From the NCBI RefSeq assembly GCF_002556545.1, contig NZ_CP022685.1:1550001-1614000 (forward strand): a stretch of DNA of 64,000 nucleotides. Direction: 5' to 3'. Each line of letters begins with the position of its first letter. Position 1 is the stretch's first letter. The DNA is from Streptomyces formicae (GTDB lineage: Bacteria > Actinomycetota > Actinomycetes > Streptomycetales > Streptomycetaceae). The notes below the pieces were generated by a model. It was given only the letters and a program-made list of their open reading frames with translations. It had not been told where the DNA came from and ran no database searches. The position numbers were made by a program, and so were the translations under genes. Shown here one piece after another: positions 1-64,000 of the stretch.

Positions 1-946
1 CGGTTTCGCCGCCGACACCAAGCTGACCGGCACCTACGCCCGCAAGTACGACTCCACCCTGGTCGCGCCCTGGCTCTGGAACGCCGACAAGAAGGTCTTC
101 CTGTCCACCGAGGACGAGCAGTCGGTGAAGGCCAAGGCCGACTACGTGGTCGACAAGGGCATCGGCGGCACGATGGTGTGGGAGCTCGCGGGCGACTACA
201 AGTTCAACTCCGCCAAGGGCCAGTACGAGATCGGCGACACGCTCACGACCGCGATGTACGACAAGTTCAAGGCGGCCGCCCCGTACGGCGCGAAGGTCGC
301 GGGCCAGGACCTGCCGGCCAAGGCCGTCGACATCGGCGTGCAGTTCGGCGACTTCAAGCTCGGCGACTCCAACTACCCGATCACGCCCAAGCTGAAGATC
401 ACCAACAACACGAAGACGACGCTGCCCGGCGGCACGGAGTTCCAGTTCGACTACGCCACCTCCGCTCCCGGCAACGCGTCCGACCAGTCGGGCTTCGGCA
501 CGAAGGTGATCAGCAGCGGCCACACCGGCAGCAACGTCGGCGGCCTCAAGGGCGACTTCCACCGCGTCTCGCTGAAGCTCCCCGCCTGGCAGACGCTGGC
601 CCCCGGCGCATCCGTCGACCTGTCCTTCAACTACTACCTGCCGGTGTCGACCCCGTCGAACTGGACGGTGAACATCGGCGGCACGACGTACGCCCTCGCC
701 GGTGACCTGGCCCGCGGCACCACCCTCGTCGAGCCCGGCACGGGCACGGGCCCCACGGACCCGCCCGGCCCCACCGACCCGCCCGGCAAGTGCGCCCCCG
801 CCGCCTGGAGCGCGACGTCCGAGTACGGCAGCGGGAGCGTCGTGTCGCAGGACGGGCACACCTGGAAGGCCAAGTGGTGGACGAAGGGCGACAAGCCCGG
901 CACCACCGGCGAGTGGGGGGTCTGGCAGGACCTGGGCGCCTGCTGA
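1..946 (+). CDS. GH18 chitinase, C-terminal part (5' end outside window)
   Basis: This open frame is already running at base 2 and ends at a TGA at 944-946, so only the C-terminal ~314 residues are present. The first ~90 residues look like the end of a GH18 barrel ([18 protein letters not shown]). A beta-rich ChiC-type domain follows (around [19 protein letters not shown]). A PT-rich linker ([13 protein letters not shown]) then leads to a C-terminal CBM5/12 chitin-binding module with the typical AW...Y..G..V...G..W.AKWWT pattern and flanking cysteines. The GH18 catalytic DxxDxDxE motif would lie upstream of the window. It is presumably a secreted enzyme hydrolysing chitin. Confidence 0.9.
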
Positions 947-1011
947 CGGCTCCCCCGTGAAACGCCCGGCGGCGGGTTGACGTGCCCTTGCCCCGCCCCC
1001 GGGACCCCGGG

Positions 1012-1037
1012 CGGCCCGGCCCCGACGGGCCGGGCCG
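1012..1037 (+). terminator. Hairpin downstream of chitinase
   Basis: A perfect 11-bp inverted repeat (CGGCCCGGCCC / GGGCCGGGCCG) with a CGAC loop lies 65 bases after the chitinase stop and just before the sigma factor start. No U-run follows, as is usual for Streptomyces terminators. Confidence 0.6.
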
Positions 1038-1062
1038 TCCGCGGCTCTGGCACGCTTGCGCG

Positions 1063-1959
1063 GTGAGCACAGAGACGATCTCGGCGGAGGAGTTCGCCTC
1101 CCACCGCCCGCGCGTGTTCGGCCTCGCCTACCGGATGCTCGGCTCCGCGCAGGAGGCGGAGGACACCGTCCAGGACGCGTACCTGCGCTGGCGCGGCGCG
1201 CGCCGCGCGGACATCGAACGGCCCGCCGCCTGGCTGGCGAAGACCGTCACCCATCTCTGTCTGAACCGGCTCACCTCCGCCCGCGCCCGGCGCGAGGAGT
1301 ACGTGGGCACCTGGCTGCCCGAACCGGTGATCACCTCGGGCGGGGCGCTCGGCCCCCTGGAGTCGGCGGAGCAGCGCGACGCGGTGTCGATGGCGCTCCT
1401 GGTCGTCCTGGAGCGGCTCACGCCGACCGAACGCGCGGTGTACGTGCTGCGCGAGGCGTTCGCGTACGGCCACCGCGAGATCGCCGGTGTCCTCGACACG
1501 AGCGAGGCCAACTCCCGCCAGCTGTACCGCAGGGCGGCGCGCGCGGTCGCCGCAGGGCGGACCCGCTTCGAGCCGGAGCCCCGTCCGCACCGGGAACTCG
1601 TCGAGGCGTTCCTCGCGGCGGCCAGGGACGGCGACGTCGCGGGCCTGGAGAAGCTGCTCGCCGCCGACGTGACCTGGTGGGGCGACGGCGGCGGCAAGGT
1701 CACCGCGGCCCGCAGGCCGGTCCTGGGACGCGAGAAGGTCGTACGGTTCCTGGTGGGCGGCATGCGGACGTTCGGTGCCGCGATGGACTTCTCGTACGCC
1801 GAGGTCAACGGCGCGCCCGCGGTGCTCGCGCGGGTCGAGGGGACGCTGGTGGGCACCGCCTCCTTCGAACTGTCCGGCGACGGCGCGGTCATCGGGGTGC
1901 GGGCCGTGGTCAACCCGGACAAACTGGCGTACGCGGAGCGCCAGGTGGCCCCGGTCTAG
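1063..1959 (+). CDS. ECF41-family RNA polymerase sigma factor with SnoaL-like C-terminal extension
   Basis: This 298-residue protein (GTG start) has sigma region 2 at about residues 10-75 (YRMLGSAQEAEDTVQDAYLR) and region 4 at about 110-165 (ERLTPTERAVYVLREAF). A long C-terminal SnoaL-like domain follows. The three ECF41 hallmark motifs are all visible: WLPEP (84-88), DGGGK (208-212) and NPDKL (284-288). In this family the C-terminal domain replaces an anti-sigma factor and tunes activity, and the genes are linked to carboxymuconolactone decarboxylases, oxidoreductases or epimerases. The next gene is such an NAD(P)-dependent epimerase-like protein, which supports the assignment. The frame is open from 982, but GTG 1063 starts the conserved sequence. 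Confidence 0.9.
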   Translation: MSTETISAEEFASHRPRVFGLAYRMLGSAQEAEDTVQDAYLRWRGARRADIERPAAWLAKTVTHLCLNRLTSARARREEYVGTWLPEPVITSGGALGPLESAEQRDAVSMALLVVLERLTPTERAVYVLREAFAYGHREIAGVLDTSEANSRQLYRRAARAVAAGRTRFEPEPRPHRELVEAFLAAARDGDVAGLEKLLAADVTWWGDGGGKVTAARRPVLGREKVVRFLVGGMRTFGAAMDFSYAEVNGAPAVLARVEGTLVGTASFELSGDGAVIGVRAVVNPDKLAYAERQVAPV

Positions 1960-1966
1960 CTCCGGC

Positions 1967-1994
1967 TGTCACGTTTTCGGCGGCTGCCCGGTTC
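1967..1994 (+). promoter_or_regulatory. Candidate ECF41-dependent promoter
   Basis: TGTCAC at 1967-1972 is followed after 16 bases by CGGTTC at 1989-1994, between the sigma factor and the epimerase-like gene. ECF41 promoters described elsewhere carry a TGTCAC-type -35 element. The -10 match here is loose, so this is inference. Confidence 0.35.
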
Positions 1995-2048
1995 TCAGCT
2001 GGTGACGGACGCTCCCTTTGGCGTCCCGCACTGCGAAGGAGTCTTGTG

Positions 2049-2795
2049 ATGACCACGATCCTGGTGACCGGCGGCACCGGAACCCTCGGCCGCCTCGTGA
2101 CCGAACGGCTGCGTACGGAGGGCCACGAGGTGCGCGTGCTCAGCCGCCGCTCCCGGCCCTACGCCGTCGACCTGCGCGAGGGCACGGGCCTCGACACGGC
2201 GGTGGCGGGGGTGGCAACGATCGTGCACTGCGCGAGCACGCCGCGCGGCGGTGACGAGCGCGCCGCGCGGAACCTGATCGAGGCGGCCCGCGCCGCAGGC
2301 GTCGCGCACCTGGTGTACATCTCGATCGTCGGCGTCGACCGCGTGCCGCTCGGCTACTACAAGTCCAAGCTCGCCGTGGAACGGCTGATCGAGGAGTCGG
2401 GCCTCGGCTGGACGATCCTGCGGACCACCCAGTTCCACGACCTGGTCCTCTCGATCCTGGAGAGCACGGCGAAGCTCCCGCTGATGCCGGTCCTCGCGGG
2501 CGTCGGCGACCAGCCGATCGAGGTCTCCGAAGTCGCCGACCGCCTGGCGGAGTTGGCCGTCGCGCACCCCGCGGGCCGGGTCCCCGACATGGGAGGCCCC
2601 GAGATCCACACGTTCACCGACCTGGCCCGCACCTACCTGCGGACCACCGGCAAGCGCCGCGCGCTCCTGCCCGTACGCCTCCCGGGCAAGACGTTCCGCG
2701 CGGCACGATCGGGCGGCCACCTGACTCCGGAACGGGCCGTGGACAGGGGCACGTTCGAGGAGTTCCTTAGGGCACGGTCAGGAGGGCCCCGCTAG
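2049..2795 (+). CDS. NmrA/SDR-type NAD(P)-binding protein (ECF41 partner)
   Basis: This 248-residue protein has an N-terminal Rossmann fingerprint TGGTGTLG (residues 7-14) and the atypical SDR layout of NmrA-like proteins, with YYKSK near residue 104 and no obvious classical catalytic YxxxK triad context. ATG 2049 follows a good AAGGAG site at 2036-2041. It lies 89 bp behind the ECF41 sigma factor and is the likely target of that regulator. The substrate is unknown. Its stop codon TAG forms the first bases of the dispersed intergenic repeat. Confidence 0.85.
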   Translation: MTTILVTGGTGTLGRLVTERLRTEGHEVRVLSRRSRPYAVDLREGTGLDTAVAGVATIVHCASTPRGGDERAARNLIEAARAAGVAHLVYISIVGVDRVPLGYYKSKLAVERLIEESGLGWTILRTTQFHDLVLSILESTAKLPLMPVLAGVGDQPIEVSEVADRLAELAVAHPAGRVPDMGGPEIHTFTDLARTYLRTTGKRRALLPVRLPGKTFRAARSGGHLTPERAVDRGTFEEFLRARSGGPR

Positions 2796-2836
2796 GGGCG
2801 CGGGGAACTGCGCGACAAGCCACGACGCACCCGCAG
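2793..2836 (+). repeat. Dispersed Streptomyces intergenic repeat, copy 1
   Basis: Core GGGGCGCGGGGAACTGCGCG followed by ACAAGCCACGACGCACCCG. The same sequence recurs at about 8267, 10261, 14680, 16954, 19482 and 29480. The TAG of the preceding gene is its first triplet. Confidence 0.8.
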
Positions 2837-2842
2837 CCACAC

Positions 2843-4012
2843 TCAGTATCCCGAAGCCGGTCCAAAGAGTTCATCCTGCGCCGAATCGAGCGCAGCAAGC
2901 AACGCCCCCCGCAACACCGCGGCCCCACCCAGCACACTGGCACGCACCTCCGTACGGAGGGGCGACATCACCCCGACCCGCCCCGCGACCCGCCCGGCCA
3001 GCGCCGCGCCCCCCGCCCGGCCGATCTCACCGCCGAGCACGACACAGCCGGGGTCGAGGAGCGCGGCCATCGCGGCCGCGCCGACGGCGATCCGGTCGGC
3101 GGCGGCGTCGAGGAACGCCCCCTCCGCCGCCTCCACCGCGTACCGCACCACGTCAGCCGCGCTCATGTCGGGCTTCAGGATCCCGTGCTCCGCGCCGAGT
3201 TCACGGAGCGCGTCGGCGCAGGCCAGCGAGTGGAAGCCGCCCTCGCAGCCGGTGGCGGAGGGCAGGGATCCGGTGCCGGGCACGGGCAGGAAGCCGATCT
3301 CGCCCGCGCCGCCGGACGCGCCCCTGCGCACCACTCCGTCGAGGACCACGGCGGCGCCGACGCCGTCGCCGAGCCAGAGCAGTACGAAGGTGTCCTTGTC
3401 GTGCGCGGCGCCGTCACGCTGTTCGGCGCGGGCCGCGAGGTTGCTCTCGTTCTCCACCAGGACGCGGGCGCCGAACCGCTCCTGGAGGACACCGGCGAGG
3501 CGGCGGTGCCAGGCGGGCAGCGAGGTCGTGTCGTGCAGTTCGCCGGTGGCCGGGTCGATGAGTCCGGGCGCGCCGATGCCGAGGGTGTGCAGCCGTTCGA
3601 CGCCGCCCTCCTTGGCGGTGCGCTCGACGAGGGCGAGGGCACCGTCGACGGCGGCGCCGGTGTCGCCGTCGATGGCCGCCGAGCCCTCGGCGAGCACCGC
3701 GCCCAGCAGGTCGGTGACGACGACGGAGACGCTCTCGGTGCGCACGTCGAGGGCCGCGAGGTGGGCCCGGTCGGCGACGATCCCGTAGAGCCGGGCGTTG
3801 GGCCCGCGCCGCGCGGCACCCGCCTCCCCGACGACCGCGATGAGCCCGGAGTCCTGGAGTCGCTCGACGAGGTCGGCGACCGAGGGCCGCGACAGGCCCG
3901 TGAGCTGCTTCAACTGGTTCGCCGTCAGCGGCCCTTCACTCTGCAGGAGCCCCAGCGCGAGCCGGTCGTTGATGGCCCGGGCGGTACTCGGTGAGGCAGG
4001 CGAGACAGGCAT
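2843..4012 (-). CDS. ROK-family transcriptional repressor
   Basis: This 389-residue protein starts with a MarR-like winged helix (LTANQLKQLTGLSRPSVADLVERL, about residues 30-55). The sugar-kinase-like ROK domain follows (LGIGAPGLIDP, WLGDGVGAAVVLDGVVRRG, CVVLGGEIG). The usual ROK zinc motif CxCGxxGC is absent; the region reads TGCEGGFHSLAC, so metal binding is doubtful. ATG 4012 has a GGGAGGA ribosome site; an upstream in-frame TTG at 4030 is less likely. It diverges from an MFS exporter gene, and a perfect palindrome between the two is the probable operator. The inducer is unknown. Confidence 0.88.
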   Translation of the reverse strand: MPVSPASPSTARAINDRLALGLLQSEGPLTANQLKQLTGLSRPSVADLVERLQDSGLIAVVGEAGAARRGPNARLYGIVADRAHLAALDVRTESVSVVVTDLLGAVLAEGSAAIDGDTGAAVDGALALVERTAKEGGVERLHTLGIGAPGLIDPATGELHDTTSLPAWHRRLAGVLQERFGARVLVENESNLAARAEQRDGAAHDKDTFVLLWLGDGVGAAVVLDGVVRRGASGGAGEIGFLPVPGTGSLPSATGCEGGFHSLACADALRELGAEHGILKPDMSAADVVRYAVEAAEGAFLDAAADRIAVGAAAMAALLDPGCVVLGGEIGRAGGAALAGRVAGRVGVMSPLRTEVRASVLGGAAVLRGALLAALDSAQDELFGPASGY

Positions 4013-4043
4013 GGCCGGATCCTCCCACAAAAAAGCGTCTATT

Positions 4044-4064
4044 TATCAGGCAGGCTTCCTGATA
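4044..4064. promoter_or_regulatory. Candidate ROK operator palindrome
   Basis: The inverted repeat TATCAGG-N7-CCTGATA has perfect 7-bp arms. It lies in the 98-bp divergent gap between the ROK repressor and the MFS gene, in an AT-rich patch that stands out from its surroundings. Confidence 0.6.
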
Positions 4065-4110
4065 GTTTACGTCGCCGTATCGGGGCAGCTCTCGGGAGGG
4101 GCGGAACGGA

Positions 4111-5322
4111 ATGAGTGAAGTGGTCTACGACAAGCACCGGCTGAAGCGGGCGCGGATCGCCGTCGCGACGGTCTTCTGCGTGCACGGCGCGGTCGCGGGA
4201 TCCTTCGCGACCCGGGTGCCCTGGATCCAGGATCACGCCGACGTCAGCGCGGGCATGCTCGGCCTCGCCCTCGCCTTCCCCGCGATCGGCGCCTCCGTCG
4301 CGATGCCGCTCGCGAGCCGCATCAGCCACCGCTTCGGCGCCCGCACCGCGCTGCGCGGACTGCTCGCGATGTGGACGCTCGCCCTGCTCCTGCCCTCGCT
4401 CGCGCCGAACCTGCCGACGCTCTGTCTGGCCCTCCTCGTGTACGGCGCGACCTCGGGCATGTCGGACGTGACGATGAACGCGATCGGCGTCGAGACCGAG
4501 ACCCTCATGAAGAAGTCGATCATGTCGGGCCTGCACGGCATGTGGAGCGTCGGCGCCCTGATCGGCTCCGCGGCGGGGACGGTCGCCGCCCACCTCGGCT
4601 CGGACGCGCGTCTGCACCACGCCCTCGCCGCCGCGGCCCTCACCGCGATCGGCCTCACCGTCTGCCAGGGCGTGCTCGACGTCCAGGCGGAGCCCGAGGA
4701 GGAGGCGCCGCCGCGGTTCTCGCTGCCGCCCAAGTCGGCGCTGCTCATCGGCGCGGTCGGCTTCTGCGCGGTCTTCGCCGAGGGCGCGAGCCTGGACTGG
4801 TCGGCGGTCTACCTGCGGGACGTCCTGGACAGCTCGGCCGGCGTCGCCGCGGCCTGCACCACCGGCTTCACCCTCACCATGGCGATCGCGCGGCTCGTGG
4901 GCGACGCGGTGGTGAACCGGTTCGGCGCGGTGCGCACGGTGCGCGCGGGCGGCGTCCTCGCGGCGCTGGGCGGCCTCCTCGTGGTCCTCGCCACGCATCC
5001 GGTGATGGCGATGAGCGGCTTCGCCCTGATGGGCCTCGGCATCGCGGTGGTGGTGCCGCTCGCCTTCGCCGCCGCCGGGCACAGCGGCCCCAACCCCAGC
5101 CAGGCCATCGCGGGCGTCGCCACCATCACGTACACCTCCAGCCTGATCGCCCCCTCGGCGATCGGCGCCCTCGCCCAGGCCACGAGCCTCGTGACCTCCT
5201 TCGGCCTGGTGACCCTGCTCGCCTGCGGCCTCACGGTCTTCGCGGGCGTCCTGCGCACGGGCGGCCGCAAGGCGGCACAGTCCGCGCCCGCGGACGCGAC
5301 GGCGCCCGGACCGAGGTCCTGA
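4111..5322 (+). CDS. MFS transporter (YbjJ-like)
   Basis: This 403-residue polytopic membrane protein has about 12 predicted TM segments. Its N-terminus (HGAVAGSFATRVPWIQDH) is typical of the YbjJ-like branch of the major facilitator superfamily. An intracellular loop motif, SHRFGARTALRG, follows TM2. The substrate cannot be read from sequence. It is divergent from the ROK repressor, which probably controls it through the palindrome at 4044-4064. A strong hairpin terminator follows the stop. Confidence 0.88.
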   Translation: MSEVVYDKHRLKRARIAVATVFCVHGAVAGSFATRVPWIQDHADVSAGMLGLALAFPAIGASVAMPLASRISHRFGARTALRGLLAMWTLALLLPSLAPNLPTLCLALLVYGATSGMSDVTMNAIGVETETLMKKSIMSGLHGMWSVGALIGSAAGTVAAHLGSDARLHHALAAAALTAIGLTVCQGVLDVQAEPEEEAPPRFSLPPKSALLIGAVGFCAVFAEGASLDWSAVYLRDVLDSSAGVAAACTTGFTLTMAIARLVGDAVVNRFGAVRTVRAGGVLAALGGLLVVLATHPVMAMSGFALMGLGIAVVVPLAFAAAGHSGPNPSQAIAGVATITYTSSLIAPSAIGALAQATSLVTSFGLVTLLACGLTVFAGVLRTGGRKAAQSAPADATAPGPRS

Positions 5323-5328
5323 CCCGGC

Positions 5329-5362
5329 GGGGCGTCCGTCCCGACTTCGGGACGGACGCCCC
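5329..5362 (+). terminator. Perfect 15-bp hairpin terminator
   Basis: GGGGCGTCCGTCCCG / CGGGACGGACGCCCC with an ACTT loop, starting 7 bases after the MFS stop codon. Confidence 0.85.
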
Positions 5363-5465
5363 GCACCGGCGAGAAGCCGTACTTACGTCGCATTAACATG
5401 GCGTCGATCATTTCCGGCCACCAGGACCGGGCCCGGTTCGGCGCACAGAAAGCGACTTACTCACC

Positions 5466-6872
5466 ATGGATCTCGGCGTGCGCTGGAAACTGCACGGCGA
5501 CGGGCGCACCCCCGCGCCCGGAGCCGTCGTCCGTCCCGACGAGCGGCTCTCGTGGCCGCGCACCTTCGGGCTCGGCGCCCAGCACGTGGTCGCCATGTTC
5601 GGCGCGTCCTTCGTCGCGCCCGTCCTCATGGGTCTCGACCCCAACCTCGCGATCATGATGTCCGGTGTCGCCACCGCCATCTTCCTGCTCGCCACGCGCG
5701 GCCGGGTGCCCAGCTACCTGGGCTGCTCGCTCTCCTTCGTGGGCGTCGCCGCGGTCATCCGCGCGCAGGGCGGCTCCAGCGCGACGGTGACGGGCGCGGT
5801 CCTCGTGGTCGGCGCCGCGCTGTTCCTGGTGGGGCTCGCGGTGCGGAAGTTCGGGGCGCGGATCATCCACGCCGCGATGCCGCCGATCGTCACGGGCGCG
5901 GTCGTCATGCTGATCGGCTTCAACCTCGCGCCGGTCACCGCGTCGACGTACTGGCCGCAGGACCAGTGGACGGCGCTGCTCGTCATGCTGTTCACCGGTC
6001 TGGCCGTGGTGTGCCTGCGCGGCTTCTGGTCGCGCATCGCGATCTTCCTCGGCCTGATCTTCGGGTACGGCATCTCCTGGGTCTTCGACCAGGTCTTCGG
6101 CAAGATCCACTCGGCGGACGCCTCGGGCAAGGTCGTCGACCACTGGCGCCTGGACCTCTCCGCCGTCGGCAACGCCGACTGGATCGGTCTGCCCTCCTTC
6201 CACGGCCCGAGCTTCGAGTGGTCGGCGATCCTCGTCGCGCTGCCCGTCGTCATCGCGCTGATCGCGGAGAACGCGGGCCACGTGAAGGCCGTCGGCGAGA
6301 TGACCGGCGACAACCTCGACGACGAGCTCGGCACCGCGATCTCCGCCGACGGCGCCGCCTCCCTGCTCTCCACCGCGGTCGGCGGCCCGCCCAACACCAC
6401 GTACTCCGAGAACATCGGCGTGATGGCGGCGACCCGGGTCTACTCCACGGCCGCGTACTGGGCGGCGGCCTGCTTCGCGCTCCTCTTCGGCCTCTGCCCC
6501 AAGTTCGGCGCGGTCGTGGCCGCGATCCCCGGCGGCGTGCTCGGCGGCATCACCGTCATCCTCTACGGCATGATCGGCCTGCTCGGCGCCCAGATCTGGA
6601 TCAACGCCAAGGTGGACCTGCGCAATCCGCTGAACCTGGTCCCCGCGGCCGCGGGCATCATCATCGGTGTGGGCGGCGTCTCGCTGAAGTTCACCGACAA
6701 CTTCCAGCTGAGCGGCATCGCGCTCGGCACGATCGTCGTCATCACCGGCTATCACGTCCTGCGGGCGTTCGCCCCGCCGCACCTCAAGTCCCAGGAACCC
6801 CTGCTGGATTCGGGCACCTCGACGTACGACGAAGAGGGCGCGGCCGACGACGCGGCGGGCAAGGAGCGATAA
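5466..6872 (+). CDS. Uracil/xanthine permease (NCS2/NAT family)
   Basis: This 468-residue inner-membrane nucleobase:cation symporter has about 14 hydrophobic segments. The N-terminal LGAQHVVAMFGASFVAPVLM is the hallmark of the UraA/PyrP branch. The NAT signature appears as ENIGVMAATRV near residue 315, where ENxGxxxxTR is the substrate-site motif. Length is normal for the family. The C-terminus is acidic. It probably salvages uracil and is not linked to the pyr operon 35 kb away. No convincing Shine-Dalgarno precedes ATG 5466. Confidence 0.9.
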   Translation: MDLGVRWKLHGDGRTPAPGAVVRPDERLSWPRTFGLGAQHVVAMFGASFVAPVLMGLDPNLAIMMSGVATAIFLLATRGRVPSYLGCSLSFVGVAAVIRAQGGSSATVTGAVLVVGAALFLVGLAVRKFGARIIHAAMPPIVTGAVVMLIGFNLAPVTASTYWPQDQWTALLVMLFTGLAVVCLRGFWSRIAIFLGLIFGYGISWVFDQVFGKIHSADASGKVVDHWRLDLSAVGNADWIGLPSFHGPSFEWSAILVALPVVIALIAENAGHVKAVGEMTGDNLDDELGTAISADGAASLLSTAVGGPPNTTYSENIGVMAATRVYSTAAYWAAACFALLFGLCPKFGAVVAAIPGGVLGGITVILYGMIGLLGAQIWINAKVDLRNPLNLVPAAAGIIIGVGGVSLKFTDNFQLSGIALGTIVVITGYHVLRAFAPPHLKSQEPLLDSGTSTYDEEGAADDAAGKER

Positions 6873-6883
6873 TCGGCTCGACG

Positions 6884-6915
6884 TGGTGCGCGTCCGCCGA
6901 TTAGGGTGCGCACCA
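6884..6915 (+). promoter_or_regulatory. Inverted repeat upstream of leader ORF
   Basis: TGGTGCGC (6884-6891) and GCGCACCA (6908-6915) are perfect 8-bp arms around a 16-base spacer. The repeat ends on the A of the leader ORF ATG. It could be an operator or an RNA hairpin that hides the leader start. Confidence 0.4.
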
Positions 6916-6983
6916 TGTCCAGCCCCGAGTCCGACAGACTCCCGCCACCGGTCGTCCGGTGGCTTCCCGTGCTCTCGCTCTGA
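6915..6983 (+). CDS. Possible 22-codon leader peptide upstream of exporter gene
   Basis: ATG 6915 opens a 22-residue frame (MSSPESDRLPPPVVRWLPVL plus SL) ending at TGA 6981-6983, 120 bp before a chloramphenicol-type exporter. It has a Pro-Pro-Pro run and contains a perfect hairpin (6944-6963). Members of this exporter family in actinomycetes are known to be controlled by leader peptides and attenuation, so this may be a regulatory ORF. There is no clear ribosome binding site and no comparative support, so it remains a candidate only. Confidence 0.35.
   Translation: MSSPESDRLPPPVVRWLPVLSL
6944..6963 (+). promoter_or_regulatory. Candidate attenuator hairpin in leader
   Basis: GCCACCGG / CCGGTGGC form a perfect 8-bp stem with a TCGT loop inside the leader ORF. 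The right arm can instead pair with CCACCGG at 7042-7048 or GCCACCG at 7049-7055. Mutually exclusive folds are therefore possible. Confidence 0.4.
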
Positions 6984-7103
6984 CGCCCCGCGCTGCCTTC
7001 CCGCAGCCGCCGTAGGCCGTCCGCGACCCCTCGCACCGCCACCACCGGGCCACCGCCTCGTGTCCTGATCTTTCGATCCACGACGTGGTTGCGGAGTTTC
7101 GCT

Positions 7104-8267
7104 GTGCCCTTTGCCCTCTACCTCCTCGGACTCGCCGTCTTCGCGCAAGGCACCTCCGAGTTCATGCTGTCCGGCCTGGTGTCGGACATCGCGCGTGACC
7201 TGTCCGTCTCCATCCCGGCCGCGGGCCATCTCACCTCGGCGTTCGCGGTGGGCATGGTCGTGGGCGCGCCGCTGATGGCCGTCCTGAGCCGCCGCTTCTC
7301 GCGCCGGAGCGCCCTGCTCGTCTTCCTGATCACCTTCCTCCTCGTCCACGTCGTCGGCGCGCTCACCACGAGCTTCGCCGTGCTGCTGGCCACGCGCGTC
7401 GTCGGGGCCCTCGCCAACGCGGGGTTCCTGGCCGTCGCCCTGGTCACCGCGGTGGGCATGGTCGAGCCGAACGCCAAGGGCCGCGCCACCTCCGCGCTGC
7501 TCGGCGGCGTGACGCTCGCCTGTGTCGCGGGGGTGCCCGCGGGGGCGCTGCTCGGCGAAGTATGGGGCTGGCGCTCGGCGTTCTGGGCCGTGGCCCTGAT
7601 CTCCGTGCCCGCCGTGTTCGCCATCGCGCGGGCCGTGCCCGCGGGGGCGCCGGACGCCGAGGGGCCCAGCGCGCTCGGTGAACTGCGCGCGCTGCGCGCT
7701 CCTCGGCTCCTGGTGACGCTGCTGCTCGGCGCGCTGGTGAACGGCGCGACGTTCTGCACGTTCACCTATCTGGCACCACTGGTCACCAACGTCACGGGGC
7801 TGGGCTCCGGTTGGGTGCCCGGCGTGCTCGCGCTCTTCGGCATCGGGTCGTTCATCGGCGTCACCGCGGGAGGCCGCGTCGCCGACGTACGGCCGCTGCC
7901 GCTCCTGGTGTTCGGCTCGCTCGCGCTGCTCGCCGGCTGGGTCCTGTTCGCGGTGACGGCCGGGAACCCGGTCGCCGCGCTCGTGCTCGTCCTGGTCCAG
8001 GGGGCGCTGTCGTTCGGCGTCGGCTCCACGCTGATCTCCCAGGCCCTCTACGCGGCCACCGACGCGCCCCATCTGGCGGGCGGGTTCGCCACGGCCGCGT
8101 TGAACGTGGGCGCGGCGGTCGGACCCTGGCTCGGGGGACTCACGATCTCGGCGGGGCTCGGATACCGGGCGCCACTCTGGACCAGTGCGATTCTCGTTGT
8201 ACTGGCTCTGGCCGTTGGCGGGGTCGGTCTGCGCCGGACGTCGCGCGTGACGGTCGGCGCCCCGTAA
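7104..8267 (+). CDS. cmlR: Chloramphenicol-resistance-type MFS exporter (CmlR/Cml family, DHA1)
   Basis: This 387-residue, 12-TM drug:proton antiporter starts at GTG 7104 (VPFALYLLGLAVFAQGTSEF), preceded by GGAG at 7093-7096. The frame is open from a TTG at 7089. The TSEFMLSGL start, SAFAVGMVVGAPLMA, TRVVGALANAGFLAVAL and VLVQGALSFGVGSTLI segments match the Streptomyces/Rhodococcus chloramphenicol exporters closely. The 230-bp upstream leader, with a short ORF and alternative hairpins, suggests inducible attenuation. Its TAA stop is part of the dispersed repeat. Chloramphenicol is the likely but unproven substrate. Confidence 0.82.
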   Translation: MPFALYLLGLAVFAQGTSEFMLSGLVSDIARDLSVSIPAAGHLTSAFAVGMVVGAPLMAVLSRRFSRRSALLVFLITFLLVHVVGALTTSFAVLLATRVVGALANAGFLAVALVTAVGMVEPNAKGRATSALLGGVTLACVAGVPAGALLGEVWGWRSAFWAVALISVPAVFAIARAVPAGAPDAEGPSALGELRALRAPRLLVTLLLGALVNGATFCTFTYLAPLVTNVTGLGSGWVPGVLALFGIGSFIGVTAGGRVADVRPLPLLVFGSLALLAGWVLFAVTAGNPVAALVLVLVQGALSFGVGSTLISQALYAATDAPHLAGGFATAALNVGAAVGPWLGGLTISAGLGYRAPLWTSAILVVLALAVGGVGLRRTSRVTVGAP

Positions 8268-8382
8268 GGGGCGCGGGGAACGGCGCGCTCAACCGAGGAA
8301 GAGCCGCGGCCGCGTCTGCCGAGATCCCCGCAGACGCGGCTGCGGCTTGTTCGTGGTTGCGCGCGCAGTTCCCCGCGCCCCT
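8267..8382. repeat. Nested inverted repeat built from two dispersed-repeat copies
   Basis: The outer arms (8267-8288 and 8361-8382) are opposite-orientation copies of the GGGGCGCGGGGAAC repeat and match at 21 of 22 positions. Inside lies a second hairpin with 17-bp arms (8303-8319 and 8330-8346, 16 of 17 matched) around a 10-base loop. The whole 116-bp element can fold into one long hairpin and probably ends transcription after the exporter gene. Confidence 0.8.
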
Positions 8383-8463
8383 GCGGGGCCCTCGTTCGCT
8401 CGTTTCGGGGAAGCCGTCGGTGCGCTGACACCCGGGCCCGCCGGAGACTGGGACGCTGCCACC

Positions 8464-9168
8464 ATGGCGCAGTTGGAGCGGATCCCAGAGTTCACGGCCC
8501 CCGCGCACGGGGTGGACGGAGTGCTGGCGCGGATGCGCGCGCTCGGTGCCGACTGGCCGCCGCGCGACGGCGTCGCCGTCTTCAACCGCGTCTACCTCTC
8601 GGTCACCGAAGAGGTCGGCAGGCGCATCGACGGCGGTACGTTCACCGACCCCGCGGCCGCGACCGCGCTGGACGTCCGGTTCTCGGAGCGCTATCTGCGG
8701 GCCGTCCACGCGGCGGCGTCGGGCCGCCGCCCGCCCGCCTGCTGGCGCCCGCTGTTCCAGTACCGCCGCCATCCGGGCGTACGCCCGCTGCAGTTCGCGC
8801 TGGCGGGCATCAACGCCCACATCGGGCACGACCTCGCCCTGGCCCTCGTGGACACCTGTCGCACGCTCCGCTGCGAACCGGCCGACCTGGAGGACGAGTT
8901 CGACCGCGTCGGCGACGTCCTCGTATCCCTGGAGGAGCGCATCCGCGAGGAGCTGATGCCGGGCCCCGACCTCCTCCAGGTCGCCGATCCGCTGACGCAC
9001 CTCGCCGGTTCCTGGAGCCTCGAACGGGCCAGGGACGGCGCGTGGGCCTCGGCGCGGACGCTGTGGGCGCTGCGCGATCTGCCGGTCGTCGCCGAGGAGT
9101 TCCGCGAGCGCCTCGACGGGGCGGTGGGCCTGGTGGGCCGCATCCTGCTGACTCCGCTGCCGGACTGA
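8464..9168 (+). CDS. DUF5995 family protein
   Basis: This 234-residue soluble protein of unknown function starts at ATG 8464 (MAQLERIPEF). The frame is open upstream through the repeat, but that part is not coding-like. Family-type segments include DWPPRDGVAVFNRVYLSVTE, WRPLFQYR and GINAHIGHDLALALVDT. The GINAHINxDL-like segment could bind metal through its His and Asp residues. No signal peptide or TM segment is seen. It appears to be monocistronic. Confidence 0.75.
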   Translation: MAQLERIPEFTAPAHGVDGVLARMRALGADWPPRDGVAVFNRVYLSVTEEVGRRIDGGTFTDPAAATALDVRFSERYLRAVHAAASGRRPPACWRPLFQYRRHPGVRPLQFALAGINAHIGHDLALALVDTCRTLRCEPADLEDEFDRVGDVLVSLEERIREELMPGPDLLQVADPLTHLAGSWSLERARDGAWASARTLWALRDLPVVAEEFRERLDGAVGLVGRILLTPLPD

Positions 9169-9304
9169 CACGACGCCACGGCCGACCGCCCCGAACCGCC
9201 CGCACCCTCGGGGCATTTCGGCCACGCCCGGCGCATACCCCCCGGAACTCCCCCACGTTCGTTGTACGTTGAACCGAATGATCCCGACGTGAAGGAGCAC
9301 CGGC

Positions 9305-10234
9305 ATGGCGACCCGACTCGGACTGAGTCTCCCGCAAGGCAGTCAGTACGCCATCGGACGCGACGTCCCAGAGATCGCCCGTGCCGCCGAGGACATCGGG
9401 TACGAGAGCCTGTGGGTCTTCGAGCGCATCCTCTACCCCGAGCCCGCCACCCAGGGGCTCTACGGAATCCCGGGCCTCGCCTGGCCCGACTCCTACCGCT
9501 CGGTCGCCGACCCGCTGGTCACCCTCACGCTCGCCGCGTCGGCCACCGACCGGGCCCGCCTCGGCACCAGCGTGCTGATCGCCCCGCTGCACGTCCCCTT
9601 CCAACTCGCGCGCACGCTGGCCTCGTTGGACGCGGCGAGCGGGGGCCGGGTCGTCGCGGGCTTCGGCACGGGCTGGTCCCTCGACGAGTACGCGGCGGCC
9701 TCGGTCGCCCCGTTCAAGCGCCGGGGCAAGGTCCTCGACGAACTCATCGACGTCTGCCACGCGGTCTGGGGCCAGGACCCGGTGGCGTACGAAGGGGAAC
9801 TGACCACGATCGCACCCTCCGTGGTGGGCCCCAAGCCCGCACGGCCGATCCCGATCCTGCTGCCCGCCAACAGCCCGCGCTCGCTGCGCAGGCTGGTGGA
9901 CCGCGCCGACGGCTGGATGCCGGTGGCCACGGGCGCGGCGGCGCTCACCGAACAGTGGGCCAAGGTCCGCGAAGCCGCCGCCGAGCAGGGCCGCGAGCGC
10001 CCGGTGCAGAGCGTGCTGCGGGCCAACGCGCGCTACACGCCCACGGCGTACGACGGCACGGACCGCGCCCCCTTCCACGGCAACGTCGCCCAGATCACCG
10101 AGGACCTGGCGGCACACGCCGAGGTGGGCGTCGACGAGATCATCGTGGAACTCGCCGGCTCGACCCGCGACGCCCAGGAACTCAAGGACGTGGCGGCCCA
10201 GGTCTACGAGGCGGCAAGGGCGGCCGGGGTATAG
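9305..10234 (+). CDS. LLM-class F420-dependent oxidoreductase
   Basis: This 309-residue TIM-barrel protein belongs to the luciferase-like monooxygenase superfamily and resembles the F420-dependent subgroup (LGLSLPQGSQYAIG, YESLWVFERILYP, LGTSVLIAPLHVPFQLARTLAS, RVVAGFGTGW). ATG 9305 follows GAAGGAG at 9291-9297. Whether the flavin is F420 or FMN and what the substrate is cannot be decided from sequence. It is monocistronic, with a hairpin right after the stop. Confidence 0.85.
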   Translation: MATRLGLSLPQGSQYAIGRDVPEIARAAEDIGYESLWVFERILYPEPATQGLYGIPGLAWPDSYRSVADPLVTLTLAASATDRARLGTSVLIAPLHVPFQLARTLASLDAASGGRVVAGFGTGWSLDEYAAASVAPFKRRGKVLDELIDVCHAVWGQDPVAYEGELTTIAPSVVGPKPARPIPILLPANSPRSLRRLVDRADGWMPVATGAAALTEQWAKVREAAAEQGRERPVQSVLRANARYTPTAYDGTDRAPFHGNVAQITEDLAAHAEVGVDEIIVELAGSTRDAQELKDVAAQVYEAARAAGV

Positions 10235-10239
10235 GGCAG

Positions 10240-10256
10240 GCGCCCCGAAGGGGCGC
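10240..10256 (+). terminator. Short GC hairpin after oxidoreductase
   Basis: GCGCCCC-GAA-GGGGCGC, perfect 7-bp arms, 6 bases after the stop codon. Confidence 0.65.
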
Positions 10257-10260
10257 GGCC

Positions 10261-10296
10261 CTAGGGGCGCGGGGAACTGCGCGACCAGCCACGACG
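10261..10296 (+). repeat. Dispersed intergenic repeat, copy 3
   Basis: Core GGGGCGCGGGGAACTGCGCG followed by ACCAGCCACGACG, between the + strand oxidoreductase and the 3' end of davB on the minus strand. Confidence 0.8.
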
Positions 10297-10331
10297 CGAC
10301 CGGCAGAATCCCCCGCGCCCCAGCCCCCCCC

Positions 10332-12029
10332 TCAGTCCTCGGGCAACTCGACAGGCGCGATCTCGTCGTACACATCACCAGGCCCGGGGTTCGTCCCGTC
10401 CGTCGCCCCGCCGAAGTGATGCATCACGCCCCACACCGCGTTCAGAGCGGTCTGCACCGCCCCCTCGGCCCACCCCGCCGTCCACGAAATGTCGTCCCCG
10501 GCAAGGAAGATCCCCCGCTTGTCCGCAGGCAGGTGCTCCTGCATGAAGTGGGTGAACAGCCGCCGCTGATACCGGTAGTGCCCCGGCAGGTTCGCCTTGA
10601 AGGCGCCCATGAAGTACGGCTCGTTCTCCCACGAGACCGTCACCGGGTTGCCGATGATGTGCTTCCTGATGTCGACCTTCGGGTAGATCTCGCCGAGCGA
10701 CTTGAGCATGACCTCCATTCGCTCGTTCGCCGACAGCGGCAGCCACTTCAGGCTGTCGTCGCACCAGGTGTAGGAGAGGCAGATGACGGCGGGCTTGTCG
10801 GGGCCCTCGTCGAGCAGGTAGGTGCCGCGCGTCATGCGGTCGGTGAGCGTCATCGACATGACGTCACGGCCGGTCTCCTCGTCCTTGTCGAGCCAGAAGG
10901 GCCGGTCCACCGGCACGAAGAGCTTCGAGCTCTCCATGTAGTGGGTCCGCTCCATCGCCGTCCAGTGGTCGATGGGGAAGAGCGAGTCGTCACAGTCGAT
11001 CTTGGAGAGCAGCATCCAGGACTGGGCCGTGAAGATCGCCGCCTGGTAGGTGCGGATGTCGCCGGAGGCGTCCGTGACGGTGACGCGGTTGCCCGCGGTG
11101 CGGGTCAGGCGCGTGACGGCGGGCTTGGGCTCGCCCGCGTCGTGCAGCGACTTCAGGGACGTACCGAGGCCCCAGTGCACGATCTTCTGCGGCTCGCGCT
11201 CCCACAGGCGCAGCGGCAGCTGCTGGCTGCCGCCGACGATGCCGCGGTGGTGGTCGTCGGCCTCGGTGTAGACGACCCGCAGGATCTCCAGGATGGAGTT
11301 CGGGAAGTCGGTGTCCCAGCCACCCGTGCCGAAGCCGACCTGGCCGAAGATCTCGCGGTGCCGGAAGGACTTGAACGCCTCGGAATCGCAGAGGAAGCCG
11401 TAGAAGGTCTGGTTGTCGAGCTTCTCGACGAGCTTCGACCAGATCTCCCGGATCTTCGGTACGTCGCGCTCGCGCAGGGCGCGGTTCATGTCGGAGAAGT
11501 CCGCGCCCTCCTCCAGACAGGCGTTCCAGGCGTTCATCACGTCGCGGTAGACCTGCGGCAGGTCGTCGACGGTGGTGGCGTAGTGCGACTCGCCCTTGAG
11601 GTCCACGACCGTCGAAGGGGTCGACTCGGCGAGGGGGTTGGGGAACGCCTTGGTCTCCAGGCCCACCAGGTCGATGTAGTGCTGGAGCGCCGTCGAGGAC
11701 GGCGGGAAGCGCATCGCGCCCATCTCGGCGGTCAGCTCGTCCGTGCCGGTGCCCTCGAAGCCGACGGTGCGCAGTCGGCCGCCGATCTGGTCGGCCTCGT
11801 AGACGACGGGCTTGAGGCCCATCTTCATCAGCTCGTACGCGGCGATGATGCCGGAGAGTCCGCCGCCGATGACCGCGACCTCGGTGCCGTGCTCACCGGC
11901 GGGTATCTGGCCCAGGCCCGCGGGGTGCGCGAGGAAGTCGTCGTACGCGTAGGGGAAGTCCGGACCGAACATGGTGATCGGCGGCTGGGCGTCGGTGTGC
12001 TGGACGGCAGTGGGCACCGTGGACGTCAT
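10332..12029 (-). CDS. davB: L-lysine 2-monooxygenase-like flavin amine oxidase (DavB)
   Basis: This 565-residue FAD enzyme has a dinucleotide-binding VIGGGLSGIIAAYELM motif near residues 53-68. The N-terminus (ITMFGPDFPYAYDDF..HPAGLG) and C-terminus (NPGPGDVYDEI) closely resemble Pseudomonas lysine 2-monooxygenase. That enzyme oxidatively decarboxylates L-lysine to 5-aminovaleramide. GDDISWTAGWAEGAVQTALN is the usual FAD-contacting C-terminal segment. AAGGAG lies 12 bases before ATG 12029. It follows davA by 58 bp on the same strand, so both steps of the aminovalerate route are co-transcribed. Tryptophan or phenylalanine 2-monooxygenase activity is the main alternative. Confidence 0.78.
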   Translation of the reverse strand: MTSTVPTAVQHTDAQPPITMFGPDFPYAYDDFLAHPAGLGQIPAGEHGTEVAVIGGGLSGIIAAYELMKMGLKPVVYEADQIGGRLRTVGFEGTGTDELTAEMGAMRFPPSSTALQHYIDLVGLETKAFPNPLAESTPSTVVDLKGESHYATTVDDLPQVYRDVMNAWNACLEEGADFSDMNRALRERDVPKIREIWSKLVEKLDNQTFYGFLCDSEAFKSFRHREIFGQVGFGTGGWDTDFPNSILEILRVVYTEADDHHRGIVGGSQQLPLRLWEREPQKIVHWGLGTSLKSLHDAGEPKPAVTRLTRTAGNRVTVTDASGDIRTYQAAIFTAQSWMLLSKIDCDDSLFPIDHWTAMERTHYMESSKLFVPVDRPFWLDKDEETGRDVMSMTLTDRMTRGTYLLDEGPDKPAVICLSYTWCDDSLKWLPLSANERMEVMLKSLGEIYPKVDIRKHIIGNPVTVSWENEPYFMGAFKANLPGHYRYQRRLFTHFMQEHLPADKRGIFLAGDDISWTAGWAEGAVQTALNAVWGVMHHFGGATDGTNPGPGDVYDEIAPVELPED

Positions 12030-12087
12030 GGGGTACGAACTCCTTGCGGGAACTGAAGAGGAGAGCTGAGGAAGGCCGGGGGGAGCC

Positions 12088-12885
12088 TCAGACGAGGGAC
12101 GCGTACAGGCCGGGGCGGCGGTCGCGCAGGTAGGGGTTGTTCTCGCGCGACGCGCTCAGGAACTCCGGGTCGACATCGCCGATGACGAGCTCGTCGCCGC
12201 GGCCCGCGCGGGCCCGCGCGATCCCGTCGGGCCCTGCGAGCGTGGAGAGCCCGACGAACTCGAACTCCCCTTCAGGACCGACCCGGTTGACGTACGCGAC
12301 GTACATCTGATTCTCGAAGGCGCGCACCGGCACGACGGACTCGGCGACGAACTGGAAGGGGTGCATCTGCGCGGTGGGGACGACGAGGAGGTCGGTGCCC
12401 GCGAGCGCGTGCGCGCGGACGTTCTCCGGGAACTCCACGTCGTAGCAGATCATCAGGCCGACGCGCACGCCGCCCAACTCGGCCTGCACGACCGGGTTGT
12501 CACCGGGGGTGAAGGAGTCGCGCTCGAAGCAGCCGAAGAGGTGCGTCTTGCGGTAGTTCGCGAGGCTAGCGCCGTCCGGGCCGATCAGCTGGGCGGAGTT
12601 GAAGACGGCCTCACCGGCACGCTCCGGGTAGCCGTAGACGACGCCGATCCCGTGCCGCACGGCGATCTCGCCGATCGCGGCCGCGGCCGCCCCGTCGGCG
12701 GGCTCGGCGAGCCGGGCGACGTCGTCGCCGATCGCGTACCCGGTGAGGAACAGCTCGGGCGTCACGAGGAGCCCGGCTCCCGCCCCGGCGGCACGGCCCG
12801 CGGCGGCGTCGAGCGCCTTGAGGTTCTCGTCGACGGATCCGAGCTGCCCGGAACTCTGGAGCAGGGCGGTGCGCAGCGCAGGCAT
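12088..12885 (-). CDS. davA: Nitrilase-superfamily amidase, probable 5-aminopentanamidase (DavA)
   Basis: This 265-residue carbon-nitrogen hydrolase has the complete nitrilase-superfamily triad: Glu44 (TPELFLTGY), Lys113 (YRKTHLFG) and Cys147 (MICYDVEFPE). The sequence resembles DavA, which hydrolyses 5-aminovaleramide, the product of DavB, to 5-aminovalerate. ATG 12885 has a GAGGA site; the frame stays open far upstream, but that part is non-coding in character. It is the first gene of the davA-davB operon. Three to four phased TTGCG boxes lie 63-143 bp upstream and match those upstream of the APC permease. Confidence 0.8.
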   Translation of the reverse strand: MPALRTALLQSSGQLGSVDENLKALDAAAGRAAGAGAGLLVTPELFLTGYAIGDDVARLAEPADGAAAAAIGEIAVRHGIGVVYGYPERAGEAVFNSAQLIGPDGASLANYRKTHLFGCFERDSFTPGDNPVVQAELGGVRVGLMICYDVEFPENVRAHALAGTDLLVVPTAQMHPFQFVAESVVPVRAFENQMYVAYVNRVGPEGEFEFVGLSTLAGPDGIARARAGRGDELVIGDVDPEFLSASRENNPYLRDRRPGLYASLV

Positions 12886-13230
12886 GGCGGATCCTCGGGG
12901 CGTGCGAAGGGGCAGGTGGGGTCCGTACGACGGTACGGTCGGCCGCCTTGCCCGGACAAGGCGCGAGCGTTGCGGGCAGCTGCTTGATCCGTTGCGCGTG
13001 ACGGGCCCGACGCGGCGATTCGTTGCGCGGCGCCGCCCGGCACCGCGCCAGTGAGGTGCGCCCCAGGTGTCGGCGGCGTCCACCGTGAGGCGCAGGGAGA
13101 GTGCGCGGGCCCCCGCCGCACGGCGGAAGCGGAGTGCCGCCCGTGGCCGGACGTGCCCCACCCCCCTTCCGCGAGAGCGTGATGCCACCCGGAGAGACCG
13201 GGTGCACGCCTCGCAGACGGAGGGCTTCCC
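12886..13230. other. Divergent intergenic region davA / secreted protein
   Basis: The 345-bp gap has no credible gene. It holds the davA-side TTGCG boxes (12948-13028). Near the secreted-protein start it holds a small hairpin CCCGG-AGAGA-CCGGG (13188-13202) that is copied before the paralogous gene at 14095. The purine-rich ribosome site GACGGAGG lies at about 13216-13223. Confidence 0.6.
12948..13028 (-). promoter_or_regulatory. Phased TTGCGC boxes upstream of davA
   Basis: TTGCGG at 12970, TTGCGC at 12992 and TTGCGC at 13023, plus a weaker TTGCCC at 12948, are spaced 22, 22 and 31 bp apart, about 2, 2 and 3 helical turns. The flanks read CGTTGCGC. The same box at similar spacing occurs upstream of the APC permease-asnC operon. 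This is a candidate binding array for the AsnC-type regulator at 14733-15188. Confidence 0.6.
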
Positions 13231-13908
13231 GTGAGCCGTACGACCACCCGCCGCATCCCGACGAACCCGCGCAACCACTACCGCGCCCTGGCCGTGGGCG
13301 CCGCGCTCCTGATGACCACAGGCGCGGCGGGCGCGGCCGTCGCGGCGGGCGACGACCCCGGGCACCCCTTGTCCGCGTCCTCCTCGCACCTCGTCTCCGC
13401 ATCCTCCTCGCACCCCGGCAAGGCGGCCGGGCCGCGCGAGGCCGCCGCGCTGACCGGCTCGGCGAAGATGTACCGCAAGACCGCCGAGGACGTGACGTTC
13501 ACCTTCGACGCGCACCTGGCAGCCAAGGACAGGAACGATCCTTCGCAGGCGACCGGCACCTTCCACTTCGTCCACCTGGACGAGCCGGGCGGCAAGGGCG
13601 GCTGGGCCAAGGGCCGCATCGACTGCCTGATGACGGGCGGCAAGGTGGCCACGGCGACCGGCGTCATCGACGAGACCAACCTGCCCGAGATCAAGGACAA
13701 GCGGGTCGGCTTCACTGTCGACGACAAGGGCAGGGGCAAGGGCACGCAGGACCGGGTCGGCTACAGCTGGGCGGCGTACGGCGGCACGCAGGGGCAGCCC
13801 GACACCCTCGCGAAGTGCGCGAGCTCGGCGCCGTACGAGAAGGTCAGGAAGGGCACCGGCGACTTCGACGTCCTGCCGTGGAAGTTCGACTACCCGACCG
13901 GCCGCTGA
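13231..13908 (+). CDS. Secreted protein, paralogue A of a tandem pair
   Basis: This 225-residue protein of unknown function has a signal peptide: an Arg-rich N-terminus, then ALAVGAALLMTTGAAGAAVA with a likely cut near AVAAG. The mature part carries LTGSAKMYRKT..DVTFTFDAHLAAKD and IDCLMTGGKVATA. A second cysteine lies in LAKCASSAPYEK, so one disulphide is possible. The next gene is a clear paralogue with the same layout. GTG 13231 follows GACGGAGG. A Ser/His-rich insert with the repeated element SASSSH follows the signal peptide and is absent from the paralogue. Confidence 0.8.
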   Translation: MSRTTTRRIPTNPRNHYRALAVGAALLMTTGAAGAAVAAGDDPGHPLSASSSHLVSASSSHPGKAAGPREAAALTGSAKMYRKTAEDVTFTFDAHLAAKDRNDPSQATGTFHFVHLDEPGGKGGWAKGRIDCLMTGGKVATATGVIDETNLPEIKDKRVGFTVDDKGRGKGTQDRVGYSWAAYGGTQGQPDTLAKCASSAPYEKVRKGTGDFDVLPWKFDYPTGR

Positions 13909-14094
13909 TGACCGGGGAGCCGCCCGGACGGGGGTCGGGCGGCTCCTCCCCGGGGAGGGTGCGGCGAGCGGCGCTCCCCGCCGCGCGGCGGAGGCGGTCA
14001 CCGCCTCGCGTGCGATGTGCGGGCCCCCGGCGCACGGGAGTGTGGGTGCCGCCCGGAGGGACCGGGCGAAGTCACCGCAGACGGAGGATTCCCC

Positions 14095-14682
14095 GTGAGT
14101 ACCGAGCGCCGCCGCATCACCCGCAAACGTGCCGCCGTCCTGGGAGCGGTGGCCCTGCTCCTGCTCACCGGCGGAGCGGCGGCCACGTCCGCGGCCGCGG
14201 ACTCGCCCGCGGACTCGCCCCGGCACGTCCGCGAGGCCGCACTGACCGGCACCGCGATGATCGACCGCGCCAAGGGCGACGAGATCACCTTCACCTTCGA
14301 CGCCCATCTGCCCTTCGCGGACAGGCAGGACCCGGGCAAGGCCCGCGGCACCATCAGGTTCAGCCACTACGTGGAGGAGCTGAACTGGGGCGGCGCAGGC
14401 GAGGCGAAGGTGGACTGCCTGATGACCGGCGGGAAGGTCGCCACGGTCTCCGCGGTGGTCACGCGGGCGGACGGCGACCTGAAGGACACGATCGGCAAGC
14501 GCGTCGGCCTCACGGTCCACGACCGGGGCAAGCAGGACGGCTTCGGCTACAGCTGGGCGATGGTGGGCCTGCCGAGCGCCCTGCCGGACGACATGCCCAA
14601 GTGCGTGGGCGGCGCCCCGTTCGAGAAGACGAGGCCGGGCAGCGGCACGTTCCACGTGGCTCCCCTGGACCACCGCCCGTAA
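14095..14682 (+). CDS. Secreted protein, paralogue B of a tandem pair
   Basis: This 195-residue protein (GTG 14095, site GACGGAGG) has a signal peptide (AAVLGAVALLLLTGGAAATSA) and a mature domain paralogous to the preceding gene: LTGTAMIDRAKGDEITFTFDAHL, VDCLMTGGKVATV, FGYSWAMVG and MPKCVGGAPFEK. Both conserved cysteines are kept. The 5' leader is also duplicated, including the CCCGG-AGGGA-CCGGG hairpin at 14052-14066. Function is unknown. The TAA stop forms the start of a dispersed-repeat copy. Confidence 0.8.
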   Translation: MSTERRRITRKRAAVLGAVALLLLTGGAAATSAAADSPADSPRHVREAALTGTAMIDRAKGDEITFTFDAHLPFADRQDPGKARGTIRFSHYVEELNWGGAGEAKVDCLMTGGKVATVSAVVTRADGDLKDTIGKRVGLTVHDRGKQDGFGYSWAMVGLPSALPDDMPKCVGGAPFEKTRPGSGTFHVAPLDHRP

Positions 14683-14712
14683 GGGGCGCGGGGAACCGCG
14701 CGACGGGCCGCG
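14680..14712 (+). repeat. Dispersed intergenic repeat, copy 4
   Basis: TAAGGGGCGCGGGGAACCGC followed by GCGACGGGCCGCG. The leading TAA is the stop codon of the secreted-protein gene. Confidence 0.75.
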
Positions 14713-14732
14713 CGGCACCCGCGCTCGAAGAA

Positions 14733-15188
14733 CTACGCGGGCGACCCCGAGGAAAACCGCCGCATCAAAGGCGAAAGCACCAGCACGGACTTCGTCCGCT
14801 CCACGAACGGCTCCCCCGCGATCCGCTCGAGCACCCGCTCGAAATGCCGCATGTCCGCGGCGAAGACCTGGACGATCGCGTCCGCGTCCCCGGTGACGGT
14901 GGACGCGGACGCGATCTCGGGATACCGCTCGAGCCCTCGCTGGATCGAATCCGGCGAGGTGTTCCTGCGACAGTAGATCTCGATGAACCCCTCGGTCTCC
15001 CAGCCGAGAGCCGCGGGGTCCACCCGCACGGTGAACCCTGTGATGGCCCCGGACGCCCGCAGCCGGTCCACGCGCCGTTTCACCGCGGGTGCGGAGAGTC
15101 CGACCAGCTGGCCGATGTCGGCGTAGGAACGGCGGGCGTCCTCGGCGAGGGCGTGCACGATGCGTTCGTCGAGATCGTTCAGTCGCAC
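14733..15188 (-). CDS. AsnC/Lrp-family transcriptional regulator
   Basis: This 151-residue feast/famine regulator has an N-terminal HTH (LNDLDERIVHALAEDARRSY, then SAPAVKRRVDRLRASGAI) and a C-terminal RAM/AsnC ligand domain (ADAIVQVFAADMRHFERVLERI). GTG 15188 lies 10 bp after the permease stop, so the two are probably co-transcribed with the permease first. The effector is likely an amino acid. Given the neighbours davA-davB and a cationic amino acid permease, lysine or a related compound is the best guess. The phased TTGCGC boxes are candidate targets. Confidence 0.87.
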   Translation of the reverse strand: MRLNDLDERIVHALAEDARRSYADIGQLVGLSAPAVKRRVDRLRASGAITGFTVRVDPAALGWETEGFIEIYCRRNTSPDSIQRGLERYPEIASASTVTGDADAIVQVFAADMRHFERVLERIAGEPFVERTKSVLVLSPLMRRFSSGSPA

Positions 15189-15198
15189 GGGGGGTGGA

Positions 15199-16668
15199 TC
15201 ACTTCTCTGCTGTGGCCAATCGGGAGCGGCGCATGCCGTACAGGAAGTAGAACACGAGGCCGACGGCCATCCAGACACCGAACACGACCCAGGTCACGGT
15301 GTCGAGGCTGAACATGTTGTACGCGCAGAAGCCGAAGCCGAGGACCGGGAAGAGCCAGCCGAGCGGCACGCGGAAGGTGCGCGGCATGTCCGGGCGGGTC
15401 CTGCGCAGCACGATCACCGCGATGTTGACCAGGCCGAAGGCGAAGAGCGTGCCGATGCTGGTGGCGTCGACGAGCTTGCCGAGCGGGATGACCGAGGCGA
15501 GCGCGCCGCAGAACAGCGACACGATGACCGTGTTGACCCGCGGTGTGCCGGTCTTCTTGCTGACCCGGCCGAACGCCTTGGGCACCAGGCCGTCGCGGGA
15601 CATGGCGAACAGGACGCGGGTCTGGCCGTAGAGCACGGTCAGGACGACGGACGCGATGGAGATGACCGCACCGGCGGCGAGGATCGTGCCCCACATGCTC
15701 TGTCCGGTGACGTCGTTCATGATCGCGGCGAGCGTGGCCTCCGAGCCCTCGAAGTCCTTCCAGTTCCAGGCGCCGACGGCGACGGCCGCGACCAGGACGT
15801 ACAGGGCGGTGACGATGACCAGCGAGAGCATGATCGCGCGGGGCAGGTCGCGCTGGGGGTTCTTCGCCTCCTCGCCCGCGGTGGAGGCGGCGTCGAAGCC
15901 GATGTACGAGAAGAAGAGGCTCGCGGCGGCGGCGCTGACGCCCGCCGTGCCGAGCGGCATGAAGTCCGCGTAGTTGCCGGACTTGAAGCCCATGAAGCCG
16001 ATGGTGCAGAAGAGCACGAGCGCGGCGATCTTCACGATCACCATGATCGTGTTGGCCGTCGCCGACTCCTTGGCGCCGCCGAGCAGGAACACCATCGCGA
16101 GCAGCACGACGATCAGGCCGGGCAGGTTGATGATCGCGCCGTCCACCTCGCCGGGCGCCGCGGAGAGCGCGTCGGGGATGGTGACGCCGATGGTCCCGTC
16201 GAGCAGCTCGTTGAGGTACTCGCCCCAGCCGACGGCGACGGCCGCGACGGATACGCCGTACTCCAAGACCAGGCACCAGCCGCAGACCCAGGCGATGAGT
16301 TCGCCCATCGTTGCGTACGCGTACGAGTAGGAGGAGCCCGCGACCGGTATGGAACCGGCGAGTTCGGCGTACGAGAGGGCCGAGAAGAGGGCGGTGAGTC
16401 CGGCGATCACGAAGGAGATCGTGACGGCGGGCCCGGCCTTGGGGACGCTCTCGCCGAGGACGACGAAGATGCCGGTGCCGAGCGTGGCACCGATGCTGAT
16501 CATGGTCAGCTGCCACATGCCGAGGGAGCGCCGAAGCTGGCCGCCCTCGCCCTTGCCACCCTCCGCGACCAGCAGTTCCACCGGCTTGCGGCGCATGAGG
16601 CGGCTGCCGAGTCCGGCGGCGCCCGGGGGACTCGGGCGGTTCTGCGGGGGTGCGCCTTGGTCGAGCAC
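15199..16668 (-). CDS. APC-superfamily cationic amino acid permease
   Basis: This 489-residue, 12- to 14-TM permease resembles the CAT/YfnA branch: a long cytoplasmic N-terminus, SIGATLGTGIFVVLGE with the unwound TM1 G-G motif, FFSYIGFDAASTAGEEAKNP, and KKTGTPRVNT. GTG 16668 has AAGGAG seven bases upstream, which settles the start. It is first in an operon with the AsnC regulator. Uptake of lysine or arginine is inferred from the davAB context and from the shared promoter boxes. Confidence 0.85.
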   Translation of the reverse strand: MLDQGAPPQNRPSPPGAAGLGSRLMRRKPVELLVAEGGKGEGGQLRRSLGMWQLTMISIGATLGTGIFVVLGESVPKAGPAVTISFVIAGLTALFSALSYAELAGSIPVAGSSYSYAYATMGELIAWVCGWCLVLEYGVSVAAVAVGWGEYLNELLDGTIGVTIPDALSAAPGEVDGAIINLPGLIVVLLAMVFLLGGAKESATANTIMVIVKIAALVLFCTIGFMGFKSGNYADFMPLGTAGVSAAAASLFFSYIGFDAASTAGEEAKNPQRDLPRAIMLSLVIVTALYVLVAAVAVGAWNWKDFEGSEATLAAIMNDVTGQSMWGTILAAGAVISIASVVLTVLYGQTRVLFAMSRDGLVPKAFGRVSKKTGTPRVNTVIVSLFCGALASVIPLGKLVDATSIGTLFAFGLVNIAVIVLRRTRPDMPRTFRVPLGWLFPVLGFGFCAYNMFSLDTVTWVVFGVWMAVGLVFYFLYGMRRSRLATAEK

Positions 16669-16818
16669 GCGCTGGCTCCTTCATCGCTGCCGGTCAGGGC
16701 GGCGAGGACCGCGGCAGTCACCCGCGACAACGGGGACCACCGAGCAGGCAGTCCCCGCCACACCACGTACAGCGCATGACTCTAGAGGTAGCGGCTTCCC
16801 GACCGTAACGCAGCACCC

Positions 16819-16896
16819 TTGCGCAACCGCGGATGATCATTGCGCACTTCCGTCATCCACGTCGCTTCGTTGCGCGGTCCGTTTCGTCCGTTGCGT
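16819..16896 (-). promoter_or_regulatory. Phased TTGCGC boxes upstream of permease-asnC operon
   Basis: TTGCGC at 16819, 16840 and 16870 and TTGCGT at 16891 are spaced 21, 30 and 21 bp apart, i.e. whole helical turns. The first is a perfect palindrome TTGCGCAA. The orientation and spacing parallel the davA array, suggesting one regulator wrapped along one DNA face. Confidence 0.65.
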
Positions 16897-16924
16897 TCCA
16901 GGCCCCTCACCGGCACAAGCAGAA

Positions 16925-16954
16925 CGGGCCGCTCCCCCGTAGGGGAGCGGCCCG
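16925..16954 (-). terminator. Hairpin terminator downstream of guaB1
   Basis: CGGGCCGCTCCCC / GGGGAGCGGCCCG, a perfect 13-bp stem with a CGTA loop, about 70 bp past the guaB1 stop. Confidence 0.75.
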
Positions 16955-16986
16955 TAGAGGCGCGGGGAACCGCGCGACAAGCCCCA
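16954..16986 (+). repeat. Dispersed intergenic repeat, copy 5
   Basis: GTAGAGGCGCGGGGAACCGC followed by GCGACAAGCCCC, directly after the guaB1-side hairpin. Confidence 0.7.
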
Positions 16987-17021
16987 GGGTCCGCGGCGGC
17001 AGACGGACCCAGGAGAGCGCG

Positions 17022-18530
<1,509 letters not shown>

Positions 18531-18638
18531 TCAGTGTCCCATGCCCCGGGGGTTGTGCCGCCTGGGACGATCACCCAGGCAGGCCGCGGGGGCGCTGGTC
18601 GGATCGTCCAAGCGGGCCACTGAAGCGGAACGCTCGGC

Positions 18639-19049
18639 TCACTCCTCACCACGCTCCGTGGCGGCCGGTGCGGCGGCCGGGGTGACGGGACCGAGCGCGA
18701 GGACGATCTCCAGACCGGTCTCCGCGCCCCGCCAGTGCTCGACGGCCGAGGAGAACACCTCCTGGGCGATCTCCCACTCCCCCGGCGCGGCCGCCGCGTA
18801 CTCCTGCCACCCGGAGACGACCAGGAGCCGCCCACGCGCGCGTGGCGCCCACGACAGGTCGGTGAGGCAGTCGGCGAGGGCGTCCCAGTTGCGCCCGAAC
18901 CAGTCGGGCAGGCCGAGCCCCCTGGCACACCGCTCCATGAATCCGGTCTTGTCCGTGACCCCGGCCAGGGACAGGGCCGCGGTGGTCCACCCCGCGCCGC
19001 GCGCCGCGTCGAGCACGGGCGCGAGGGGATCGGGCGTCTGCTCGGTCAT
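18639..19049 (-). CDS. Barstar-family ribonuclease inhibitor
   Basis: This 136-residue protein carries the barstar core GLPDWFGRNWDALADCLTDL (about residues 46-65), the acidic/Trp surface that plugs guanyl-specific RNases. Its ATG overlaps the stop of the upstream RNase gene by 4 bases (ATGA at 19046-19049), so the two are translationally coupled. It is presumably the cytoplasmic antidote that protects the producer before export of the RNase. Confidence 0.88.
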   Translation of the reverse strand: MTEQTPDPLAPVLDAARGAGWTTAALSLAGVTDKTGFMERCARGLGLPDWFGRNWDALADCLTDLSWAPRARGRLLVVSGWQEYAAAAPGEWEIAQEVFSSAVEHWRGAETGLEIVLALGPVTPAAAPAATERGEE

Positions 19050-19456
19050 GTCCTCAGCACCGCCTTGAAGGACGCGTAGTGGTCGTCGGTGTAGTAGGTC
19101 TCGCCACCGTCCCCGGTGACGATCCGCCGGGCCCCTCGGTCGCGCTCACCCGGCGTACGGACGGTGTACTCGTGGTAGTAACCGCGCTTGCGCGGCGGCA
19201 ACTCCCGCTCGAAGTTGCTGAAGACGGTGCCGTCCTTGGCGTACGGATAGGGCCCGCCGTCATCGATGCGCCGCAACGTCTCCCGCGCCTCCCGGGGCAA
19301 CTGCCCGGCTTCGACGGTGGCCATGCCACGGGCCCAGGCGGGCGCGGAGGCGGAGGCCGACGCGCCTCCCTCACTGTCGGAGGAACACCCGCTCACCAGC
19401 ACGGCGAAGCAGGCGAGCACCACCCCCAGCACCCGGGGAACAAACCACCTCAACAT
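19046..19456 (-). CDS. Guanyl-specific ribonuclease (RNase Sa/barnase family), lipoprotein
   Basis: This 136-residue protein has a lipoprotein signal peptide with lipobox VSGC (Cys24). An Ala/Ser linker leads to a complete microbial RNase domain resembling RNase Sa. Catalytic residues can be placed by alignment: Glu96 (YYHEYTV), Arg107, Arg111 (RGARRI) and His126 (TDDHYASF). It lacks the two cysteines that form the RNase Sa disulphide. The overlapping barstar gene downstream confirms the toxin/immunity pairing. Anchoring to the outer face of the membrane, rather than free secretion, is the unusual point. Confidence 0.87.
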   Translation of the reverse strand: MLRWFVPRVLGVVLACFAVLVSGCSSDSEGGASASASAPAWARGMATVEAGQLPREARETLRRIDDGGPYPYAKDGTVFSNFERELPPRKRGYYHEYTVRTPGERDRGARRIVTGDGGETYYTDDHYASFKAVLRT

Positions 19457-19481
19457 GCCCCAGATGCTGCCACAGCCCCCG

Positions 19482-19539
19482 TTAGGGGGCGCGGGGAAGC
19501 CCCGTCAGGGGCGCGGGGAACTGCCCGACAAGCCCCCAC
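19482..19539 (+). repeat. Dispersed intergenic repeat, two partial copies in tandem
   Basis: GGGGCGCGGGGAAG at 19485-19499 and GGGGCGCGGGGAACTGCCCG at 19508-19527 lie head to tail in the gap between the RNase start and the 3' end of the SorC regulator. Confidence 0.75.
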
Positions 19540-19555
19540 GCGCCCACAGCCGACC

Positions 19556-20578
19556 TCAGTTGCCGTCCGGGTCCGCCCGGTTCAGCGCGGGCCGAGGCGG
19601 CGACCCGGCCACCAGAAGCTGATCCGCGGCAGCGGTATCGGTCACCAGACTGGTGACGAGCCCGGACCTCAGCACCGCGTCGATCGCGGCGGCCTTCCGC
19701 TGCCCCCCGGCGATGGCGACGACTTCGGGAATCCGTCGAAGCCGATCCGCTTCGACGGTGATGCAGCGCTCCCCGAGGTCGCGCCCCACCCGACGCCCCT
19801 CGGCGTCGAAGAGGTGCGCGGACATCTCGGCGGCGACTCCCAGCGAGGCGTAGTGCGCGCGCTCCTCGTCGCTGAGCATGTCGTGGACCGTGGAGATCCC
19901 CGGCTCCCAGGAGCCGATGGACACCGCCGCGACGGTGACCTTGTCGAAGTACTCGAAGGCCCGCGCGATGCCGGTCTGGTTGCGCAGCGCCGCGGCCGTG
20001 GCCGGGTCCGGCAGCAGCATCGGCGCGTAGATCGGGTGCGCCTCACCGCCGGAGACCTGCGCGGCACGCCGTACCGCCTCGACGGAGCCGCGCTCCGCCG
20101 TGCCCGCGTCGTACACCCCGGTCAGCTGCACGACCGTGCACGGCGGCAGCACGTCGAGCGCCGCCGCCATGTGGATCGTCGAGCGACCCCAGGCGAGGCC
20201 GAGCACGTCGCCCTCGTTGACGAGCTCGCCGAGCAGCCCCGCGGCGACCTCGCCGAGGTTCTCCGGGTCGGGCGACTCGTCGGCGTCGTCCGCCGGGGAC
20301 TCCACCACGACCGCGTGCCGCAGGCCGTAGCGGGCCCGCAGCGCGTCCGAGCGCTCCGCGTCCAGCTCGGCCGGGACCCGGATCTCGATGCGCACGAGAT
20401 CCCGCTCGAGAGCGGTCTCCAGGACCCTGGCCACCTTGAAGCGGCTGACGCCGAACTCCTCGGCGATCTGGATCTTGGACTTGCCCTCGAGGTAGAAGCG
20501 GCGGGCCATGGCCGCCGCCTGCACCAGCTCCGCGGGTCCCATCCGCATGGCTGACCGACCCGCCGACATGGCCGACAC
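19556..20578 (-). CDS. SorC/DeoR-family sugar-binding transcriptional regulator
   Basis: This protein of about 340 residues has an N-terminal HTH (YLEGKSKIQIAEEFGVSRFKVARVLE) and a C-terminal SorC effector domain (GDVLGLAWGRSTIHMAAAL, VQLTGVYDAG, VAIAGGQRKAAAI). GTG 20578 is chosen because GAGGAG sits just upstream; a further in-frame GTG at 20602 lacks a site. SorC proteins respond to phosphorylated sugars. The pentose-phosphate gene rpe ends about 100 bp upstream on the same strand, so a pentose-phosphate-related effector is plausible but unproven. Confidence 0.85.
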   Translation of the reverse strand: MSAMSAGRSAMRMGPAELVQAAAMARRFYLEGKSKIQIAEEFGVSRFKVARVLETALERDLVRIEIRVPAELDAERSDALRARYGLRHAVVVESPADDADESPDPENLGEVAAGLLGELVNEGDVLGLAWGRSTIHMAAALDVLPPCTVVQLTGVYDAGTAERGSVEAVRRAAQVSGGEAHPIYAPMLLPDPATAAALRNQTGIARAFEYFDKVTVAAVSIGSWEPGISTVHDMLSDEERAHYASLGVAAEMSAHLFDAEGRRVGRDLGERCITVEADRLRRIPEVVAIAGGQRKAAAIDAVLRSGLVTSLVTDTAAADQLLVAGSPPRPALNRADPDGN

Positions 20579-20680
20579 GGCGCTCTCCTCACTGCTGTTC
20601 ACAAACTGGGTTCGCCGTTCATCCTTGCAGATCCGGCCTAGTTGATCAGCCCTGAAGGCCTGCGTTCACGTTCCCTTGGC

Positions 20681-21367
20681 TCAGTGGCCGCATGCCCAGG
20701 CGCTTGACGCCGTCTTTGCCTGGGCTTGGGCGCGCAATGAACGTACCGCCTCCGCGGGATCCTCGGCGCCGTAGACGGCGGAGCCCGCGACGAACACGTC
20801 GGCGCCCGCCTCGGCGCAGCGCTCGATGGTGGAGGCCGAGACACCGCCGTCGACCTGCAGCCAGAGCTGGAGGCCGTGCTTGCCGATCAGCTCACGGGTG
20901 CGGCGGATCTTGGGCAGCATGATGTCCAGGAACGACTGCCCGCCGAAGCCCGGCTCGACCGTCATGATCAGGAGCATGTCGAGCTCGGGGAGCAGGTCCT
21001 CGTACGGCTCGATGGGCGTCGCGGGCTTCAGCGCCATGGAGGCGCGGGCGCCCTTGGCGCGGATCTCGCGGGCGAGCCGGACGGGGGCGGCCGCCGCCTC
21101 CGCGTGGAAGGTGACCGATCCCGCGCCCGCTTCGACGTACTGCGGTGCCCAGCGATCGGGGTCCTCGATCATCAGATGGCAGTCCAGCGGCGTGTCCGTC
21201 GCGCGGGCCAGCGACTCTACGATCGGCACCCCGAGCGTGAGGTTCGGGACGAAGTGGTTGTCCATGACGTCGACATGAAGCCAGTCGGCGCCTTCGACGG
21301 CCTTTGCCTCATCGGCAAGGCGGGCGAAGTCCGCGGACAGGATGCTGGGGTTGATCTGCACGGCCAT
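20681..21367 (-). CDS. rpe: Ribulose-phosphate 3-epimerase
   Basis: This 228-residue TIM-barrel enzyme interconverts ribulose 5-phosphate and xylulose 5-phosphate in the pentose phosphate pathway. Family motifs are [32 protein letters not shown] (metal-ligand His and Asp), [22 protein letters not shown] and VDGGVS. The ATG at 21367 gives the normal family length; the frame stays open upstream without coding character. Confidence 0.95.
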
Positions 21368-21501
21368 GCCCCAAGCCTGCCATGCCCGGCGCCGGTTGCT
21401 GACCGCAGTCCAAGCCCTGGGCACAGTGCCTCCCCCGAGGCGGCGCCGCGTGCCATGCTGGGCGGTCCATCGGCACCGCGCACGGCGAGCGGGGGGAAGC
21501 C

Positions 21502-23658
21502 ATGGCGGATGGTCAGCGGGAGACCCGGCGCAAAATCGCGTGGCTGGTGTGCGGGCGGCGCGCCAAGTGGCTGGTGGTGCTCTTCTGGCTGCTGGTGATC
21601 GTCGTGGCGGCACCCCTGGCCCAGAAGCTCACCGACGCCCAGGAGAACGACTCGGAATCCTGGCTGCCAGGGTCCGCCGAATCCACCCAAGTCCTGGCCG
21701 TATCGGACGAGTTCAGGCCCGAGGCGATCCCGGCCGTCGTCGTGTACGCCCGCGAAGACGGCCTCACCGCGCGGGACCGGGCGCGCATCTCCGAGGACGT
21801 ACGCCAGGTGAAGGGTCTCCGCGCGCACGGCATCCGCGGCGCGGAGACCCGCGGCCCCGTCTACGACGCGAAGTCGGGCGCGCGGGCCGCCCAGGTCTTC
21901 GTGCCGATCACGATGGACGCGGAGGGCTGGGAGCGGATCGGGCCCGCGGTCGACTCCATCAGGCAGCGGGTGGGCGAGGGCGGGGACGGACTGGGCGTGC
22001 ACATCACCGGGCCCGGTGGCACGGCCGCGGACTCGGCGGAGGCGTTCGAGGGCATCGACTCGACGCTGCTGTTCTCGGCGGCCGGCATCGTGGTGGTGAT
22101 CCTGCTCCTCACCTACCGCAGCCCCACGCTGCTGCTCGCCCCGCTGGTCTCCGTGATCACCGCGCTGTTCACCGCGCAGGCGCTCGTCTATCTGCTCGCC
22201 GTGCACGCGGACCTCACGGTCAACGGCCAGAGCGCGGGCATCCTGACGGTGCTCGTCTTCGGCGCGGGGACGGACTACGCCCTGCTCCTGGTCGCTCGCT
22301 ATCGCGAAGAGCTGCGCCGCCACGAGGACCGCCACGAGGCGATGGCGCTCGCCCTGCACCGGGCGGGCCCCGCGGTGCTCGCCTCGGGTGCGACGGTCGT
22401 CCTGAGCATGCTGGTGCTGCTCGCCGCCGAGATGAACTCCACCCGCGGCCTCGGTCCGGTCGCCGCGATCGGTGTCGCCGTCGGGCTGCTCGCGATGCTG
22501 TCGCTCTTCCCCGCCCTCCTCGTGATCTTCGGCCGGTGGTTCTTCTGGCCGCTGGTCCCGCACCTGGGCTCCCCCGAGCCGACCGAGCGCGGCCTGTGGG
22601 CCCGCACCGGGCGGCGCATCGCCCGTCGCCCCCGGCTCACCTGGGGCGTCACCGCCGCGGTCCTCGCCCTGCTCTCGCTCGGCCTGCTCCAACTGCGGGC
22701 GGAGGGGCTGAGCAACGCCGACGCGTTCACCGACAAGCCCGACTCGATCACCGGTCAGGAGATCCAGGCCGAGTACTTCCCCGCGGGCTCCGGCGACCCG
22801 CTGGTGATCGTCGCGAACACGGCGCGGAAGGACGAGGTCGCGAAGGCCGTCTCGGACACCAGGGGCGTGGCGGCCAAGAGCGTCGGGCGTCCGCCCGGTA
22901 CGAAGGGCGCGTACGAGGGGCAGGTCCTCCTCGAGGCGACGGCGACCGATCCGTCCGACAGCGCGGCCGCCAAGGACACCGTGGAGCGGGTGCGCGACGC
23001 CGTGCACGCGGTGCCCGGCGCGGACGCGAAGGTGGGCGGCGGCACGGCGGCCCTGCTCGACATGGACCACGCCACGGCCCACGACAACAAGCTGGTGATC
23101 CCGCTGGTCCTGGTCGTGGTCCTGCTGACCCTCGGCGTCCTGCTGCGCGCGGTCGTCGCCCCGCTGCTCCTGATCGCGACGGTGGTCCTGTCCTTCGCCG
23201 CCGCGCTCGGCCTGAGCGCGCTCGCCTTCCGCCACCTGTTCGACTACGCGGCCGAGACCACCGACTTCCCGCTCTTCGTCTTCGTGTTCCTGGTGGCGCT
23301 CGGCATCGACTACAACATCTTCCTGTCCACCCGCATCCGCGAGGAGGCGGGGCGACAGGGCACCCGCGCGGGCGTCCTGACGGGCCTCGCCGCGACCGGC
23401 GCGGTGATCACCTCGGCCGGGCTCGTCCTCGCGGGCACGTTCGCCGCCCTCGGCACGCTCCCGCTCGTCGCGTTCGCCGAGATCGGCTTCGCGGTCGCGC
23501 TCGGCGTGCTCCTGGACACCTTCGTCGTACGGTCCGTCCTGGTCACGTCGCTCTTCTGGGACGTGGGACCGAGGGTGTGGTGGCCGCACGCGCTGGCCCG
23601 GCGCGCCGAACCGCCCGCCGCCCCGTCCGCTACGCGGCGGCCGTCAGATACCGCGTGA
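21502..23658 (+). CDS. MMPL/RND-family membrane transporter
   Basis: This 718-residue protein has the RND duplicated layout: one TM, a large extracytoplasmic loop, a TM bundle (about residues 185-360), a second loop and a second bundle (about 525-690). Typical MMPL segments are [22 protein letters not shown] and [22 protein letters not shown], where the Asp-Tyr pairs are the proton relay. ATG 21502 follows GGGGGGAAG. Its 3' end overlaps the convergent TetR gene by 29 bp. The cargo, a lipid or drug, is unknown. Confidence 0.9.
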
Positions 23659-24253
23659 CCATGGCGACGAGCTCGTCCTCGAGACGCGCGACGTCGACGG
23701 ACCGCGGCGCGGCGACGAGCTGGTGCACGACGGTCTCCACCGTGACCACGACGAGCTGGGCGGCCACCTCGACATCGGTGACCCGGACCTCGGGATGGCG
23801 CGCGAGCAGGTCCCGCGTGAACTCCACCCGCTCCCGCGCGTGCCGGTTGAGCCTCTCCAGGAGCTCGGGGACGCGCGGCGTCTGCTCCATCATGACCTGG
23901 AGCAGCTTCGGGTCGTCGAGGTGGTTGCCGATCACGGAACGCACGAATCCGCGCATGGTCGCCTCGATCGAGTCGGGCTGGTCGCTCTCCTGGTGCTCCT
24001 TCAGCGAGAGCACCCCCGCGTCGAGGTGCTGGGTCATCAGCTCGACCAGGATCGCGTCCTTGTTCGGGTAGTACTGATACAGCGAACCGATGGAGATCCG
24101 TGCCTGCGCCGCGATCCGGTTCGTGGTCCCCGCCGCGTACCCGTGTTCGGCGAAAACGTGAGCAGCCGCCGTGAGGATCCGCTGCCGGGTGAGCTCGGCC
24201 CGCGCCTGACGCGGCTGTTTACGTGCGCGGAACGAGTGCCGGTCCGCCCCCAT
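23630..24253 (-). CDS. TetR-family transcriptional regulator
   Basis: This 207-residue regulator has the TetR HTH (RQRILTAAAHVFAEHGYAAG, then TNRIAAQARISIGSLYQYYPNK, about residues 22-65) and a C-terminal all-helical domain resembling TetR_C effector domains. ATG 24253 follows GGAGGG. It is convergent with, and overlaps, the MMPL gene and diverges from the flavoprotein/reductase pair. A near-palindrome sits in the divergent gap. Confidence 0.88.
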   Translation of the reverse strand: MGADRHSFRARKQPRQARAELTRQRILTAAAHVFAEHGYAAGTTNRIAAQARISIGSLYQYYPNKDAILVELMTQHLDAGVLSLKEHQESDQPDSIEATMRGFVRSVIGNHLDDPKLLQVMMEQTPRVPELLERLNRHARERVEFTRDLLARHPEVRVTDVEVAAQLVVVTVETVVHQLVAAPRSVDVARLEDELVAMVTRYLTAAA

Positions 24254-24294
24254 GTCGCCCTCCTGGCAGCGCCCTCAACGCGAGTAGCGCGTGA

Positions 24295-24312
24295 TGCGAG
24301 TAATTGCTCACA
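24295..24312. promoter_or_regulatory. Candidate TetR operator
   Basis: TGCGAGTAATTGCTCACA is an 18-bp imperfect palindrome (14 of 18 symmetric) in an unusually AT-rich spot, 42 bp upstream of the tetR start. Confidence 0.4.
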
Positions 24313-24400
24313 ATGGTGCCACGACCTGCGCGTACGAGGCGTACTCCCGATACGAGTGCGCGAGCTGACGCGCCCAGTGCCACCCACCCGAGGAGCCTTC

Positions 24401-25030
24401 GTGACGCATGCCGCCATCCGCCCCCGACGGCTGTCCCCGGCCGAGGTCCGCGAGAAGCTCGGATCGCCGGACGCCGGGATCGAGGCGAAGATCCTCGACC
24501 GCGTCGACGAGCACTTCCGCCGCTTCATCGCGCACTCCCCCTTCCTCACCCTGGCGACGGCCGACGCGGCGGGGCGCGCCGACTGCTCGCCGCGCGGCGA
24601 CTACCCGGGCTTCGTGAAGGTGCTCGACGAGCACACGCTCGCGATGCCCGACCGGCCGGGCAACAAGATCGCCGACTCCTTCCGCAACCTCGCGGAGAAC
24701 GACGGGGTCGGGCTCTGCTTCTTCGTCCCCGGAGTGCGCGAGGTCCTCCGCATCAACGGCAGCGCGTACCCCACCGATGATCCCGACGTGCTCGCCCGGA
24801 TGCACACCGAAGGCAAGGAGGCCGTCCTCGCGATCGTCATCGAGGTGGAGGAGGGCTACTTCCACTGCGGCCGGGCGCTGGTCCGCTCCCGCCTGTGGGA
24901 CCCGGCGAGCCAGGCGCTGGCCGACGAGATCCCCTCGGCGGGCGAACTCGTCGCCGCGCAGATGGGCCTGGGCATCGACCCCAAGCTCATCGACGAGGGC
25001 CTCGAGGACGCGTACCACTCGCTCTACTGA
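24401..25030 (+). CDS. Pyridoxamine 5'-phosphate oxidase-like FMN protein (MSMEG_1061-type)
   Basis: This 209-residue split-beta-barrel flavoprotein starts at GTG 24401 with AGGAG at 24391. Characteristic segments are FIAHSPFLTLATADAAGRADCSPRGD, MPDRPGNKIADSFRN, VRINGSA-like LRINGSAY and GYFHCGRALVRSRLW. The subgroup is not the vitamin B6 enzyme; its reaction is unknown and probably a redox or reductase function with FMN or F420. It is followed after 94 bp by a PDR-type reductase on the same strand, which could supply electrons. Confidence 0.82.
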   Translation: MTHAAIRPRRLSPAEVREKLGSPDAGIEAKILDRVDEHFRRFIAHSPFLTLATADAAGRADCSPRGDYPGFVKVLDEHTLAMPDRPGNKIADSFRNLAENDGVGLCFFVPGVREVLRINGSAYPTDDPDVLARMHTEGKEAVLAIVIEVEEGYFHCGRALVRSRLWDPASQALADEIPSAGELVAAQMGLGIDPKLIDEGLEDAYHSLY

Positions 25031-25124
25031 GACCCGCGTGCCGGGGCCTGCTCACTGAGGCCCGCCGCACCATCCGCCGAACGACCCGACCGCTTAACCG
25101 ATCCCTCCCGAGGTGAATCACACG

Positions 25125-26039
25125 ATGCAGGTGCAGCACACCGTCATCGACCGCGTCGAACAAGTGGCCGATGACGTCGTCTCGCTCGTCCTGCGCGGCG
25201 CCACAGGCCCCCTGGAGCCCTGGGAACCGGGCGCGCACGTCGACCTGACGCTGCCGAACTGGCTCACCCGCTCGTACTCACTGTGCGGGGACCCCGCCGA
25301 CCGCGAGCGCTATCGCGTGGCGGTGCGCCTGGACCCGCTCAGCCGGGGCGGCTCGGAGTACATCCACCACTACCTGCGTCAGGGCCGCGCGCTCGACGTC
25401 TCGCCGCCCCGCAACCACTTCCCCTTGCTGCCCGCCCCGGAGTACCTCTTCCTCGCGGGCGGAATCGGCGTCACGCCTCTCCTCCCCATGCTCTCCGCGG
25501 CCGTCGACGCGGACGTCCCCGCCACCTTCGTCTACGTGGGGCGGTCGGCCTCGACCATGCCCTTCGCCGACGAACTGCGGGCCCGCCACGGCGACCGGGT
25601 GCGGCTCGTGGCCACGTCCCGGGACCACAGGCCGGACCTCGCGGCCCTGGCCGCCGACCTCGCGCCCGGCGCGCTCGTCTACTGCTGCGGCCCTGCCCCG
25701 ATGCTCAGCGCGGCGCAGGCCGCCTTCCCCGCCGAGCGACTCCACACGGAACGCTTCCGCCCGGCCGCGCGGACCTTCGCCCCGAACACCGCCTTCGAGG
25801 CGGTGTGCGCACGCTCGGGAGGAACGGTCCAGGTCGGCGCCGACCAGTCCCTCCTCGACGCCTTGGCCCGCGCAGGGCGCCCGGTGATGTCGGGCTGCCG
25901 CGAGGGCGTCTGCGGCAGCTGCGAACTCACCGTGCTCTCCGGCACCCCGGAACACCGCGACGACATCGGCGCCCCCACGGGCCGCATGTACGCGTGCGTC
26001 TCGCGGGCCCTCACGCCGGAACTGCGCCTGGACATCTGA
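25125..26039 (+). CDS. PDR/VanB-type FMN / [2Fe-2S] oxidoreductase
   Basis: This 304-residue phthalate-dioxygenase-reductase-like protein has an N-terminal FMN-binding barrel with the RSYSL motif, an NAD(P) domain (LFLAGGIGVTPLLPML, YCCGPAPML), and a C-terminal plant-type ferredoxin domain. The [2Fe-2S] ligands appear as SGCREGVCGSCELTV plus a distal Cys (MYACVSR). ATG 25125 has GAGGTGA eight bases upstream. It probably works with the preceding flavoprotein gene. Confidence 0.9.
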   Translation: MQVQHTVIDRVEQVADDVVSLVLRGATGPLEPWEPGAHVDLTLPNWLTRSYSLCGDPADRERYRVAVRLDPLSRGGSEYIHHYLRQGRALDVSPPRNHFPLLPAPEYLFLAGGIGVTPLLPMLSAAVDADVPATFVYVGRSASTMPFADELRARHGDRVRLVATSRDHRPDLAALAADLAPGALVYCCGPAPMLSAAQAAFPAERLHTERFRPAARTFAPNTAFEAVCARSGGTVQVGADQSLLDALARAGRPVMSGCREGVCGSCELTVLSGTPEHRDDIGAPTGRMYACVSRALTPELRLDI

Positions 26040-26063
26040 GCGGCCCGTCGCCCTCCCCGCCCG

Positions 26064-29398
<3,335 letters not shown>

Positions 29399-29479
29399 CG
29401 CGCCCACCCTGCCGACTGCCCTCTTCCGTCCCGCTTCGTGCCGGGCGGCAGAGGGCAGTCGTGTGCTCGGCACGGACGT

Positions 29480-29520
29480 GCCCCGAAGGGACGCGGGGAA
29501 CTGCGCGACCAGCCTCGACG
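29480..29520 (+). repeat. Dispersed intergenic repeat, copy 7
   Basis: GGGACGCGGGGAACTGCGCG followed by ACCAGCCTCGACG, between the HTH gene and the 3' end of priA. Confidence 0.75.
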
Positions 29521-29545
29521 GCGCGGCGGAACGGCACATCGCGGC

Positions 29546-29605
29546 GCCTCCGTGGACAGGCGGGGCCGCACCGCCGCCTCCGTGGACAGGCGGGGCCGCA
29601 CCGAC
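29546..29605. repeat. 30-bp tandem duplication at priA 3' border
   Basis: A unit beginning GCCTCCGTGGACAGGCGGGG occurs at 29546-29575 and again at 29576-29605 with one mismatch. The second copy ends directly at the priA stop codon (29606-29608). Confidence 0.8.
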
Positions 29606-31846
29606 TCAGCCGATGTCGAGCGGATCCACCCGAATCCGTACCGCGTCGGCCGCCCCACCGGCCTCCCGTGCCCCTCTGGCACCCCCGGCGCTCCTGGCAC
29701 CACCAGCGCCACCGGCACCTCTGCCGCCCTTGGCTCCCCTCGCACCCCGCGCCATCCGCGCCGCCTGCGCCGTCTTCAGTGAGGCGGCAAGCGCGGCTCC
29801 GCTGCCCGGTGGCACCCGGATCAGTACGCGTTCCCAGTGCTCCCCGGGCGGCGGCGCCCCGGGTCTGCGCGAGGGGCCCGGCGGTGCCTCCGCCACGGGG
29901 ACGGGGCCGAGGACCACCGCGTCCCCCGGCAGTTCGGCCCCGGCGAGGAATCCCGCGAGCGCCTCCGCGGTGCCCGACACCGCGGCCATCCGCGACACCG
30001 GGGGAAAGCTCAGCTCGGCCCGCTCGGCGAGCTCGCGCACCGCGTGCCCGACCGGGTCCCACCGCACCAGCGCCTGCACGGGCCGCAGCGTCGGCTCGGC
30101 GACGATCACCACCGTGCCGCCCACGCCCTGCGGACGTACGAGCGAGGCCGCCGAGATCCACCGCCGCAGCGCGTCCTCACCGGCCCGCAGATCGGGCCGC
30201 CCCAGCATGGCCCACCCGTCGAGCAGCAGGGCGGCCGCATAGCCGCCCTCCGCGACGGGCTCGGCCCCCGGCGTGCTCACCACCAGCGCGGGCGCCCCGG
30301 GAACCGTGTCGAGCACCTGCTCGCGCCCCGACGTCCGCACCGGCACGGCGGGAAACGCCCGCCCCAGCTCCTCTGCGGTCCGCCGCGCCCCGACGACCTG
30401 CGCCCGCAGCCGGAACCCCCCGCACGCGCCGCAGTGCCAGGAGCCCTCGTCCCGCCCGCACCACCCGCAGCACAGCACTCCGGTGCTCTCCCGCGCCTCG
30501 AGCGGCCCCGCGCAGTGTCGGCACCGCGCGGGCTCACGGCACCGCTCGCACGCGAGCCGCGGCACATAGCCGCGCCGCGGCACCTGCACCAGGACGGGCC
30601 CGTGCTTGAGCCCTTCCCGCACGGCCCGCCAGGCCAGCGTCGGCAGCCGCGCGGCCCGCGCCGCCTCGTCCCGCGCGAGGTCCCCGTCCCCCACGGTGCG
30701 CACCAGCGGCGCGGCCCCGCGCACCTGATCGCGGTCGGCGACGAGCGGCGCGGCCCACCCGCTCTCCACGAGCTGGGCGGCCTCGACGGTGCAACTCCAA
30801 CTCCCCAGCAGGAAGCCGCACTTGTCCCGCGAGGCCCGCAGTTCAAGCACCTCCCTGACATGCGGGAAGGGCGCGTGGTCGTCGCTGTGGCTGGAGTCCC
30901 CGTCGTCCCAGATGACGACGAGCCCCAGGTCCCGCACGGGGGCGAACATGGCGGCCCGCGTCCCGACGACGGCCCGCACGGCCCCGCGCCGCACCGCGAG
31001 CCACTCCGCGTACCGCTTCTCCTGCCCGGCGTCGGCGGTCAGCAGGGCGTGCCGCCCCTCGCCGAGCAGCTCGGTGAGCGCGGCGTCCACGCGCGCGGCG
31101 GGCCGCCCGGTCGGCACGACGACGAGCGCGCCCCGGCCCGAGGCCAGCGTCGCCTGCACGGCCCGCGCGATCTCCTCGGCCCACTCGGGCCCCGGCAGCG
31201 CGGTCCACACGGCCCTCGGCGCGCCCCCCGAGGCCAGCGCCCCCAGAAACTCGGCCCCGTGCCCGTACCGCCGCCAACTCCCCGGCTCCGGAGCCTCCGG
31301 CGGCGCGGGCGGCTCACCCGACTCCCGCGCCTCGGCCCGCGCGTGCCGCGGCGGCACGGCCAACTGCAACACGTCGGCGAGGCTCCCGGCATACCGGTCT
31401 GCCACGGCCCGCGCGAGCCCGAGCAGGCGCTCGTCGAGCACGGGCTCGGGCGATACCACCTGCGCCAGGGCGGCCAACGGCCCTTGATAATCGCTCTCGG
31501 CACACCGCTCGACGATGAACCCGTCGATCAGCCCGCCCCCCTCACGCCGCCCGTCCCGCACGTTCCGCGCCCCGGCCCCGAACCGCACCCGAACCCGCAC
31601 CCCGGGCTGCGCCACCGCGTCGAGCTCCTCGGGCACGGCATAGTCGAAGTACCGGTCGAGATGCAGCACACCCTTGTCCACCAACACCCGCGCCACCGGC
31701 AACTCCCCGGCCACAGCGGCCCCCCGCCACGTCCGCGGCTTGGCCCTCGGCACCTTGGCCTTGCGCACGCTGTCCCGAATCAACGCGAGCTGCTCGGGCG
31801 GTGCGCCCTCCGCACCACCGCTCTCCTGCTCGTTCTCGCTGCTCAC
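29606..31846 (-). CDS. priA: Primosomal protein N' (PriA), actinobacterial type
   Basis: This protein of about 746 residues (GTG 31846 with an AGGA site; the frame is open to 32020) has the N-terminal 3'-DNA-end-binding domain (VDKGVLHLDRYFDYAVPEEL). The zinc-binding region has paired Cys motifs (CERCREPARCRHC, CCGWC, CGACG). The helicase core is degenerate: no Walker A GxGKT is seen, and the motif II region reads VVIWDDGDSSHSD instead of DEEHD. Actinobacterial PriA proteins are known to lack detectable helicase motifs, so this is probably a structural loader in replication restart. Repeated GARGAKGGRG-type tracts mark the C-terminus. Confidence 0.88.
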   Translation of the reverse strand: MSSENEQESGGAEGAPPEQLALIRDSVRKAKVPRAKPRTWRGAAVAGELPVARVLVDKGVLHLDRYFDYAVPEELDAVAQPGVRVRVRFGAGARNVRDGRREGGGLIDGFIVERCAESDYQGPLAALAQVVSPEPVLDERLLGLARAVADRYAGSLADVLQLAVPPRHARAEARESGEPPAPPEAPEPGSWRRYGHGAEFLGALASGGAPRAVWTALPGPEWAEEIARAVQATLASGRGALVVVPTGRPAARVDAALTELLGEGRHALLTADAGQEKRYAEWLAVRRGAVRAVVGTRAAMFAPVRDLGLVVIWDDGDSSHSDDHAPFPHVREVLELRASRDKCGFLLGSWSCTVEAAQLVESGWAAPLVADRDQVRGAAPLVRTVGDGDLARDEAARAARLPTLAWRAVREGLKHGPVLVQVPRRGYVPRLACERCREPARCRHCAGPLEARESTGVLCCGWCGRDEGSWHCGACGGFRLRAQVVGARRTAEELGRAFPAVPVRTSGREQVLDTVPGAPALVVSTPGAEPVAEGGYAAALLLDGWAMLGRPDLRAGEDALRRWISAASLVRPQGVGGTVVIVAEPTLRPVQALVRWDPVGHAVRELAERAELSFPPVSRMAAVSGTAEALAGFLAGAELPGDAVVLGPVPVAEAPPGPSRRPGAPPPGEHWERVLIRVPPGSGAALAASLKTAQAARMARGARGAKGGRGAGGAGGARSAGGARGAREAGGAADAVRIRVDPLDIG

Positions 31847-32070
31847 AGCTGCATTCCTACCAGACCTCACTGACAGCGCCGCCCGCCCAAGATCAGAGTA
31901 GGCAGGCGCGACCATGGCCGATTCAGCTTTCTGGACACCCGGCTCACGGTCGGATTCCCTCCGGATGAGGAAACGGGAAACCCCACGATCCACCTTGCTC
32001 GGCCTTGTCGCCTGTCGCACGCTGTTTCGCGGCGCTCACCGACCGTTGGCCGGGAGTGACGGAGGTTGAA

Positions 32071-33363
32071 GTGCTGGAGAACGCAAACGACTTCGGGCAG
32101 GAACTGCGCGTGAGGCGCCTGGCTGCCGGGCTCTCCCTCGGACAGCTCGGCCAGCGGGTGCACTACAGCAAGAGTCAGCTCAGCAAGGTGGAGCGCGGCA
32201 TCAAACGGCCGACCACCGAACTGGCCCGGCTCTGCGACGCGCAGCTGGACGCCGGGGGCGGCCTCGCCGAGCTCGTGCCCACTCAGCGCTTGCCTTCACC
32301 GCTCTCCGGACCCGGTCACGACGATGAGGTGTGGTTGATGCATCTGAGCAAGGACGGCTCCAGCTCGTTCCAGCCCGTGGCACGTCGCAGCGTCATCGCC
32401 GCCGGAGCCTCGGTTCTGGTCATGCGGGTGAGCGACGGGCTCTCCCAGCCGGCATGCGCGGAAGGAGCATCGACGGCACTGGACGCGGCGCGCCTGCTCT
32501 TCGACCAATTCCGCCGCCTCGGGCAGGCATCCGGTCCAGGGAGCGTGCTCCCTCCGCTCATCGCGCAGACGCACAGCCTGGAGCAGCTCGCCGTTGGCGC
32601 CGACGTGCGTACGCGACGTGAGCTTCTCCTGCTGGCCTCGCGCTACGCCGAGTACGTGGGCTGGATGGCTCAGGAATCCGGCGACGACACGGCGGCCCTG
32701 TGGTGGACCGAGCGCGCGGTGCAGCTCGCGGAAGCCGGGGCGGACAAAGGGCTCGCGGCGTACGCCTACGTCCGGCATTCGCTGATCAGCCTGTACCGAG
32801 GCGATGTCTCCCACGCCGTCCAACTGGCTGCGCACGCGCTCAAGAGCAAGGCGTCGCCCCGCATCCTTGGGCTGGCGGCCCAGCACCTCGCGCAGAGCGC
32901 GGCTGTGGACGGGGACTACGGCACCTGCATGCGCAGTCTCGACCGGGCACGCGAGCTGCTGGCCCGGGACGCGGCAGAACCTGACCGGCCGGTGCTCGGT
33001 GCTTCCCACGTGCCGGACGTGGTCGCGATGTTCCGGGGCTGGTGCATGTACGACCTCGGCCGCCCCCGACAGGCGGCGGCGCTGCTCGACGTCGAGACGG
33101 AGAGGATTCCCGAGCACGCCTTCCGGACCCGGGCACGCTACGGCGTTCGACGGGCGCTGGCCCACGCGGCCGCAGGCGACATCGACCAGGCCTGTGCGGT
33201 GACGACGGAGATCCTTCCCTCGGTACGTCTGACCCACTCCGCGACGGTCGCGGCCGACCTCCGTCGGCTGTCCCACACGCTTCGGCGTCACGCCCGTAAC
33301 GCCGCGGTTCGCACGCTCACTCCGGACCTCACCGCCGCGGCGATCCGCACCACTACGTCTTAG
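32071..33363 (+). CDS. XRE-family regulator with TPR-like C-terminal domain
   Basis: This 430-residue protein (GTG 32071, GGAGG at 32061) begins with an XRE helix-turn-helix (FGQELRVRRLAAGLSLGQLG, then SKSQLSKVERGIKRPT). The rest is an all-alpha TPR-like region (LLLLASRYAEYVGWMAQESGD, LAAYAYVRHSLISLYRGD, LAHAAAGDIDQACAV). Such Streptomyces proteins are signal-responsive DNA-binding regulators. It ends 28 bp before the TIR gene on the same strand, so it is likely the first gene of the cassette, diverging from priA. It may control the operon or act as a sensor. Confidence 0.82.
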   Translation: MLENANDFGQELRVRRLAAGLSLGQLGQRVHYSKSQLSKVERGIKRPTTELARLCDAQLDAGGGLAELVPTQRLPSPLSGPGHDDEVWLMHLSKDGSSSFQPVARRSVIAAGASVLVMRVSDGLSQPACAEGASTALDAARLLFDQFRRLGQASGPGSVLPPLIAQTHSLEQLAVGADVRTRRELLLLASRYAEYVGWMAQESGDDTAALWWTERAVQLAEAGADKGLAAYAYVRHSLISLYRGDVSHAVQLAAHALKSKASPRILGLAAQHLAQSAAVDGDYGTCMRSLDRARELLARDAAEPDRPVLGASHVPDVVAMFRGWCMYDLGRPRQAAALLDVETERIPEHAFRTRARYGVRRALAHAAAGDIDQACAVTTEILPSVRLTHSATVAADLRRLSHTLRRHARNAAVRTLTPDLTAAAIRTTTS

Positions 33364-33391
33364 AACCACTACGTATCAGGGAGGACCAGCC

Positions 33392-34144
33392 GTGCACGAA
33401 GTCTTCATCAACTACCGCACGCAGGGCGGCAAGGAAGTCGGATACATGTGTGACGCCGTGCTGTCGGCCCGATTCGGTGCCGACAGCGTGTTCCTCGCGA
33501 AGAAGTCCCTCGACCCCGGTCGCAGGTACGCAGAGGACATCATCCAAGCCGTACGCCGCTGTCACGTCCTGCTCGCGTTGATCGACGAACACTGGCTCGA
33601 CGCCCCTGATGTGCGCCGCCCCGGCAGAAGGGCCCTGGACAATCCCCAGGACTGGGTCCGAAGGGAGATCGAGGCGGCCCTGGGCTCCGGCGCGCTGATC
33701 GTCCCGCTCTTCATCGGCAGGCGGGTGGAACAGCTCGATCCGAACCGCCTCCCCACATCATTGTCGGAGCTGGCGGAGCACCAGTACGCACGCGTGGAGT
33801 TGCACAGCAAGGACGAAGACCTGGCACGGCTCGGCGACCGTCTGGTGCGTCAGGTCCCCGAACTCGCGAAGCTGGACAGCCAGGGCCGACCGGATGCGCC
33901 GACGGAGTCCGCGCCGGAAACCAGCCTGCGCACGGACCACCAGAGCGGAGGGATCGGCCAGGTCGGCGGCTCTGTAGGGAGCTTCGTCAACGAGGCCCAC
34001 GGTCCGTTGCACACGGGGAGCGGCGACCAGTACCACGGCCCTCGCATCACTGGGGACGGCACCAACTACATCTCCGGAGACAACAGCGGTGAGATACGTC
34101 AGCGCTTCGGGTCCCGCCGACCGCGGAGGGACGACGAGCAGTGA
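33392..34144 (+). CDS. TIR-domain protein with C-terminal amyloid-like motif
   Basis: This 250-residue protein (GTG 33392; GGGAGGA upstream) has a TIR domain at about residues 1-135: box 1 VFINYRT, the BB-loop region FLAKKSLDPGRRYAEDI, and QDWVRREIEAALGSGALIVP. Glu92 of that last segment matches the catalytic Glu of SARM1 (DWVHKEIVTAL), so NAD+ hydrolysis is plausible. The C-terminal half is Gly/Ser/Thr-rich. Residues 196-214 (GSFVNEAHGPLHTGSGDQY) match the N-terminus of the next protein at 10 of 19 positions. A Gly-Asn-rich stretch, TGDGTNYISGDNSG, follows. Its stop overlaps the next start by 4 bases (GTGA). It is the likely effector of the cassette. Confidence 0.85.
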   Translation: MHEVFINYRTQGGKEVGYMCDAVLSARFGADSVFLAKKSLDPGRRYAEDIIQAVRRCHVLLALIDEHWLDAPDVRRPGRRALDNPQDWVRREIEAALGSGALIVPLFIGRRVEQLDPNRLPTSLSELAEHQYARVELHSKDEDLARLGDRLVRQVPELAKLDSQGRPDAPTESAPETSLRTDHQSGGIGQVGGSVGSFVNEAHGPLHTGSGDQYHGPRITGDGTNYISGDNSGEIRQRFGSRRPRRDDEQ

Positions 34145-36090
34145 ACGAGTTCCCGGGCTCGATCATCAACGAAGCCCGCAGCGCCGTGCACAGCGGAGAG
34201 GGCGCCCAGTACAACTTCTATGTCCAAGCCGCCGCCTCTCGACTGCGCGAGCAGGCCAGCAGGCGCCCGCTCGTGATCGCACGGGCCGACCGTGAACACC
34301 TCTACCGGCGATTCGTACCGCCGCCCCGCCTGCAGCAGGCCCGGCAGTTGCTCCACGACTCGTGCGCGGTGCTGCTCGACGGAATCCCGGGCAGTGGCCG
34401 TCGTACCGCCGCCTTGATGCTGCTCCACGAACTCCCCGATGCCTCCGGAAGTTTCCACGAACTCCCCGACACCTCTGACGACACGACGGCCTCGCCGCTC
34501 GACGTGCACGACATCCATCACGGCGATCGGCTCTTGCTCGACCTTTCCGAGGTGGACGAGTCGCGGTATCTGGGGATCCAGGAAGAGTTCTCCGACTTCC
34601 GCAGCCACCTCGCGAGGAAGAGCGCTCACCTGGCGATGGTCCTTCCGCACCACCTCAGTTACCTCCTGCGGGGCGAGCTTCGCCCTCTCACCGTGGGCAT
34701 GGGCCGCCCGTCGCCGAAGAGACTGTTCATACGTCACCTGCGGTGCGAGAACATCTCGCCGAGGGAAGACGAACTGAACGGTCCGGACCTCACGGCTCAC
34801 CTGGCCCGAGCGCCGATGCGCGACGTAGCGGCCCTGGCCGATCGCATCAGGCGCTGCCGGGACACTGCGGGAGCGGACCAGGGGTTCCCTCACTGGCTCG
34901 CCGAATCCCTGGCAGGCGCCGCGGACCACACCGCGCGCGTGGCGGCGGACATCTCCGCGGAGCAGAACGGCCGCAGGAAGGCGCTGCTGCTCTCGCTCGC
35001 GGTGTTCCACGGCACCCTCCCCAGCGCGATCCTCCAGGCGACGAACGGCCTTCTGACTGTTCTCGGCCATCCCCCGGACACCACTCCCCGGCTGGAGCAC
35101 AGCGACCTCCACGCGGAGCTCACCGCGATCGGTGCGGAGACTCTGCCGGACGGCCGCGTCCAGTTCCGCCTCCAGGGATACGACCAAGCCGTCCGGAACC
35201 ACTTCTGGACGTTCCTGCCGGACATCCGATGCCAACTGCGGGACTGGTTCAGTACCTGCCTGACGCAGACGGGGGCCGATCAGTCCGAGAGGAGCGCCGC
35301 CGTCGCCCGGTACGCCGAGCAGGGCCTACGGACCCATCGGCCCGAGGATCTGACATGGCTGGCCAAGCAGTGGACGCTGTCCACCGCCCGGGCCGACCTC
35401 CTGCCGGATGCCTCACAGGTACTCGCTCTCGGCCTCGCGGACGACCAGCACGGCCGGTTCTTCCGGCAGCAGATCTACGACTGGTCCAAAGACACGACGA
35501 CGAGTCCCGGGCTACGACGCGTCCTCATCCTGGTGTGTTCGGAAGCCATGGCACGCTCCCACCCGGATCAAGCCCTCGTCCGCCTGCACCACCTGGCACG
35601 ACGGAGCTCAGGAACGCTCGGAGCGGATGCCCGCCAAGCGGTGGTCGGCCTTGCCAGGACCGACAACCGGCTGTACCGCAGAATGCTGGACCGCTTGGCC
35701 ACGGGAATCGCCCAGGGGCATTGGGCCACTGATGTCGACTTGTTCCTGACCCTCGCCGACCCGGTACGCCTGATCCGCTCCCCCAGTGTGAGGGACAGCC
35801 TCGCCCTCGGATGGACCGGCGTACTGAACCGTCCGGCCGACTACTGGACCACGCGAACCGTGGGTTGGCTCAACGCCTGCAGTGACGGCCGCTATCGCGA
35901 TCCGGCTCTGGACGTACTCGTCGCCGCCTCAGCGACCGACGTCCGCGCCTCGGGCCGCCTGTACCGCGTCGCTCTCGACTGGTCGCGCGCCGACACGGGC
36001 GACACGTCCAGGCGCGAGGAGACCGTCTCCGACCTGCTGCGGAAAATCAATGCCGCTCAGGGCATCACGCCCTACAGCCACGCCGTCTGA
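34141..36090 (+). CDS. STAND-like P-loop protein with N-terminal amyloid-like motif
   Basis: This 649-residue protein (GTG 34141, site GGAGGG) begins with the motif GSIINEARSAVHSGEGAQY (residues 6-24), matched to the TIR protein. A P-loop domain follows: Walker A-like GIPGSGRRT (81-89), where the usual Lys is Arg, and Walker B-like LLLDL (131-135). The remaining ~400 residues are predicted helical-repeat (LHHLARRSSGTLGADARQAV and similar) and could be the sensor. A small duplication HELPD..HELPD lies at about 96-110. It is translationally coupled to the TIR gene. The call as an NLR/STAND-like sensor is inference; no close named family was recognised. Confidence 0.65.
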   Translation: MNEFPGSIINEARSAVHSGEGAQYNFYVQAAASRLREQASRRPLVIARADREHLYRRFVPPPRLQQARQLLHDSCAVLLDGIPGSGRRTAALMLLHELPDASGSFHELPDTSDDTTASPLDVHDIHHGDRLLLDLSEVDESRYLGIQEEFSDFRSHLARKSAHLAMVLPHHLSYLLRGELRPLTVGMGRPSPKRLFIRHLRCENISPREDELNGPDLTAHLARAPMRDVAALADRIRRCRDTAGADQGFPHWLAESLAGAADHTARVAADISAEQNGRRKALLLSLAVFHGTLPSAILQATNGLLTVLGHPPDTTPRLEHSDLHAELTAIGAETLPDGRVQFRLQGYDQAVRNHFWTFLPDIRCQLRDWFSTCLTQTGADQSERSAAVARYAEQGLRTHRPEDLTWLAKQWTLSTARADLLPDASQVLALGLADDQHGRFFRQQIYDWSKDTTTSPGLRRVLILVCSEAMARSHPDQALVRLHHLARRSSGTLGADARQAVVGLARTDNRLYRRMLDRLATGIAQGHWATDVDLFLTLADPVRLIRSPSVRDSLALGWTGVLNRPADYWTTRTVGWLNACSDGRYRDPALDVLVAASATDVRASGRLYRVALDWSRADTGDTSRREETVSDLLRKINAAQGITPYSHAV

Positions 36091-36110
36091 CACCGAAACC
36101 GGGGGCCACC

Positions 36111-37211
36111 ATGAGTTCTGGTCAGAAGACGATGACCGCCTTCGTCACCGTCATTCTCGGACTGATCCTCGTCATACTCGGCCTGAGCGCCAGCTGGCCG
36201 CCTTGGGCCTGGCCTGCCACGGCTGCGTTGCTCCTCGTCATCGCGCTGGTGACGCACCGGGTCCTGGACCAGGGATCGGACTCTCCCCCTCCGTACTTCC
36301 CTCCGGATCCCGACGAGCCGCTGCCGAGTCCGCAGCGTCAGGAGCAACGCGTCGCGTACGTCGCGCTGCCGAGCTCCGTCGCGGACTATGACTTCTCCTT
36401 CTCCGCCACTGTGCGATGGGCGCTGCTGGAGGCCCCCGATGACGCCCCGTACATCAATCCCGCGGGACTGGCGATCGACGCCGTGCTGCAGCGCGCGAGG
36501 GCGGTGACAGCTCAACAGCCGCCTCACCAGGCAGCGTTCGTGCAACATCAACTCGACGGGGCCCTGGGCACGATGCGGCCCGACGCGACAGGCCGCATCC
36601 TGGCGATGGCCCTGGACGTCTCTCTCCATCTCTCGGACATCGACCGCGACCGCCTCGCCAAGCTCTCCAACGTCCGCAAGGACGAGGACGTTTGGGAGCA
36701 CGAGCGCAACTACGAGCGGAGCAAGCGCGCCTACCTGGGCGATGACGTCCTCAAGGACCCCGGGAGCGCCGTGGTGTGGTGGCTCGCCAGGAACGACGAG
36801 AAGGTGGAAGGGGCCGTCGATCGCATCGGACTCCTCGCCCGGCTGTCAGCCGCGGCCAACAACGAACGAGTCGCCCCCGCCTTCGAGCACTTGGCGGCTC
36901 CGACGATGCCCGCGTTCGCGGCCTCCGCCTCGGAGGGAGGCCCTCGTTCGACACCGACGTGGGAACCGCTGGGTTTCTCGGCCCTGCCCGATGACGAAGC
37001 GGCCGACGAAGCACGGGAATCGCCACTCGACTCACTGCTGGCGTGGTTCGGCTTCTCCGCGGACGACGAGGACCTGGAGCTGTTCGCCGAGAGGGTCATC
37101 GATCTGGCGAGGGCTCATGGCAAGGCGGATGTCATCGATGAGGTGAAGCGCCGCTTCCAGCCCACCCGGCCCGACAGCGATGACGCGTCGCCGCCGGAGT
37201 ACGCCCCGTGA
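36111..37211 (+). CDS. Two-TM membrane protein with cytoplasmic domain, last gene of TIR cassette
   Basis: This 366-residue protein has two adjacent TM helices at about residues 9-27 and 32-49 (TVILGLILVILGL, ATAALLLVIALV). A Pro-rich linker (PPPYFPPDPDEPLPSP) then leads to a soluble, mostly helical region with a very acidic tail (FSADDEDLELFAERVIDLA). No known domain was recognised. ATG 36111 starts 20 bp after the STAND-like gene, so it is in the same operon. It could be a second effector, a membrane anchor or an immunity factor. A 14-bp hairpin terminator closes the cassette. Confidence 0.7.
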   Translation: MSSGQKTMTAFVTVILGLILVILGLSASWPPWAWPATAALLLVIALVTHRVLDQGSDSPPPYFPPDPDEPLPSPQRQEQRVAYVALPSSVADYDFSFSATVRWALLEAPDDAPYINPAGLAIDAVLQRARAVTAQQPPHQAAFVQHQLDGALGTMRPDATGRILAMALDVSLHLSDIDRDRLAKLSNVRKDEDVWEHERNYERSKRAYLGDDVLKDPGSAVVWWLARNDEKVEGAVDRIGLLARLSAAANNERVAPAFEHLAAPTMPAFAASASEGGPRSTPTWEPLGFSALPDDEAADEARESPLDSLLAWFGFSADDEDLELFAERVIDLARAHGKADVIDEVKRRFQPTRPDSDDASPPEYAP

Positions 37212-37217
37212 CGCGGC

Positions 37218-37248
37218 GGGGCCCGGCTCTCAGAGAGAGCCGGGCCCC
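37218..37248. terminator. Bidirectional hairpin between cassette and metK
   Basis: GGGGCCCGGCTCTC / GAGAGCCGGGCCCC, a perfect 14-bp stem with an AGA loop. It is followed by AAAA on the + strand and lies between convergent genes. Confidence 0.85.
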
Positions 37249-37277
37249 AAAACCCAGCGAAATCGCAGCAGCAGACC

Positions 37278-38486
<1,209 letters not shown>

Positions 38487-38911
38487 ATCGCTCCCTGTGG
38501 TTGCAGCGGCTGCTGGCTGATCATTGGTGGACGCACCGAGAGCTGCGCTCGGCGTCGTCCGTGACCAGTTTATCGGTCACACTCGTCCGCCGGACCACAT
38601 GTCTCGCCACTTGGGAGCCCTGTGACCTGCGGCACTGCATTGTGCGGTACGACGATCACCCTCCGCCAGACCGCCTCTCGCCCGTTTTTTTCGGATTTGA
38701 GGCGCCCGGTAGGGCGAAAATGACATTCAGCCCTGGCGATGGAGACCACGTCAAGGCATAGGTCGGAATGTGGCCAAGTTCCGCCGAGAGACGAAAGAAA
38801 GGAAAGAGACGGGACAGGAACAGGGCAGGAACGGGGGCGGCAACGGGAGGGGAAGCGGCGAGGAAAAGCGGACCGAATACATCCGCCCTCCCCTCGCCTC
38901 GTTTCGTCTCG
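38487..38911. other. Intergenic region upstream of metK with purine-rich tract
   Basis: The 425-bp gap has no credible gene. It contains the inverted repeat GTGACC-N8-GGTCAC (38561-38580) near the metK end. A G/A-rich tract (about 38785-38875 on the + strand, with AGACGAAAGAAAGGAAAGAG) is very unlike surrounding sequence and would be pyrimidine-rich RNA after coaBC. A T7 run lies at about 38685-38691. Confidence 0.55.
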
Positions 38912-40117
38912 TTATGTGAGACGCGCGGCCACCAAATCCCACACCGTGTCCGCCAGCGCTTCCTTCGGACCGTACGGAACCGGGGTCTCGCTGCCGTCGG
39001 CCCCCAGCACCACGGCCTCGTTCTCCTCGGAACCGAAGGTCTTGCGCTCGCCGACCTCATTGACGACGAGCAGGTCGCACCCCTTGCGTTCCAGCTTGGC
39101 CCGGCCGTTGGCGAGGACGTCGTCGGTCTCGGCCGCGAAGCCGACCACCACCTGGCCGGGGCGCGGCCTGTCCCCCGAGATCTCCGCGAGGATGTCCGGA
39201 TTGCGGACCAGAGCGATCGGCGCGGGCTCCTGGCCGTCCTTCTTCTTGATCTTTCCGGCCGCGTACGTCTCGGGCCGGAAATCGGCGACGGCGGCCGCCA
39301 TCACGACGGCGTCGGCGTCGGCCGACGCTTTCAGGACGGCCTCGCGCAACTGCACGGCGGTGCCGACGGGCACCACGTCCACGCCCGCCGGGTCGGGCAG
39401 CGCCGCGTTCGCCGCGACGAGCGTGACGCGGGCGCCGCGCGCCGCAGCGCTGCGGGCAAGCGCGTAGCCCTGCTTGCCGGAGGAGCGGTTGCCCAGGAAG
39501 CGGACCGGGTCGAGGGGCTCACGGGTGCCGCCCGCGCTGACGACGACGTGGCGCCCCGCGAGGTCCTGGGCCAGGTCGCCGCGGGCCAGGACCCGACGTA
39601 CGACCTCGAAGAGCTCGACCGGGTCGGGGAAGCGGCCCTTGCCGGTGTCGACGCCGGTGAGGCGGCCGACGGCGGGCTCGACGACCAGGGCGCCGCGGCG
39701 GCGCAGCGTGGCGACGTTCTCCTGGGTGGCCGGGTGCTCCCACATCTCGGTGTGCATGGCTGGGGCGAAGACCACCGGACAGCGGGCCGTCAGGAGCGTG
39801 TTGGTGAGCAGGTCGTCGGCGAGGCCGTGGGCCGCCTTGGCGAGCATGTCGGCGGTGGCGGGGGCGACGACGACGAGGTCGGCGTGCTGGCCGATGCGGA
39901 CGTGCGGCACCTCGTGGACGTCGGACCAGACCTCGGTGGAGACCGGGTTGCCGGAGAGCGCGGACCAGGTGGCCGCGCCGACGAAGTGCAGCGCCGACTC
40001 GGTGGGCACAACGCGCACGTCATGACCGGACTCGGTGAGCCGCCGCAGCAGCTCGCACGCCTTGTAGGCGGCGATGCCGCCGCTGACCCCCAGGACTACC
40101 TTCGGCTTCTCGGCCAC
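38912..40117 (-). CDS. coaBC: Bifunctional phosphopantothenoylcysteine decarboxylase/synthetase
   Basis: This 401-residue Dfp protein catalyses two steps of coenzyme A synthesis. The CoaC half has VLGVSGGIAAYKACEL, the catalytic His region and PAMHTEMW (the actinobacterial form of PAMNxxMW). The CoaB half has SAGGTREPLDPVRFLGNRSSG and AAAVADFRP with the KIKKK segment. GTG 40117 has GGAGA nine bases upstream; an in-frame ATG at 40168 would add 17 residues and is the alternative. It follows rpoZ after a strong terminator. Confidence 0.94.
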   Translation of the reverse strand: MAEKPKVVLGVSGGIAAYKACELLRRLTESGHDVRVVPTESALHFVGAATWSALSGNPVSTEVWSDVHEVPHVRIGQHADLVVVAPATADMLAKAAHGLADDLLTNTLLTARCPVVFAPAMHTEMWEHPATQENVATLRRRGALVVEPAVGRLTGVDTGKGRFPDPVELFEVVRRVLARGDLAQDLAGRHVVVSAGGTREPLDPVRFLGNRSSGKQGYALARSAAARGARVTLVAANAALPDPAGVDVVPVGTAVQLREAVLKASADADAVVMAAAVADFRPETYAAGKIKKKDGQEPAPIALVRNPDILAEISGDRPRPGQVVVGFAAETDDVLANGRAKLERKGCDLLVVNEVGERKTFGSEENEAVVLGADGSETPVPYGPKEALADTVWDLVAARLT

Positions 40118-40172
40118 TGCGTCTGTCTCCCCGCGCTCGGATCCACGCTCGGATGCGTATGGGTCCATGACA

Positions 40173-40211
40173 CACCACAGGCCCGGCAGCCGTGCTGCCG
40201 GGCCTGTGGTG
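40173..40211 (-). terminator. Perfect 18-bp terminator after rpoZ
   Basis: CACCACAGGCCCGGCAGC / GCTGCCGGGCCTGTGGTG with a CGT loop, 29 bp beyond the rpoZ stop. Confidence 0.9.
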
Positions 40212-40240
40212 AAGGGTACGTAACGCCTGTTGAGCGGGGC

Positions 40241-40513
40241 TTACTGAGCCGGGCCCTCGATGGCCTCGGAGGTCAGCAGACCGGCGTTGATCTCGCGGAG
40301 CGCGATCGACAGGGGCTTCTCGTGGACGTGCGTGTCCACCAGCGGACCGACGTACTCCAGGAGGCCCTCACCGAGCTGCGAGTAGTACGCGTTGATCTGG
40401 CGCGCGCGCTTGGCGGCGTAGATCACGAGGCTGTACTTCGAGTCGGTGGCTTCGAGCAGCTCATCAATCGGCGGGTTGATGATGCCCTCGGGCGCGGTGA
40501 TGGAAGAGGACAC
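40241..40513 (-). CDS. rpoZ: RNA polymerase omega subunit
   Basis: This 90-residue omega subunit (GTG start) has the conserved [20 protein letters not shown] segment and the [12 protein letters not shown] helix that contacts beta-prime. It assists assembly of RNA polymerase. It lies 45 bp downstream of gmk in the conserved sIHF-gmk-rpoZ order and is closed by the 18-bp terminator. Confidence 0.96.
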
Positions 40514-40558
40514 TCTCTGCCTTCCGAAGGGGATTGAAAGATCAAACTTAGGTGAAGA

Positions 40559-41152
40559 TCAAAGAACCTTCATCAAGGCTAGCAGCTCACGGGCCACGTC
40601 CTCGACGGAGGTGTTGACCAGGGTCGTGTCGAACTCGGCCTCCGCGGCCAGCTCGATCTTGGCGGCGGCGAGCCTGCGCTCGATGACCTCGGGCGCCTCC
40701 GTGCCGCGCCCGGTGAGCCGGCGGACCAGCTCGTCCCAGCTCGGCGGGGCGAGGAAGACGAGCTGCGCCTCGGGCATCGACTCGCGCACCAGGCGCGCGC
40801 CCTGCAGATCGATCTCCAGGAGGACGGGCTCGCCCGCCTCCAGACGTTCGAGGACCGCGCGGCGCGGGGTGCCGTAGCGGTTGCCCGCGAACTCGGCCCA
40901 CTCCAGGAGCTCGCCGTTGGCGATCAGCTTGTCCATCTCCTCGTCGGAGACGAAGAAGTACTGGACTCCGTGCTTCTCGCCGGGGCGCGGCTTGCGCGTG
41001 GTGGCCGAGACCGAGAGCCAGACCTCGGGGTGTTCTTTGCGCATATGAGCGACGACCGTGCTCTTGCCGACCCCGGAGGGGCCGGAGAGCACGGTCAGCC
41101 GCGGACGTGCGTCCGGGGGTACGGGGGTCGTCCCCCGGGATGTTGCAGCCAT
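40559..41152 (-). CDS. gmk: Guanylate kinase
   Basis: This 197-residue enzyme phosphorylates GMP to GDP. It has the P-loop [15 protein letters not shown], the GMP-binding [21 protein letters not shown], and [15 protein letters not shown]. The N-terminus has a ~17-residue extension. Weak ribosome site; the chosen ATG 41152 lies 38 bp after sIHF. Confidence 0.95.
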
Positions 41153-41190
41153 GCAGCGATTATCCAGGTTCTCAGGAGTGCCTGAGAACG

Positions 41191-41514
41191 TCAGGCGGCG
41201 CCACCGCCGAACTCACGCTCAAGTGACGCGATCTGGTTGGAGCCGAGACCGCGCACACGGCGGCTCTCGGAGATGCCAAGACGCTCCATGATCTGCTTGG
41301 CGCGGACCTTGCCCACGCCCGGCAGGGACTCCAGGAGGGCGGAGACCTTCATCTTGCCGATGACGTCGTTCTCCTGGCCCTGCTTGATGACCTCGTGAAG
41401 CGAGGCACCGGAGTGCTTGAGTCGATTCTTGACCTCGGCCCGCTCCCGGCGAGCCGCGGCGGCCTTTTCGAGCGCGGCTGCGCGCTGTTCAGGGGTAAGG
41501 GGCGGAAGAGCCAC
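41191..41514 (-). CDS. Streptomyces integration host factor (sIHF), nucleoid protein
   Basis: This 107-residue basic actinobacterial IHF is unrelated to E. coli IHF. GTG 41514 with GAGGTGA upstream gives [18 protein letters not shown]. The DNA-binding helix-two-turns-helix lies in [20 protein letters not shown] followed by [12 protein letters not shown]. It constrains nucleoid topology and influences sporulation and antibiotic production in streptomycetes. It heads the sIHF-gmk-rpoZ operon. The longer frame to 41637 is not supported. Confidence 0.93.
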
Positions 41515-41919
41515 GCCTACGTCACCTCGGATGTCGAACTGTCGGATACGGACCGGTGAGGAACCTAGTCGCCCCACACCTGGCGAGCAACGTGCAACGC
41601 GATTGCCCGTTGGCTCTCGTCGGAGACTAGCGGCCATGGCCGCTGGAGTCAGCGAGAACAGACGAAAAGTCCTGGTCAGCCTCTACCGAGCCGTACATAA
41701 CGGGCATTTCGCCCCGGATTTGGCTCGGTGAGTCATCGACAGACCGTCAACAGGAGACATGCGGCGCGACCTGCCGCGTCGTACCGAGTCGGTGGATCTT
41801 GTCGACCACGGCCACGAGGGAACGCGAAAACGGCGTCGCCCCGGCTCCGGAAGTCCGGAACCGGGGCGACGGACGCGCCCCTTACAGGGCGGCTCCCGAT
41901 CGTGGGGCGGCTCGCCGCG
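41515..41919. other. Intergenic region sIHF / pyrF
   Basis: This 405-bp gap carries the sIHF promoter region and, near pyrF, a strong hairpin (41835-41870). No convincing ORF or other element was seen. Confidence 0.55.
41835..41870 (-). terminator. Terminator of the pyr operon
   Basis: GTCGCCCCGGCTCCGG / CCGGAACCGGGGCGAC, 16-bp arms with one G-U-type mismatch and an AAGT loop, about 50 bp beyond the pyrF stop. Confidence 0.85.
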
Positions 41920-42765
41920 TCACGCCGCGGCCACCGCCTCCCGGACCTCGGCCGCGAAGCGCTCGGCGGCCTCGCGCAGCCCGGCCGCGTCGGGGCCGTA
42001 CCGCAGCACGCCGCGGCTGACGTTCGGCACGACGTTGCCCACCGCGGCGCCGAAGACGCCCGGCAGATCGGCGGGCGTGGCGCCCTGGGCGCCGATGCCG
42101 GGGGCGAGGAGCGGGCCGTTGATCGCCAGGTCGTACGAGGACAGGTCGCCGAGGGTGGCCCCGACGACGGCGCCGAAGGAGCCCAGGGGCGTCTCGCCCG
42201 CGTTCTCGGCGGCGAGGTGGCCGAGGACCGTGGCGCCGACCGTGCGGCCGTCCTCGCGCACCGCGTGCTGCACCTCGGCGCCCTCGGGGTTGGAGGTGAG
42301 GGCGAGCACGAAGAGCCCGGCGCCGTTCTCGCGCGCGAGGTCGACGGCCGGCTTCAGGGACCCGTACCCGAGGTAGGGCGAGACCGTGAGCGCGTCGCTG
42401 AACAGCGGCGAGTCCTTGTGCAGGAAGGTCTCGGCGTACGCGGCCATGGTCGAGCCGATGTCGCCGCGTTTGGCGTCCATGACGACCAGGGCGCCCGCCG
42501 CCCGCAGTTCCTCGACGGCCTTCTCCAGGACGGCGATGCCGCGCGAGCCGAAGCGCTCGAAGAACGCGATCTGCGGCTTGAACACGGCGACGGTCCCGGC
42601 GAGCGAGTCGACGACGGTCCGCGTGAACCGCTCAAGACCCGCGATGTCGTCGTTCAGACCCCAGGCGGAGAGCAGCGAGGCGTGGGGGTCGATGCCGACG
42701 CAGAGCGGTCCTCGCTCGTCCATGGCGTGGCGCAGGCGCGTGCCGAAGGGTTCAAGGGCGCTCAT
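41920..42765 (-). CDS. pyrF: Orotidine 5'-phosphate decarboxylase (type II)
   Basis: This 281-residue enzyme makes UMP, the last pyrimidine step. The catalytic signature is VVMDAKRGDIGSTMAAY (Lys/Asp tetrad), with CVGIDPHASLL and FKPQIAFFERFG typical of the longer bacterial type II branch. It overlaps pyrD by 4 bases (ATGA) and ends the pyr operon. Confidence 0.96.
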   Translation of the reverse strand: MSALEPFGTRLRHAMDERGPLCVGIDPHASLLSAWGLNDDIAGLERFTRTVVDSLAGTVAVFKPQIAFFERFGSRGIAVLEKAVEELRAAGALVVMDAKRGDIGSTMAAYAETFLHKDSPLFSDALTVSPYLGYGSLKPAVDLARENGAGLFVLALTSNPEGAEVQHAVREDGRTVGATVLGHLAAENAGETPLGSFGAVVGATLGDLSSYDLAINGPLLAPGIGAQGATPADLPGVFGAAVGNVVPNVSRGVLRYGPDAAGLREAAERFAAEVREAVAAA

Positions 42766-43868
42766 GCGGGCTTCCTCACGTCGGCGCCGACGGCGTCGGC
42801 GAGGGTGGCGTACGGGCTCGTCCGCAGGCGCGCGGCGAGGCCCTTGTGGAGGGCGCGGCCCCAGAAGGGCCCTTCGTAGATGAAGGCGCTGTAGCCCTGG
42901 ATCAGCGTGGCGCCCGCGAGGATGCGCTGCCAGGCGTCCTCGGCGTTCTCGATGCCGCCGACGCCCACGAGCGTGATGCGGTCGCCCACGCGCGCGTAGA
43001 GGCGGCGCAGGACCTCCAGGGAGCGCTCCTTGAGCGGTGCTCCCGACAGTCCGCCGGTCTCTCCGTAGAGGGCGGGTTCGGATTGCAGACCGAGGCTCTC
43101 GCGCGCGATGGTCGTGTTCGTGGCGATGATGCCGTCGAGACCGAGCTCCACGGCGAGGTCGGCGACGGCGTCGACGTCCTCGTCCGCGAGGTCCGGGGCG
43201 ATCTTGACGAGCAGCGGGACCCGGCGGTCCGTGACGCTGCGGTCGGCGGCCTCGCGCACGGCGGTGAGCAGTGGCCGCAGGGATTCGGTGGCCTGGAGGT
43301 TGCGCAGGCCGGGGGTGTTCGGCGAGGAGACGTTGACGACCAGGTAGTCGGCGTGCCGGGCGAGCCGCTCGGTCGACTTCACGTAGTCGGCCGCGGCCTC
43401 CTCCTCGGGCACCACCTTGGTCTTGCCGATGTTCACGCCGACGACGGTGTGGAAGACCGGCGTACGGGCCGCGAGGCGCTCGGCGACGGCCGCCGAACCC
43501 TCGTTGTTGAAGCCCATGCGGTTGATCAGCGCGCGGTCGGGGATCAGGCGGAAGAGCCGCTTCTTGGGGTTGCCGGGCTGCGGTTCGCCGGTGACCGTGC
43601 CGATCTCGATGTGGTCGAAGCCGAGCATCGACATGCCGTCGATCGCGACCGCGTTCTTGTCGAAGCCCGCGGCGAGCCCGAAGGGGCCGTGCATCCGCAG
43701 GCCGAGGGCCTCGGTGCGCAGCTCCTTGTGGCGGGGCGCGAGGACGGCCGCGACGAACGTGCGAAGGACGGGGATCCCGGCCGCGAGGCGGATCCAGCGG
43801 AAGGCCAGGTAGTGGGCCTTCTCCGGGTCCATGCGCTTGAAGACGAGGTGGAAGAAGAGCTTGTACAT
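42762..43868 (-). CDS. pyrD: Dihydroorotate dehydrogenase (quinone, class 2)
   Basis: This 368-residue membrane-associated flavoenzyme oxidises dihydroorotate with quinone. ATG 43868 ([19 protein letters not shown]) has GAGGAC upstream. The class 2 amphipathic N-terminus is present, as are [10 protein letters not shown], the active-site Ser loop [15 protein letters not shown] and the FMN phosphate site VGVGGI. It is separated from carB by 85 bp containing a hairpin, the only sizeable gap inside the operon apart from pyrR-pyrB. Confidence 0.95.
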
Positions 43869-43915
43869 GTGTGTCCTCAGGGGGTGCTCACCGGAAGTCA
43901 GGGGGCTCACCAGAA

Positions 43916-43943
43916 GGGGGACACCGTGTCTCCGGTGTCCCCC
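43916..43943 (-). promoter_or_regulatory. Intra-operon hairpin between carB and pyrD
   Basis: GGGGGACACCG / CGGTGTCCCCC, a perfect 11-bp stem with a 6-base loop, 11 bp after carB. It may reduce read-through into pyrDF or mark an RNA processing site. Confidence 0.55.
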
Positions 43944-43953
43944 TTGTGGGCTG

Positions 43954-47254
<3,301 letters not shown>

Positions 47255-47262
<8 letters not shown>

Positions 47263-48397
47263 GCTGGTCCTCCATCAGGGAGACGAAACGGTCGAAGAGG
47301 TACGCGGCGTCGTGCGGGCCCGCGGCCGCCTCGGGGTGGTACTGGACGCTGAACGCGGGCTGGTCGAGGAGCTGGAGCCCCTCCACCACCTGGTCGTTCA
47401 GGCACACGTGGGAGACCTCGGCGCGCCCGAAGGGGGTGTCGGAGACCTTGTCGAGCGGCGCGTCCACGGCGAAGCCGTGGTTGTGCGCGGTGACCTCGAC
47501 CTTGCCCGTGGTGCGGTCCTGCACCGGCTGGTTGATGCCGCGGTGGCCGTACTTCAGCTTGTACGTGCCAAAGCCCAGGGCGCGGCCGAGGATCTGGTTG
47601 CCGAAGCAGATGCCGAACAGCGGCGTCTTGCGCCCCAGGACGGCCGTCATCAGCGCGACGGGGCCCTCGGCGGTGGCCGGGTCGCCCGGGCCGTTGGAGA
47701 AGAACACGCCGTCGGGAGAGACCGCGTAGACGTCCTCCTCGGTCGCCGTGGCCGGGAGCACGTGCACCTCGATGCCGCGCTCGGCCATGCGGTGCGGGGT
47801 CATGCCCTTGATGCCGAGGTCGATCGCGGCGACGGTGAACTTCTTCGTGCCGATCGCCGGGACGACGTACGCCTCCTTGGTGGCGACCTCCTCGTACAGG
47901 CTCAGGCCCTTCATGGCGGGCTGCGCCTGGACCTTCGCGACGAGCTCCGCGTCGGGCGCGAGCGTCTCGCCGGAGAAAATCCCGGAGCGCATGGAGCCGC
48001 GCTCGCGCAGGTGCCTGGTCAGCGCCCGGGTGTCGATCCCGGAGATGCCCACGACGTTCTGGTTGACCAGCTCGTCGTCGAGCGAGCGCTCGGCGCGCCA
48101 GTTGGAGGGGACCCGGGCGGGGTCACGGACCACGTAGCCCGACACCCAGATCCGGCTCGACTCGTCGTCCTCGTCGTTCCAGCCGGTGTTGCCGATCTGG
48201 GGAGCGGTCGCGACCACGATCTGGCGGTCGTACGACGGGTCGGTCAGGGTCTCCTGGTAGCCGGTCATGCCGGTGGAGAACACCGCTTCGCCGAAGGTCT
48301 CCCCCACGGCCCCGTAGGCACGGCCGCGGAAGATGCGGCCGTCCTCCAGGACGAGTACGGCGGGAGCCTTGCTGGCTCCCCTGGTGGAGGTCGTCAT
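47255..48397 (-). CDS. carA: Carbamoyl-phosphate synthase small subunit
   Basis: This 380-residue glutamine amidotransferase subunit supplies ammonia to CarB. The class I GATase triad is visible: Cys in [12 protein letters not shown], and His and Glu in SVQYHPEA. The N-terminal domain has [21 protein letters not shown] 48397 overlaps the stop of the preceding gene (ATGA). Confidence 0.96.
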
Positions 48398-48963
48398 CGT
48401 GCGGTGCCTTCCGTAGTACTGGTGTTGATCATGTTGTTGATGGCCTCGACCCACTCGGCCTGCTCGGCGGCGTGGTCGGAGCGGAAGCCCGAGTCGATCA
48501 GCTTCTCGCCGTGCTCCCAGGTGACGATCAGCAGACCGCCCTCCGCGAGGACCTTGCCCGCGATGCCCTTGTCGAGCCGGGCCTCGCGCAGCTGCGCGAC
48601 CGGGACGAAGAAGTCGGCCGCCCCGGGGCGCACGACGTCCAGTCCCGCGTCCGTGAGCGTCAGCTCCACGCGGCTGCGGGTGCCGAGTCCGTGCGCCACG
48701 ATGCGGTCGAGCCACTGCCCGGCCGAGGTGGAGCCGTGGTAGCGGCCGGTCAGCTCAAGTTTCGCCGGGCCGGGCTCGCTCGGCGCGCCGGGCAGCTCGG
48801 GCAGGTCGCTCTGGAGCGTGCCGCGCCACTTCCAGCCCTCGCGCATCAGCCAGTAGACGAGCGCGATGAAGAGCAGAAGGCCGACGACCCAGCCGATCCG
48901 TGCGGCCCAGTCGGTCACGTCCGCCGATTCCTTCTCGGCGGCCAGGTGCAGAAGAGATGTCAC
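48394..48963 (-). CDS. PH-like domain membrane protein conserved between pyrC and carA
   Basis: This 189-residue protein (GTG 48963, GTGA overlap with pyrC) has one TM helix ([18 protein letters not shown]), then a soluble domain with a PH-like beta pattern ([41 protein letters not shown]). An equivalent gene occupies the same operon slot in mycobacteria. Its function is unknown. Overlaps on both sides (GTGA, ATGA) show tight translational coupling with pyrC and carA. Confidence 0.82.
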
Positions 48964-50246
48964 GCGAGATTCCCGTCGACGAGCGTGGCCCGACCCCGGA
49001 GCCACGTGTGCGTGACGCGGCCCGGCAGCTCACGGCCCTCGTAGGGAGTGTTGCGGCTGCGCGAGGCGAAGCCCGCGGGGTCCACTGCCCCACGGTAATC
49101 GGCGTCGACCAGAACCAGGTTCGCGGGCTCACCTGCCGAGACGGGGCGTCCGTGGCCGGTGGCGCCGCCGATCTCCGCGGGCTTGACGGACATCCGGTCG
49201 GCGACCGCGGCCCAGGTCAGCAGGCCCGTCTCGACCATCGTCTGCTGCACCACGGAGAGCGCGGTCTCCAGGCCGACCATGCCCATAGCGGCCGCGGCCC
49301 ACTCGCAGTCCTTGTCCTCGTGCGGGTGCGGGGCGTGGTCGGTGGCGACGATGTCGATGGTGCCGTCGGCCAGGGCCTCGCGCAGGGCCATCACGTCGCG
49401 CTCGGTGCGCAGCGGCGGGTTGACCTTGTAGACCGGGTTGTACGAGCGGACCAGCTCGTCGGTCAGGAGCAGGTGGTGCGGGGTGACCTCGGCGGTGACG
49501 TCGATGCCGCGCGACTTGGCCCAGCGCACGATCTCGACCGAGCCCGCGGTCGACAGGTGGCAGATGTGCACCCGCGAGCCGACGTGCTCGGCGAGCAGCA
49601 CGTCACGCGCGATGATCGACTCCTCGGCGACGGCGGGCCAGCCGCCGAGCCCCAGCTCCGCCGAGACGACGCCCTCGTTCATCTGGGCGCCCTCGGTCAG
49701 GCGCGGCTCCTGCGCGTGCTGCGCGACGACGCCGCCGAAGGCCTTCACGTACTCCAGGGCGCGGCGCATCATCACGGCGTCGTCGACGCACTTGCCGTCG
49801 TCGGAGAAGACGGTGACCCCGGCGGCGGACTCGTGCATGGCGCCGAGCTCGGCGAGCTTCTTGCCCTCCAGGCCCACGGTGACGGCGCCGATGGGCTGCA
49901 CGTCGCAGTAGCCGGACTCCTGGCCGAGCCGGTAGACCTGCTCGACGACGCCCGCGGTGTCGGCGACGGGGAAGGTGTTGGCCATGGCGAACACGGCGGT
50001 GAAGCCGCCCGAGGCGGCGGCGCGGGTGCCGGTGAGCACCGTCTCGGAGTCCTCGCGGCCCGGCTCGCGCAGGTGGGTGTGGAGGTCCACGAGGCCCGGC
50101 AGGAGGACCTTGCCTTCGGCCTCGACGACCTCGGCGCCCTCGGCGGAGAGCCCCGTGCCGACGGCCTCGATGGTCTCGCCGTCGATCAGGACGTCCTGCG
50201 CCTCGCCGCCGAGCACCTTCGCACCACGGATCAGGATCTTGCTCAT
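48960..50246 (-). CDS. pyrC: Dihydroorotase
   Basis: This 428-residue class I dihydroorotase closes carbamoyl aspartate to dihydroorotate. Zinc-binding motifs are DLHTHLREPG, TAEVTPHHLLLTD and the catalytic Asp in ATDHAPHP. ATG 50246 follows pyrB after 5 bp. The long upstream open frame overlapping pyrB is not coding. Confidence 0.96.
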   Translation of the reverse strand: MSKILIRGAKVLGGEAQDVLIDGETIEAVGTGLSAEGAEVVEAEGKVLLPGLVDLHTHLREPGREDSETVLTGTRAAASGGFTAVFAMANTFPVADTAGVVEQVYRLGQESGYCDVQPIGAVTVGLEGKKLAELGAMHESAAGVTVFSDDGKCVDDAVMMRRALEYVKAFGGVVAQHAQEPRLTEGAQMNEGVVSAELGLGGWPAVAEESIIARDVLLAEHVGSRVHICHLSTAGSVEIVRWAKSRGIDVTAEVTPHHLLLTDELVRSYNPVYKVNPPLRTERDVMALREALADGTIDIVATDHAPHPHEDKDCEWAAAAMGMVGLETALSVVQQTMVETGLLTWAAVADRMSVKPAEIGGATGHGRPVSAGEPANLVLVDADYRGAVDPAGFASRSRNTPYEGRELPGRVTHTWLRGRATLVDGNLA

Positions 50247-50251
50247 GTTGG

Positions 50252-51238
50252 TTACTTCTCCTCGGAACCGGTGGGGCGGGTGTGGGTGACGGCGGGCTCG
50301 TTGCCGCCCAGGAGCAGGTAGAGGACGGCCATGCGGATGGAGACGCCGTTGGCGACCTGCTCGACGACGGTGCAGCGGTCGGAGTCGGCGACCTCGGCGG
50401 TGATCTCCATGCCGCGGACCATCGGGCCCGGGTGCATGACGATGGCGTGCTCGGGCATCTTCGCCATGCGCTCGCCGTCCAGGCCGTAGCGCCGCGAGTA
50501 CTCGCGCTCGGTGGGGAAGAACGCGGCGTTCATGCGCTCGCGCTGGACTCGCAGCATCATCACGGCGTCCGTCTTGGGCAGCACGCTGTCCAGGTCGTAC
50601 GAGACGTCGCAGGGCCACTGCTCGACGCCGACCGGCACCAGCGTGGGCGGCGCGACGAGGGTGACCTCGGCGCCGAGGGTGTGCAGCAGGTCGACGTTGG
50701 AGCGGGCAACGCGGCTGTGCAGGACGTCGCCGACGAGCGTGATGCGCTGGCCCGCCAGGTCCTGGCCGAGCCCGGCGTCGGGACCGACCAGGCGGCGCCG
50801 CATGGTGAAGGCGTCGAGCAGGGCCTGCGTGGGGTGCTGGTGGGTGCCGTCGCCCGCGTTGATGACGGCGGCGTCGATCCAGCCCGAGGTGGCGAGCCGG
50901 TAGGGCGCGCCGGAGGCTCCGTGGCGGATGACGACGGCGTCGACGCCCATCGCCTCCAGGGTCTGGGCGGTGTCCTTCAGGGACTCGCCCTTGGAGACCG
51001 AGGAACCCTTGGCGGCGAAGTTGATGACGTCGGCGGAGAGGCGCTTCTCGGCGGCCTCGAAGGAGATCCGGGTGCGGGTCGAGTCCTCGAAGAAGAGGTT
51101 GACCACGGTGCGCCCGCGCAGGGCGGGCAGCTTCTTGATCGGCCGGTCGGCGACGCGGGCCATCTCCTCGGCCGTGTCGAGGATGAGGACGGCGTCGTCG
51201 CGGGAGAGGTCGGCGGCCGAGATGAGGTGTCGCATCAT
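50252..51238 (-). CDS. pyrB: Aspartate carbamoyltransferase catalytic subunit
   Basis: This 328-residue enzyme condenses carbamoyl phosphate with aspartate. Motifs are [13 protein letters not shown] (carbamoyl-phosphate binding), [12 protein letters not shown] and [13 protein letters not shown] 51238 ([13 protein letters not shown]) has GGAG about nine bases upstream; the next codon is also ATG, so the start is uncertain by one residue. No regulatory subunit gene pyrI is present. Confidence 0.95.
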
Positions 51239-51323
51239 CTGGGTGTACTCCGGTGTGTGGAGGTCTGCGGGCACGCGGGCGCGCAGGGGTGTGCCCTGGG
51301 CCCGTGGGGGGAGGAAGCCGGTC

Positions 51324-51945
<622 letters not shown>

Positions 51946-52042
51946 CGAAATTGCGCCATCCACGGTACCAGTACTGACGACCGAGCACGTCATCGGCCTC
52001 CACCGAAGGGGCGGTACGGACCATTCGGCTTGACGCAAGCAA

Positions 52043-52072
52043 GTAACGCTGCGTAACCTCACAGTGAGTTAC
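52043..52072. promoter_or_regulatory. Two abutting BldD boxes (bldD autoregulation)
   Basis: GTAACGCTGCGTAAC (52043-52057) matches the BldD consensus nTnACnC(A/T)GnGTnAn at every fixed position. CTCACAGTGAGTTAC (52058-52072) matches with one deviation. The boxes sit side by side 48 bp before the bldD ATG and also face the divergent pyrR gene. Confidence 0.85.
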
Positions 52073-52119
52073 CAGCCACGCGGCGGAGCCGCAAAATGTT
52101 CCAGCGTCCGGGGAGCTAT

Positions 52120-52620
52120 ATGTCCAGCGAATACGCCAAGCAGCTCGGGGCCAAGCTCCGCGCGATCCGTACCCAGCAGGGCCTTTCCCTCCACGGTGTC
52201 GAGGAGAAGTCCCAGGGACGCTGGAAGGCGGTCGTCGTCGGGTCGTACGAGCGCGGCGACCGTGCCGTGACCGTGCAGCGCCTCGCCGAGTTGGCGGACT
52301 TCTACGGCGTCCCGGTGCAGGAGCTCCTGCCGGGTACGGCGCCCGGTGGCGCCGCCGAGCCGCCGCCCAAGCTCGTCCTCGACCTCGAGCGCCTTGCCCA
52401 CGTCCCGCAGGAGAAGGCGGGCCCCCTGCAGCGCTACGCGGCGACGATCCAGTCGCAGCGCGGCGACTACAACGGCAAGGTGCTGTCGATCCGCCAGGAC
52501 GACCTGCGCACCCTTGCCGTCATCTACGACCAGTCCCCCTCGGTCCTCACCGAGCAGCTGATCAGCTGGGGCGTCCTGGACGCGGACGCGCGTCGCGCCG
52601 TCGCCCACGAAGAGGTCTGA
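52120..52620 (+). CDS. bldD: BldD developmental master regulator
   Basis: This 166-residue protein starts at ATG 52120 with GGGGAG five bases upstream. It has an XRE-type HTH (LGAKLRAIRTQQGLSLHGVE, then VGSYERGDRAVTVQRLAEL). The C-terminal domain binds tetrameric cyclic-di-GMP; its conserved RQDD motif (SIRQDDLRTLA) with upstream Arg is present. BldD represses sporulation genes during vegetative growth in streptomycetes. The extra 8 codons to 52096 are not needed. Confidence 0.97.
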   Translation: MSSEYAKQLGAKLRAIRTQQGLSLHGVEEKSQGRWKAVVVGSYERGDRAVTVQRLAELADFYGVPVQELLPGTAPGGAAEPPPKLVLDLERLAHVPQEKAGPLQRYAATIQSQRGDYNGKVLSIRQDDLRTLAVIYDQSPSVLTEQLISWGVLDADARRAVAHEEV

Positions 52621-52650
52621 CACCGCTGACGCGGAGTTCAGCAGAAACGT

Positions 52651-52697
52651 GCCGCCGGGGCGGCCGCAGCCTAAATGGCCGCGGCCGCCCCGGCGGC
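52651..52697 (+). terminator. bldD terminator
   Basis: GCCGCCGGGGCGGCCGC / GCGGCCGCCCCGGCGGC, a perfect 17-bp stem with a 13-base loop, followed by TTTCTGCTTTT. Confidence 0.9.
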
Positions 52698-52780
52698 TTT
52701 CTGCTTTTCGCCGCCTTTACCGACCCGCAATTCCCCGCGCGGCGGATGCGGAACGGATGCCGGGCGGACCCGCGAGGAAA

Positions 52781-52819
52781 ACCGGAGGGCCCGCAGCAAT
52801 CCGCTGCGGGCCCTCCGGT
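52781..52819 (-). terminator. nusB-side terminator
   Basis: ACCGGAGGGCCCGCAGC / GCTGCGGGCCCTCCGGT, a perfect 17-bp stem with an AATCC loop, directly beyond the nusB stop. Confidence 0.9.
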
Positions 52820-52835
52820 GACGTACTGGACCGTC

Positions 52836-53270
52836 TTACGCCTCGTCCCTGCGCAGGGACGGCTTCAGGTCCTTGAAGCGGCCGAGAAGCCCGTTGACGA
52901 AGGCCGGGGACTCGTCCGTGGAGAACTCCTTGGCGAGCTGCACCGCCTCGTCGAGGACCACGGCGTCCGGCGTCCCGTCGACCCAGACCAGCTCGTAGGC
53001 GCCGAGCCGCAGGATGTTGCGGTCGACGACGGGCATCCGGTCCAGGGTCCAGCCGACGGCGTACTGCGAGATGAGCTCGTCGATGCGACGCTCGTGCTCG
53101 GCGTACCCCTCGACGAGCTCCATCGTGTACTCGCTCACCGGCGGCTGCCGGGTGTCGGACCGCGAGTGACGCACCCAGTCGGCGAGGACCGTCAGGACGT
53201 CGGTACCGCGCTGGTCTGCCTCGAAGAGGATCTGGAAGGCGCGCTTGCGGGCCGTATTACGAGCAGCCAC
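52836..53270 (-). CDS. nusB: Transcription antitermination factor NusB
   Basis: This 144-residue all-helical protein of the rRNA antitermination complex starts with AARNTARKRAFQILFEADQR, the family N-terminus that binds boxA RNA with S10 (NusE). GTG 53270 is 2 bp after the efp stop, so the two are co-transcribed and coupled. Confidence 0.95.
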   Translation of the reverse strand: MAARNTARKRAFQILFEADQRGTDVLTVLADWVRHSRSDTRQPPVSEYTMELVEGYAEHERRIDELISQYAVGWTLDRMPVVDRNILRLGAYELVWVDGTPDAVVLDEAVQLAKEFSTDESPAFVNGLLGRFKDLKPSLRRDEA

Positions 53271-53272
53271 GG

Positions 53273-53839
53273 TTAGCTGTTCACCCGGCCGAGGTAGCCG
53301 CTGTCACGGGTGTCGACCTTGATCTTCTCGCCCGTGGTGATGAAGAGCGGGACCTGGATCTGGTGACCGGTCTCCAGGGTGGCGGGCTTGGTGCCGCCGG
53401 TGGAGCGGTCGCCCTGGACGCCCGGCTCGGTCTCCTGGATGACGAGCTCGACGGCGGCGGGCAGCTCGACGTAGAGCACCTCGCCCTCGTGCTGCGCGAC
53501 GGAGGCGGTGAAGCCCTCGATCAGGAAGTTGGCGGCGTCGCCGACGGCCTTGCGGTCGACGTGCAGCTGGTCGTAGGTCTCCATGTCCATGAAGACGAAG
53601 TAGTCGCCGTCCATGTAGGAGAACTGCATGTCGCGCTTGTCGATCGTGGCCGTGTCGACCTTGACGCCGGCGTTGAACGTCTTGTCGACGACCTTGCCGG
53701 AGAGCACGTTCTTGAGCTTGGTGCGCACGAAGGCCGGGCCCTTGCCGGGCTTGACGTGCTGGAACTCGACGACGGACCAGAGCTGGCCGCCTTCGAGCTT
53801 GAGCACCAGGCCGTTCTTGAGGTCGTTCGTGGAAGCCAC
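53273..53839 (-). CDS. efp: Elongation factor P
   Basis: This 188-residue three-domain factor rescues ribosomes stalled at polyproline. The tip loop of domain I is [12 protein letters not shown] with Lys33 at the position modified in some bacteria. No EpmA/EpmB-type modification gene is nearby. GTG 53839. A Pro-rich protein is encoded 1.3 kb upstream on the same strand. Confidence 0.97.
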
Positions 53840-53896
53840 GGTTGCGGAATCTCCTGCACTGACTGTCTGGTGGACGACCCCGGGGGCGCACGCGCG

Positions 53897-55003
53897 CTAG
53901 AGCGCGAGCAGTTCCTTGGTCGTGATGGTGAGTAGCTCGGGTCCGCCGTCCGCCTCGGGGCGCACGACGAGCGTGTCATCGATCCGGACACCACCCCGGC
54001 CCGGGAGGTGAACCCCCGGTTCGACGGTGACCGGCACGCAGACGTCCAGTTTACCCATGGCCGCGGGCGCCAACTGCGGGTCCTCGTCAATTTCGAGCCC
54101 CACACCGTGTCCGGTCAGCGGAGCGAGCCCATCCGCATAGCCCGCGGAGTCGAGTACGTGACGGGCCGCGCGGTCCACGTCACGGCAGGCGGCCCCCGGC
54201 ACGAGGGCCTCTCTGCCCGCCCGCTGAGCGGCGAATACGAGGTCGTACAGCTCGATCTGCCAGTCGGCGGGCGACGTTCCGATCACGAACGTACGCCCGA
54301 TCTCACAACGGTATCCGCGGTAGCTCGCGCCCAGGCACACGGAGAGGAAATCCCCCTCCTCGACCCGCCGGTCCGAGGGCCGGTGAGCACCCCGGCCCGA
54401 GTGGGGGCCCGTGCCGACCGACGTGGGGAAGGCGGGGCCGTCCGCGCCGTGGTCGACGAGCCTGCGCTCCAGTTCGAGGGCGAGATGCCGCTCGGTCCTG
54501 CCCACGAGAATGGACTCGAGCAGCTCCCCGAGGGCCTGATCGGCGATCTCGGCGGCGATCCGCAGACAGGAGATCTCCTCCTCGTCCTTGACCAGCCTCA
54601 ACTGCTCGACGGCGGTGCCGAGATCGAGCAGGTCGAGGCGCGGCGCGACCGAACCGAGCGCCCGGTGCCTGGCCACCGTCAGATCGTGCTCCTCGACGGC
54701 GAGCGTCTCGGCCCCCTGCGCGGCCGCGAGCCCGGCGCCCGCGACGGCAGGGTCGGCCCCCGGTGCGGCGAGCACCTGCATCCGCAGCGCCTCGTCGGGC
54801 CGCCCCTCGCCCTGCTGGTCGCTGGGCGGACGGCCGCACAGCAGCACGTCCTCGTCCTTGCCCACCAGGAGAACGGCGCCGTGCGGCGCCGCACCGGCGA
54901 GATAACGCACATTGGCGGCCCTCGACACCAGCGCCGCGGCGCCGCCCCCCGCCGCACACCGCTCCCTCACCCGATCTCGACGGGCCGCGTACACCTCTGA
55001 CAT
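53897..55003 (-). CDS. M24-fold aminopeptidase P-like protein with altered metal site
   Basis: This 368-residue pita-bread-fold protein has a creatinase N-terminal domain and an M24 C-terminal domain. Canonical M24 ligands are Asp, Asp, His, Glu, Glu; here they read Cys223 (SVCLG), Glu234 (RCEIGRT), His299 (TGHGVG), Glu328 (TVEPG) and Asp342 (RIDDT). Three of five are changed, so classic Xaa-Pro aminopeptidase activity is doubtful. Xaa-Pro peptidase genes often neighbour efp, as here (57 bp upstream). It may be a divergent enzyme or a binding protein. Confidence 0.82.
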   Translation of the reverse strand: MSEVYAARRDRVRERCAAGGGAAALVSRAANVRYLAGAAPHGAVLLVGKDEDVLLCGRPPSDQQGEGRPDEALRMQVLAAPGADPAVAGAGLAAAQGAETLAVEEHDLTVARHRALGSVAPRLDLLDLGTAVEQLRLVKDEEEISCLRIAAEIADQALGELLESILVGRTERHLALELERRLVDHGADGPAFPTSVGTGPHSGRGAHRPSDRRVEEGDFLSVCLGASYRGYRCEIGRTFVIGTSPADWQIELYDLVFAAQRAGREALVPGAACRDVDRAARHVLDSAGYADGLAPLTGHGVGLEIDEDPQLAPAAMGKLDVCVPVTVEPGVHLPGRGGVRIDDTLVVRPEADGGPELLTITTKELLAL

Positions 55004-55111
55004 GGGGCGAGCCTACGAGCGCCGCACCGACCCGGCCCGGCGGGCGCGTCCGACCGGGCGGCGGGGCACGTCAGTACGAGTGGGGCCAAGGGTGGGGCGG
55101 CGAGGGGAGCG

Positions 55112-56026
55112 CTACCACTTCGGCGGGCTCGCGATCGCGCGGGCCAGGACGTCGTCCAGGACGCGGGCCGTGCCGGGGACGTCCAGTTGGGAGTTGTCGA
55201 TGATGGGCAGGCCCGAGCCGTACCAACCGGCCATGCGGCCGTGGATGCGGGCGACTTCCTCGTCGGTGAGGCGGCGGTTGCCGCTGCGCAGCGCGTTGCG
55301 CTCCAGGACGATCTCCAGGCCGGGGAGCAGGACCACGGGCAGCAGCCCGGGGCCCACGTGGCGCTTCCAGCCGCCGAGGCCGACGACCGGGCGGTCGGGG
55401 AAGACCGCGTCGTCGAGGATGCAGGAGATGCCGTTGGCAAGGAAGTTGCGCGCGGCGAAGCCGCAGGTGCGGCGGGCCAGGCGGTACTGCGCCTCGGAGT
55501 GGTCGTTCCAGCCCGTCTGGGGGTCGGCGAACCCCGAGCGCACCCATTCGCGTACGTCGTCGAGGCTGATGTGGGCCGTCGGCACCCTGCGGTGCTCGGC
55601 CCAGAACTTGGCCACGCTCGTCTTGCCCGCGCCCGCGGGGCCGATGAGGAGCACCGCGAGCGTCGTGGCACCCGTGTCGGCGCGGGCCGCGCCCTGCGGC
55701 GGGCTCGGCATGGCGACGGGGCCGCCCGGGGGCAGCTGGACGTGTCCCGTGGTGTCCGGCGTCGGGGGCACGGGCGGCGCGGAGGGCGCCTGCTGACCCG
55801 CGACGGGAGCGTGCGGCATGGGCGCGTGAGGCATCTGGGCCTGGCCCGGGGCATGCGACGACGCGGGCCCGGCCGTGAAACCCGGCGCGGGCGGCGGCGG
55901 TGAGCCCTGCGGAACGGCACCCGGCGGCGGAGCGCTCGGGTGGTGTGCGGCCTGGGACCAGCCGGCGGCCGGTCCGTGCCCCGGCTGATGGGGCGGCGGC
56001 AGCGGCGACCCCACTGCGTGCTGCAT
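55112..56026 (-). CDS. Pro-rich P-loop ATPase/kinase
   Basis: This 304-residue protein has ~115 residues of Pro/Ala/Gly-rich, probably disordered sequence with PPP and PPPP runs. A P-loop NTPase of the AAA_33/zeta-kinase-like type follows: Walker A GPAGAGKTSV (from residue 129), ISLDDVREWVRSG, and a lid-like RNALRSGNRRLTDEEVARIH. It probably phosphorylates or hydrolyses a small substrate; the role is unknown. The polyproline runs make it a likely EF-P client, and efp lies nearby on the same strand. Weak ribosome site before ATG 56026. Confidence 0.78.
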   Translation of the reverse strand: MQHAVGSPLPPPHQPGHGPAAGWSQAAHHPSAPPPGAVPQGSPPPPAPGFTAGPASSHAPGQAQMPHAPMPHAPVAGQQAPSAPPVPPTPDTTGHVQLPPGGPVAMPSPPQGAARADTGATTLAVLLIGPAGAGKTSVAKFWAEHRRVPTAHISLDDVREWVRSGFADPQTGWNDHSEAQYRLARRTCGFAARNFLANGISCILDDAVFPDRPVVGLGGWKRHVGPGLLPVVLLPGLEIVLERNALRSGNRRLTDEEVARIHGRMAGWYGSGLPIIDNSQLDVPGTARVLDDVLARAIASPPKW

Positions 56027-56101
56027 CCGGTGCCACTCCGTCTCGTGCGACTGACGCTGGTCGGGCGGCGGCCGGGGCCGCCCGTTACCGAACGGTACCG
56101 T

Positions 56102-56131
56102 CCCCGGCCGTCGTTGTGTGAACGGCCGGGG
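56102..56131 (-). terminator. Second hairpin beyond aroB
   Basis: CCCCGGCCGT / ACGGCCGGGG, a perfect 10-bp stem with a 10-base loop. Confidence 0.65.
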
Positions 56132-56144
56132 ATGCCAAGAGGTG

Positions 56145-56171
56145 CCCGTGGCCGGAATGTCCGGCCACGGG
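56145..56171 (-). terminator. Hairpin terminator after aroB
   Basis: CCCGTGGCCGG / CCGGCCACGGG, a perfect 11-bp stem with an AATGT loop, 8 bp beyond the aroB stop; a second hairpin follows. Confidence 0.8.
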
Positions 56172-56178
56172 TGCCGGA

Positions 56179-57276
56179 CTACTCGCCGACTTCGCCGTAC
56201 GCGGCGAGGAGCACGGCCGGGTCGGGCCCCTCCAGGACGGTCGGCTTGCCGAGGCCGTCCAGAACGATGAAGCGCAGCAGGTCACCGCGGGACTTCTTGT
56301 CGACCTTCATGGTCTCCAGGAGCTTGGGCCACTGGTCGTAGCGGTAGCTCAGCGGCAGCCCGACCGAGGCGAGGACCGTGCGGTGCCGGTCGGCGGTCGC
56401 GTCGTCCAACCGGCCCGCCAGACGGCCGAGTTCGGCCGCGAAGTGCATGCCGACGGAGACCGCGGCGCCGTGCCGCCACTTGTAGCGCTCGTTCTTCTCG
56501 ATGGCGTGCGCGAGCGTGTGCCCGTAGTTGAGGATCTCGCGCAGGCCCGCCTCCTTGAGGTCGCCGGAGACGACCTCGGCCTTGACCTTGATGGAGCGCT
56601 CGATGAGCTCGGCGGTGTGCGGGCCCGCGGGCGTACGGGCGGCTTCCGGGTCGGCCTCGATGAGTTCGAGGATCGCCGGGTCGGCGATGAAACCGGCCTT
56701 GATGATCTCCGCGAGCCCGGAGACGTAGTCGTTCACCGGGAGCGAGTCCAGCGCCGCGAGGTCGCAGAGGACCCCGGCCGGCGGGTGGAAGGAGCCGACG
56801 AGGTTCTTGCCCTCGGCGGTGTTGATCCCGGTCTTGCCGCCGACCGCCGCGTCCACCATGCCGAGCACGGTGGTCGGCACGGCGATCCAGCGCACCCCGC
56901 GCAGCCAGGTGGCCGCCACGAACCCGGCGAGGTCGGTGGTGGCACCACCGCCGACGCCGACGATGATGTCGCTGCGGGTGAAGCCGGACTGGCCGAGCGC
57001 CTTCCAGCAGTACGCCGCGACCTCGGCCGTCTTGGCCTCCTCCGCGTTCGGCACCTGGATGGCGACGACTTCGTACCCCTGCTCGGCGAGGTCCGCGCGC
57101 AGCGCGTCACCGGTCTCGGCGAGCGCCTCCGGGTGGATCACGGCGATGCGCTTGACCTGGTCGCCGATGAGGCCGGGCAGCTCGCCGAGGAGCTGCCGAC
57201 CGACCAGGACCTCGTACGGATCCGTGCCGGCGGTACCACCGACGTGGATACGGGTGGGGGTCTGCTCCGTCGTCAT
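56179..57276 (-). CDS. aroB: 3-dehydroquinate synthase
   Basis: This 365-residue NAD- and metal-dependent enzyme makes dehydroquinate from DAHP. Motifs are [39 protein letters not shown] and [12 protein letters not shown] (zinc His). ATG 57276 overlaps aroK by 4 bases (ATGA). It is the last gene of the aroC-aroK-aroB run. Confidence 0.96.
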
Positions 57277-57788
57277 GCTTCCTTCAACTCCAGTGCGTCG
57301 AGGACCGCCTCTGCGACCTCTTCGGGGGTGCGGCCGTCGGTGGCGACGACCACGCGGGCGACTTCGTCGTACAGATGGCGGCGGGCGTCCATCAGCTCGC
57401 GCCACTGCTTGCGCGGGTTGACCAGGAGCAGCGGGCGCGCCTGGTTGAGACCGGTGCGCTTGACGGCCTCCTCGACGTCCATCGACAGATAGACGACCGG
57501 GTGGGCGCCGAGCAGCGCCCGGGTGGTCTCGTCGAGGATCGCTCCCCCGCCGAGCGCGAGGACGCCGTCGTGCTCGGCGACGGCGGTGCGCACCGCCTGT
57601 CGCTCGAACTCGCGGAAGACCGGCTCGCCGTCCTCCAGGAAGATGTCGGCGATCTCGCGGCCCTGGGAGGCGACGATGTCCGCGTCGGTGTCGCGGAACG
57701 CGGTGCCGAGCCGCTCGGCGAGCAGTGCGCCCACCGTCGACTTGCCCACGCCCATCGGCCCGATCAGGACGATCAGCGGGCCGCTCAC
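57273..57788 (-). CDS. aroK: Shikimate kinase
   Basis: This 171-residue kinase converts shikimate to shikimate 3-phosphate. The P-loop is [19 protein letters not shown]; shikimate-binding segments are DTDADIV, FREFE and LGGGAIL; the lid is [11 protein letters not shown] 57788 overlaps the aroC stop (GTGA). Overlaps at both ends keep aroC, aroK and aroB translationally coupled. Confidence 0.96.
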
Positions 57789-58969
57789 CGGATCTGGAGG
57801 TTTTCGAGGTACGACGTCACGTTGCGCCGGGTCTCGGTCACGCTGTCGCCGCCGAACTTCTCGGCGACGGCATCGGCCAGGGTCAGCGCGACCATCGCCT
57901 CGGCGACGATGCCCGCGGCCGGGACCGCGCACACGTCAGAGCGCTGGTGGTGCGCCTTGGTGGCCTCGCCGGTGGCGACGTCGACGGTGGCCAGCGCGCG
58001 CGGCACGGTCGCGATGGGCTTCATCGCGGCCCGCACGCGCAGCAGTTCACCGGTGGTCAGGCCGCCCTCGGTGCCGCCGGAGCGTCCCGAGGTGCGCCGG
58101 ATACCGTCGCCGGTGGCAACGATCTCGTCGTGCGCCTGGGAGCCGGGCACACGCGCGAGGTCGAAGCCGTCGCCGACCTCGACACCCTTGATCGCCTGGA
58201 TGCCCATCAGCGCGGCGGCCAGCCGCGCGTCGAGCCGCCGGTCCCAGTGCACGTGCGAGCCGAGGCCGACGGGCACGCCGTACGCGAGCACCTCGACCAC
58301 ACCGCCCAGGGTGTCGCCGTCCTTGTGGGCCTGGTCGATCTCGGCGACCATCGCCTTCGACGCATCCGCGTCGAGGCAGCGCACCGGGTCGGCGTCGAGC
58401 TTCTCGACGTCCGCGGGGGTCGGGTACACGCCGTAGGGAGCCTTGGCGCTCGCCAGCTCGGTCACGTGGCTGACGATCTCGATCCCGGCCGTCTCCTTCA
58501 GGTAGGAGCGGGCCACCGCGCCGAGCGCGACGCGGGCGGCGGTCTCGCGCGCCGAGGCGCGCTCCAGGATCGGCCGGGCCTCGTCAAAGCCGTACTTCTG
58601 CATACCGGCGAGGTCGGCGTGGCCGGGCCTCGGACGGGTCAGCGGGGCGTTACGGGCCAGATCGGCGAGGACCGCCGGGTCGACCGGGTCGGCCGCCATG
58701 ACCTGGTCCCACTTGGGCCACTCGGTGTTGCCCACCATGACCGCCACCGGCGAACCCATGGTCAGACCGTGCCGCACGCCACCGAGGAAGGTCACCTCGT
58801 CACGCTCGAACTTCATGCGCGCACCGCGTCCATAGCCCAGGCGGCGCCGTGCCAGATGGTCGGCCACCATCTCCGTGGTGATCGGCACGCCGGCGGGAAG
58901 TCCCTCCAGCGTCGCCACAAGTGCGGGTCCGTGGGACTCCCCAGCGGTCAGCCAGCGCAACCTGCTCAA
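57785..58969 (-). CDS. aroC: Chorismate synthase
   Basis: This 394-residue FMN-dependent enzyme yields chorismate from EPSP. Signature segments are [35 protein letters not shown] and [16 protein letters not shown]. The start is the rare codon TTG at 58969, preceded by GAGGAG; no ATG or GTG fits the conserved N-terminus. A weak start may help tune the operon. Confidence 0.95.
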
Positions 58970-59103
58970 CGGTGCTCCTCATGCTCGCGCCTGGAACTGC
59001 GGTCTTCGACGGCGCGGCCGGGTGCGCGGCCCTGGCCCGCCATCCCCCGATCCTCCCATGACCGGGCGCGGGCCCGGCCGCCGGTCCAGCAGGCGGACGT
59101 CTC

Positions 59104-59943
59104 CTACCGTCCGGCGAGCGCCTGCTCCCCCGCCTTGCGCATGACGCCGAGCGGCGCGGAGGCGCGGCCCGTCATCTGCTCGACCTGGAGCACCGCCTGG
59201 TGGACGAGCAGGTCGAGGCCGCTGACGACCGCCCCGCCGTACGCCGACCAGCGGGCCGCGAGAGCGGTGGGCCACGGGTCGTACAGCACGTCGAAGAGGG
59301 TGGCGGGCCGCTCGGGGACGACGGAGGAGAGGGCGTCCGTGGTGCCCGCCGGGGTCGTGGCGATCACCAGCGGCGCGCTCAGCGCCTCCCTGGCGTCGTC
59401 CCACGCCTCGGTCCTGACCTCGACGCCGAGCCGCTCGCCCCACTGCCGCATCTCGGCGGCACGGGCCTCGCTGCGCACGTACGCCACGACCTCGCCCGTG
59501 CAGATCCGGGAGAGCGCGGCGAGCGCGGAGGACGCGGTGGCGCCCGCGCCGAGGATCGCCGCCGACTCGACCTGCTCGATGCCGCGCTCGCGCAGGGCCG
59601 CGACCATGCCGGGGATGTCGGTGTTGTCGCCGCGACGGCTGCCGTCCGGCCCGAACACGACCGTATTGACGGCCTCCACGGACGCCGCGGTTTCGCTCAC
59701 CTCGTCGAGCAGCGGAATGATCGCCCGCTTCAACGGCATGGTCAGCGAAAGCCCGGCCCATGCGGAACCGAGTTCGCCGATGAATCCGGGGAGCGCCGCC
59801 TCGTCGATCTCGAAACGGTCGTACGTCCAGTCGCGCAGGCCCAGCTCCTCGTACGCGGCGCGGTGCAGCACCGGGGAGAGGGAGTGCGCGATCGGGGATC
59901 CCAGAACCGCGGCCCGGCGGCCGCTCTCGCTGTCAGCCGCCAT
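59104..59943 (-). CDS. aroE: Shikimate dehydrogenase
   Basis: This 279-residue enzyme reduces 3-dehydroshikimate with NADPH. It has LGSPIAHSLSPVLHRAAY, the catalytic Lys in SLTMPLKRA, NTDIPGM with the catalytic Asp, and the NADP-binding ILGAGATASSALAAL. The start overlaps the end of mltG by 11 bases. A 134-bp gap separates it from aroC. Confidence 0.95.
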   Translation of the reverse strand: MAADSESGRRAAVLGSPIAHSLSPVLHRAAYEELGLRDWTYDRFEIDEAALPGFIGELGSAWAGLSLTMPLKRAIIPLLDEVSETAASVEAVNTVVFGPDGSRRGDNTDIPGMVAALRERGIEQVESAAILGAGATASSALAALSRICTGEVVAYVRSEARAAEMRQWGERLGVEVRTEAWDDAREALSAPLVIATTPAGTTDALSSVVPERPATLFDVLYDPWPTALAARWSAYGGAVVSGLDLLVHQAVLQVEQMTGRASAPLGVMRKAGEQALAGR

Positions 59944-61771
59944 TGTTCTGCCGCTCGTTGAATTGGTCGACCAGTTTGTCGTGCTCGGCCAGCGTCTTGG
60001 TGAACTGGGTCTTCTTTCCGTCGACGGAGACGAAGTACATCCAGCCGCCGCCGTCCGGATCCAGCGTGGCCTTCAACGCCTCGTCGCCCGGGTTTCCGAT
60101 CGGTCCCGGCGGAAGGCCCCTGTGGTAGTACGTGTTGTACGGATCCGGGTCGTTCCTGATCTTCGAGATCGGGATCTTGATCTTGCTCTCGCCCTTGAGG
60201 TAGTTGTACGCCGAGTCGAATTCGAGCTTCTGGTTGGTCGCCGTGTTCGTCGCCTTGAGGCGGTTGTAGACGACGGCCGCCATCTTCTTGAAGTCGTCGT
60301 GCGTCATGCCCTCGGCCTGCACGAGGCTGGCCACGGTGAGGACCTGCAACGGGTCCTTCAGATTCAGCGCCGCGGCCTTCGACTTGAGGCCCATCTCGTC
60401 GTACTTCTCATTGGCCTGGGCGACCATGTTCTTGAGGACGGTCTCGGGCTTCTGGCCCTTGGCGACCGGATAGCTGGAGGGGTAGAGGAAGCCTTCCAGC
60501 GGGTCCCTGATGTCCTTGTTCGTATTCGCCCAGTCAGGAAGTCCGAAGCTCTTCCATTTCTCCTTGGCGATCTTCGCCGTGGTGCCCTTGTCGAGTTCCA
60601 GGCGCGTGTCGATCTGCTGATAGACCCACGCGTTCCGCCTGCCCTCGGGAATGATGAGGTTGCTGCGGCTCTTGGGGTTGAGCATCAAGGCGACGGCGCT
60701 CTTGGCGGACATTTCCTTCTTTAGTACATAGACGCCCGCCTGAATGGTCTTGCCCTGCGGGTTCTGCCCCTGTGCCGAGACGAAGGCGTCGACGCTCTTG
60801 ACGACTCCGGCGTCCTTGAGTTTCTGCCCGATCGCGTATCCGCTGGACGCCTTGGGAATCTCGACGGTGGCCTGGCCCGAGCCCTCTCCGGCGAAGTCCG
60901 GAGCCGTGCCGAAACGGTCCTGGTAGAACTGGTAGCCGAAATAGGCGACACCGCCGAGGCCGCCGGCGAAGACGAGAGTGACGACCAGACAGGCGCAGCC
61001 GCTGCGGCGTTTCTTGGGTTTCTTTCCGCCGCGTCCGCCGCGCCGTTCGCCACGTCCGCCCCGGCGGCCCTGGTCGTCGTCATCGTCGTACTCGTCGTCA
61101 TCGCCGCCCGCGAAGAAGGCGTGTTCGCCCTGGTCGGGACCCGGGTCCCAGTCCGCTTCGCGCTCCGGCTCGGCCGGTGCGGCAGGGCGCCGACGGGCGG
61201 GCGGCTCCGGCGGGGCGTAGGCGTCGGGCGTCGCGTAGTAGTCGGGGCTCTCGCCGCCGTAGCCGCCCTGCTGACCGCCGTAGGGGTCCATCGGATCGCC
61301 GCTGTAGGGGACCTGCCCCTGCCCACCGGTGTCCCAACCGCCGTTGTAGCCCTGGTCGGAACCACCGTTGTAGCCCTGGGCGGGGCCGCCGCCGTAGCCC
61401 TGGCCGGGCCCGGCGTCGTAACGCTGCTGACCCGTGTCGTACTGGCCCTGGCCCTGCGCGTACTGGCCCTGACCCGTGTCGTACTGCTGCTGGCCCTGGG
61501 CATACTGCCCCTGGCCCGTGTCGTACCGGCCCTGGCCGGTGTCGTACTGCTGCTGGCCGTAGCCCTGCTGCTGGCCGGTGTTCCAGTCGCCGTACTGGCC
61601 CTGGTGCTGCTGGTTCTGCTGATGCTGGTGCGGCTGCTGGTGGTACTGCTCCTGGCCGCCGTAGGTGGACTGTCCGCCCGCGGGCGTCTGACCTCCCCAT
61701 CCGCCGTCCCCGTACAACGGGTCCTCCGGATGCCACGGTTCGGAGCCTGGGCCCCGGCCATACTCAGTCAT
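59933..61771 (-). CDS. mltG: Endolytic murein transglycosylase MltG
   Basis: This 612-residue protein has an N-terminal ~200-residue cytoplasmic tail of low-complexity Q/G/Y repeats (QYDTGQGQYAQG units), then an acidic/basic segment. One TM helix follows (CACLVVTLVFAGGLGGVAYF), then LysM-like and YceG domains outside. The catalytic Glu lies in LVQAEGMTHDDFKKMAAVVYNRL. MltG cuts nascent glycan strands during cell-wall synthesis. ATG 61771 is chosen; the frame is open to 61870. The Gln/Gly/Tyr tail is far longer than in most bacteria. Confidence 0.92.
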   Translation of the reverse strand: MTEYGRGPGSEPWHPEDPLYGDGGWGGQTPAGGQSTYGGQEQYHQQPHQHQQNQQHQGQYGDWNTGQQQGYGQQQYDTGQGRYDTGQGQYAQGQQQYDTGQGQYAQGQGQYDTGQQRYDAGPGQGYGGGPAQGYNGGSDQGYNGGWDTGGQGQVPYSGDPMDPYGGQQGGYGGESPDYYATPDAYAPPEPPARRRPAAPAEPEREADWDPGPDQGEHAFFAGGDDDEYDDDDDQGRRGGRGERRGGRGGKKPKKRRSGCACLVVTLVFAGGLGGVAYFGYQFYQDRFGTAPDFAGEGSGQATVEIPKASSGYAIGQKLKDAGVVKSVDAFVSAQGQNPQGKTIQAGVYVLKKEMSAKSAVALMLNPKSRSNLIIPEGRRNAWVYQQIDTRLELDKGTTAKIAKEKWKSFGLPDWANTNKDIRDPLEGFLYPSSYPVAKGQKPETVLKNMVAQANEKYDEMGLKSKAAALNLKDPLQVLTVASLVQAEGMTHDDFKKMAAVVYNRLKATNTATNQKLEFDSAYNYLKGESKIKIPISKIRNDPDPYNTYYHRGLPPGPIGNPGDEALKATLDPDGGGWMYFVSVDGKKTQFTKTLAEHDKLVDQFNERQNNGG

Positions 61772-61895
61772 CGATCCCCTACATGCCGCGAGGCGGGGCC
61801 GCCGTCCGGATCGCCGGGCAACCGTTCCGCCTCTTGCTGCTGTGCGGCAGCTGTTCGAACACCGCCGCATCGCGCGGAACGTTACCGTATCGCGA

Positions 61896-62381
61896 TCAGA
61901 TGACCACTTCGACGCCCTCGCCGGGAGCCTTGCCTGACGCCCGTTCGGACTCCAGGGCCTGCTGAAGGATGATCACCGCGGCCGCCTGATCGATGACAGA
62001 CCTGCCCTTTTTGGACTTCACGCCGGAGGCGCGCAGGCCCTGACTGGCCGTCACTGTGGTCATCCTCTCGTCCACGAGCCTCACCGAAACGGGGGCGACC
62101 ATGCGGGCGAGGTCCTGGGTGAAGGCGCGGATCTTGGCGGCCGCCGGGCCCTCGCCCCCGTTGAGGGAGCGAGGGAGGCCGACGACGATCTCGATCGGCT
62201 CGTACTCGTCGACCAGCTGCTTCAACCGGCGCTGGGCCGCCGGGACGTCGCGCCCCGGCACCGTCTCGACCGGCGTCGCCAGGATCCCGTCGGGGTCGCA
62301 CGAGGCGACCCCGATGCGGGCGTCACCGACGTCGATGGCGAGCCGTCGGCCCCTGCGCATGCCCTGGGCAGGCTCGGTCAT
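61896..62381 (-). CDS. ruvX: RuvX/YqgF Holliday-junction-resolvase-like nuclease
   Basis: This 161-residue RNase H-fold protein starts with RGRRLAIDVGDARIGVASCD. The acidic residues of the family are seen at DVGDARIG, VGLPRSLNGGEGPAA and VRLVDERMTT. It is linked to pre-16S rRNA processing in several bacteria. Its ATG shares a base with the alaS stop (TGATG), the usual alaS-ruvX-mltG order. Confidence 0.94.
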   Translation of the reverse strand: MTEPAQGMRRGRRLAIDVGDARIGVASCDPDGILATPVETVPGRDVPAAQRRLKQLVDEYEPIEIVVGLPRSLNGGEGPAAAKIRAFTQDLARMVAPVSVRLVDERMTTVTASQGLRASGVKSKKGRSVIDQAAAVIILQQALESERASGKAPGEGVEVVI

Positions 62382-64000
62382 CAGGCCGTCTCGGTGACGA
62401 GGCGCTCGACCGCGGCGATGGCGTCGCCGACCGCGGCCGGGTTCTGGCCGCCGCCCTGGGCGACGTCCGGCTTGCCGCCGCCACCGCCGCCGAGGGTCTT
62501 GGCGGCCGTGCGGACCAGGTCACCGGCCTTGAGACCGCGCTCGCGCGCGGCCTCGTTGGTGGCGATCACCGTGATCGGGCGGCCGTTGGCCGTGGCGAAG
62601 AGGGCGACGACCGCGGGCCGGTCGCCCGGGATGCGGCCGCGCACGTCGAGGACCAGCTTGCGCAGGTCGTCGGCGCCCGTGCCGTCCGGCACCTGGCCGG
62701 TGACCAGGGCGACGCCGCGGACGTCCTTGGCGGAGTCGACGAGTCCCGCGGCGGCCGCGAGGACCTTCTCCGCGCGGAACTTCTCGATCTCCTTCTCGGC
62801 GTCCTTCAACTTGCCGAGCATGGCGGAGACCTTCTCGGGCAGCTCCTCGGGGCGGCCCTTGACCAGCTCCTGGAGCTGGGCGACGACCGTGTGCTCCTTG
62901 GCGAGGAAGTTGTACGCGTCGACGCCGACCAGGGCCTCGATGCGGCGCACGCCGGAGCCGATGGAGGACTCGCCGAGCAGCTTCACCAGACCGAGCTGGG
63001 CGGTGTTGTGCACGTGCGTGCCGCCGCACAGCTCCTTGGAGAAGTCGCCGATGGTGACGACGCGCACGCGCTCGCCGTACTTCTCGCCGAACTCGGCGAT
63101 GGCACCGGACTTCTTGGCGTCGTCGATCGACATGACCTCGGCCTGGACGTCCAGCTCGCGGGAGAGGACCTCGTTGATCCGCTGCTCGACGTCCGTCATC
63201 ACGGCCGTGGGCACGGCGGACGGCGAACCGAAGTCGAAGCGGAAACGTCCCGGCTGGTTCTCCGAACCGGCCTGGGCGGCCGTCGGGCCGAGCGCGTCGC
63301 GCAGCGCCTGGTGCGTGAGGTGCGTGGCCGAGTGGGCGCGGGCGATGGCCCGGCGGCGGTGCGAGTCGATCGAGGCCCAGACGGGGGCGCCGACGGTGAT
63401 CTCGCCGACCTGGACGACACCCTTGTGCACGTGGACGCCGGGGACCGGCTTCTGCACGTCACGGATCTCGACGACGGCGCCGCTGTCCAGGCGGATGCGC
63501 CCGGTGTCACCGATCTGGCCGCCGCCCTCGGCGTAGAAGGGGGTGCGGTCGAGGACGATCTCGACGTCGTCGCCCTCGGTGGCGGCGGGCGAGGAGGCGC
63601 CGTTGACCAGCAGGCCGACGATGACGGCCTCGTTCTCGGTGAGCGCGTAGCCGGTGAAGTCGGTGGCGCCCGCGGCGTCGGCGATCTCGCGGTAGGCGTG
63701 CAGGTCGGCGTGGCCGGTCTTCTTGGCCATGGCGTCGGCCTTGGCCCGGTCCCGCTGCTCCTTCATCAGGCGGCGGAAGCCGTCCTCGTCCACGGTCAGG
63801 CCCTGTTCGGCGGCCATCTCCAGGGTGAGGTCGATCGGGAAGCCCCACGTGTCGTGCAGCAGGAACGCCTTGTCGCCGGAGAGGACCTGGCCACCGGCGG
63901 CCTTGGTCTCGGTGACGGCGGTGTCGAGGATGTTCGTGCCGCCCTTGATGGCCTTGAGGAAGGCGGCCTCTTCGGCGAGGGCGACGGTCTCGATGCGCTT
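62381..64000 (-). CDS. alaS: Alanyl-tRNA synthetase, C-terminal part (5' end outside window)
   Basis: The frame is open for 540 codons to the window edge. It includes the end of the aminoacylation module ([20 protein letters not shown]), the editing domain with the zinc ligands in [14 protein letters not shown] and CGGTHVHNT, and the DHHA1-type oligomerisation domain with a Gly-rich [15 protein letters not shown] end. It charges tRNA-Ala and clears mischarged Ser/Gly. Stop at 62381-62383. Confidence 0.97.

Follow-up and report, generated by a model that had tools for sequence, protein, structure and literature searches.

The window analysed here, a 64,000-nucleotide stretch of Streptomyces formicae contig NZ_CP022685.1, contains four open reading frames (ORFs) at positions 32071-37211, all on the forward strand and spaced by 28 bp, a 4-base overlap and 20 bp (Table 1), in exact agreement with the co-directional operon described in the original prediction. 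The flanking ORFs, which had been taken for core genes, were confirmed as priA and metK, both on the reverse strand, such that priA and gene 1 are divergent. That the operon is an insertion between these two genes is supported by the priA-metK interval of 61-960 bp found in 35 of 38 comparison genomes; the gap is 105 and 114 bp in G081 and G093, the genomes with the nearest metK. The operon had also been described as bracketed by terminators, which was not confirmed: a strong hairpin is found on the gene 4/metK side only, where it is the probable shared terminator of these convergent genes. A consensus terminator scan missed this hairpin because it has no T-run, and the scan found no terminator between priA and gene 1.

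Table 1. Features of the four-gene operon, with positions in the window.
Feature	Position	Strand	Basis
Gene 1, XRE HTH and TPR-like regulator, 430 aa, NsdA family	32071-33363	+	HTH_31, NF053720
Gene 2, TIR protein, 250 aa, probable NAD+-consuming effector	33392-34144	+	TIR_2, SARM1 TIR
Putative catalytic Glu92 codon	33665-33667	+	aligned with Glu of SARM1 WVHKEI
TIR C-terminal shared motif, residues 196-215, GSFVNEAHGPLHTGSGDQYH	33977-34036	+	BLASTP against STAND N-terminus, E 4e-4
Gene 3, STAND (nSTAND3-like NTPase and helical repeats), 649 aa	34141-36090	+	nSTAND3, AF2, Foldseek
STAND N-terminal shared motif, residues 6-25, GSIINEARSAVHSGEGAQYN	34156-34215	+	region predicted disordered
Degenerate Walker A, residues 81-89, GIPGSGRRT, Arg at Lys position	34381-34407	+	57 aligned rows
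Gene 4, two TM helices, predicted SPFH-like domain and long helix, 366 aa	36111-37211	+	
Predicted SPFH-like core, residues 76-175	36336-36635	+	structure model and fold search
Hairpin between gene 4 and metK	37218-37248	.	-37.1 kcal/mol, z -4.9

Predicted functions of the four genes

Gene 1 matches HTH_31 (1.5e-12) and scores above the cut-off of NCBIfam NF053720, the NsdA-family TPR-like regulators (177.3 bits, cut-off 75), in keeping with its earlier assignment as an XRE/TPR regulator; its score against NsdA itself is 20.4 with a cut-off of 830, so it is not NsdA. The assignment of gene 2 as a TIR protein with an intact catalytic residue was likewise borne out (TIR_2, 33.4 bits, cut-off 28, 7.4e-8; SARM1 TIR, 8.6e-4), and Glu92 is Glu in 61/61 aligned rows. 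The TIR fold and catalytic Glu expected of a TIR NADase are both present, and on sequence grounds gene 2 is a probable NAD+-consuming effector. Its C-terminal tail is conserved, exceeding the preceding linker in this respect.

Sequence and fold comparisons mark gene 3 as an nSTAND3/Avs5-like protein comprising a degenerate P-loop domain, a winged-helix-like part and helical repeats, and missing an effector domain of its own. Its match to nSTAND3 (PF20720; 21.7 bits, 1.7e-4) lies under the cut-off of 27.2, and many of its homologues carry this domain. When its AF2 model (pLDDT 86.8, pTM 0.83) was searched with Foldseek, SAMD9, EfAvs5 (E 1.5e-4), Avs4 and AVAST5 were among six matches at E≤1e-3, with the Avs-like matches at low TM-scores of 0.19-0.24; a second aligner, VIA, placed general AAA+ domains at the top, and no Avs chain was among the 50 matches listed. 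Around 45 residues precede the NTPase, which have no Sir2 match and include the shared motif that AF2 leaves disordered. The original label of P-loop/helical-repeat protein stands as far as the helical-repeat STAND is concerned; it did not remark on the degeneracy of the P-loop, in which the Walker A Lys position is Arg in 52, Leu in 4, Thr in 1 and Lys in 0 of 57 aligned rows.

Gene 4 had been called a two-TM protein. The TM helices are indeed there, and what the label missed is that the protein is probably a member of the SPFH group. A fold search with its structure model (pTM 0.45) reached the SPFH (stomatin/prohibitin) fold, and the predicted model places this fold behind an N-terminal membrane segment, as in the SPFH superfamily; stomatin, prohibitin, HflK/C and flotillin share with it the succession of N-terminal membrane segments, SPFH-like core and long helix. 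It differs from these proteins in sequence: a profile search gave no family at a convincing score, Pfam searches of 53 gene 4 members returned only scattered weak matches, and a PDB sequence search found no relative at E≤1. The predicted structure makes it highly likely that gene 4 encodes a membrane-anchored protein with an SPFH-like fold.

Conservation and distribution of the operon

Among loci retrieved with the STAND protein, the four genes are found in identical order in 57/60, gene 1 likewise being found in 57/60, and the 4-base overlap of the TIR and STAND genes occurs in 56/60, a count for which gene starts were picked by a simple caller. A search with gene 4 alone yielded 80 named loci that were kept, 78 of which carry the complete set in this order; the other two start so close to the end of a contig that gene 1 would lie outside it. 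As both the STAND-fetched and the gene 4-fetched loci keep the order, the arrangement is more than chance, and the four-gene operon is a real, conserved module. It is not a fixture of the genus at priA-metK, as a core locus would be: the STAND protein is detected at E≤1e-30 in 62/295 Streptomyces genomes, a patchy distribution that rules out a housekeeping role, and 40/80 named loci sit away from priA-metK. Decayed copies, in which the XRE or STAND gene is split, are found at four loci (L054, L061, L090 and L091). The original prediction did not recognise a named system in these genes, and we concur, since PADLOC models, including those for Thoeris, Pycsar and other systems, gave no match for genes 2-4; full-text literature searches found no description of the four-gene module.

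A motif common to the TIR tail and the STAND N-terminus

While the coupling of a TIR protein to an NLR-like partner had been recognised from the outset, a motif common to the TIR tail and the STAND N-terminus had been overlooked (Table 1). Across 20 representatives, cognate TIR-STAND pairs score a mean of 56.8 vs 43.7 for non-cognate pairs (0/20,000 permutations), whereas a control region, STAND residues 61-105, shows no difference (22.3 vs 23.2). With 35 pairs, including diverged and effector-swapped loci, the means are 65.2 for cognate pairs vs 39.0 (0/100,000 permutations). The cognate partner ranks first in 12/35 pairs; the window's own pair comes 8th among the 35, a consequence of the motif's similarity throughout its family. 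The motif does not rise above the 99% shuffle level in 4/20 representatives (L059, L077, L084 and L087), and a paralogous STAND in the same genome (L131) does not share a motif with the ORF preceding it (rank 16).

The pattern G.G.Q[YF]N occurs within the first 60 residues in 35/57 rows of alignment A1 and nowhere else in those proteins; in a wider set it is found in only 9/58 STAND N-termini and 19/58 TIR tails. A looser pattern, [TSN]G.G..[YFHQN], is found in 51/58 tails and 50/58 N-termini, and in 0/58 for each of two control regions. STAND N-termini of the family mostly carry one such A-like unit. A RHIM/BASS3-like VQ[AGS] segment, present in 26/60 TIR tails and only 2/60 STAND N-termini, was set aside as evidence given its rarity in the latter. 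With the exception of the four representatives named above, the same motif lies at the effector C-terminus and the STAND N-terminus of adjacent genes, a layout that is also that of BASS (bacterial amyloid signalling sequence) NLR-effector pairs, reportedly the subject of Dyrka et al. in 2020. We consider it very probable that the motif is a coupling device; whether the coupling is amyloid or prion-like is, in our judgement, an even call.

Related loci with other effectors

At one locus (L169) the TIR domain is replaced by a cyclase-like effector and the TIR-type tail is kept, and at another (L170) a cyclase-like effector is accompanied by a different motif in both partners (score 113). These effectors have no Pfam, NCBIfam or PDB match, the label cyclase-like reflecting motifs read by eye and a CRP-type neighbour. 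Since the cyclase-like versions are accompanied by cNMP-binding CRP-type regulators, some relatives of the module probably signal by nucleotides. In another genome (L119), the corresponding site holds a parallel module ending in the Pycsar effector gene PycTM (46.4 bits, cut-off 27.2), which lends support to a defence role.

Comparison with known systems

Like the module, BASS NLR-effector pairs consist of adjacent or overlapping genes, are reported to include TIR effectors and occur in filamentous actinobacteria; they differ in that Bell is their usual effector domain and that they form two-gene clusters, with no SPFH or NsdA-like partner described in the excerpts consulted (PMC7889193). In the fungal sigma system of Nectria (HET-eN/SesA/SesB), as here, one motif is common to the N-terminus of the STAND protein and the C-termini of the effectors; the sigma A motif is GxGxQFNxx, and the extensions resemble each other more closely within a cluster than they do across orthologues (PMC3321046). 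The core of the module motif, GxGxQ[YF]N, resembles sigma motif A. Sigma effectors, in contrast, are lipases or SesA, the NTPases are NACHT or NB-ARC, and A/B units are repeated three-fold over ~40 residues, a repetition that we did not find in the module. Likeness to one sigma peptide was equalled in 2/3,000 shuffles with the STAND profile and 189/3,000 with the TIR-tail profile. Homology of the two motifs is an unproven lead only, given that the sigma peptide, when locally aligned directly to tails and N-termini, stayed below the shuffle maxima (35.5 vs 37.35 and 27.65 vs 30.5) and that the STAND profile also picked up one BASS3-like peptide from archaea (17/3,000).

Avs5 (AVAST type 5; Sir2-nSTAND3-repeats) has an nSTAND3-type NTPase and C-terminal helical repeats, an arrangement that gene 3 probably shares, and works with an NAD+-degrading effector. 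In Avs5 the effector is a fused N-terminal Sir2, whereas gene 3 has no Sir2 match and the TIR lies in trans; Avs5 has a Walker A Lys, whereas this residue is absent from all rows of the module alignment; and the module has additional SPFH and NsdA-like genes. Avs5 depletes NAD+ on phage infection and needs its Walker A Lys for immunity (PMC12931631), and an NTP-driven switch is uncertain in the module because Arg takes the place of this Lys. With Thoeris and other TIR defence systems gene 2 shares a TIR enzyme with a catalytic Glu; it differs in that a ThsA-like gene is absent from the module and the TIR has no PADLOC match.

Proposed mechanism and alternatives

We propose, with somewhat more confidence than doubt, that the module is a mobile accessory immune signalosome with an NAD+-consuming effector acting in trans, in which defence, NADase activity and amyloid formation are inferred. 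The STAND protein would sense infection or membrane damage and oligomerise, whereupon its aligned N-terminal motifs would recruit or template the TIR tails. The TIR domains gathered in this way would quite likely consume NAD+, and growth arrest or cell death ahead of phage release would be a likely outcome. Gene 1 is probably a repressor or modulator of the operon, and gene 4 may, more tentatively, scaffold the STAND protein at the membrane or be a guarded sensor.

The same module could function with a soluble, non-amyloid docking peptide, acting by beta-strand addition or as a small EAD-like adaptor, such that a STAND ring collects the TIR proteins. The motif is short (~20 residues), single in most STAND N-termini and disordered in AF2, and systems of this kind are known to use homotypic adaptors that are not amyloid (EADs; PMC7159879, PMC8195603). 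G/N/Q-rich, fast-diversifying, pair-specific tails in adjacent genes are, in contrast, typical of the amyloid class (PMC3321046, PMC9815663), and we regard docking as possible, if the less probable form. It is highly improbable that the likeness is a functionless by-product of a recent event, either tandem duplication or gene conversion, spanning the junction where the two genes overlap. The motifs lie about 120 bp from each other on either side of the TIR-STAND boundary, as duplication would have it, but in the 16 representatives (of 20) that show a clear motif, codons are identical at 97/179 shared residues vs 92 expected from codon usage. The likeness is therefore held at the protein level and recent duplication is rejected; the pair-specificity and the retention of the motif where the effector domain is replaced (L169) also argue against it.

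It appears unlikely that the TIR protein instead makes a signalling nucleotide (a cyclic ADP-ribose) for another protein, or that the module serves regulated death in hyphal development through its NsdA-like link. In favour of this, gene 1 belongs to the NsdA family, NsdAsr is described as a negative regulator of rimocidin biosynthesis (PMC12243394), and the CRP-type regulators of the cyclase-like versions point to nucleotide signalling in some relatives. Besides gene 4, however, the operon lacks a conserved receiver gene, and the patchiness (62/295) and decayed copies (L054, L061, L090 and L091) suit defence better than development.

If the immune signalosome is borne out, bacterial immunity would gain a conserved four-gene system in which a short, exchangeable tag links sensor to effector, and an NLR-type pathway would be seen to include an SPFH scaffold, a component familiar from the membrane and immune biology of eukaryotes. 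The question of bacterial relatives of the fungal sigma prion motif would also be raised. Dozens of natural pairs with co-changed tags would form a ready set on which the specificity of prion-like signalling can be tested.

A broader and rather doubtful extension is a bacterial 'inflammasome' with interchangeable cassettes, comprising a guarded sensor in the form of a membrane SPFH ring, a STAND relay with a degenerate P-loop, a sigma-type prion-like tag in trans that would have its core in common with the fungal sigma motif, and a swappable TIR or cyclase executor with its regulator. The cassettes of such an assembly would pair an NsdA-like regulator with TIR and a CRP-like regulator with cyclase, with the tag kept or altered in both partners together.

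The TIR/STAND operon and its insertion site

The main news of this analysis is a pair-specific tag, an exchangeable effector and a predicted SPFH-like partner, within a module that the original prediction had observed correctly and whose defence role is plausible and now strengthened. In the window, four ORFs (gene 1, an XRE/TPR-like regulator; gene 2, TIR; gene 3, STAND; gene 4, two TM segments) are spaced by 28, -4 and 20 bp, and these ORFs, spacings and the priA and metK flanks all match the operon first described. The accompanying statement that terminators bracket it did not hold: the metK side has one strong hairpin, and a search upstream of the operon found none.

The proposed insertion is borne out by 38 genomes with metK, drawn from 117: most of those in G001-G040 for which no module was already known at this site, and six more whose metK is near-identical. 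The priA-metK gap is 61-960 bp in 35 of these, against ~5.4 kb in the window, and 105 and 114 bp in the genomes with the closest metK (G081, 99%; G093, 98%). The remaining three are locus L119, with 7,284 bp of other genes; L092, where a gene 4 remnant adjoins metK at the contig start; and L107, with no priA in reach. By eye, the gaps of L094 (960 bp) and L116 (750 bp) each seem to contain a small S1-domain-like gene.

A conserved, accessory and mobile module

Of 295 Streptomyces genomes, 62 have a match to the STAND protein at E<=1e-30 (manual count). At E<=1e-3 the number is 80, the additional 18 being weak hits to different STAND proteins or to pieces. Sixty loci were taken from the strong matches, excluding short-contig fragments (G050, G120) and one partial second copy (G165); all four genes share order and strand in 57, while gene 1 is absent within reach in L039, L088 and L089, the last also without gene 4. 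Searched independently with only gene 4 as query, named genomes gave 201 relatives, and of the best 80, which were kept, 78 show the XRE-TIR-STAND-gene 4 order; the other two (L196, L220) start too near a contig end for gene 1 to show. Record titles among the gene 4 relatives include Streptomyces, Kitasatospora, Streptacidiphilus, Streptosporangium, Planomonospora, Sphaerisporangium and Microtetraspora. The module is both conserved and accessory.

Fourteen of the 60 loci adjoin metK. Of the best 80 of the 201 relatives, 33 sit in the metK-priA interval, 6 next to metK and 1 next to priA only. The 40 others are found elsewhere, and there are 21 unique flanks downstream. Given these counts and varied flanks, the module moves, and priA-metK is a favoured home.

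Several copies contain split or frameshifted genes (L054, L061, L063, L090, L091), a pattern expected for immune genes that are accessory and costly. Databases call many gene 3 homologues 'ABC transporter substrate-binding protein' and one of them 'glycogen/starch/alpha-glucan phosphorylase'; these misannotations obscure the family.

The TIR and STAND partners share a tag

BLASTP of the window's TIR against its STAND returned a single significant stretch (TIR 196-244, STAND 6-43; E 4e-4). Omitting L063, L090 and L091 (broken genes), the pattern [TSN]G.G..[YFHQN] occurs in 51/58 TIR tails and 50/58 STAND N-termini, and in 0/58 in each of two control regions. The window's six reading frames (127,996 residues) contain one match to G.G.Q[YFHV]N, in the STAND itself; the motif is rare by chance.

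For 20 representatives (TIR identity <70%), tails scored 56.8 against their own STAND N-terminus versus 43.7 against others' (0/20,000 permutations, z 6.2). The match exceeds the 99% shuffle level in 16 and does not in L059, L077, L084 and L087. Codons at identical shared residues agree in 97/179 cases, versus 92 expected.

A 60-aa ORF elsewhere in the window's genome (G000:C1:5158135-5158314, minus strand; locus L130, 2136-2315) resembles a free-standing TIR tail (...STDGPTHLGSGQQ...GDNHGSIRQSFGR). It matches the tail of the TIR protein in the window (E 5.4e-4), tails of TIR proteins from other genomes, and a 75-aa frame of G048. Is it a decoy, an antidote or a relic of the tag?

The partners change together in distant loci

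In more distant loci, 20 of which were retrieved, the partners change together. L171-L173 encode TIR pairs, each with its own longer shared motif. Elsewhere the effector appears, on by-eye reading, cyclase-like; no library searched puts a name to these proteins. In L169 it bears a TIR-type tail beside an Arg/Lys-variant STAND and gene 4; in L170 a different motif is present in both partners, with a CRP-type regulator upstream (cNMP_binding, 54.2 bits) and two gene 4 relatives downstream; L176 and L178 carry a third motif.

Thirteen of these loci entered a 35-pair test, L177, L179-L183 and L188 being left out because a simple ORF caller yielded no credible pair. Cognate pairs scored 65.2 versus 39.0 (0/100,000 permutations, z 14.3); the cognate partner ranks first in 12/35 and in the top three in 19/35, the window's own pair ranking 8th. 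A second, distant STAND of the window's genome (L131, G000:C1:2793000-2799000; 780 aa, P-loop with GRT, downstream of a 181-aa ORF) ranks 16th, with no shared tag seen.

Bacterial amyloid signalling sequence (BASS) signalosomes are described as carrying motifs on adjacent or overlapping genes, TIR proteins included, and the module shares this layout (PMC7889193). The tag's core GxGxQ[YF]N matches motif A of the fungal sigma prion motif, whose extensions, like our tags, co-evolve inside a cluster (PMC3321046). The sigma link, when tested, gave mixed results; sigma is described as without sequence homology to BASS (PMC12261475) and as like some BASS in composition (PMC8086366).

A parallel module at the same site

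The 7.3-kb insert of L119 (genome G036) is a different module.

Predicted products of the L119 insert
Feature	Position	Evidence
CRP-type regulator	between priA and metK	62.1 bits
Cyclase-like protein	between priA and metK	named by eye
nSTAND3-like protein	between priA and metK	23.7 bits, below cut-off
SPFH-like protein	between priA and metK	by eye; no Pfam match
Membrane proteins	between priA and metK	last one PycTM (Pycsar effector family), 46.4 bits (cut-off 27.2)

The presence of PycTM links this architecture with an established defence family, and it makes priA-metK a candidate defence hotspot in Streptomyces. The match between two tag candidates in L119 beats 1,999/2,000 shuffles.
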